From positions 1 to 32,908 of the forward strand of contig CAMNFS010000019.1 in the NCBI GenBank assembly GCA_946537255.1: a stretch of 32,908 bases of DNA. The letters are read 5' to 3'. Below, piece by piece: positions 1-32,908 of this stretch. The notes under the pieces are model-generated. The model saw nothing but the letters and a program-made list of their open reading frames with translations. It was not told the origin of the DNA and did no database searches. Position numbers and translations under genes: made by a program. The DNA comes from an uncultured Erysipelotrichaceae bacterium (GTDB lineage Bacteria; Bacillota_I; Bacilli_A; Erysipelotrichales; Erysipelotrichaceae). How positions within the stretch are numbered: the first letter of the stretch is position 1; each line of letters begins with the position of its first letter.

Positions 1-230
1 TAAGGATGTGACTTTGTTTTCCATAGCTGATGGCAGGGAGAAATGCTCTTCACACCGGCTGCTGCAAGTCAAGCCAATGCGTGAGCTTCAGACGGAGTGA
101 TTCTTATGAGTTCTGTTTTCAGAAACGGACTGCTTCAGTGAATGGAGCGTAAAAATGGAAAAAAACAGAAGGATCCTGTAAGATTTCATCAGATTCAGAA
201 GACAGATGTTAAAGAAAAGGAGACACGGAA
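1..230. other. Leading intergenic stretch, no gene seen
   Basis: No convincing reading frame, RNA gene or terminator is visible in this leading stretch. It is probably the 3' flank of a gene outside the window plus the leader of the glutaredoxin-like gene. A TAAGAT at 179-184 could be a -10 box, but no good -35 sits upstream of it. Confidence 0.4.
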
Positions 231-542
231 ATGATAAAAATCTATGGAATGCCCACATGTCCTTACTGTGACTATATTCATGAACAGATTATCGGCAGAG
301 AAAGTGAATTTGAATACATCAACATCGGTGAAAATATCCGGAATATGAGTGCTTTTACAAGACTGCGGGATCAGAATCCGGTATTTGATCACTGCAAGGA
401 AATCGGAGATGTCGGAATTCCTGCGTTTGTGTTTGAGGATGGAAGAGTTTCGATCGATCCTGCGGACGCAGGGCTGATTGAATACGGGACCCCGAACGCC
501 TGCTCGATTGCGGACCATAAGAGCGGAAGAAAAGGGTGCTGA
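231..542 (+). CDS. Glutaredoxin-like thiol-disulfide protein
   Basis: A 103-residue protein with the glutaredoxin fold signature. It opens with a short beta strand leading to CPYC at residues 10-13 (the dithiol active site), followed by a helix and a GIPAF segment near residue 62 that provides the cis-proline of the thioredoxin fold. Family members reduce disulfides or glutathionylated proteins in the cytoplasm. The length fits a single-domain glutaredoxin with a short extra tail. The tail holds two further cysteines, one about 14 residues from the end and one as the last residue (KGC). The ATG at 231 follows AAGGAGA with good spacing. A terminator follows, so it appears monocistronic. The partner and electron donor cannot be told from the context, and a NrdH-like role is possible but no ribonucleotide reductase is nearby. 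Confidence 0.85.
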   Translation: MIKIYGMPTCPYCDYIHEQIIGRESEFEYINIGENIRNMSAFTRLRDQNPVFDHCKEIGDVGIPAFVFEDGRVSIDPADAGLIEYGTPNACSIADHKSGRKGC

Positions 543-572
543 GATTCTAAAAGAATCATGATTCCATAACAG

Positions 573-593
573 CCGGACACCGTTCCGGTTTTT
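573..593 (+). terminator. Intrinsic terminator after glutaredoxin-like gene
   Basis: CCGGA (573-577) pairs with TCCGG (584-588) across a six-base loop and is followed by five T. Two further short palindromes lie between the stop codon and this hairpin: GATTCT/AGAATC at 543-557 and GAATCATGATTC at 553-564. Confidence 0.7.
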
Positions 594-647
594 ATCTGGA
601 AGCGGCAGAGATGTTTTTTGGCGATGTGTTTTTTTGAACCGATATGA

Positions 648-676
648 TTGGGGGACTAATCTTTTTTTGCTATGAT
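648..676 (+). promoter_or_regulatory. Sigma-A promoter of the CAP/Ig surface protein gene
   Basis: TTGGGG (648-653), a 17-base spacer and TATGAT (671-676). A TG dinucleotide one base before the -10 (668-669) makes it an extended -10. It lies about 60 bases before the start codon of the large secreted protein. Confidence 0.5.
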
Positions 677-736
677 TAACTCATAGTTCTGCCACGTTTT
701 GAATGTGCGGGCAGTTTTTGGAAAGGAGAATTTGCT

Positions 737-3700
737 TTGAAAAGAAAAAGTGTTTTAAGGACATCCATTCAGCTGTTTCTTTCACTGCTTCTTGCGCTTC
801 CTCAGGGAATGAATGTATTTGCGGAAGAAACAGAGAACACTGAGGAAACAGAGATGTCAGAAACCTCTCTGGAAGTGGAGGATCCGGAAGTCAGTGATCC
901 TGAACCTTCTGAAACCATTGCGCCGGAAGAAACGGAAAACGATCCGGCTGAGGCAGAAGGTGAGATCGAAGAAACTGAAGAAGTGGAAGAAACCGATTCC
1001 GTAAGGGACGGGGAGGAAGAGAAGGCTGAAGTCAGTCTGATTCTCTCTCCTTTGGAAGCACACCTTCATGTGGGTGAAACCCAGGCTTTCTTAGCGGAGA
1101 TCACCGGGGCTGATGAAGGGACGGAAATCATCTGGACTTCAGATCATCCTGAGATTCTTTCCGTGGATGCAGAGGGCATGGCAACAGCGCTTCAGAAGGG
1201 AAGCGCATCCGTGCGGGCAGCGCTTGCGGATGGAAGTGTCTACGCGGAAGCTTCGGTAACGATCCAGGAAAAGATACCAGGTCAGATTGAGTTTGCAGAG
1301 AGCAGCTATGAGGTAATGGAAGGAGATACGGTTACCGTATCCTATGAACTGACAGGCGGCAAATCCTCTGATATTCACTGGACCGTCAGTGATCCTTCCG
1401 TGATCGAAATCAGTACGGATAAGGAAGGGGAAGTCTCTATCAAAGGCCTGCAGTCCGGTGTTGCGGAAGTTCAGGCGGAAATCGACGGCATTCTCAGCTT
1501 GTTCGGGGTTGTTGTTCTTGCGAAGACGAAGGAATATCAGGAAGAATATACCTCTCTTGCATCGGGAAGTACGATCACCGGATACTATTCCGTTAGATTC
1601 GGACAGAGCGAAGCGAGATCCCTTGCGGAACAGGTCAACAACTACCGTCTGAATTCAGCTCATATGTCCACTCTGGTATATGACTACCGGATTGAGGAAT
1701 ACGCGATGCAGCTGGCAGCGGAGTCCGTGCTTGATTTTTCCGCAACCCGGCCGGATGGAAGCGCCTGGTATTCTGTTTTCGATTATTCCATCTACGGCTA
1801 CCATACCAGTACCAACCTGAATGAGAATCTGTTTGCCGGCAACGGCGGCAGTCTCGGTACCGCCACTCTCGCTTTTAACAAAATCATGTCGGATAATACG
1901 CTCCGTTCCAATTCTCTGAGAGCCCGCAACCGTTCCTTCGGTATCGGTCATGTCATCTATGATGAAACAGATTACTGGGTCATGCTGTTTTCCGATAATG
2001 CGGTCAGTACTTCTCAGACTTCTCCGATTGACGGAACGGATGATGTATCTGTCAGAATCCGCAGCGGACTTTACTCTTCGCCGAGTTTTCATGCAAGTAA
2101 ATCCGTTCTTAAGGTCAATGTCAATAAAAAAGCCGCGGTGCCTTCCGTCACCGGAACGGTCAAGGTGAAACTGGGCGGAAACAGAACGGATATTAATTTT
2201 TCCGGTTATACGAATTCCTGGGCGCTGGATCATGTCGGAGTGAAATATGCGGAACTGATCAGGGAAGGGAATACCCGCAAGGTTGCGGCCGGTCCTCTGC
2301 CGAACAATGATGAAGTGGCATATCTCATAGACACTGTTTCTTTCAATGGCAGTCATTATGACGTCAAGGTTCAGCTGAGAGTCATTCAGCCGGTGGAAAG
2401 GGTGGAAGTCTCTCCGCAAAGCATTGAGATCTATGCCGGAGATACCTTCCGGCTGACTGCCAGGGTCTATCCGGATAATGCTACGGATAAGAGTGTTTCC
2501 TGGACAAGCTCAAATACTGCAATTGCTTCCGTCAACTCCCAGGGTCTTGTCACTGGAAAAAAGGGCGGCAGAAACAAAATCACCGTTATCACCAAAGACG
2601 GCGGATTTAAGGCATCCTGTGATGTCACCGTCAAAATCAGAGCGGAAGGGCTCGCGTTTGAGATTGATGAACTGACCATGACGCCCGGTCTTACCGACAG
2701 GCTGGTTCCCGTGTTTACTCCGAAGAATACCACCGATCAGCGGGTAACCTTTACCTCTTCCGACAGTACAAAGGTGGAAGTTGTGAATAATGGAACCTAC
2801 GGAACGGTAAACGCAAAGAAACTGACGGATGACACACCGGTTATTATCACGATGACCTCTGTCGATAATCCGAGCCTTTCTGCAGAGCTTCCGGTTACAG
2901 TCAAGGATAAGGGGAAAGTCAGCAGACCGGTCGGATCCTATCTCTATGATTCCGAATATGAATTCCCCATGTTCGAATACGAACCGGACGACGAGATGAT
3001 CAACTATATCATTAAGGGTGATCTCATCAGCCTGCATACGAGCACCAGCGATGCCCGGCTCTATTACACGCTGGATGGTTCCACACCTTCTTCCTCCAGC
3101 AAAAGGTATACCGGCCCGTTCAAATTCAACGGCGGCTCCGTAACCCTCAAGGTGATTGCGGTCGGTCCGGATACGATGAAGAACAGTGATGTCGCGGAAT
3201 ACCGGATTGAAGAGGATGATGTGCCGACATGGGATATCCTTGATGAGGATCTTGAGGAAGCACTGCAGAAATACGGACAGATTCCAAATGGCCTGTGGGG
3301 AGCCGGCTTCGGAAAACCGCAGACCTATACCGGAACCAAGATCGTCTTCCCGGAATTCCGGGTATATTACCGGCACCGTCGTCTGACAATCAACCAGGAT
3401 TACAAAGTCAGTTACAAGAACAATGTGAATGTCAGTGCAGTCAATCCTTCCGTCATTATTACCGGAGCAGGTAACTATACAGGAAAAACCACGGTTCCGT
3501 TTGAGATCCAGCCGCTTCCGATCAATGAGGAAAACGGATTCAGTTATGAGAGTGAACTGTATCTTGTTCTTTCCAAAAAGGCCCTGAAGCCATCGCCGGT
3601 GATTCTCTGGAATGGCAAGAAGCTGAAGAACAATACGGATTATGTTGTTTCCTACAGCCGGAACAGGGAAGGGACCGATATCATCAGTGAAATCACAGAA

Positions 3701-5233
3701 CCGGGTGAATATTATGGAATCATTACCGGCGTAAAGAACTTCACCTCCGAAGAAGCGACCCGTCTGAGTGTTCCGATTCATGTGGAGAGGGATGTCGAAC
3801 TTCTCAGCAAGGCAACCATGAAGATTGCGGATGTGGAGTATACCGGTCAGCCGATCGATCCCGATCAGCTTGCGATTACGGTCAAGTCAGGGAAAAAGGT
3901 ACTTGAGAAGGGGACGGATTATGTTGTTCTGCCCCTGGATCCGGAAGAATGCACAGAGATCGGTACCGTGAGTCTTACCATCCGGGCAGTGGACGGCAGT
4001 GAGTACATGGGCGAAAAGACCGGCACCTTCAGAATCACCGGAAAATCGCTTTCCAAGGCTAAAATATTCTGCCTTGGAAACGCCGTGACATATACCGGTA
4101 CAACCTTTACTCTGAAGGATCTGTTTGTAAGCAATCCAAGCCGTCCGGATCTGAAGACGGTTACCCTCTATGACGGAAATGAAAAGCTCACGGAAGGCGT
4201 GGATTATGAAGCCGAAGTCAACGGTCAGAACAACGGAAAGGGAACAGTCCGCTTTGTTGGAAAAGGCAGATATACCGGGACGCTGTCCAAAGGATTCACC
4301 ATCCGTAAGAGAAATATCGCCCCCAGCGATCTTGTGATCTATGTATTTGACACATACTATTCCAAAACCGGCGCGCGTCCGGATGTCTATGTATTCCTGA
4401 AGACGGACAAGGACCATGGGTATGAAATTGATGAAGGGGTATATGGAATCTATCTTGAGGAGAATGAGGATTATACCCTGAAGATCACCAACAACAAGAA
4501 CGTCTATACGGATGAGGACTTCCGGACTCCGAAACCTCCGACAGTCACCATCACGATGAAGGGGAATTACTCCGGCAAGGCTGCTGAATACTTCCTGATT
4601 CAGCAGGGAGATCTCAGTGAACTGACAATCACCGCCGAGGATCTTGCGTATGCGGCAAAGAACAAAGGCGCGAAAAACTATGTCAAACCGGTCATTACGG
4701 GCGCGGACGGAAAAACTCTGACGCTGAACAAGGATTTTACTGTGAATTACTACTATGCTCAGGACGCAAAGGTCAACGGATCGGATACCTTCAATCGTGC
4801 GTATGGAACAGAAATCAGAGATACGGATGTCCCGGACGCGGGAACTGTCATTGCGGTTGAGGCAACCGGTATCGGCTCGTATTACGGAACGCTGAAGACA
4901 GAATACAGAATCGTTGACAAGACGAGCCGGATTTCCTCTTCCACTGTCAGGATCGATTATCGAAATGGAAAGAAGAACTACTTTGAATATACCGGCGCGC
5001 AGATTATTCCTTCCGAGGAAAACCTGTCGGTAACACTCAAGAAAGTTCCTCTGAGATACGGTGTGGATTATGAGATCCAGTCCATCACAAACAACATCAG
5101 GGCAGGCAAGGCCACCATGGTCATCCATGGTATCGGAATCTATGGCGGAACCAAGAAAGTGACGTTCAATATCGGCAAACAGCCGATGAATATCATCGAT
5201 ATCCTCAGAATTGCCCTGGGGCTTTCGTTCTGA
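737..5233 (+). CDS. Large secreted CAP-domain / Ig-like repeat surface protein
   Basis: A 1498-residue exported protein. Residues 1-30 form a signal peptide (positive start, Leu-rich core, FAEE cleavage region), followed by a very acidic Glu/Thr/Pro linker to about residue 95. Two Big_2-type Ig-like domains (about 99-178 and 183-260) precede a CAP/SCP-like domain (about 288-425, with VNNYR, an ATLAFN segment and a WVMLFSDNA end). More Big_2 domains follow at about 551-632 and 636-723, then a chitobiase-C-terminal-like module (about 757-825, YYTLDGSTP). The rest (about 842-1485) is seven units, each closing on a Gly-x-Tyr-x-Gly...Phe-x-Ile pattern such as YTGKTTVPFEI. No LPxTG motif or C-terminal anchor with a basic tail is seen; the protein ends in a short hydrophobic helix (IIDILRIALGLSF). 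TTG or GTG starts are not needed: the frame opens at TTG 737, preceded by GGAAAGGAGAA. The role is inferred as adhesion or cell-surface interaction; the CAP activity is unknown. Confidence 0.85.
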   Translation: MKRKSVLRTSIQLFLSLLLALPQGMNVFAEETENTEETEMSETSLEVEDPEVSDPEPSETIAPEETENDPAEAEGEIEETEEVEETDSVRDGEEEKAEVSLILSPLEAHLHVGETQAFLAEITGADEGTEIIWTSDHPEILSVDAEGMATALQKGSASVRAALADGSVYAEASVTIQEKIPGQIEFAESSYEVMEGDTVTVSYELTGGKSSDIHWTVSDPSVIEISTDKEGEVSIKGLQSGVAEVQAEIDGILSLFGVVVLAKTKEYQEEYTSLASGSTITGYYSVRFGQSEARSLAEQVNNYRLNSAHMSTLVYDYRIEEYAMQLAAESVLDFSATRPDGSAWYSVFDYSIYGYHTSTNLNENLFAGNGGSLGTATLAFNKIMSDNTLRSNSLRARNRSFGIGHVIYDETDYWVMLFSDNAVSTSQTSPIDGTDDVSVRIRSGLYSSPSFHASKSVLKVNVNKKAAVPSVTGTVKVKLGGNRTDINFSGYTNSWALDHVGVKYAELIREGNTRKVAAGPLPNNDEVAYLIDTVSFNGSHYDVKVQLRVIQPVERVEVSPQSIEIYAGDTFRLTARVYPDNATDKSVSWTSSNTAIASVNSQGLVTGKKGGRNKITVITKDGGFKASCDVTVKIRAEGLAFEIDELTMTPGLTDRLVPVFTPKNTTDQRVTFTSSDSTKVEVVNNGTYGTVNAKKLTDDTPVIITMTSVDNPSLSAELPVTVKDKGKVSRPVGSYLYDSEYEFPMFEYEPDDEMINYIIKGDLISLHTSTSDARLYYTLDGSTPSSSSKRYTGPFKFNGGSVTLKVIAVGPDTMKNSDVAEYRIEEDDVPTWDILDEDLEEALQKYGQIPNGLWGAGFGKPQTYTGTKIVFPEFRVYYRHRRLTINQDYKVSYKNNVNVSAVNPSVIITGAGNYTGKTTVPFEIQPLPINEENGFSYESELYLVLSKKALKPSPVILWNGKKLKNNTDYVVSYSRNREGTDIISEITEPGEYYGIITGVKNFTSEEATRLSVPIHVERDVELLSKATMKIADVEYTGQPIDPDQLAITVKSGKKVLEKGTDYVVLPLDPEECTEIGTVSLTIRAVDGSEYMGEKTGTFRITGKSLSKAKIFCLGNAVTYTGTTFTLKDLFVSNPSRPDLKTVTLYDGNEKLTEGVDYEAEVNGQNNGKGTVRFVGKGRYTGTLSKGFTIRKRNIAPSDLVIYVFDTYYSKTGARPDVYVFLKTDKDHGYEIDEGVYGIYLEENEDYTLKITNNKNVYTDEDFRTPKPPTVTITMKGNYSGKAAEYFLIQQGDLSELTITAEDLAYAAKNKGAKNYVKPVITGADGKTLTLNKDFTVNYYYAQDAKVNGSDTFNRAYGTEIRDTDVPDAGTVIAVEATGIGSYYGTLKTEYRIVDKTSRISSSTVRIDYRNGKKNYFEYTGAQIIPSEENLSVTLKKVPLRYGVDYEIQSITNNIRAGKATMVIHGIGIYGGTKKVTFNIGKQPMNIIDILRIALGLSF

Positions 5234-5277
5234 GAACCGTCCCATTCCTTCATGGAAGGGTCTGCTGAAGAAAGATC

Positions 5278-5328
5278 ATAAGAAAAGCCACTGAAACTGC
5301 AGCGTGCAGCACAGCGGCTTTTTCTTAT
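5278..5328. terminator. Bidirectional terminator
   Basis: A long interrupted stem: the arm at 5278-5293 (ATAAGAAAAGCCACTG) pairs with 5312-5328 (CAGCGGCTTTTTCTTAT). It carries T-rich 3' sides on both strands and lies between two convergent genes, so it can end both the CAP gene and the aldo/keto reductase gene. A smaller hairpin is present upstream at about 5243-5259. Confidence 0.75.
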
Positions 5329-5376
5329 GAATCATGAGGGAATCGGGATGCGACAGGATTTGCAGGGCTTTGAATG

Positions 5377-6489
5377 TTATTCATAGAGAGCCGCAAATTC
5401 CTCCAGATATCTGCGGATTTCAATGTGCTGGGGACAGATGCCTTCACATCTTCCGCACTTCAGGCACTCCGATGCTTTGGCATGGTTCATGGAATAGCGC
5501 TGGTAATACATGTTGGTTTTGTTTCCGGTTACGGCAAACAGATTCAGAAGACCGAAGTAGTCCGGAATATTCACACTGATCGGGCACTCTTCCATACAGT
5601 ATCTGCAGCCGGTGCAGGGCACCTTCAGGGTGCGGTTGAGGATGGCGGTGATTTCTTCCACCAGCCGCATCTCTTCACTGGAAAGCGGGTGAAAGTCTTT
5701 CATGAAGGAAGTATTGTCATTCACCTGATCCATACTGCTCATTCCGCTCAGGACCGTTTCGACTTCTGAAAGAGAAGCTGCGTAGCGAATGGCAAGCGAA
5801 GACGGGGAGGGGATGGATTCCTCCTTCTGATAGAATGCGTTGAACACTTCCATGGCTTCTTCCGGAAGCCTTGCGAGGGTTCCGCCTTTTACCGGCTCCA
5901 TGACCATGACTTTCTTTCCGTGCCTGACAGCGGTTTCGTAGCATTTTCCGGACTGCGCTACAGCGCTGTTCCAGTCGAGATAGTTGATCTGAAGCTGAAC
6001 AAAGTCCACCTCGGGATGTTCCTTCAGAATCCTGTCAAGGGTTTCAGCGTCATCGTGAAAGGAAAATCCGATTTTTCTGACCTTTCCTGCTTTCTTCAGA
6101 TTCTCGATGAAGGAAAACCCTCCGAACTGTTCGCATGCCGCATAGCGGTCGCGCCCCATATTGTGCAGAAGATAATAATCAAAGTAATCCACTCCGCATC
6201 GGTCCAGCTGTTCCTGGAAGAATTTCGGATAGTCTGCGGCGGAGCGTACTCTTATGATGGGCATTTTATCCGCAAGCAGAAAATTTTCGCGCGGTACACG
6301 CTTTACGAGCGCTTCTCTGACTGTGGATTCTGAACATTCCCCGTGATAGGGATAGGCAGTATCGAAATAGATAAAGCCGCGGTCCAGAAACAGATCGATC
6401 ATGGCTTTGAACTGATCCAGATCAATTGTTTTCGGATCATCCGGATTGAAAAGCGGAAGCCGCATTGTGCCGAATCCGAGTTTTTTCAT
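5377..6489 (-). CDS. Aldo/keto reductase with C-terminal [4Fe-4S] ferredoxin domain
   Basis: A 370-residue protein. Residues 1-270 form an aldo/keto reductase barrel with DTAYPYHG at 43-50 (Asp43 and the catalytic Tyr48), a lysine in LADK near 74 and a histidine in YYLLHN near 119. The C-terminal part carries two C-x2-C-x2-C-x3-C-P motifs (PCTGCRYCMEECP and ECLKCGRCEGICP), each expected to bind a [4Fe-4S] cluster. This architecture is widespread in anaerobes; the substrate is unknown, and the clusters suggest coupling of NAD(P)H-type carbonyl reduction to another electron carrier. The ATG at 6489 follows AAAGGAGA. It is monocistronic, with its own promoter and a shared terminator downstream. 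Confidence 0.93.
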   Translation of the reverse strand: MKKLGFGTMRLPLFNPDDPKTIDLDQFKAMIDLFLDRGFIYFDTAYPYHGECSESTVREALVKRVPRENFLLADKMPIIRVRSAADYPKFFQEQLDRCGVDYFDYYLLHNMGRDRYAACEQFGGFSFIENLKKAGKVRKIGFSFHDDAETLDRILKEHPEVDFVQLQINYLDWNSAVAQSGKCYETAVRHGKKVMVMEPVKGGTLARLPEEAMEVFNAFYQKEESIPSPSSLAIRYAASLSEVETVLSGMSSMDQVNDNTSFMKDFHPLSSEEMRLVEEITAILNRTLKVPCTGCRYCMEECPISVNIPDYFGLLNLFAVTGNKTNMYYQRYSMNHAKASECLKCGRCEGICPQHIEIRRYLEEFAALYE

Positions 6490-6510
6490 GCTGATGTTCT
6501 CCTTTTATTC

Positions 6511-6539
6511 ATTGTATTGAAAAACACAGGAAAAATTAA
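6511..6539 (-). promoter_or_regulatory. Probable promoter of the aldo/keto reductase gene
   Basis: Read on the minus strand: TTAATT (6539-6534), 17 bases, TACAAT (6516-6511), followed by the AAAGGAG ribosome-binding site and the ATG at 6489. The -35 is a weak match. Confidence 0.45.
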
Positions 6540-6676
6540 AAAAGTCGACTGCTGTGTACCTATTTCCTAGCCACTGACTGCGGCAGGTACGGCTTTCACG
6601 TGATTCCTGCGGCAGAAAGAAAAATCACCATACCGCATGGAAAGAGACTGTAAGGTACTTCATTTTCGGAAATCAC

Positions 6677-6685
6677 TGATACAAT
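6677..6685 (+). promoter_or_regulatory. Extended -10 element before a small unassigned gene
   Basis: TG-A-TACAAT at 6677-6685 fits an extended -10. No convincing -35 is seen 16-18 bases upstream. The remainder of 6490-6777 shows no gene. Confidence 0.4.
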
Positions 6686-6777
6686 ACAGGATAGATCAGT
6701 CAGCTGATCATCAGACTGAAAGAAGGGTATCCGTCTGAAGGAATCGAAAACAGGACCGTACAGCTGCAGGGGGCATA

Positions 6778-7143
6778 ATGCGAATGGAACAAATGACATA
6801 TTGCAGAGACAGACTTCCGGAACCGGGAAACCGTGTGTACCATATTGTCAGCCGATATATCATGAACGGACAGCAGGAAGAAACTAACGAGACGGAGTAT
6901 TATCTCTCGGCTGCTCAGTACCGGGGAGACGGACTCTGGCAGGAATATGATGAGATCTATTTCCGGATTGGAACAGAAGCGGAATATGCTCAGGGGATGA
7001 TTCTTCCGTCTGAGAAAAAAGACGGGGAACCCGCATCGTCTTTCAAAGACAGCACAGAAAAGGAAATGGCTCAGAATGTGGAGGTTGTGGCATATCTTCC
7101 GTTTCCGGAGTTTTCAGACCTTCTGAAAGCCGTGCAGAAATAA
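6778..7143 (+). CDS. Unassigned small soluble protein (121 aa)
   Basis: Not recognised. The protein has no signal peptide, no membrane segment and no clear catalytic motif. It is rich in Glu, Tyr and Gln, with a Tyr-rich middle (residues 20-65) of alternating polar and aromatic residues that looks like a small mostly beta domain. A more flexible Lys/Asp/Ser stretch follows around 80-95. The ATG at 6778 is preceded by a CAGGGGG purine run; a second in-frame ATG two codons on (6784) is an alternative. The next gene has its own promoter, so the two need not be co-transcribed. Coding status rests on an intact frame, a plausible ribosome-binding site and codon use like the neighbours. Confidence 0.65.
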   Translation: MRMEQMTYCRDRLPEPGNRVYHIVSRYIMNGQQEETNETEYYLSAAQYRGDGLWQEYDEIYFRIGTEAEYAQGMILPSEKKDGEPASSFKDSTEKEMAQNVEVVAYLPFPEFSDLLKAVQK

Positions 7144-7153
7144 ACCGCATGTT

Positions 7154-7182
7154 TTTACAGAAGGCGGGTGTTCTGCTAAGAT
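7154..7182 (+). promoter_or_regulatory. Sigma-A promoter of a small membrane protein gene
   Basis: TTTACA (7154-7159), a 17-base spacer and TAAGAT (7177-7182). TG at 7174-7175 gives an extended -10. This is a close match to consensus and lies 33 bases before the start codon. Confidence 0.7.
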
Positions 7183-7215
7183 GAACCACGAAATACAGTC
7201 AGGAGGAAGCCGCCA

Positions 7216-7656
7216 ATGAAGGCAGATGGAGCGAGAATTGTTTTAAAGGTATCGGGAGTGATACTTGGCATTATGGGAGTATTCTTTCTTGCGGTCGGTG
7301 CCATGAGCATTTCGGGAAGAACGTTGACGGATATCCTTTCGGCAAAGAACAATCCCTTTCTGGCTGAAGTATTCGTTCTTCTGGCTGGAAACGGCAGGAT
7401 GCCGTTGATCAGCGGCGCAGTCTACTGTGTATGCGCTGTTCTCTGCTTCCGGGCGTCCCTGGATGATGAATACGGCTCTTCTGCCTGGAACGGGTCTCTG
7501 ATTCTGTTCGCTTTGACGGCGTTCAACGGGTTTTCCATGGTGCGCAGCACCGGTGGAAACGGACCGGAGATTGTCTGTCTGTTTGTATTCCTTGGCTTCT
7601 GTCTTCTGATCAATACTGCCGCCAATAAAATACGGATCGAGTTTAACCGTCCTTGA
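7216..7656 (+). CDS. Unassigned four-helix membrane protein (146 aa)
   Basis: Not recognised as a named family. Four hydrophobic segments are visible: about residues 9-30 (VLKVSGVILGIMGVFFLAVG), 62-79, 92-107 and 118-134. They are joined by short polar loops, and the protein ends on the basic stretch NKIRIEFNRP. This predicts a small integral membrane protein with both ends on the cytoplasmic side. The ATG at 7216 follows AGGAGGAAG. It is transcribed from its own promoter and followed by a strong terminator, so it is a single-gene unit. No function can be assigned. Confidence 0.75.
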   Translation: MKADGARIVLKVSGVILGIMGVFFLAVGAMSISGRTLTDILSAKNNPFLAEVFVLLAGNGRMPLISGAVYCVCAVLCFRASLDDEYGSSAWNGSLILFALTAFNGFSMVRSTGGNGPEIVCLFVFLGFCLLINTAANKIRIEFNRP

Positions 7657-7739
7657 CATGCAGTATGAGAAGTCCTGCCTCTTTGTCTGCAAAATCCGCG
7701 GCAGAAGCGCATATGGCCTTTTGAAATATCTGAAATTCC

Positions 7740-7763
7740 TGCATCTTCGGATGCATTTTTTTT
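7740..7763 (+). terminator. Strong intrinsic terminator
   Basis: TGCATC (7740-7745), a TTCG tetraloop and GATGCA (7750-7755), followed by eight T. It ends the membrane protein transcript. Confidence 0.88.
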
Positions 7764-7860
7764 CGAATGCTCTTCCTTTTGTGAAAGAATAAGAACAGCA
7801 GGCACGCATGGATCCGGATTCTCTTTCGGCATCCGTGCAGTCCATCAGGGAGGAAATAGT

Positions 7861-8652
7861 ATGGCGTGGGCAACCGTATCATTCAGATCGGAAACGTTGA
7901 ATATGCCGGTTGAGGCGGAGGTTCTCATCCCTCAGCCCGGCTACAAGCATCTTTCACAGAGTACAGGCTTCAAAGTGATCATTCTTCTTCACGGCGCAAA
8001 CAATGACCGGAGCGAATGGCTTCTGAAAAGTCAGATCCATGATATGGTGCGTGAACTGCCGGTGATTGTTTTCATGCCTTCCGGGAAAAACAGTTTTTAT
8101 ATAAATACCTGGAACGGATACCGCTATATGGACTTCGTTTCCTGTGAGATTCCTTCGTTCATTCGTAACCACTTCCGGGTTTCTGATAAAAAGGAAGACT
8201 GGCTGATCGCCGGAGAATCGATGGGCGGATACGGGGCATTGGTCAACGGCTTCCTGCATCCGGACACCTTCGGCAATATTGCACAGTTCAGCGGCGCACT
8301 GAATATTCATGAAATCAGAGATGCGCTTCCCGGCATCCGGATGGAGAATCTGTTCGGACCGAATCTCGAGAAGGCAGCGACTTATGATCCGTACGCGCTT
8401 GCGGATAAAGTGCCGAATGAAAAAAGACCGAGACTGTTCATGTGCTGCGGCAATGAAGACATGCTGTATGCAGCCAACCGCCGCTTCTTTGGTGTGGTAA
8501 GGAATGGCTATGATGTGAGAGCTTCCTGGGGGATCGGCGGTCATGAATTCCAGTACTGGAATGAAAAACTGAAGGAAATGCTTGTCTGGTTTATGGAAGA
8601 AGAGGTTTCGGAAGGATTTATGATGGGGAGGAACGGCAATGATTTCCATTAA
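7861..8652 (+). CDS. Alpha/beta hydrolase, esterase family (first of tandem pair)
   Basis: A 263-residue serine esterase of the putative-esterase (esterase D / tributyrin esterase-like) family. The oxyanion-loop motif LLHGAN lies near residue 42-47, the nucleophile elbow is GESMGG with Ser120, an acidic position is offered by CGNED near 200, and the catalytic His lies in GGHEFQYW near 230. No signal peptide is present, so it acts in the cytoplasm, probably on short-chain acyl or acetyl esters. The ATG at 7861 follows GGAGGAAATAGT. Its end overlaps the start of the next gene by 14 bases, so the two are translationally coupled. The substrate is not known. Confidence 0.9.
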   Translation: MAWATVSFRSETLNMPVEAEVLIPQPGYKHLSQSTGFKVIILLHGANNDRSEWLLKSQIHDMVRELPVIVFMPSGKNSFYINTWNGYRYMDFVSCEIPSFIRNHFRVSDKKEDWLIAGESMGGYGALVNGFLHPDTFGNIAQFSGALNIHEIRDALPGIRMENLFGPNLEKAATYDPYALADKVPNEKRPRLFMCCGNEDMLYAANRRFFGVVRNGYDVRASWGIGGHEFQYWNEKLKEMLVWFMEEEVSEGFMMGRNGNDFH

Positions 8653-9430
8653 GCTGAATCTGTTTTCCAATGTTCTCAGTATGAACAATGATGTCAGAAT
8701 TCTGATGCCTGACAGGATTCAGGAGGATGAGCTTCTGAAAGTGCTCTGGCTTTGTCATGGCGGAAGCGGAGATGAAAATGAGTGGCTGTATTATTCCACC
8801 GCCGCAAAGCTGGCGGATGAAAAACGGATTGCAATCGTCATGGTAAATGCGAACGATTCCTGCTTCACAGACATGGTCTACGGGCTTTCCTACATGACCT
8901 ATATCGGCAAGGAACTGCCTGAAATTCTGTATACCATGTTTCCGCATTTTTCATCCCGGCGGGAGGATAACTGGATCAGCGGCCTTTCCAATGGCGGTTA
9001 CGGCTGTCTTCTGATCGGTCTTTCCTTTCCGGACCGGTATGGCGCGATCGGTGCTTTTTCTGCCGGCGATAAGGCAGACTCTCGATACCAGCCCGCTTCT
9101 GAAAAGAAAATAACACCGCGGATCCGGATGTTTGGAAAAGAGGATATCAGAGACGACAGCCGGTTCAGTATTCGCGCTCTTGCCCGGAAGGTATCCGAAA
9201 GCCAGGCCGTACGGCCCCGGATTTACCATGCGTGCGGATCCAGGGATCCCTGGCTGGATCTGAATCTTCTGGTCCGGAAGACCTTTGAGGAAATCAACGA
9301 TCCGGAATATGACTATGTCTATGATGAAATCGAAGGAGTTGGACATGAGTGGCCGTTCTGGGATGAGGAACTGCGGCGGTTTCTGGCTTATGCAGAACAG
9401 AAGACCGGATCATTCATGACTTCTGCCTGA
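8639..9430 (+). CDS. Alpha/beta hydrolase, esterase family (second of tandem pair)
   Basis: A 263-residue paralogue of the preceding esterase with the same layout. LCHGGSGDENEW (residues 39-50) is the oxyanion loop, GLSNGGYG carries the nucleophile Ser117, CGSRDPW supplies a likely catalytic Asp, and GVGHEWPFW holds the His. The same GHE-x3-W context around the His supports duplication from a shared ancestor. The sequences have diverged a good deal, especially in the N-terminal third and the lid region, which suggests different substrates. The ATG at 8639 lies inside the upstream gene after GGGGAGGAACGGC. No signal peptide is seen; the protein is predicted to be cytoplasmic. Confidence 0.9.
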   Translation: MISIKLNLFSNVLSMNNDVRILMPDRIQEDELLKVLWLCHGGSGDENEWLYYSTAAKLADEKRIAIVMVNANDSCFTDMVYGLSYMTYIGKELPEILYTMFPHFSSRREDNWISGLSNGGYGCLLIGLSFPDRYGAIGAFSAGDKADSRYQPASEKKITPRIRMFGKEDIRDDSRFSIRALARKVSESQAVRPRIYHACGSRDPWLDLNLLVRKTFEEINDPEYDYVYDEIEGVGHEWPFWDEELRRFLAYAEQKTGSFMTSA

Positions 9431-9473
9431 GGCAGATGCGCTTCTGCGATAAAACGATGAGGGCAAAAGGGGA

Positions 9474-9494
9474 CCTTCATTAAGGAAATGAAGG
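9474..9494 (+). repeat. Perfect inverted repeat, 8-bp arms
   Basis: CCTTCATT (9474-9481) and AATGAAGG (9487-9494) around a five-base loop. No T-run follows, so it is not a classical terminator. A shorter alternative pairing (CCTT/AAGG) overlaps it. Confidence 0.6.
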
Positions 9495-9578
9495 ATGACA
9501 GTAAAAAGACTGGTCTGTTTACAAATTTTGCTGTAACAGGGAAGTGAAAGAGGCGGGATCAGATGGTCAACCTCTTTA

Positions 9579-9613
9579 TTTACCTCCACCCAAGATTATA
9601 ACAGGGAGGTAAA
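9579..9613. repeat. Perfect inverted repeat, 9-bp arms
   Basis: TTTACCTCC (9579-9587) and GGAGGTAAA (9605-9613) with a 17-base loop. A further pair, AAAGAGG (9547-9553) and CCTCTTT (9571-9577), lies directly upstream. The whole 9431-9619 gap shows no convincing gene, only very short frames. Confidence 0.55.
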
Positions 9614-9619
9614 ACCAAT

Positions 9620-9647
9620 AAAAAAACCGCATTGTTACGTGCGGTTT
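9620..9647 (-). terminator. Terminator of tRNA-Ser
   Basis: On the minus strand, AAACCGC and GCGGTTT (9647-9641 and 9630-9624) form a stem followed by a T-run (complement of 9626-9620), just downstream of the encoded CCA end. Confidence 0.85.
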
Positions 9648-9652
9648 GCTTA

Positions 9653-9743
9653 TGGCGCAGGAACAGGGATTTGAACCCTGGCACCCTGTTACAGGTCTAC
9701 AAGCTTTCCAAGCCTGCCTCTTCAACCACTTGAGTATTCCTGC
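9653..9743 (-). tRNA. tRNA-Ser (anticodon GGA), CCA encoded
   Basis: The minus strand folds as a 91-base class II tRNA. The acceptor arms GCAGGAA / TTCCTGC are perfect. The D-stem is CTC/GAG, and the anticodon stem CAGGC/GCTTG encloses the loop TTGGAAA with anticodon GGA, reading serine UCC/UCU codons. A long variable arm (TAGACCTGTAACAGGGTG region) is present as expected for tRNA-Ser, then the T-arm CAGGG-TTCAAAT-CCCTG, discriminator G and encoded CCA. It has its own promoter and terminator. Confidence 0.97.
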
Positions 9744-9768
9744 AGTTCCGCTCAATTGCGGCTAGATA

Positions 9769-9796
9769 ATAATACCATAACTTTTCAAAAGAACAA
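9769..9796 (-). promoter_or_regulatory. Promoter of tRNA-Ser
   Basis: On the minus strand: TTGTTC (9796-9791), a 16-base spacer and TATTAT (9774-9769), with TG-G just before it giving an extended -10. It lies about 25 bases upstream of the mature 5' end. Confidence 0.6.
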
Positions 9797-9838
9797 GTAC
9801 CATTTTGCCGCAATGCGCAGAATGTAATGTACTCCGGT

Positions 9839-10465
9839 TCAGGCATCGAACGGTTCATTGGAAAGTTCCTCAGTGACGCCAAGCATTTCACTGCATGTCT
9901 TCATTCCCTGATCTGCCTTTTCCAGAAGTTCTTCTGATTCCGAGTCGCCTGAATCCATCCGCTCCGCGAACAGATTGGCTGCCGCTTCATAGAAGTCATA
10001 GGCACCTTCAATATCTTTTTCAATCCCGATGCCTTCCCGCATGCAGTCACCGATCCGGAGGTAGATGTCCGGGGCATTCCACACGTCATAGTTTTTCTTT
10101 GCCTGCTGAAGGGCTGTCAGATAAAGATCGGTCGCTTTCTGATTGTCCTTTGTAATCAGGGCGTTGAATCCATCCCGGTAAAAATCACCGATCCGGAGGG
10201 TTGCGGAAGCGTCTCCTTTTTCACTGGCGTTTTCATACCAGGAAAGGGCAGTCTCCGCATCCGGCTTTGTACCCCGGCCAAGAAGAAAACAATCACCCAG
10301 CCGGCGCATGGCGGCCGGATTCCCCATGGCCGCAGCCTTACGGTAGAATCTGAAAGCCTCATCATAATTGCGCATCATGCCGAATCCCCGGTAATACGCT
10401 TCGCCTATGGTCGCAAATGCTTCATCATCTGAAAAAGTATAGGGCTTCTGTTCGTTTTCTTCCAT
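9839..10465 (-). CDS. Sel1-repeat (TPR-like) protein
   Basis: A 208-residue protein built from Sel1-like helical repeats of about 36 residues. Repeats are recognisable from residue 16 (IGEAYYRGFGMMRNYDEAFR), 52 (MRRLGDCFLLGRGTKPDAET), 88 (LRIGDFYRDGFNALITKDNQ) and about 125 (LRIGDCMREGIGIEKDIEGA), with the typical A..LG..Y..G.GV...D...A pattern. Such repeats are protein-protein interaction scaffolds. There is no signal peptide or membrane segment, so it is probably cytoplasmic. The ATG at 10465 follows AAGAGGAAC. No partner is evident from neighbours. Its C-terminal stretch is acidic and helical without a recognised domain. Confidence 0.88.
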   Translation of the reverse strand: MEENEQKPYTFSDDEAFATIGEAYYRGFGMMRNYDEAFRFYRKAAAMGNPAAMRRLGDCFLLGRGTKPDAETALSWYENASEKGDASATLRIGDFYRDGFNALITKDNQKATDLYLTALQQAKKNYDVWNAPDIYLRIGDCMREGIGIEKDIEGAYDFYEAAANLFAERMDSGDSESEELLEKADQGMKTCSEMLGVTEELSNEPFDA

Positions 10466-10619
10466 TTTGTTCCTCTTGAGTACAAAGATTATAGCGCTTT
10501 TTGGGAAAAGAGGAAGACATATGCAGTTCGTTCATGGTCTTTTTAAAGAGATCATAGTAAAATGAACCGGTAGAATTTACAGGCTGAAATACATTCTGTA
10601 CAAGGAGAAACTCGCGCAG

Positions 10620-12038
10620 ATGAAACCATGGATTGTCAGAATCGGTGACAGAAAATACCGTATAGAACCGGCTGGACAGATCACTGTCATTCTCGTCGGA
10701 ATATTGATACTGGCGCTGCTTGCTTCCCTGTTATTTGCGGGAAAGGGTAAAAAAAAGGAGGAGAATCCTGATAAAAGCCCGGAGCCAAGCGCTCAGGCGG
10801 ACGCCACTCCGGAGGCTACCCTGGATCCCAAAAAATATGAGGGAACAATCCTTGCGGAGACAGCGGATGCCGGCATCTCCTATATTGAAAACACGCTGTT
10901 TCTGGGAGATTCCAATACTGCCCGCTTCCTGAAGGTGATCAATCCGGAAACGAAAAAAACCTATTCATTCCGGGAAAATACAATCGGTGTGGTAGGCATG
11001 GGGATCGATGGGATTTCCACACTTCCATGCATGGATTTTTCCACCGGCAGATACACCATGCCGAAATCCGTCAGTATCCTTCAGCCGGAACGGGTGATCA
11101 TAACGATGGGAACGAACAATCTTTCCGGAGAAAACACGGATTATACCGGCTTCATTGAACGGTATACCGCGCAGATCAAAGCGATTCAGAGTGCCTATCC
11201 ATCCGTGGATATCATTGTGAATTCCATTCCTCCGATTGCCAGAAACACTTCTTACTACAACGTGAAGATGAAACAGATTGATGCCTATAACAAAGGGATC
11301 GCTGAGATGTGTGAGAAGAACGGCTGGAAGTATCTGAATTCCTCAGAGGCGCTGATTGATTCTTCTACGGGGTATGCAAAGAGCGGATATATGGTTTCGG
11401 ACGGCCTTCACCTTGCTCAGCAGGGACTGACTGCTCTGTTTGACTATATCCGTACCCATGCATGGATTACGGATGATGACCGGCCCAAGCCATTGGCCGC
11501 AATTCCGAACATTATCGGAGTACCGGATGGTCTGATCCGCACGGATCCGCTGACTTCGGAAGAATACAAGGAAGATCCTTCGACTGCCGAAACGGAGGCG
11601 ACAGCCATTCCGGAAATCACTCCGACGCCAACTCCATCCGCAAGCCCTCTGGCTACGGCGAGCACAGTGCCCGAACAGCCTTCGAATTATAAGACCGCAG
11701 AGGCGTGTCGTCTGGCAGGATATGTCTGGTCCGACCTTAGCGGAAGGTGCTTCCTGAATGAGGAGGAGATGAAGAAGACAGAATCCCAGCTGCGCCAGCG
11801 TGCGTGCCTTGCCAAAGCGGATCAGGGCTATGTCTGGGATGAGGAAACACAGTCCTGTATCCAGAATGAGATGCCACAACCGACGGAGGAGACTCAGCCG
11901 ACTCCGGAGACTCCTGAGGAGCCAAGTGAAACAACCGTACCGGAGTCTGAGGAGGAACCGGATCAGCCGCAGGAGCCTTCTGACGGGGGAGAAACACCGC
12001 AGGAAGACGCATCTTCTGTGACAGAAACATCAGAATGA
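10620..12038 (+). CDS. Membrane-anchored SGNH/GDSL hydrolase with duplicated Cys tail
   Basis: A 472-residue protein. A short cytoplasmic start is followed by one membrane helix (about residues 20-40) and a Lys/Pro/Glu linker, then an SGNH hydrolase domain on the outer side (about 85-290). Block I is GDSN with the nucleophile Ser98, block III is GTNN (164-167, Asn166 oxyanion residue) and block V is DGLH with Asp261 and His264. Related enzymes remove acetyl groups from wall or exopolymer glycans, which is an inference here. The tail (about 310-472) is Pro/Thr/Glu rich and contains two similar two-cysteine modules, Cys363-Cys377 and Cys396-Cys413, each with AC...GYVW...C. The ATG at 10620 follows AAGGAGA at 10602-10608, with 11 bases between. 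A possible -10 (TAAAAT, 10558-10563) lies upstream. Confidence 0.85.
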   Translation: MKPWIVRIGDRKYRIEPAGQITVILVGILILALLASLLFAGKGKKKEENPDKSPEPSAQADATPEATLDPKKYEGTILAETADAGISYIENTLFLGDSNTARFLKVINPETKKTYSFRENTIGVVGMGIDGISTLPCMDFSTGRYTMPKSVSILQPERVIITMGTNNLSGENTDYTGFIERYTAQIKAIQSAYPSVDIIVNSIPPIARNTSYYNVKMKQIDAYNKGIAEMCEKNGWKYLNSSEALIDSSTGYAKSGYMVSDGLHLAQQGLTALFDYIRTHAWITDDDRPKPLAAIPNIIGVPDGLIRTDPLTSEEYKEDPSTAETEATAIPEITPTPTPSASPLATASTVPEQPSNYKTAEACRLAGYVWSDLSGRCFLNEEEMKKTESQLRQRACLAKADQGYVWDEETQSCIQNEMPQPTEETQPTPETPEEPSETTVPESEEEPDQPQEPSDGGETPQEDASSVTETSE

Positions 12039-12046
12039 ATGTCATT

Positions 12047-12084
12047 AATGGATATCTCAGGGTTCAGAGGTATCCATTTTCTTT
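12047..12084 (+). terminator. Intrinsic terminator after SGNH hydrolase
   Basis: AATGGATA (12047-12054) pairs with TATCCATT (12071-12078), followed by TTCTTT. Confidence 0.7.
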
Positions 12085-12131
12085 ACGGTGAATCGGAACC
12101 GGACATGTTTTATAACCAATAACCGGAAACA

Positions 12132-12140
12132 TGATAGAAT
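12132..12140 (+). promoter_or_regulatory. Extended -10 of the sbcDC unit
   Basis: TG-A-TAGAAT at 12132-12140. The -35 region is poor. Transcription would start near 12147 and give a leader of roughly 68 bases containing a strong hairpin. Confidence 0.45.
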
Positions 12141-12161
12141 TTACCCGTTGACTGAACAGAG

Positions 12162-12188
12162 AAACACCTGAATTCATTCGAGGTGTTT
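12162..12188 (+). promoter_or_regulatory. Hairpin in the sbcD leader
   Basis: AAACACCT (12162-12169) pairs with AGGTGTTT (12181-12188), and the inner GAA/TTC extends the stem past one bulged G. Four T end the right arm. It could be an attenuator, a second terminator for the upstream gene, or an operator. It ends 26 bases before the sbcD start. Confidence 0.55.
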
Positions 12189-12214
12189 TGCTGTGTCACA
12201 CGGAGAAATCGCTC

Positions 12215-13366
12215 ATGAAAATTGCGCATCTTGCGGATCTGCATCTTGGGAAATCAGTCGGCCGGTATTCCATGGCTGAGGATCAGAAATACATTCTGAA
12301 ACAGATTGCGGGAAAAGCGGCAAAAAAGGAAGTGGATGTGGTTCTGATTGCCGGGGATATCTTTGATGATCCCGTACCTTCAGAAGAGGCGGTTGTGCTT
12401 CTGGATGAGTTTCTGCAGGACCTCAGAAAAACCGAGATTGATGTTTTTCTGACAGCCGGAGAACATGACAGCGGCATCCGCCTGGAAATGGGGGCCTCGC
12501 TGTTTGAGGAAATGAATATTCATATTACCGGTAAATGGAAGGGAAAGCTTGTCTGCACGGATCTTCTGGACCGGTACGGACCCATGCATGTATGGTGCCT
12601 CCCGTATCTTACTGCGGAAATGGTCAATTCTTATATTGAAGAAGAGGATCAGAAGGTTTCCAATGTTACGGAAGCGATCCGTCATGCCATCCGTACGGCG
12701 GATATTGACTGGAATGAGCGGAATATCCTCATAGCTCATCAGTATGTGAAAGGGGCTGAGACGGATATCTACGGAAGTGCTCCGTTTGCGGATCAGGCGG
12801 AAATGGAAGTGGATCCCTCTGTCTTTGAGGGATTTGATTATGTCGCCCTTGGTCATGTCCATGAACCGCAGTCCGTCGGGAAGAATACCGTGCGGTATTC
12901 CGGCCCGCCTCTGAATTACACCTTTTCTGAGTCCGAACGGTTTGAACCGGGTTTTTCCCTTGTGTTCCTTGGTGAAAAGGGGGACTATCGGATCAGCACG
13001 ATTCTGCTGGAACCGGCGCATCCTCTGGAAACCTTTACCGGCACTCTGGATGATCTGATGACGGAAGAAAACAGAAAGAGATACGCACACAGTATTCTGA
13101 GAGCGCATTTCACGGATCGAACAGAACTTGGAGATCGATCAGAAGAAGTGCGGAAGGCTTTTCCGTTTTTTGCGGAGGCAGTGTTTCAGACAGCGGAAGA
13201 ACCAGAGGAAAGCATGCCGGCCACCGAACTTGCAAAGCTGGAAGAAGCGCCGCTGGAGGTTTTCCGGCAGTTTTATGAGCTGCGCAATGGGAGAACAATG
13301 AGCGAAGAACAGAAGGAATATATGGCACAGATGGCTGAAACCATTCTTCCGGAGGGAAAAAAGTGA
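12215..13366 (+). CDS. sbcD: Exonuclease SbcD (Mre11-type nuclease subunit)
   Basis: The 383-residue nuclease subunit of the SbcCD complex, which cuts hairpins and processes protein-blocked or broken DNA ends with Mn2+. Metallophosphoesterase motifs appear in order: DLH (Asp8, His10), GDIFD (Asp48), GEHD (83-85), AHQ (His175) and GHVH (His214, His216). The third motif is normally GNHD; here the metal-ligand Asn is Glu83. The start is taken as the ATG at 12215 because GGAG at 12202-12205 is well placed and the protein then begins MKIAHLADLHLG as in the family; the frame remains open further upstream. It overlaps sbcC by four bases (GTGA), indicating coupled translation. Length is usual for the family. 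Confidence 0.95.
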   Translation: MKIAHLADLHLGKSVGRYSMAEDQKYILKQIAGKAAKKEVDVVLIAGDIFDDPVPSEEAVVLLDEFLQDLRKTEIDVFLTAGEHDSGIRLEMGASLFEEMNIHITGKWKGKLVCTDLLDRYGPMHVWCLPYLTAEMVNSYIEEEDQKVSNVTEAIRHAIRTADIDWNERNILIAHQYVKGAETDIYGSAPFADQAEMEVDPSVFEGFDYVALGHVHEPQSVGKNTVRYSGPPLNYTFSESERFEPGFSLVFLGEKGDYRISTILLEPAHPLETFTGTLDDLMTEENRKRYAHSILRAHFTDRTELGDRSEEVRKAFPFFAEAVFQTAEEPEESMPATELAKLEEAPLEVFRQFYELRNGRTMSEEQKEYMAQMAETILPEGKK

Positions 13367-16167
13367 GACCGCTGAAACTGATCATGTCCGCATTCGGACC
13401 GTTTGCTGAAACAACCACGCTTGATTTTTCCGGGTTTGGAACGCATGGAATCTATCTGATCAGCGGAGAAACCGGTTCCGGGAAAACCAGTGTTTTTGAC
13501 GCGATCGTGTACGCGCTGTACGGACAGTGCAGTCATATGGGAAAGGAAACCAGACTGAGAAGTCAGTATGCTTCAGACGATACTGAAACCTCGGTGATTC
13601 TGGTTTTTGATATGGAAGGAAGTTCGTTCCGGATCGAGCGCAGTCCCGAATATACCTTTACGGTTTTATCAGAGGATGGATCGGCAAAAGAAGAAACACA
13701 CCCCGCCTCATCCGTGCTCTACTTTCCGGATGGCCGGAATGTGAAGGGATATGAGGAAACGATCCGGGAGACAGAAAAAATAACCGGAATGGATGCGGAA
13801 CGCTTTCTGCAGATTGCTCTGATCGCGCAGGGCCGCTTTCATGAACTTCTCACGGCGGATACGGATCGAAGAAATGAAATCCTCCGCGGGATTTTTCATA
13901 CCGGGCAGTACCGGGACCTTGAAAACTGGCTGGACAAGGATGCGGAGGACATCTCGAATAAAATCCTGACGGCGGAAAAAGAATCCGCTGAGCTTCTTTC
14001 TTCCATTCGCTGTCCTGATGACAGTTTCTGGCGTGAAAAGCTCAGGGAGGCGGAAGAGAAAACGGAAACGATTGCCGAATCCGGCTGTGACGTGATCCGC
14101 TCTTTGCTGGAAGAAATGAAAACCGTAAGGGATGAAAAGGAAGCCGGTCTGAATGATACGCTGAGGCAGCTGGAAGAGAACGCCGGAAAGATGCGGACTT
14201 ATGAACAGATTCTGAAGCTGTTTGATCATCTTCGTGAAGTATCCGCCCCGATCGCTGAGCTGACTGAAAGACGTACTGCTTCCCTGAAACAGTATGAGCA
14301 GCTGACGGAAAGGAATGAGGAAGGGCAGATCAATCACCTGAAGGAAACCTACCAGGAACGGAAGCGCGCGCTTCCGCGGTATTTCGAATATACCCGTCTG
14401 ATGGAGAGTTCGGAAGAGTCTCTGCGTCAGAGCAGGGAATACGCGGTTGCGGCAGAGGAAAAGCAACAGCAGCTTACGAAACTGAAGGCACAGAATGAGG
14501 AAGACACGAGCAGACTCAGAACTCTGAACGGTGCGGATGTTTCCTATCTTCGCGCGGAACAGGCTGTCAAGGAAGCGGACCGTACGCTGGCGGTTCTGAA
14601 GAAGGCAGTGCAGAAATATGAGGAATGCGAAAAGGAAGGGGAAACCCATCTGGAAGCGGTGAACCGTCTGAAAGAAGACAAGCAGCTCTATGACCGCCGT
14701 TCGGAAGAATATCACGCAGTTCTTGGCGCGTTTCTGGCCGGGCAGGCGGGCATACTGGCAGAACAGCTTCAGGAAGGCAGGCCATGTCCGGTCTGCGGGT
14801 CCCTCCAGCATCCGAAAAAAGCTGTCAAATCCATTGGCACACCGGATGAGGAAAGGGTCCGCACAGCCGAGCTGGCAATGAATCAGGCCCGGGAATGCGC
14901 GGAAAAAGACGCGGCGGAAGCCCATACGGCAACGGAGCGGATGGCCCTTGCGGCATTGGCAAGAGATGAAGCCTTCCATGAAGCCGGGGAAACCGCTGTG
15001 GATGCGTATGGACTGGCCAGAATACGGGAACAGATTGAACTGATTCAGCAGGCAAGAGCACGTGCGGAAGAGGATGCGGGATTGCATCGGGAAAACGCTC
15101 AGCTGCTTGCGGAACTGAATGAAAGAATTCCGGAAGCTCAGGAAAAGATATCTCTGCTGAGTGAAGAAATCCATGCCCTGCGTCAGAATGCTGAATTGAA
15201 AAAGGCGGAAGGAACCGCCCAGGCTGAGCGCAGTGAAGCTCTTCGGAAAGAACTTGCGTATCCCAATGAGGAAACCGCAAGAAAGGACATTGCCAAAATC
15301 CGTGAGGATGCTGAGATGCGTCTGGAATACCTGGAGGGCTGCCGAAAGAGACTGCAGGAAGATCAGAAGGCGCTTGATGAAGCGGAAGCGGGAAGAGACG
15401 AGGTGCTTCAGATGATTTCGGAATACGGAAACCCTCAGGAAGAGAAAACCCTTTCCTCTCTTCAGAACTGTCAGAAAGAACAGGAACTTCTGAGTCAGCG
15501 GAAAACCGCGCTGATGCAGGAAAGAGATCAGTATGTCTCGATGATCGCGTGGAATGAAAGCAGACTTTCCCGCCTGGAAGAAACCGCGGTCAGTCTGAAG
15601 GAATACCGGCGTCAGAGCCTCTGGATCGGGGATCTCAGAAATACTGCCCTGGGAAGAACAGACGGAAAGCCGGAGCTCACGCTTGAGGATTATGTACAGA
15701 GCACCTATCTTGACCGGATTCTGATCCGGGCCAACAGCCGGCTCAGGGTGCTGAGTGAGGAAAGATACTCTCTGATTCACGCGCCGGCGGAAACCGATGG
15801 CCACAGATCTCTTGAAATTCATGTATATGACCATCTGATCGGCAGAAGCCGGCCATTCTCCACCCTTTCCGGCGGGGAGTCCTTTCTTGCGACGCTTTCC
15901 ATGGCCCTTGGCCTCAGTGATGAAGTGCAGAGCGGAAGTGGTGGGATTTCTGTGGATGCGATGTTCATTGATGAAGGATTCGGCACGCTGGATCAGGAAA
16001 CCCTGGATCTGGCAGTGAACGCGCTTGAGAGAGTCTGCGGAAAGGATCGGCTGATTGGCGTGATTTCACATGTGGAATCGCTGCGGGACCGCGTGAAAAA
16101 CAAGATCCTTGTGAGAAAACTTCAGAAGGGAGCCGCCGGCAGTACTGCCGAAGTGATCCATGCGTGA
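13363..16167 (+). CDS. sbcC: Exonuclease SbcC (Rad50-type SMC ATPase)
   Basis: The 934-residue ATPase partner of SbcD. The N-terminal ATP-binding half has Walker A GETGSGKT at about 35-42. A long heptad-rich coiled coil follows (about 190-780), broken in the middle by the zinc hook CPVC near residues 475-478. The C-terminal half has the ABC signature LSGGES near 835 and Walker B with MFIDEGFGTLD near 867. The whole is an ATP-gated clamp that opens DNA ends for the nuclease. It starts with GTG at 13363 after GGAGG, overlapping the sbcD stop by four bases. It overlaps the following DUF1294 gene by eight bases. The length is slightly short for SbcC but all key motifs are present. Confidence 0.96.
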   Translation: MRPLKLIMSAFGPFAETTTLDFSGFGTHGIYLISGETGSGKTSVFDAIVYALYGQCSHMGKETRLRSQYASDDTETSVILVFDMEGSSFRIERSPEYTFTVLSEDGSAKEETHPASSVLYFPDGRNVKGYEETIRETEKITGMDAERFLQIALIAQGRFHELLTADTDRRNEILRGIFHTGQYRDLENWLDKDAEDISNKILTAEKESAELLSSIRCPDDSFWREKLREAEEKTETIAESGCDVIRSLLEEMKTVRDEKEAGLNDTLRQLEENAGKMRTYEQILKLFDHLREVSAPIAELTERRTASLKQYEQLTERNEEGQINHLKETYQERKRALPRYFEYTRLMESSEESLRQSREYAVAAEEKQQQLTKLKAQNEEDTSRLRTLNGADVSYLRAEQAVKEADRTLAVLKKAVQKYEECEKEGETHLEAVNRLKEDKQLYDRRSEEYHAVLGAFLAGQAGILAEQLQEGRPCPVCGSLQHPKKAVKSIGTPDEERVRTAELAMNQARECAEKDAAEAHTATERMALAALARDEAFHEAGETAVDAYGLARIREQIELIQQARARAEEDAGLHRENAQLLAELNERIPEAQEKISLLSEEIHALRQNAELKKAEGTAQAERSEALRKELAYPNEETARKDIAKIREDAEMRLEYLEGCRKRLQEDQKALDEAEAGRDEVLQMISEYGNPQEEKTLSSLQNCQKEQELLSQRKTALMQERDQYVSMIAWNESRLSRLEETAVSLKEYRRQSLWIGDLRNTALGRTDGKPELTLEDYVQSTYLDRILIRANSRLRVLSEERYSLIHAPAETDGHRSLEIHVYDHLIGRSRPFSTLSGGESFLATLSMALGLSDEVQSGSGGISVDAMFIDEGFGTLDQETLDLAVNALERVCGKDRLIGVISHVESLRDRVKNKILVRKLQKGAAGSTAEVIHA

Positions 16168-16423
16168 GTATGTGATTCCCTTTCTTGTGCTGAACGGGCT
16201 GTCGTTTGCGCTGTTTGGACTGGATAAGGCCAGGGCGAAAGCCGGCGCCTGGCGGATACCGGAGAAACTGCTGATTCTTTCCGCTGTTGTAAGCGGCGGA
16301 ATCGGCGCCTGGATCGGAATGAAGGTCTTTCATCACAAGACCAGAAAACCTCTGTTTTCCATCGGTATTCCAGTGATTATTCTGCTGGAGGCCGTGCTTG
16401 CGGCAATAGCCGTGCTGAAATGA
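16160..16423 (+). CDS. DUF1294 family small membrane protein
   Basis: An 87-residue protein matching the DUF1294 pattern. A first hydrophobic segment (about 5-20) is followed by the conserved FGLDKARAKAGAWRIPE stretch (residues 19-35), a second hydrophobic segment with GGIGAWIGM (about 46-54), the HHKTRKPLF motif (57-65) and a final helix to the end. The function of the family is unknown. It begins with ATG inside the last codons of sbcC (eight-base overlap), so it is translated from the sbcDC transcript. That link may be only positional. It ends at a terminator shared with the convergent EamA gene. Confidence 0.88.
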   Translation: MREYVIPFLVLNGLSFALFGLDKARAKAGAWRIPEKLLILSAVVSGGIGAWIGMKVFHHKTRKPLFSIGIPVIILLEAVLAAIAVLK

Positions 16424-16448
16424 AAAAGTGCACCGAAAGGTGCATTTT
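16423..16448. terminator. Bidirectional terminator with GAAA tetraloop
   Basis: TGCACC (16429-16434), GAAA and GGTGCA (16439-16444), with an A-run before and TTTT after. It overlaps the last codons of the minus-strand EamA gene. Confidence 0.82.
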
Positions 16449-17358
16449 ATCTGGATTCTGCCGACTTTTGATCAGGCAGGGAAATCAGAACAAGGGTTGC
16501 GAAGATCAGAAGAAAACCGAGCAGATCATAGACCGTAAAGGGCTGATGAAAGAAATACACCGTAATAACTGCGGCCGTGAGCGGCTCGGCAAAGCCATAC
16601 AGAATTGCCTTCTGGGGCCCGATGAGGGAGACACCCCGCATATAACAGGTAAAAGCCAGTACATTGCCGACAAGCACCACAAACGCAATGCCGATGATTC
16701 CCCACACCCTCAGCGGCACGTAATACCTCCAGGGCTGAAAAACAAAGCAGAAAAACAGTGAACCAAGCACAAACGCCCAGCCCTGAAGAACGGAGACAGG
16801 ATAGGTACGAAGCAGCCGCTCCGGCTGTACGTTGTAAATGGTAACGCAGACGGCTGAAAGAACGCCGGTAAGCAGGGCACTGGATGGAATCGCAAGATGG
16901 TTCGGATCCCCATGGGTACAGAGCAGAAAGACTCCGAAGAGGGCAAGTACAATACTCAGGATTTCGATCGGTCTTGGAAAACGACGGGCTTTGATACAGC
17001 CGACCGCAAGGATCATGACCGGAGAGAGATCCTGCAGAATGGTCGCAATCGCTGCGGAGGAAAGCTGAATGGTCAGAAAATACAGAAACTGGCACATGGA
17101 AACGCCGGCGATGCCATAAATCAGAAGATCTATGACATCCTGTCTGCTCTGCCAGGGACGGATGGTTTCCTTCGGGTTTCTGAGCAGACACCACCCGGTC
17201 AGAAGCAAGCCCGCAAGGCCAAGACGGACAGGAACCAGCCAGCGGCTGTCCATGTTTTCGTGAGTGAAGAGAAACTGACCCATTGAGCCGGACAGGCCCC
17301 AGCATATCCCTCCGGATATGGTCAGAAGCGCTCCCTTTGTTTTACTTTGAATCTGCAT
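16447..17358 (-). CDS. EamA/DMT-family transporter
   Basis: A 303-residue protein with about ten hydrophobic helices arranged as two EamA repeats (about 9-142 and 156-293). The first begins GALLTISGGICWGLSG, typical of drug/metabolite transporters that export amino acids, nucleosides or other metabolites. The substrate is not predictable. The ATG at 17358 has no Shine-Dalgarno; a near-consensus promoter with TATGAT ends only eight bases upstream, so the mRNA should be nearly leaderless. A perfect palindrome covers that -10 and may be a repressor site. The gene is divergent from the activase gene, with about 106 bases between them, and convergent with DUF1294. Confidence 0.92.
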   Translation of the reverse strand: MQIQSKTKGALLTISGGICWGLSGSMGQFLFTHENMDSRWLVPVRLGLAGLLLTGWCLLRNPKETIRPWQSRQDVIDLLIYGIAGVSMCQFLYFLTIQLSSAAIATILQDLSPVMILAVGCIKARRFPRPIEILSIVLALFGVFLLCTHGDPNHLAIPSSALLTGVLSAVCVTIYNVQPERLLRTYPVSVLQGWAFVLGSLFFCFVFQPWRYYVPLRVWGIIGIAFVVLVGNVLAFTCYMRGVSLIGPQKAILYGFAEPLTAAVITVYFFHQPFTVYDLLGFLLIFATLVLISLPDQKSAESR

Positions 17359-17361
17359 ACC

Positions 17362-17395
17362 CAGTGATCATATCACTGCCGGATTCATAGCTCAA
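17362..17395 (-). promoter_or_regulatory. Promoter with overlapping palindromic operator (EamA gene)
   Basis: On the minus strand: TTGAGC (17395-17390), a 17-base spacer and TATGAT (17372-17367) with TG-A before it. The -10 lies inside a perfect 7-3-7 palindrome, CAGTGAT-CAT-ATCACTG on the plus strand (17362-17378), well placed for a dimeric repressor. Confidence 0.7.
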
Positions 17396-17429
17396 CAAAG
17401 ATAAAACCGGTCAAATAACTCACATTTTC

Positions 17430-17450
17430 CAGTTAGTTTGTATTAAACTG
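17430..17450 (+). promoter_or_regulatory. Palindromic AT-rich site before the activase gene
   Basis: CAGTT (17430-17434) pairs with AACTG (17446-17450), and an overlapping AGTTT/AAACT pair lies inside. It is in the region where the activase promoter should be, but no clear -35/-10 pair could be chosen. Confidence 0.3.
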
Positions 17451-17464
17451 TATCTGTTTTGAGT

Positions 17465-20407
17465 ATGGGCATGATGAGGGTAGGTTTAGATATAGGGTCC
17501 ACAACGATTAAGTGTGTGGTGCTTGATGACAAAGGACAGATTGTATATTCGGCTTATGAACGGCATTTCAGTCATATCCTGGAAAAATGCAATGAAATGC
17601 TTTCCGGCATCGATCAGCAGTTTCTGCCGGATCATAAAGCGGTGCTTGCGATTTCCGGTTCGGCCGGCATGGGCCTTGCGGATACCGCGGGGATTCCGTT
17701 TGTACAGGAGGTTTTCGCAACCCGGGTCGCGGCGGAAAGACTTTCTCCCGGAACCGACTGCATCATTGAACTGGGTGGGGAAGACGCCAAGATACTGTTT
17801 CTGACCGGCGGTACGGAAGTAAGGATGAACGGCAGCTGTGCCGGGGGCACCGGGGCTTTCATCGACCAGATGGCTACGCTTCTGAAAATGGATGCCGGAG
17901 CCATGGACGCGGCCGCACTGAAGGCGGAGCGCAGCTACAGCATTGCCAGCCGGTGCGGGGTATTCGCCAAAAGCGATATTCAGCCTTTGATCAATCAGGG
18001 AGCCCGTCCGGGGGATATTGCCGTATCCATATATCAGGCTGTGGTGAATCAGACCATTGCCGGGCTCGCGCAGGGACGGATCATTCACGGAAATGTTCTG
18101 TATCTCGGCGGTCCGCTTACCTTTTCCGGATGCCTTCGGAAATGTTTCGACGAAACCCTGAAAGTGAAAGGGGTATGCCCTGAGAATTCTCTGCTTTATG
18201 TTGCGCTCGGTGCCGCTTTCTATGCCCAGGAGGAACTGGATGTGCGCAAGGCGACATCGCGGCTTCAGGAATACAGCAGAAACGCGACCTATGTCGGACT
18301 GCCGCCGCTGTTCAACTCCCGGGAAGAGTACTGGGAGTTCCATAACCGGCACATGCAGGCATCCGTGCCGCGGGCGAAGTTTGACCAATCGTGCGGACCC
18401 GTGCATATCGGGATCGACAGCGGCAGTACAACGGTCAAAATGATCGTGATCAATGAGAAAAATGAGATTCTCGATACCTGGTATCAAAGCAATGACGGCA
18501 ATCCGGTGCCGATGGTAAAGGACCGGCTTTTGAAACTGTACCGGGAACACCCGGGTCTTCATATCGCAAGCGTAACCGCGACCGGATATGGAGAGGAGCT
18601 GATGAAGCACGCGTTCCATCTCGATTACGGACTGGTGGAGACGGTTGCCCATTTTACGGCCGCCCGCCATTTCATGCCGGATGTGGATTTCATCATCGAT
18701 ATCGGCGGCCAGGATATGAAGTGCTTCCGGATTGAAAACAATGCCATTTCGGATGTATTCCTGAATGAAGCCTGCTCCAGCGGATGCGGGTCCTTTCTGC
18801 AGACCTTTGCCAAGGCGCTGAATTATGATGTGCAGGAGTTTTCCCGGATGGGCCTGTTTGCCAGGCGCCCGGTGGATCTTGGCAGCCGCTGCACGGTGTT
18901 CATGAATTCCTCCGTGAAACAGGCGCAGAAGGATGGGGCCGGAATCGAGGATATCAGCGCCGGTCTTTCCATTTCGGTTGTGAAAAACGCTCTGTACAAG
19001 GTCATCCGCTGTGCCAGTGTGGAAGAACTTGGCACCCGGATTGTCGTGCAGGGCGGTACCTTTTATAACGAAGCGGTTCTGCGGGCATTTGAAAAGGAAA
19101 TGAAGGTCCATGTGATCCGGCCGGATATTGCGGGTCTCATGGGAGCGTTCGGAGCTGCCATCTATGGGAAAAACAAAGCCGGAAACCACACGAGCACTGT
19201 ACTGACGGAATCTGAACTGGAGCAGTTTGAACAGACGACCCGCACGGTCCAGTGTCAGGGCTGCGGCAATCACTGTACACTGACGGTCAGCCGGTTTGCC
19301 AACGGCGAATCCTATATTTCCGGCAACCGGTGCGAGAAACCGGTAACCGGAAAGGCCGGGGATGATCATCTGAATCTGTTTGCCTGGAAGCGCGCGGAGC
19401 TTGAGCGTCTTGCGAAGGATCAGGGAAACGGAAGCCGGGGAACCATCGGTATCCCGCGGGTGCTGAACATGTATGAACTTCTTCCGTTCTGGCATGCCTT
19501 CTGGAAAGCACTGGATTTCCGGGTGGTGATCAGTCCGATGTCGGATCGCGCCATGTATCAGAAAGGGCAGGGAAGCATTCCCAGCGATACGGCCTGCTAT
19601 CCTGCCAAGCTGACGCACGGTCATGTGCACTGGCTGGCGGAACAGAAAGTAGACGCGGTGTTCTATCCGTGCATGAGTTATAACTTTGACGAAAAGAAAG
19701 GACAGAATCACTATAACTGTCCGGTGGTCGCGTATTATCCCGAGGTACTGGAGGACAACTGTCCGGAACTGAAAACCGTTCCGCTGATCCGCGACTTTCT
19801 TGATCTTTCCAACCGGAAGATGTTCCTGAAAAAATATCCGGCAATTCTGCGCCGGCATTTTCCCTTTCTCAGGACAAAGGAAATCCGTGAGGCGGCAGTG
19901 CTTGCCTATGCGGCGTATGACCGCCATATGGAGGATCTGAAGAAAGAAGGCGGGCGCATGATAGAAGAGGCCAGGAAGGAAGGAAAGCATATCATTGTGC
20001 TTGCCGGACGTCCGTATCATGTGGATCCGGAGGTAAGCCACGGCATTGACCGGCTGGTTACCCGGCTGAACTGTGCGGTTATTACCGAGGATTCCATCAG
20101 CTGGAAGGTTTCGCCGTTCTCAACCTCCGTTCTGAATCAATGGACCTATCACAGCCGTCTTTATGCGGCCGCGAAATACTGCACGGAGCACAAGGACATG
20201 GATCTTGTTCAGCTGGTTTCCTTTGGGTGCGGGCTTGATGCGATCACAACCGATGAGACAAGGGAGATTCTTCATGAAGGCTCTCATCTGTATACCCAGC
20301 TCAAGATTGATGAAATTGTCAATCTTGGAACGGTGAATATCCGCCTGCGCAGCCTGCTGGCAGCGCTGGAGGAAAGAAAGGAGAAGGAACGGCAATGGAA
20401 TTTCTGA
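17465..20407 (+). CDS. Dual-domain 2-hydroxyacyl-CoA dehydratase activase with HgdB-like C-terminal part
   Basis: About 980 residues. Two ASKHA ATPase domains of the BadF/BadG/BcrA/BcrD type occur in tandem. Domain 1 (about 1-250) has DIGSTT, GGEDAK, SCAGGTGAF and a second Cys in RCGVFAKSD. Domain 2 (about 313-570) has DSGSTT, GGQDMK, ACSSGCGSF and SRCTVFMNSS. In the family such Cys residues hold a [4Fe-4S] cluster between two subunits, and ATP hydrolysis drives a low-potential electron to a dehydratase or reductase. A C-x2-C-x3-C motif (Cys597, 600, 604) follows, then a DUF2229/HgdB-like region with DTACYPAK (Cys711) and FGCG (Cys922). The start is uncertain: TTG 17459 and ATG 17465, 17471 and 17474 are in frame and none has a Shine-Dalgarno. 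It overlaps the next gene by 13 bases. The substrate is unknown. Confidence 0.9.
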   Translation: MGMMRVGLDIGSTTIKCVVLDDKGQIVYSAYERHFSHILEKCNEMLSGIDQQFLPDHKAVLAISGSAGMGLADTAGIPFVQEVFATRVAAERLSPGTDCIIELGGEDAKILFLTGGTEVRMNGSCAGGTGAFIDQMATLLKMDAGAMDAAALKAERSYSIASRCGVFAKSDIQPLINQGARPGDIAVSIYQAVVNQTIAGLAQGRIIHGNVLYLGGPLTFSGCLRKCFDETLKVKGVCPENSLLYVALGAAFYAQEELDVRKATSRLQEYSRNATYVGLPPLFNSREEYWEFHNRHMQASVPRAKFDQSCGPVHIGIDSGSTTVKMIVINEKNEILDTWYQSNDGNPVPMVKDRLLKLYREHPGLHIASVTATGYGEELMKHAFHLDYGLVETVAHFTAARHFMPDVDFIIDIGGQDMKCFRIENNAISDVFLNEACSSGCGSFLQTFAKALNYDVQEFSRMGLFARRPVDLGSRCTVFMNSSVKQAQKDGAGIEDISAGLSISVVKNALYKVIRCASVEELGTRIVVQGGTFYNEAVLRAFEKEMKVHVIRPDIAGLMGAFGAAIYGKNKAGNHTSTVLTESELEQFEQTTRTVQCQGCGNHCTLTVSRFANGESYISGNRCEKPVTGKAGDDHLNLFAWKRAELERLAKDQGNGSRGTIGIPRVLNMYELLPFWHAFWKALDFRVVISPMSDRAMYQKGQGSIPSDTACYPAKLTHGHVHWLAEQKVDAVFYPCMSYNFDEKKGQNHYNCPVVAYYPEVLEDNCPELKTVPLIRDFLDLSNRKMFLKKYPAILRRHFPFLRTKEIREAAVLAYAAYDRHMEDLKKEGGRMIEEARKEGKHIIVLAGRPYHVDPEVSHGIDRLVTRLNCAVITEDSISWKVSPFSTSVLNQWTYHSRLYAAAKYCTEHKDMDLVQLVSFGCGLDAITTDETREILHEGSHLYTQLKIDEIVNLGTVNIRLRSLLAALEERKEKERQWNF

Positions 20408-21663
20408 CTCCGAGTTTTACAAAAGAGATGAAGAAGGATTATACCGTTCTGATTCCCAACATGTGTCCGATCCAGTTCCGGCTGATCAAATCCGCTCTGG
20501 AATCCGAAGGCTTTCACAGGGTGGAACTGCTTGGATCAGGCAACAGTGAAGTCACGCAGCTGGGACTGAAATATGTACATAATGATACCTGCTATCCTGC
20601 TTTGATCATCATCGGCCAGTTTCTGGAAGCGCTGGCCAGCGGAAAATATGATCTGCATAAGACAGCCCTTGTCATTTCCCAGTCAGGCGGCGGCTGCCGT
20701 GCCTCCAACTATATCAAGCTTCTGCGCAAGGCGCTGGTGCGGGCAGGCTATGACTATATCCCGGTCGCGTCCTTCAACGCGGCCGGACTGGAATCCGGAT
20801 CGACTCTGCCGATGGACGCAAGGACGCTCATGAAGCTTGCCTCGGCGGTGCTGTACGGGGATGAGATCTTTGCGCTGCGCAATGAGGCCCATGCCTACGA
20901 AAAGGAAGATGGCGCGGCGGATCGGATGGCGGAGATCTGGCTCGACAGAATCGACGACTGGTTTTCAAAACAGCGCAACTGGGACATGCGTGCATATCCA
21001 CGGGTGTTCCGGATGATCGCGCAGGATTTCGCAAGAATTCCGCTGGACAGAACGAAAAGAAAAATCCGGATCGGGGTGGTAGGGGAGATCTATGTGAAGT
21101 TTTCTCCTACCGGAAACAATGATCTGCTTCATTTTCTGGAATCCGAAGGGTGCGAGGTAAACATGCCGGGACTGCTCGGTTATCTTGAATACTGCTGTGC
21201 CAACTGGAAAATGGACACGGATTTCTACGGGATCAGCCCGAAGTTCGGCCGGCTCGCCGGAATTCTCCTGAAGGTGATGGATTTTTACGGAACCATGATG
21301 GCAAAGGAAATGCGGAAAGCCGGGTTCTATGGACCGGAGTCCATTTATTCTCTGATGAAGAAACCGGAAGGGATTCTCGATCTCGGTACGAAAATGGGTG
21401 AGGGCTGGCTGCTGACCGCGGAAATGGTGGAACTGATTGAGGCCGGCTACAGCAATGTCATCTGTGCTCAGCCATTCGGCTGTCTTCCCAACCATATTGC
21501 CGGCAAAGGGGTCATCAACCGGATCCGGGAAAAATATCCCGAAGCCAATATCACACCGGTCGACTATGATCCAAGCGCCACCCGGGTCAATCAGGAAAAC
21601 CGCATCAAGCTGATGCTGGCGGTGGCGAAGGAGGCAATGGAGAAGGAAACAGTTCTCTTATGA
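20395..21663 (+). CDS. HgdB-like (2-hydroxyacyl-CoA dehydratase-related) partner protein
   Basis: A 422-residue protein similar to the C-terminal section of the very long activase-like proteins found in many anaerobic Firmicutes. Conserved cysteines appear in MCPIQF, NDTCYPAL (Cys66), GGGCRASN, YCCANW and NVICAQPFGC (about 358 and 363). These are candidate ligands for an iron-sulfur cluster that receives the electron from the activase. The motifs DTCYPA and FGC repeat those in the upstream protein, so the two may form a pseudo-heterodimer like HgdA/HgdB. The ATG at 20395 lies inside the end of the activase gene in another frame, after GGAGAAGGAACGGCA, so translation is coupled. In many relatives the two are one polypeptide; that comparison is from memory. 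Confidence 0.85.
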   Translation: MEFLTPSFTKEMKKDYTVLIPNMCPIQFRLIKSALESEGFHRVELLGSGNSEVTQLGLKYVHNDTCYPALIIIGQFLEALASGKYDLHKTALVISQSGGGCRASNYIKLLRKALVRAGYDYIPVASFNAAGLESGSTLPMDARTLMKLASAVLYGDEIFALRNEAHAYEKEDGAADRMAEIWLDRIDDWFSKQRNWDMRAYPRVFRMIAQDFARIPLDRTKRKIRIGVVGEIYVKFSPTGNNDLLHFLESEGCEVNMPGLLGYLEYCCANWKMDTDFYGISPKFGRLAGILLKVMDFYGTMMAKEMRKAGFYGPESIYSLMKKPEGILDLGTKMGEGWLLTAEMVELIEAGYSNVICAQPFGCLPNHIAGKGVINRIREKYPEANITPVDYDPSATRVNQENRIKLMLAVAKEAMEKETVLL

Positions 21664-21756
21664 CGAAAGCCGGTCATGGCTCCAATGCCTCTATTTGAAT
21701 GCAGGCATGGACTGAGAAGAATGGTTTCATACAGTGTCAACCGACAGGGCAGACAG

Positions 21757-21785
21757 GACTCAAAGGCTGTTTCGCCCTTTTAGTC
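21757..21785. terminator. Possible terminator hairpin between convergent genes
   Basis: GACTCAAAGG (21757-21766) pairs with CCTTTTAGTC (21776-21785) with one mismatch. The T-run is weak on both strands. It lies between the HgdB-like gene and the MATE gene, the only clear structure in that gap. Confidence 0.4.
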
Positions 21786-21825
21786 TTGGCGCTATACCGC
21801 ATTTTCCATGTGCCATGCAGGGACC

Positions 21826-23211
21826 TTACGGCATGGGCTCTCCATCCGGCGGAAACCGGCGGTAGAGGGTAAGCATCATGGTGACAAAGCAGGCGGTTCC
21901 GCCGATTACGTTGGAAATCGGCTCAGCCAGAAAGACACCGTCTGATCCAAATCCAAGACCCGGCAGGACCAGGGTGAGGGGAACGACAATGATCACCTTG
22001 CGGAACAGGGAAAAGAAGACAGCCCTTCGGACGCACTTTGTGGCAGTGAAGGTAGACTGGCCAGTAAACTGCAGTGTCATGAAAACAAATCCGAAGAAGT
22101 ACAGAAACATTGCCCTGGATCCGATTTCAATCATTTCCGGATCTTCCGTGAATATACCCATCAGCCAGTCCGGAAAAAGAATCACAGCGATCCACGCCGC
22201 AAGCGTATAGATGCCTGCCGCAATGGTATTAAAGCGCACGGCCGCCTTGATCCGGCTGTATTTTCTGGCGCCGTAATTATAGGAAATCACGGGCTGAGAT
22301 CCCTGGGAAAGCGCTGAAGCCGGAAGGGAGAGTACCTCGCGGATGGAATTGATGACGGTCATGGCACCGAGATACAGATCCCCGCCATAGCTTCTGAGCA
22401 TGATATTGCAGGTGATCTGCACCAGGGAATTGGTTCCCTGCATAATGAATCCGGTGGTGCCAAGGGCGATGATTTCCTTGAGAATCGACCACTCCGGGGC
22501 CCATTGATCCGCATGGAAGTGATACATGGAAACATCTGAAAAAAAGAATCCGAGGACCCAGAGACAGGAAACAGCCTGCCCGATGACCGTCGCAAGCGCC
22601 GCGCCTTTTACCCCCATGTGCAGTCCGAAGATGAAGATGGGATCGAGAATGAGATTGACGACTGCGCCGGAGACAATTGTGATCATGCCGTGAGAAGGAA
22701 ATCCCTGGGCATTGATGAAGCTGTTGAGGCCGGTGGAAAGCATTGCGAACAGGGTTCCGCAGAGATAGATTTTCAGGTACTCGTCCGCATAGCCGATGGA
22801 GGAATCCGTTGCGCCGAAGAGATACAGAATCGGCCGGCGCCAGATAAAACAGACAGCTGAAAGAAGAATGGACGCGACGATCAGCTGCATCGCAACCTGA
22901 TTCAGAATCTTTTCCGCTCTTTCTTCTTTCTTCGCGCCGCGCGCGATCGCAAATAACGGGGCACCTCCGGTGGAGAGAAGGCTGGTGAAGGCCGCGATAA
23001 TTGTTGTGATCGGAAAGGCAAGACCGATGCCGGTCAGCGCCAGAGAACCTTCTCCGCCCGGCATATGGCCGATGAAAACCCGGTCCACGATGTTATAGAG
23101 CAAATGAACGATCTGGGCGACCATTAACGGTACTGCCTGGATCAGAATGACCCTCCAGACAGCCCCTTTTGAAAAGTCCGAACGTTCCGGCACGTGTTGA
23201 TTCTGTTTCAT
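21826..23211 (-). CDS. MATE-family efflux transporter
   Basis: A 461-residue integral membrane protein with twelve predicted helices and MATE features. It has an N-terminal IQAVPLMVAQIVHLLYNIVDRVFIGH segment (residues 24-49), the paired repeat around residue 240-290 (LGTTGFIMQGTNSLVQITCN), and a conserved SYNYGARKYSRIKAAV motif near 330. Such pumps expel drugs or metabolites with Na+ or H+ coupling; the substrate is unknown. The ATG at 23211 has no Shine-Dalgarno at usable distance, and a perfect TATAAT ends eight bases upstream, so a leaderless mRNA is likely. It is convergent with the HgdB-like gene and divergent from the patatin-like gene. Confidence 0.93.
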   Translation of the reverse strand: MKQNQHVPERSDFSKGAVWRVILIQAVPLMVAQIVHLLYNIVDRVFIGHMPGGEGSLALTGIGLAFPITTIIAAFTSLLSTGGAPLFAIARGAKKEERAEKILNQVAMQLIVASILLSAVCFIWRRPILYLFGATDSSIGYADEYLKIYLCGTLFAMLSTGLNSFINAQGFPSHGMITIVSGAVVNLILDPIFIFGLHMGVKGAALATVIGQAVSCLWVLGFFFSDVSMYHFHADQWAPEWSILKEIIALGTTGFIMQGTNSLVQITCNIMLRSYGGDLYLGAMTVINSIREVLSLPASALSQGSQPVISYNYGARKYSRIKAAVRFNTIAAGIYTLAAWIAVILFPDWLMGIFTEDPEMIEIGSRAMFLYFFGFVFMTLQFTGQSTFTATKCVRRAVFFSLFRKVIIVVPLTLVLPGLGFGSDGVFLAEPISNVIGGTACFVTMMLTLYRRFPPDGEPMP

Positions 23212-23219
23212 ATTCTGTT

Positions 23220-23225
23220 ATTATA
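23220..23225 (-). promoter_or_regulatory. -10 box directly before the MATE gene
   Basis: On the minus strand, TATAAT occupies 23225-23220 and the start codon follows after eight bases. The -35 is weak. An AGGAGAGG run upstream is too far (about 17 bases) to serve as ribosome-binding site for this ATG and would lie outside the transcript. Confidence 0.5.
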
Positions 23226-23303
23226 AAACCTCTCCTGTAAAACAGCGCAGCGGAAAGAACAGATATCCATGGCAAAGTGTCAATACCTCTGTGGTTTGCA
23301 TTC

Positions 23304-23312
23304 TGCTATCAT
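23304..23312 (+). promoter_or_regulatory. Extended -10 before the patatin-like gene
   Basis: TG-C-TATCAT at 23304-23312, 27 bases before the start codon, with AGGAGAA between. The -35 is not recognisable. Confidence 0.5.
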
Positions 23313-23338
23313 AGTCAGGGAATCAGGAGAAAAAAGTT

Positions 23339-24241
23339 ATGAAAGAATACAGCAGAATGAATGAAATTCCAAGCGGAAGCGCAAGTGACCATTACACTCC
23401 GGGCATTCTGGTTCTGGAAGGCGGAGCCTGGAGAGGAATGTATACCCAGGGCGCGCTGGACGCGATGATGGAAGAGGATCTGAATCTTTCCACTGTCATC
23501 GGGGTTTCCGCCGGAGCGCTTTCGGCTCTGAGCTATATATCCGGTCAGATCGGCCGCAGCGCGAGAACCAACCTGCGCCACCGTCATGACAGCGGCTATA
23601 CCGGACTTAGCGCGGTTGTCCATGACCATGGGGTAACGGGATTCAACTATCTGTTCAATGTTCTCAACAAGGAGGAGCCGCTGGATGAAGAGCGGTTCAA
23701 TGATCCCCGGCAGCGGTTCATCGCGGCTGTCACCGATATCACTACCGGGAAGCAGGTTTATTTTGAAAAAGGAAAGTGCAGTGATATTTTCAAGGCAGTA
23801 CAGGCCAGCGCGACGGTGCCGTATGTTTCCGAAGCTGTGGAAATTGATGGATCCTATTATCTGGACGGCGGTATCGCGATGAAGATTCCTCTGGACTGGG
23901 CCCTGAATGAACCGGAAAAGAAAATCGTGATCATCCGGACCCGTGACAGAAAGTACCGCAAGCCGCTGAAGGCACCGCTTTCCATCATCAATCTGGAATA
24001 TTCCCGCCGGTATCCGAATCTTGCCAGTGACCTTGCTCAGGAGGCTCCCCGCTATAACTCCCTGCTGAACCGGATTGATCAGTTGGAAGCCAGCGGCAGA
24101 GTGTTTGTTCTGGCCCCAAGCCAGCCGGTGGAAATCAGCCGGTTTGAAGGCGACGTGGAAGCGCTCGGGAATCTGTACTGGCTTGGCTACCATGACGCAA
24201 GACAGCATATTCAGGAAATGAAGCATTATCTCGCGTCCTGA
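23339..24241 (+). CDS. Patatin-like phospholipase (YjjU type)
   Basis: A 300-residue patatin-family lipase. The oxyanion motif is EGGAWRG (residues 27-33), the nucleophile elbow GVSAG has Ser57, and the catalytic Asp is Asp176 in DGG. The layout (patatin domain to about 200, then a C-terminal region with TRDRKYRKP and an acidic/helical end) matches YjjU-type proteins, which hydrolyse acyl esters of lipids. No signal peptide is seen, so it is cytoplasmic or peripheral at the membrane. The ATG at 23339 follows AGGAGAAAAAAGTT. An 11-bp hairpin follows within a few bases of the stop codon. It is followed by azlCD on the same strand, but no functional link is evident. Confidence 0.92.
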   Translation: MKEYSRMNEIPSGSASDHYTPGILVLEGGAWRGMYTQGALDAMMEEDLNLSTVIGVSAGALSALSYISGQIGRSARTNLRHRHDSGYTGLSAVVHDHGVTGFNYLFNVLNKEEPLDEERFNDPRQRFIAAVTDITTGKQVYFEKGKCSDIFKAVQASATVPYVSEAVEIDGSYYLDGGIAMKIPLDWALNEPEKKIVIIRTRDRKYRKPLKAPLSIINLEYSRRYPNLASDLAQEAPRYNSLLNRIDQLEASGRVFVLAPSQPVEISRFEGDVEALGNLYWLGYHDARQHIQEMKHYLAS

Positions 24242-24243
24242 AC

Positions 24244-24267
24244 GTCAGAAGGAATCATTCCTCTGAC
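24244..24267 (+). promoter_or_regulatory. Strong hairpin between patatin-like gene and azlC
   Basis: GTCAG and AGGAAT (24244-24255, with one bulged A) pair with ATTCCT and CTGAC (24257-24267) around a minimal loop. No T-run follows. It could be a transcript-stabilising 3' hairpin, a weak terminator or an operator for azlC. Confidence 0.5.
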
Positions 24268-24311
24268 TGGAGGAAAGAAACGGGAAAGAAACAGGGAAAG
24301 AAGATTCTGCT

Positions 24312-25043
24312 ATGGAGAACAAGACAGAAATGGAAAGCGCGAATCTGTTTGCGAGCGGGATAAAGGACGGCATACCGGTCGGCCTTGGCTATTTCGCGGT
24401 GGCTTTTGCGCTTGGCATCACAATGAAAAATGCCGGCATTACACCGCTTCAGGGCTTTCTGATCAGCGCCCTCAACAATGCCAGTGCCGGTGAATATGCC
24501 GGTGTGACCATGATCGCCGCGCATGCGACGCTTCTTGAAACGGCGATGATGGTTCTTACCGCCAATGCCCGCTATCTGCTCATGAGCACTGCCTTCGCGC
24601 TGAAGCTCTCGCCGAAGACAAAGCTGTGGGAGAGAGTGCTGATGGGCTTTGATCTTACGGATGAGTTATTCGCGCTTGGCATCCGTCAGAAGGGCTATAT
24701 CGCGCCGAAATACTATTTCGGCATGATGAGTGTGGCCATTCCGGGCTGGGCGTTCGGTACGATGTTCGGTATTATCTTCGGGGCACTGCTTCCCGCCCGG
24801 ATTGTCAGCGCGCTTTCGGTAGCGCTGTTTGGCATGTTTCTGGCGGTGATTATTCCTGAAACAAGAAACAGCAGAGTGATTGCGGTCATTGTCGTATGCG
24901 GCTTTTTCTTCAGCTGGCTTGCGTCCGTGCTTCCGGGCATCAGAGAGATTTCGGAAGGAGTGCGGATGCTTGTGATCACGATCGTGATTTCCGTCATCGC
25001 AGCCCTGGTTCATCCGGTAGAAGAAGAGGAGAATAAGGCATGA
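24312..25043 (+). CDS. azlC: AzlC family branched-chain amino acid exporter, large subunit
   Basis: A 243-residue membrane protein with the AzlC layout. It starts with FASGIKDGIPVGLGYFAVAF (residues 12-31), followed by PLQGFLISALNNASAGEYAG, NARYLLMSTAFALKL and a TDELFALG segment, with about seven or eight hydrophobic segments in all. AzlC and AzlD together export branched-chain amino acids and analogues. The ATG at 24312 follows only a weak purine run. It overlaps azlD by four bases (ATGA), the usual arrangement. No azlB-type regulator is present here. Confidence 0.93.
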   Translation: MENKTEMESANLFASGIKDGIPVGLGYFAVAFALGITMKNAGITPLQGFLISALNNASAGEYAGVTMIAAHATLLETAMMVLTANARYLLMSTAFALKLSPKTKLWERVLMGFDLTDELFALGIRQKGYIAPKYYFGMMSVAIPGWAFGTMFGIIFGALLPARIVSALSVALFGMFLAVIIPETRNSRVIAVIVVCGFFFSWLASVLPGIREISEGVRMLVITIVISVIAALVHPVEEEENKA

Positions 25044-25342
25044 GTTATCCTGTTCAGCAGATGATCGTCATGACGGTTGTGACCTTTCTCGTGCGGATCA
25101 TTCCGCTTACGATTCTGCGCAAGCCGGTAAAGAACCGCTTTGTGCGTTCCTTCCTGACCTATGTCCCGTATGTGAGCCTTGCGGTCATGACATTTCCAGC
25201 CATTCTGCACGCCACCGGATCCGTGTACAGCGGCGCTGCCGCCTTCGTGGTCGGAATTGTACTTACCTGGAACAGGGCGTCTCTTCTGAAGACCGCGGCG
25301 GGATGCTGTCTGGCGGTTCTGATTGTGGAATGGCTGATCTGA
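25040..25342 (+). CDS. azlD: AzlD family branched-chain amino acid exporter, small subunit
   Basis: A 100-residue membrane protein with three or four hydrophobic segments and the AzlD pattern near the start (VTFLVRIIPLTILRKPVKNR, residues 14-33), then a YVPYVSLAVMTFPAIL helix. It is the small partner of AzlC. It starts in the ATGA overlap with azlC, after an AGAAGAGGAG purine run. A terminator begins at its stop codon. Confidence 0.93.
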   Translation: MSYPVQQMIVMTVVTFLVRIIPLTILRKPVKNRFVRSFLTYVPYVSLAVMTFPAILHATGSVYSGAAAFVVGIVLTWNRASLLKTAAGCCLAVLIVEWLI

Positions 25343-25368
25343 AAAACAGCTGCGGCTGTTTTCTTTTT
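25342..25368 (+). terminator. Terminator of azlCD
   Basis: AAAACAGC (25343-25350), a TGCG loop and GCTGTTTT (25355-25362), then C and five T. Confidence 0.85.
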
Positions 25369-25379
25369 GGGAAAAGCGA

Positions 25380-25402
25380 AGAAAAAAAGAGCCGAAGCTC
25401 TT
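25380..25402 (-). terminator. Terminator of the thioredoxin-like gene
   Basis: On the minus strand AAGAGC, a TTCG loop and GCTCTT (25402-25387) are followed by a T-run (complement of 25386-25380). It starts two bases after the stop codon. Confidence 0.88.
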
Positions 25403-25404
25403 GA

Positions 25405-25941
25405 TTACGGAACAGGGGTTTCTATATGATCGCCATTATGGCTTTCGTAGAGACCGTTCAGAATCAGCCACCGCTCCAGATCATTGACGGAGATCGGCTG
25501 AGCGGGATTCCATTCCAGCTTGTTGTCGATTACGATTTTCCCATTGACCACACGGCAGGCAATAAAGGCAGGATAAGAGACGACATCCCATTCGCTCTTC
25601 AGCCGGTTGGTCGTCAGGTTTTTCTCGAGGTCGGTAATATCCACAACTTCAATCAGATCGGTAAGATTCATACCGGTATCCGCTTCGGTATCCCGGAGTA
25701 CCGTATCTGCGACATACATGCAGTCATTGTTCAGAGACGACCAGAAAAAATAGTAATGAATCGCGGAGGCACCGCTCTGCAGGGTGTAATCCTTCAGAGT
25801 TTCATAATCAATCGCCCGGGCCGCGACCGCGGATCCGGCCGTATCATCCATCATTTCCGGTTCAAATACCTTGACGCCTATTACAACTGCCGAGTAGATC
25901 ACCAGCAGGGTCAGTACTGTTAAAAGAATCCTTTTTGCCAT
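25405..25941 (-). CDS. Membrane-anchored thioredoxin-like protein without CxxC
   Basis: About 178 residues. One N-terminal helix (MAKRILLTVLTLLVIYSAVVIGVKVF) anchors a domain outside the membrane. That domain has thioredoxin-fold hallmarks: a strand IHYYFFWSS, a helix with a lone Cys (NNDCMYVADTVL), an IEVVDITD strand, a SYPAF segment resembling the cis-Pro loop, and IACRVVNGKIV strands. The CxxC active site is absent: the FFWSSLNNDC site has a single Cys displaced from the usual place. This suggests a binding or structural role, or a monothiol chemistry. The start is set at 25941 (MAKRILL) rather than the longer frame from 25974, because TATAAT lies between them, ten bases before 25941. A leaderless mRNA is likely. 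The family was not identified. Confidence 0.65.
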   Translation of the reverse strand: MAKRILLTVLTLLVIYSAVVIGVKVFEPEMMDDTAGSAVAARAIDYETLKDYTLQSGASAIHYYFFWSSLNNDCMYVADTVLRDTEADTGMNLTDLIEVVDITDLEKNLTTNRLKSEWDVVSYPAFIACRVVNGKIVIDNKLEWNPAQPISVNDLERWLILNGLYESHNGDHIETPVP

Positions 25942-25951
25942 ATACCTGCCT

Positions 25952-25978
25952 ATTATAACGTAATGGTCCGGCAATCAA
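25952..25978 (-). promoter_or_regulatory. Promoter of the thioredoxin-like gene
   Basis: On the minus strand, TTGATT (25978-25973), a short 15-base spacer and TATAAT (25957-25952), ten bases before the ATG at 25941. Confidence 0.5.
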
Positions 25979-26060
25979 CTGCTTTTTCAGACAAAATCCA
26001 TACTGTCCATGCTTGGATCCGCCGGTTTTTCTGTTCATGGAAAAGAAACCCAGGGATGGT

Positions 26061-26573
26061 TCATTTCTGAACCGACTGGTTCGTCCAGGTATCAAAATGA
26101 AACAGGATTCCATCAGCTTCCTGTTTTTCTCCTTCGTTGGCAAGGATCCATCCCGGTTCCTTTTCAAGATCCGGAAACCAGGCATCCGATGGGAATTCAT
26201 GATCGATCCTGGTAAGAATGGCACGGCTGCAGAAGGGAATCAGCTGGCGGTAGATCTCGGCGCCGCCGATCACAAAGACCTCATCCTCTGAAAAACTCGG
26301 ATATTCAGAACGCAGCAGCTGAAACAGTTCTTCCGTACTGTGGGCAGTCACTGCCTGTTCCATATGAAAGGAAGGATTGCGGGTCATGATGATATTGATT
26401 CTGTCCTTTAATGGCTTTCCGCCTGGAAAGGTCTCAATGGTTTTCCGCCCGCAGATGACGATTCTGTTTTTCGTCAGGCGGGAGAAGTTCTTCAGATCCT
26501 CTCTGATATGTACCAGAAGCTGTCCTCTGTATCCGATACCCCAGTTCCTCTCCGCTGCTGCAATCGCTATCAT
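26061..26573 (-). CDS. dfrA: Dihydrofolate reductase
   Basis: A 170-residue DHFR that reduces dihydrofolate to tetrahydrofolate with NADPH. Seen in order: MIAIAAAERNWGIGYRGQ at the start, HIREDLKNF with the substrate-binding acidic residue, CGRKTIETFP for NADPH binding, and VFVIGGAEIYRQLIP. The usual LPWHLP segment is LLVHIR here, a variation seen in many clostridial-type enzymes. The ATG at 26573 follows AAGGAGAAC and lies 12 bases after the thyA stop, so the two form an operon in which DHFR recycles the dihydrofolate produced by thymidylate synthase. No terminator is evident after it. Confidence 0.95.
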   Translation of the reverse strand: MIAIAAAERNWGIGYRGQLLVHIREDLKNFSRLTKNRIVICGRKTIETFPGGKPLKDRINIIMTRNPSFHMEQAVTAHSTEELFQLLRSEYPSFSEDEVFVIGGAEIYRQLIPFCSRAILTRIDHEFPSDAWFPDLEKEPGWILANEGEKQEADGILFHFDTWTNQSVQK

Positions 26574-26585
26574 GGCTTGTTCTCC

Positions 26586-27566
26586 TTAAATCGCTATTTC
26601 AATATTCTGAATCTGGTCTCCCGCAGTCTGATAATTGCTCAGACGGACGCTGTCTTTTGTAAAGCGGTAAAAATCATGGATGAGAGGGTCAAGATGGAAC
26701 TGCGGAGCCGGCTGCGGGGTGCGGGATATCAGTTCCTCAACCGCCGGGATATGGCGCGGGGCATAGATGTGGGCATTGGCATCGACATGTACGAATTCGC
26801 CCGCTTCCATGTCACAGACCTGAGCCATCATATGCTGAAGCACTGCGTACTGGCAGGTATTCCATGCCCAGGCCGCAAGGACGTCCTGAGAACGCTGATT
26901 CAGAATCATGTTCAGCGTCAGCTTCTGACTTCCTTTTTCCTGACTTACCACAAATGTGACGGACCAGGCACATGGCTGCAGGTGCATTTCATCCAGATCC
27001 TCCGGATCCCAGATGGTGGTCATGATCCGCCTTCCAAACGGGGCGTTCTTGAGATCATAAATGACCTTGTCCACCTGATCCATATGCCATTTTCCCTGTT
27101 TCATCACAGCGGCGCATCTTCCGGTTTCCTGATCAGAGAAGATTCTTTCCCCGTTCTGATTTTCAGTGAACTGATAATAGGAGGGGAAGGCGAGAACCAG
27201 ACCCTCGTCCGTGACGCCGCGGCAGGGGTGCTTCCGTCCCAGCTGGTATCCATACGCTTTTCCGATGGATCCGGTTTCGTCCGCCCATTCATCCCAGATA
27301 TGAGGTCCGAGATCATGAATGTTGCTGGATTTCTTCTGCCAGATCCAGAGCAGCTCATCGGTGGCGCTTTTGAGTGCGGTCCTGCGCAGGGTCAGAATCG
27401 GAAACTCCTTTCGGAGATCGAACCGGTTGATCTCACAGAATTTCATAATCGTATAGGCAGGGGTTCCATCCGGCCAGTGCGGACGGACCTTCTGTCCTTC
27501 CGTGCTCGTCCCGTTTTCCAGAATGTCCCTGCACATTTCAATGAATACTTCATCCGCGTAGCTCAT
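26586..27566 (-). CDS. thyA: Thymidylate synthase (ThyA, divergent subtype)
   Basis: A 326-residue thymidylate synthase that makes dTMP from dUMP using methylenetetrahydrofolate. The catalytic cysteine is Cys199 in LQPCAW (canonical PPCH). The phosphate-binding QRSQD follows (Arg225, Ser226, Asp228), then WAWN with Asn236, and NAHIYAPRH near 270. The canonical LGLPFN is replaced by AAWAWN, and the His after the catalytic Cys is Ala, so this belongs to a divergent branch rather than the E. coli type; all core residues for catalysis appear kept. It is longer than the 264-residue E. coli enzyme by an insertion around residues 110-165. The ATG at 27566 follows GAGGAGGAAAC. First gene of the thyA-dfrA pair. 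Confidence 0.95.
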   Translation of the reverse strand: MSYADEVFIEMCRDILENGTSTEGQKVRPHWPDGTPAYTIMKFCEINRFDLRKEFPILTLRRTALKSATDELLWIWQKKSSNIHDLGPHIWDEWADETGSIGKAYGYQLGRKHPCRGVTDEGLVLAFPSYYQFTENQNGERIFSDQETGRCAAVMKQGKWHMDQVDKVIYDLKNAPFGRRIMTTIWDPEDLDEMHLQPCAWSVTFVVSQEKGSQKLTLNMILNQRSQDVLAAWAWNTCQYAVLQHMMAQVCDMEAGEFVHVDANAHIYAPRHIPAVEELISRTPQPAPQFHLDPLIHDFYRFTKDSVRLSNYQTAGDQIQNIEIAI

Positions 27567-27647
27567 GTTTCCTCCTCGCTGAATTGTTCCATATCACTTT
27601 ATCACACGTAAGCCGGCAGACGCTTTGGATGTCACCGGAACTGTTTC

Positions 27648-27676
27648 TTGTCGTTTTTACCGCGAAACCATATAAT
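27648..27676 (+). promoter_or_regulatory. Promoter of dnaD-nth
   Basis: TTGTCG (27648-27653), a 17-base spacer and a perfect TATAAT (27671-27676). It lies inside the open frame that extends upstream of dnaD and so fixes the start at 27695. Confidence 0.75.
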
Positions 27677-27694
27677 TTGAGAGCGAAGGTAGTT

Positions 27695-28237
27695 ATGAAG
27701 AAGTGGTATGAACAGACATATGTAAACCGCCGGGACTGGATCCTGGATCATCTGGAGCAACTGGGTCTTTCACCGCAGGAAACCATCATGGTTCTGCTGA
27801 TTGACTTCATGAATGAAAACCGGATTCCGATTACGATTGAAAGTCTGCATACCAAGACGGGACAGAGTACGGAAGAGGTGAATGAGGTCATCTCTCTTTT
27901 ATGTGCCAAGAAATATCTTGAGATCAGGGCCAGTGCCCGGAAGGTGACCTTCCTTCTGAACGGGCTGTTTGAATCCGATGCCCCGCGTGAGGCAGGGGTG
28001 CTGGATTCCTCCCTGTTTGATCTGTTTGAAAGTGTGTTCAAGCGTCCGCTCACCCAGAAGGATATGGAACAGATCACCGAGTGGAGTCATCTGTACGATA
28101 AGCGGCTGATCATTCTTGCCCTGAGAGAAGCGGGAATGTATCAGGTGCTGAAGCTTCCTTATGTGGACAAGATTCTGCGGGACTGGACCGTCAAGGGCCT
28201 CAGTCCGGAAGAGATTGAAAAAGGAGACTGGAGATGA
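27695..28237 (+). CDS. dnaD: DnaD-type replication restart / primosome protein
   Basis: A 180-residue DnaD-domain protein. The N-terminal winged-helix part (about 1-95) has NRRDWILDHLEQLGLSPQETIMVLLIDFMN and a second helix-turn-helix like TGQSTEEVNEVISLLCAKKYLEI. The C-terminal DnaB_2/DnaD part (about 110-180) has LFDLFESVFKRPLTQKDMEQI and ends with ILRDWTVKGLSPEEI. In Bacillota DnaD acts at origin melting and restart, loading helicase with DnaB and DnaI. The ATG at 27695 was chosen because a near-consensus promoter lies just upstream and because the family starts this way. The GAAGG ribosome-binding site is weak. It overlaps nth by four bases. Confidence 0.92.
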   Translation: MKKWYEQTYVNRRDWILDHLEQLGLSPQETIMVLLIDFMNENRIPITIESLHTKTGQSTEEVNEVISLLCAKKYLEIRASARKVTFLLNGLFESDAPREAGVLDSSLFDLFESVFKRPLTQKDMEQITEWSHLYDKRLIILALREAGMYQVLKLPYVDKILRDWTVKGLSPEEIEKGDWR

Positions 28238-28884
28238 AGGCGGAAACGGTTCTGGAAGGACTGGACGCGCTGTTTCCGGATGCCCGGTGTGAACTGAATC
28301 ATCGGAACAGTTTTGAACTTGCGGTCGCGGTCATACTCTCTGCCCAGACAACCGATGCCTCTGTCAACCGGGTCACACCCGGGCTGTTTGAAAAATACCC
28401 GGATGCCGCCTCGCTTGCATCGGCTGACATCCATGAGATTGAACGCTGTATTGCAAGTCTTGGCCTCTACCGCAATAAAGCCCGGGCAATTCAGGGGATG
28501 GCAAAGGCTCTGCTGGAAAAGTATCATGGAGAGATCCCGTCGGCCAGAAAGGATCTTGAAAGTCTGCCGGGAGTGGGGAGGAAGTGTGCCAATGTCATTC
28601 TCAGCGAATGCTTCGGCATACCGGCTCTTGCGGTGGATACCCATGTGAGCAGGGTTTCCAGACGGCTCGGGCTTGCCAGACCGGATGATTCCCTGATCAC
28701 GGTGGAAGCCAAGCTGAAGCGGAAGATTCCCCGGGATCGCTGGATTCACGCCCACCATCAGATGATTTTCTTTGGAAGATATCTCTGTCATTCCCGGAAT
28801 CCGGAATGCGGAAGATGTCCGTTTGCGGATCAGTGCCGGGCACCTGAAAAAAAGAAGGAAAAGAAAACAGCCTCAGGAAAGTGA
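28234..28884 (+). CDS. nth: Endonuclease III
   Basis: A 216-residue DNA glycosylase/AP lyase that removes oxidised pyrimidines in base excision repair. The helix-hairpin-helix LPGVGRKCANVIL has catalytic Lys117, and the catalytic Asp is Asp135 in AVDTHV. The C-terminal iron-sulfur loop C-x6-C-x2-C-x5-C (CHSRNPECGRCPFADQC) binds [4Fe-4S]. A short Lys-rich tail ends the protein. It starts in the ATGA overlap with the dnaD stop, after AAAAGGAGACTGG. The dnaD-nth order is conserved among Bacillota. The stop codon lies inside the following terminator hairpin. Confidence 0.97.
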   Translation: MKAETVLEGLDALFPDARCELNHRNSFELAVAVILSAQTTDASVNRVTPGLFEKYPDAASLASADIHEIERCIASLGLYRNKARAIQGMAKALLEKYHGEIPSARKDLESLPGVGRKCANVILSECFGIPALAVDTHVSRVSRRLGLARPDDSLITVEAKLKRKIPRDRWIHAHHQMIFFGRYLCHSRNPECGRCPFADQCRAPEKKKEKKTASGK

Positions 28885-28894
28885 GACTGTTTTT
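28864..28894. terminator. Bidirectional terminator between nth and ponA
   Basis: AAAACAG (28864-28870) and CTCA pair with TGAG and CTGTTTT (28887-28893), with one mismatch. T-rich sequence is present on both strands. It overlaps the nth stop codon and serves the convergent recU-ponA unit too. Confidence 0.7.
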
Positions 28895-28901
28895 CAATAG
28901 A

Positions 28902-31706
28902 TCAATGGGTTTCCGCAGCTTCCGGCGAAGCTTCGGGTGTGGATTCCTGAGCCTGCGGGGATTCCTCTGGTTTTTCCTTTGGCTCTTCTTCCGGTTTTTC
29001 TTCCGGTTCGGGATCTTTGGCACTCTTTGCGGTCCTGAAAGTCTCGCAGAGTTCGTTGGATGTACTGCCGGAATTCTCATAGGCATAGAATCCGCAGGCT
29101 TCATAGGTGGTATTCGGCTCAAGATCCAGATCACTTTCGAAATCGATTTCCTCTTCGCTCGTGATTTCCTCAATCACGGTCCCGCCCTTTGAAATACGGG
29201 CTTTGTAGCGGATCGGGCCGAAAACCCAGCTCCAGTCAAACAGACGCTTGCCGGTTGCGGCGACAAGTACATTCCCGTTTGCGTCCTTCAGGGAGATGTC
29301 CATATCTCCCTCTGCCGCAGTCAGCTTGTCGGGATCAGGATATTCCGACCATTCCAGACGGACCTTTCCATCTTCGAAATCTGCTTCAAAGTGCTGCAGA
29401 CTCTCCGGCTTGTCGGAGACCTCCGGACTTACGAGCCTTGCGTAATCACTTTTGATGAGACCGGTGGTAATCAGACTGGAATCCATCCCGTCAACCGGCG
29501 AGGCATACGGCCAGGTGCCGAGGATATGGGTAATACTTGAGATGCCTTCCGGCATGGGCAGATCGGCGGGAACGCTGTCATGATGGACCGCGTCAAGAAT
29601 CAGTGAGCAGATGTTGCCGGGAATATTCAGCTTTGATTTCTCATTGGAGAAGTAGGTGTCCTTGTCCTTGACGCCTTTTTCATATCCGACCCAGGTGGTA
29701 ATCGTATACTGACTGGTATCACAGACCATCCATTTATCCTTGGATGCGCCCTGAGGAATGTTGTACTGGAGACCCTCATCTCCCCAGTCGGAAGTTCCGG
29801 TCTTTCCAAAGGTCTGATAGTCCCGCTTGAGGATATCAAGATAGTTGAATACGCCGCCATGTACCGCGGTGTACATCAGCTGGGCCGCAAGGTAGGAAGC
29901 CTGAGGGGAAAGAACATTGGTAGCGTCATAGCTCGGAGTCAGCGGTTCATTGACGCCGTTGCGGAAGCTGATTTTTGAGATGGTATGGGGACGGATGTAA
30001 TTGCCGCCGTTCATCAGGATGGCATGAGCCGCCATCAGTTCTTCGCAGGAAGAGGTGAAGTTGCTGCCGCCGATCGCAAACCCGATGTCGAAGTTGTCAT
30101 AGTTGACCTGGGAAAATCCGAGGCTGTTGATGAAGGTGACCACTGTATTCCATCCGGCGGTATTGATGACATCCTGAAGGGCCTGAATGGCCGGGGTGTT
30201 GAGGGACGCGGAAATGGCGTAGGAGAGGGTGACTTCTCCGTTATATACGCCGTTGGCGTTTTTGATGATGAGATCCGTGCCCTGATAGGAAATCGGTTTG
30301 TCGGTTACGACATGACTGGTCGCCCAGCCGAGATACTCAAACGCGAGGGCGTAATCCAGGAACGGCTTGACGCTGGATCCCGGCTGCTTGTACTGATCGG
30401 TTGCGTGATTCAGAAGCATGGATCCGCCGCGGCCATAGTTTCTTCCGCCGCCGATCCCGACTATTTCACCGGTCTGATTGTTCTCGGCAATCATGCCGAT
30501 TTCCATGAGATCATCCGGAAAGATGACCTGTTCATATTTTTCCGACTGAATTCCGTCCATCACCGTCTGTACTTCCGGATCCATGTAGGTATAGATATCC
30601 ATTGCCACGGAAAGGGGATCCTGACCGCTGATGGAAGCGGCTTCCTCGATAACGGTATCGATATAGGACTGAAAGGCGTATGCTTCACCCGTCCCGCCTT
30701 TTCTCACGGAGGGATCGATCAGGGTGTCCTCCACCCGGACTGCTTTTGCGAGCCTGTATTCCTTTTCGGTGATGTAGCCATGGCGCACCATCAGTGAGAG
30801 AACCGTATTGCGCCGTTTCGTCGCGTTGTCCAGGAAGTTGTGGGGATCATAGGCGTAAGGGGCATTGATGACACCTGCCAGCATGGCTGCTTCCGGAAGA
30901 TTCAGTTCTCCGGCCGACTTGCCGTAATAGTATTCCGCTGCCTTCTGGATACCGCGGATATTGCCGGTACCTCCGAAATTCATCTTGTTCAGATACATTT
31001 CGAAGATTGCTTTTTTATTGGATTCCTTTTCCAGCTCCCGGGCCAGAGCAATCTGCTGGACCTTGTAGGCGATGTTGCGGGAAGCGGTAACTCCGGTTTC
31101 ATCATTCTGGAAGTATGTCAGCTTGACCAGCTGCATCGTGAATGTGGATCCGCCTGAAAGACCGCTTCTTCCTCTCAGCTTGTTCAGAACATTGTCGAGC
31201 GCTGATTTTGTGAAGCGGGGAAGATCAAAACCGTCGTGTCTGAAGTAGCGGCTGTCCTCCACCGCAAGAAAGGCGTCAATGACGGATTCGGAAACCTGAT
31301 CATAGGTGATGTTTTCTCTCAGCTGTGTTCCTACGTCAGCGATCAGGGTGCCGTTGCGATCATAGATATGCGAGCTTTCCGGAGAGAAGAAATCATCCAC
31401 AACAAGCTTCGGCTTGTTCTGAAGCATGTTTCCGATCATAAAAAGACCCGCGGCGCCGACAATCATTTCCATGCAGATCATGAAAATCAGAATAATCGTC
31501 CAGAGATTGCGTCGATTGACATGCCGGCTGGACGTTCTTCTGCGTCTGGCAGATCCTGATGGGGTGCGGGCTCTGCCTGCGGTTTTTGTTTTTGTTCTGG
31601 TTCTGCCGGTGCTGCGCCGTTTGGAAGAGGCGGATGCGCCTGTGCTTCTTTTTGCCGGGGAGGACTCCTGCCGGCGGCGTTTTACCGGTTTTTCTGTTTC
31701 ACTCAT
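28902..31706 (-). CDS. ponA: Class A penicillin-binding protein (PBP1A)
   Basis: A 934-residue bifunctional peptidoglycan synthase. Residues 1-67 form a very basic cytoplasmic tail (Arg/Lys/Ser/Thr) and about 68-92 a membrane anchor. The glycosyltransferase domain has EDSRYFRHDG with catalytic Glu150, GGSTFTMQL (185-193) and EMYLN. The transpeptidase domain has SSVK with Ser444, SLN (501-503) and KTGTS (635-639). A C-terminal part (about 770-890) contains a beta-rich Fn3-like domain and a Pro/Glu-rich tail. It polymerises and crosslinks the wall at the outer face. It overlaps recU by four bases (ATGA) and is co-transcribed with it. Two downstream features, the basic tail and the adjacent gpsB gene, suggest GpsB contact. 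Confidence 0.96.
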   Translation of the reverse strand: MSETEKPVKRRRQESSPAKRSTGASASSKRRSTGRTRTKTKTAGRARTPSGSARRRRTSSRHVNRRNLWTIILIFMICMEMIVGAAGLFMIGNMLQNKPKLVVDDFFSPESSHIYDRNGTLIADVGTQLRENITYDQVSESVIDAFLAVEDSRYFRHDGFDLPRFTKSALDNVLNKLRGRSGLSGGSTFTMQLVKLTYFQNDETGVTASRNIAYKVQQIALARELEKESNKKAIFEMYLNKMNFGGTGNIRGIQKAAEYYYGKSAGELNLPEAAMLAGVINAPYAYDPHNFLDNATKRRNTVLSLMVRHGYITEKEYRLAKAVRVEDTLIDPSVRKGGTGEAYAFQSYIDTVIEEAASISGQDPLSVAMDIYTYMDPEVQTVMDGIQSEKYEQVIFPDDLMEIGMIAENNQTGEIVGIGGGRNYGRGGSMLLNHATDQYKQPGSSVKPFLDYALAFEYLGWATSHVVTDKPISYQGTDLIIKNANGVYNGEVTLSYAISASLNTPAIQALQDVINTAGWNTVVTFINSLGFSQVNYDNFDIGFAIGGSNFTSSCEELMAAHAILMNGGNYIRPHTISKISFRNGVNEPLTPSYDATNVLSPQASYLAAQLMYTAVHGGVFNYLDILKRDYQTFGKTGTSDWGDEGLQYNIPQGASKDKWMVCDTSQYTITTWVGYEKGVKDKDTYFSNEKSKLNIPGNICSLILDAVHHDSVPADLPMPEGISSITHILGTWPYASPVDGMDSSLITTGLIKSDYARLVSPEVSDKPESLQHFEADFEDGKVRLEWSEYPDPDKLTAAEGDMDISLKDANGNVLVAATGKRLFDWSWVFGPIRYKARISKGGTVIEEITSEEEIDFESDLDLEPNTTYEACGFYAYENSGSTSNELCETFRTAKSAKDPEPEEKPEEEPKEKPEESPQAQESTPEASPEAAETH

Positions 31707-32281
31707 TCCTTGTCCTCAAAATACAGCCGGTCTACGATTTTCAGATAGTCTACCGGTCTCACATAATTATAAGGGATCGCAAATCCATTGGCCTCAAACC
31801 ACGCGACGGGAATGGAGCTGCGCTCCGCTGTTCTTACAAAGCGGATCATCCGGTCCGCCGGCACATAGTAGGTGATGCCAAGATGGGTGAAGCGCACAAT
31901 CACAAACGCGATGGCGCCGTGCTTCAGTACGGAATCAAGATGACTGATCTGGTGGGCGTGAATGGATTTCAGAGGAAAGGAGGTTTTTGAAGTGCATTCC
32001 TTTGCCTCAAAGTCAATGTATTTTCCCCGATAGATGCCGTTGTAGTCGGTCGTGCTTGGAAGCTTGAAATAGGCTTCCGTGATTTTCGCGGCATTCCGGC
32101 TGGGATAATCCACATGCACGATCGTGACCGGTGTCGGCTTCTTATGGATGACCGCGCGGTCCTCTTCAAGATATCTGGTATTGGTCGCGTTGATCTCGGC
32201 TTCAAGCTCCATGCCGCGGCCGGCCGCGGATGCGGCGGCAGTGTGATAGGTATTTTTTCTGCCGTTTGGATAATTGACCAT
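31703..32281 (-). CDS. recU: Holliday junction resolvase RecU
   Basis: A 192-residue RecU-type Holliday junction resolvase used in recombination and chromosome segregation. It has NYPNGRKNTYHTAAASAAGRGMELE at the start, KKPTPVTIVHVDYPSR, a TDYNGIYRGKYIDFEAKECTSK catalytic stretch (Asp and Glu/Lys for metal binding) and HAHQISHLDSVLKHGAIAFVIV. The start is set at the ATG 32281, since GGAGGA lies directly before it; the frame itself opens further upstream with GTG 32299. Family length is about 170-206 residues. It is followed by ponA with a four-base overlap, as in B. subtilis. Confidence 0.95.
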   Translation of the reverse strand: MVNYPNGRKNTYHTAAASAAGRGMELEAEINATNTRYLEEDRAVIHKKPTPVTIVHVDYPSRNAAKITEAYFKLPSTTDYNGIYRGKYIDFEAKECTSKTSFPLKSIHAHQISHLDSVLKHGAIAFVIVRFTHLGITYYVPADRMIRFVRTAERSSIPVAWFEANGFAIPYNYVRPVDYLKIVDRLYFEDKE

Positions 32282-32298
32282 TCTTCCTCCGTACCACA

Positions 32299-32311
32299 CG
32301 ATATTATATCG
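32299..32311 (-). promoter_or_regulatory. -10 of recU-ponA inside a palindrome
   Basis: CGATAT-T-ATATCG at 32299-32311 is a perfect 6-1-6 palindrome. On the minus strand it contains TATAAT (32308-32303). Transcription would start near 32296, with GGAGGA then about ten bases on. The -35 is weak. Confidence 0.55.
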
Positions 32312-32394
32312 TTGTAAGAATAAATAAGGAAGGTTATGGAGAGTGGATTGCCTGGAAAAAAACCGTATAACATTCAGATTGGTGCAAAAGGGAC

Positions 32395-32423
32395 TTCAGA
32401 AAAAAGCGAAATCATGCGAGAAT
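32395..32423 (+). promoter_or_regulatory. Probable promoter of gpsB (and rnpB)
   Basis: TTCAGA (32395-32400), a 17-base spacer and GAGAAT (32418-32423) with TG-C before it. The GGAG ribosome-binding site at 32434 sits in the loop of CGCT-AGG-AGCG. Confidence 0.45.
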
Positions 32424-32448
32424 AGAGTCGCTAGGAGCGTAATGCAAC

Positions 32449-32790
32449 ATGTCAGGTAAGGTGAATCTTGATTTACAGAGCATTCTGGATAAGCAGTTTG
32501 ATATTGATTTCAAAGGCTACAGTCCTTCGGAAGTGGACAGCTTCCTGGATCTCGTCATGGAAGATTATCAGACTTATCAGGATATTACGGCAGAACTCAA
32601 TCAGAAGATTGCGGAGCTTGAACGCACCAACGCGTCTCTGCGCGCAAAACTGATCGAAGAGGAAGGCAGGACCAGGGCTCTGGAGTCCAAACCGACTCCG
32701 GCGGCACAGGGAGCTGCCAATGTGGATATTCTGAAGCGCCTTTCAAGACTGGAAGAACAGGTGTTCGAGCAGAACCGCAATAAGCATTGA
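32449..32790 (+). CDS. gpsB: Cell-division regulator GpsB (DivIVA-like)
   Basis: A 113-residue GpsB. The N-terminal membrane-binding DivIVA-like domain (about 8-70) has SILDKQFDIDFKGYSPSEVDSFLDLVMEDY followed by a coiled coil (QDITAELNQKIAELERTNASLRAKL). A Pro/Ala linker (80-90) and a short C-terminal trimerising helix (VDILKRLSRLEEQVF) follow. GpsB shuttles class A PBPs between the side wall and the septum. The ATG at 32449 follows GGAG at 32434 with slightly long spacing. It ends within about seven bases of the RNase P RNA. Neighbourhood and length are typical. Confidence 0.94.
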   Translation: MSGKVNLDLQSILDKQFDIDFKGYSPSEVDSFLDLVMEDYQTYQDITAELNQKIAELERTNASLRAKLIEEEGRTRALESKPTPAAQGAANVDILKRLSRLEEQVFEQNRNKH

Positions 32791-32796
32791 TCCATG

Positions 32797-32908
32797 CATA
32801 TTCGGGCAGTCGCTGGCAACAGCCAGAGGAAAGTCCATGCTCGCACAGGCTGAGATGCCTGTAGTGTTTGTGCCGGCCGAATCAATAAGACCGGGCAGCG
32901 GAAGCTGA
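32797..32908 (+). ncRNA. rnpB: RNase P RNA (rnpB), Bacillus (B) type, 5' part only
   Basis: The sequence from about 32801 follows the conserved 5' part of B-type RNase P RNA: TTCGGGCAGTCGCTG, AGAGGAAAGTCCATGCTCGCAC, then GCTGAGATGCC and GTAGTGTT. The start is approximate. The gene is cut by the window end, so the catalytic core and 3' half are not seen. RNase P trims the 5' ends of pre-tRNAs such as the tRNA-Ser above. Confidence 0.93.

Follow-up and report, generated by a model that had tools for sequence, protein, structure and literature searches.

The SGNH hydrolase and its tail

The window, by which we mean the whole 32,908-nucleotide stretch analysed here, encodes an SGNH/GDSL hydrolase with two small two-cysteine units in its tail. 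The gene and its features are as follows:

10620–12038, + strand: SGNH/GDSL hydrolase, 472 aa, start codon ATG, with an N-terminal membrane anchor, a catalytic domain and a module-bearing tail
10668–10742, + strand: hydrophobic helix, residues 17–41, a presumed signal anchor of inferred orientation (AlphaFold2 helix, sequence)
10851–11549, + strand: SGNH catalytic domain with its conserved skirt, residues 78–310 (invariant columns, fold matches)
11586–11663, + strand: disordered Pro/Thr/Ser/Glu linker, residues 323–348 (AlphaFold2 pLDDT <50)
11691–11765, + strand: unit 1, residues 358–382, with helix 360–365 (Cys363) and hairpin 369–371/376–378 (Trp370, Cys377) (profile score 44.9 bits, AlphaFold2)
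11760–11813, + strand: helix 381–398, which connects units 1 and 2 and bears Cys396 (AlphaFold2)
11793–11870, + strand: unit 2, residues 392–417, with Cys396 and hairpin 404–407/412–415 (Trp406, Cys413) (38.2 bits with profile A4, which includes unit 2 itself; AlphaFold2)
11913–12035, + strand: disordered Pro/Glu-rich C-terminus, residues 432–472 (AlphaFold2, mostly pLDDT <50)

The protein matches Lipase_GDSL_2 above the Pfam cut-off (E 5.9e-13). Forty aligned SGNH sequences share the invariant stretches G96-D97-S98-N99, G164-T165-N166 and D261-x-x-H264 (G262 is also invariant); we take GDS to be SGNH block I, G-x-N block III and D-x-x-H block V. Foldseek finds the SGNH fold in the catalytic domain, with E values of 7.4e-8 to 7pzh and 1.1e-7 to 2hsj. 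The domain is nearest to sialate O-acetylesterases (7pzh), and the peptidoglycan O-acetylesterase 4k3u appears at rank 9. The predicted enzyme is probably a glycan O-acetylesterase. It has its catalytic fold and blocks in common with the SGNH/GDSL carbohydrate O-acetylesterases acting on sialate (7pzh/6njc) and peptidoglycan (4k3u), but unlike them it has a membrane anchor and a module-bearing tail. Its six cysteines are at residues 137, 231, 363, 377, 396 and 413, the last four of them in the tail.

Two further proteins of the window lack such modules. A class A PBP (28902–31706, − strand; Transgly and Transpeptidase domains) ends in a Glu/Pro-rich tail; similar PBP-like proteins of three other genomes (G018, by Pfam; G027 and G121, by eye) bear two-Cys modules at that position. 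A large exported-looking protein (737–5233, + strand) contains Big_2, CHB_HEX_C_1 and, just over the cut-off, CAP.

Sequence and predicted structure of the two units

Unit 1 is ACRLAGYVWSDLSGRCFLNE and unit 2 is ACLAKADQGYVWDEETQSCIQNE. The tail cysteines, Cys363/377 and Cys396/413, are exactly where the sequence-only reading had placed them, with codons within 11706–11858. That reading also gave the units a shared motif ending in C-x-N-E; the duplication is real, but the C-terminal part of the motif reads C-x-x-N-E. The gap from Cys to Gly is 3 residues in unit 1 versus 6 in unit 2. Both units fit the GYVW-type motif, C-x(4-8)-[YWFG]-x-W-x6-C, in which Cys, Trp and Cys are invariant across 22 aligned units.

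The local alignment of unit 1 with unit 2 scores 43, a value reached at the same places by 14 of 20,000 shuffles of the tail residues, with windows picked post hoc. A 13-row profile that contains LCP proteins and G033:C301 but no SGNH sequence scores unit 1 at 26.0 bits; the best shuffled tail scored 9.9 bits (20,000 shuffles, 13,239 scored). The same profile scores unit 2 at only 2.5 bits. We assign unit 2 to the family because it resembles unit 1, has an orthologue and scores with profile A4, of which it is itself a member.

The nearest orthologue (L097) comes from a Solobacterium sp. MAG labelled sheep duodenum and apparently lies on the same contig as G033:C303. It is identical at 191 of 233 core positions and 77 of 151 tail positions, and keeps all four cysteines, both tryptophans and both tyrosines of the two units. 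Loss of the cysteines in close homologues, which would have spoken against a module, is thus not seen in this protein, but more distant orthologues replace the unit or lack it. The earlier view of a genuine duplicated unit placed outside the catalytic domain is borne out.

AlphaFold2 models the full protein (40 sequences) with a mean pLDDT of 82.6. Means over ten-residue blocks are 94–96 across residues 361–410, 83 at 351–360 and 86 at 411–420. A separate job on the 86-residue tail alone (three sequences) returned the same elements with pLDDT 84–90 over the units. The predicted order is helix, hairpin, long helix, hairpin, with the units set between disordered linkers. Each unit had been expected to form a small disulfide loop; the cysteines do come in pairs, but the model, which covers the window's two units only, predicts more than a loop, namely a helix plus a beta-hairpin per unit. 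Judging from strand limits rather than coordinates, Trp370 would be opposite Cys377 and Trp406 opposite Cys413. Since the first cysteine of each unit is in the preceding helix and the tryptophan is opposite the second, one disulfide per unit would be natural. Most likely, a single bond staples each unit, from the helix cysteine to the strand-2 cysteine, with the conserved tryptophan as core. This tryptophan may be structural instead of a binding residue.

Comparison with known domains

In keeping with the sequence-only reading, which did not recognise a named domain, the unit belongs to none in the libraries searched: there is no Pfam match at cut-off and no significant NCBIfam match. The unit is covered by no curated family in either collection and is apparently undescribed. 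Three sub-threshold Pfam candidates for the tail were rejected: RANK_CRD_2 (PF18278; E 0.0056, 17.3 bits against a cut-off of 26.8), the PSI/plexin repeat (PF01437; E 0.0093, 16.7 bits against 23.1) and the chitin-binding CBM_14 (PF01607; E 0.1, 13.2 bits against 22.1). CW_binding_1 (PF01473) was likewise rejected, with no match in the tail at E<=10 nor in ten host or candidate proteins at E<=0.1. The tail has no significant sequence relative in the PDB (best E 0.48) and no significant fold match there by Foldseek, and VIA-align gave no Z >=2 among 11 chains aligned. No relative of the 86-aa tail was found in plasmid and phage records at E<=0.1. A degenerate DNA pattern run over the source genome was too loose to be informative (1268 and 1438 matches). 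A literature search that reached few subscription journals found the unit motif strings in no publication, and likewise nothing on a link to the variant surface glycoprotein domain discussed below or on Erysipelotrichaceae surface proteins.

For the tail, Foldseek ranks a trypanosome variant surface glycoprotein first (5m4t, C-terminal domain), with an rmsd of 0.5 and 29% identity over 24 columns; at E 1.9 and probability 0.75, the match is not significant, and we retain it merely as a lead. In trypanosomes this small domain of a surface protein lies close to the anchor. Its source is eukaryotic, unlike the bacterial tail, and any likeness is probably convergent.

The nearest working analogue is the choline-binding repeat (CW_binding_1) of pneumococcal wall hydrolases, and the two-Cys units may, by analogy, work likewise. 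These repeats are described as tandem, aromatic beta-hairpin units of ∼20 residues on many surface proteins, usually C-terminal, sometimes after a Pro-rich linker and variable in number (PMC4929436). Both systems consist of small aromatic hairpin units in tandem. However, each two-Cys unit has a cysteine pair and a helix, no link to choline is known, and the two-unit AlphaFold2 model shows no solenoid. Another comparable system is that of LCP proteins extended at the C-terminus (LytR_C and others), but no two-Cys module is named in the part of its description available to us; in three LCP hosts, LytR_C was not among the Pfam matches at E<=0.1.

Distribution and hosts of the module family

The profile search for the unit elsewhere, which had been proposed as a check, places the family on several classes of envelope protein. 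The source genome (2.44 Mb, completeness 100) contains four GYVW-type units at E<=1, two in the SGNH protein and two in a second host, an 812-aa open frame with a LytR_cpsA_psr domain (E 8.9e-38) and a PASTA domain (Pfam). Profile A3 finds this type in eight of 70 genomes of the genus, source included (E<=0.01). Profile A4 finds it in 11 of 315 genomes and two of 79 genera of the order (E<=0.001), and in two of 392 genomes of a phylum sample, again including the source.

A second, shorter type, mostly C-x3-GG-x-W-x4-C, was searched within the order. Profile A5 matches 33 of 315 genomes and 11 of 79 genera at E<=0.01; the source genome has no match to this GG-x-W type at the same threshold. We treat the two types as one family because two LCP proteins (L042 of G023, L272 of G007) carry both, and on this sequence evidence they probably are one.

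GYVW-type units are found on SGNH proteins of three genomes (the source, G000; G033; G022) and on LCP proteins of six (G000, by Pfam; G001, G007, G022, G023 and G033, by motif or by eye). Weaker matches occur in LCP proteins of another genus (G235, G237, G240; L266 of G235 by Pfam). Large surface proteins are hosts too. Four surface-protein ORFs of G003 (L057, L062, L065, L067) share a near-identical unit, C-Q-D-D-G-Y...G-Y-Y-W, directly followed by a PYTGD string, with a hydrophobic segment at the C-terminus. Similarly, G092 has three surface ORFs with the unit; two have later hydrophobic segments, and the third (L058) ends soon after without one. A 293-aa open frame at a contig end in G033 has four tandem units and no Pfam match.

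Hosts of the GG-x-W type, as identified by Pfam, are LCP (L244), class A PBP (L252, L248), an exported LRR_5 protein (L245), an HTH+RCC1+fn3 protein (L265) and a sigma70+NlpC/P60 ORF (L264; NlpC/P60 just below the cut-off). Additional hosts were classed as LCP or PBP proteins by a script or on inspection by eye. A lipoprotein-like ORF with this type (L271) has no Pfam match over the cut-off. The hosts elsewhere look extracytoplasmic, and in most of them a flexible tail bears the module at its C-terminal end. In the 1640-aa LRR protein (L245), inspection by eye finds a signal-peptide-like start and no other anchor in the last 290 residues; the modules are therefore likely the means of its retention.

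Apparent exchange of tails between genes

Orthologous SGNH proteins end in different tails. GYVW units are present in G000, G033 and G022, and arrays of three to five GG-x-W units in G013, G008 and G072; other orthologues have, by eye, C-P-D-G units, EGF-like strings, PASTA-like plus zinc-ribbon-like units, or nothing. Conversely, unrelated proteins of one genome can share a tail. In G008, the SGNH (L019, C44), LCP (L244, C45) and LRR (L245, C100) proteins end in almost the same tail, with the same unit order. The SGNH and LCP tails are 89% identical in DNA over 371 nt in G008 and 93.5% over 215 nt in G013, versus about 75–78% for orthologous cores between these two genomes. Because tail identity exceeds that of the orthologous cores, the tails seem, from sequence comparison, to have been copied between unrelated genes. 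A protein tail that recurs almost unchanged on unrelated genes has the look of concerted evolution.

The individual units agree with this pattern. For 18 of 21 repeat units in G008 and G013, the nearest relative is outside the unit's own protein and within the same genome. The mean DNA distance between units is 0.196 for proteins of one genome (77 pairs) versus 0.251 for orthologues (35 pairs), five units of G072 being left out; DNA near-identity was examined in G008, G013 and G072 only.

Agreement in tail type between SGNH and LCP proteins was assessed over the six genomes with both tails located, and was reached by three of 720 permutations; it partly or largely follows clade. The genome's own LCP protein is the best match of the SGNH tail in three of the six (G033, G008, G013) but not in the source genome, where the SGNH units score 46.5 to their own LCP units versus 50.0 to those of G033. 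We therefore rejected the idea that every genome homogenises its tails: the own LCP is best in just three of six, and the association is partly by clade. In G022, a long Gln/Asp run closes the SGNH tail (L013), and a Gly-Ser-Glu repeat closes the LCP tail (L273).

SGNH relatives also occur in Gemmiger, which we take to be a lineage of another order, with 41–52% identity in the listed loci (e.g. L129, L137, L139, L146). By eye, their tails have zinc-ribbon-like CxxC units or Pro-rich or low-complexity sequence in place of the module. Relatives with other tails in this lineage suggest gene transfer or tail swapping beyond the family.

Proposed function and alternatives

We propose that the units are an exchangeable, lineage-specific extracellular micro-module of ∼25–33 residues for wall localisation, a reading of their function to which we give about even chances. 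In this proposal, the N-terminal helix would anchor the SGNH enzyme in the membrane and the flexible tail would extend into the wall. There the paired modules would attach to a wall polymer or a common partner, which would hold the LCP protein too, and SGNH and LCP enzymes would thereby be concentrated at one place. Counting against a wall tag, the unit is dispensable: of the 70 genomes of the genus, 62 have no match to the GYVW type, and cysteine is absent from 15 of the 68 SGNH tails that are unique and complete.

The main rival is that the units are structural spacers, stable knots that stiffen a long wall-crossing tail or protect it from proteases with no specific ligand. We regard this as possible, if rather unlikely. 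Unit type and number vary freely between species, orthologues place different fillers at the same position (a Gln-rich run, PASTA-like or zinc-ribbon-like units as judged by eye, or none), and the few invariant residues (Cys, Trp, Cys) resemble a core and not a binding surface, all as a spacer would allow. However, a mere spacer needs neither unit types common to unrelated wall enzymes nor their nearly identical DNA in two genomes, and the exported LRR protein bears modules with no other anchor in sight.

The modules might also be a by-product of recombination, in which gene ends rich in proline and repeats recombine and grow longer, carrying along modules that have no selected role. The high DNA identity of tails on unrelated genes, tandem arrays of five near-identical units and the patchy distribution are what such a process would leave. 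We consider it improbable nonetheless, given that the four cysteines, two tryptophans and two tyrosines were all kept relative to L097 while about half of the tail changed, and that AlphaFold2 predicts a confident, compact fold.

Cysteine pairing and oxidation

Tail cysteines were counted by hand across SGNH orthologues. The census covered 106 loci, 15 of them without a usable ORF by pattern, leaving 91 rows, of which 68 are unique and complete, with near-copies remaining (L116/L117, L021/L115). Fifteen of the 68 tails have no cysteine, 35 an even and 18 an odd number, so that 35 of 53 cysteine-bearing tails in the whole set are even. Within Solobacterium/Erysipelotrichaceae, 14 of 20 complete cysteine-bearing tails are even and six odd; three of these six (L021, L108, L115) bear zinc-ribbon-like units. 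Solobacterium-group tails hold up to 16 cysteines.

According to a recent study (PMC12453122, 2025), obligate anaerobes tend to keep cysteine out of the proteins they export, and even cysteine counts accompany DsbA plus DsbB/VKOR. Of the redox partners searched for (DsbB, VKOR and Thioredoxin_4), neither DsbB nor VKOR was found in any of 70 genomes of the genus, versus six and three of 14 control genomes. Thioredoxin_4 matches seven of the 70 genomes (six over the cut-off), including three GG-x-W carriers (G013, G089, G091) and none of the eight with a GYVW-type unit. The source genome encodes a lipoprotein-like protein (type judged by eye) with a thioredoxin stretch containing CGNC, below the Pfam cut-off. 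It also encodes a membrane ferredoxin-type protein (again typed by eye) with an exported-looking thioredoxin domain containing CTPC, over the cut-off (L277; G000:C46, − strand, 2457–4055), a candidate extracytoplasmic thiol-redox enzyme. On the + strand of that locus, at 1498–1827 and 1999–2307, two small ORFs of almost the same sequence each have a leader-like stretch that ends in a double glycine, and a CxxC; by eye, they resemble bacteriocin or modified-peptide precursors.

Disulfides within the units are likely. That the cysteines instead stay reduced, with the tails binding metal or sensing redox, would suit the missing DsbB and VKOR, the lack of Thioredoxin_4 in the GYVW-type genomes (though the three GG-x-W carriers have it), the reported avoidance of exported cysteine by obligate anaerobes (PMC12453122) and the CxxC zinc-ribbon-like units seen by eye in Gemmiger orthologues, but it is very improbable: one isolated pair per unit is too few for its own metal site, the pairs sit on the helix and strand of one small predicted fold, and the source genome encodes two exported-looking thioredoxin-like proteins.

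Implications for the envelope of the family

The wall-localisation reading extends to a broader conjecture, which we regard as doubtful: a lineage-specific addressing system. Members of one bacterial family would copy a two-Cys micro-module by recombination onto proteins that are otherwise unrelated (LCP ligases, class A PBPs, SGNH esterases and proteins that are exported), all of which would dock to the same wall polymer or partner. Clades or genomes would tend to have a module type in common, and the address would drift between species. If this is true, a module of ∼25 residues, so small that the usual searches for domains miss it, links the PBP, LCP and esterase steps of wall building, and does so in gut Firmicutes whose envelope has hardly been studied. 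Moreover, these bacteria, in which we found no DsbB or VKOR, export paired cysteines, and the units offer a small target on which the question of their oxidation can be tested.
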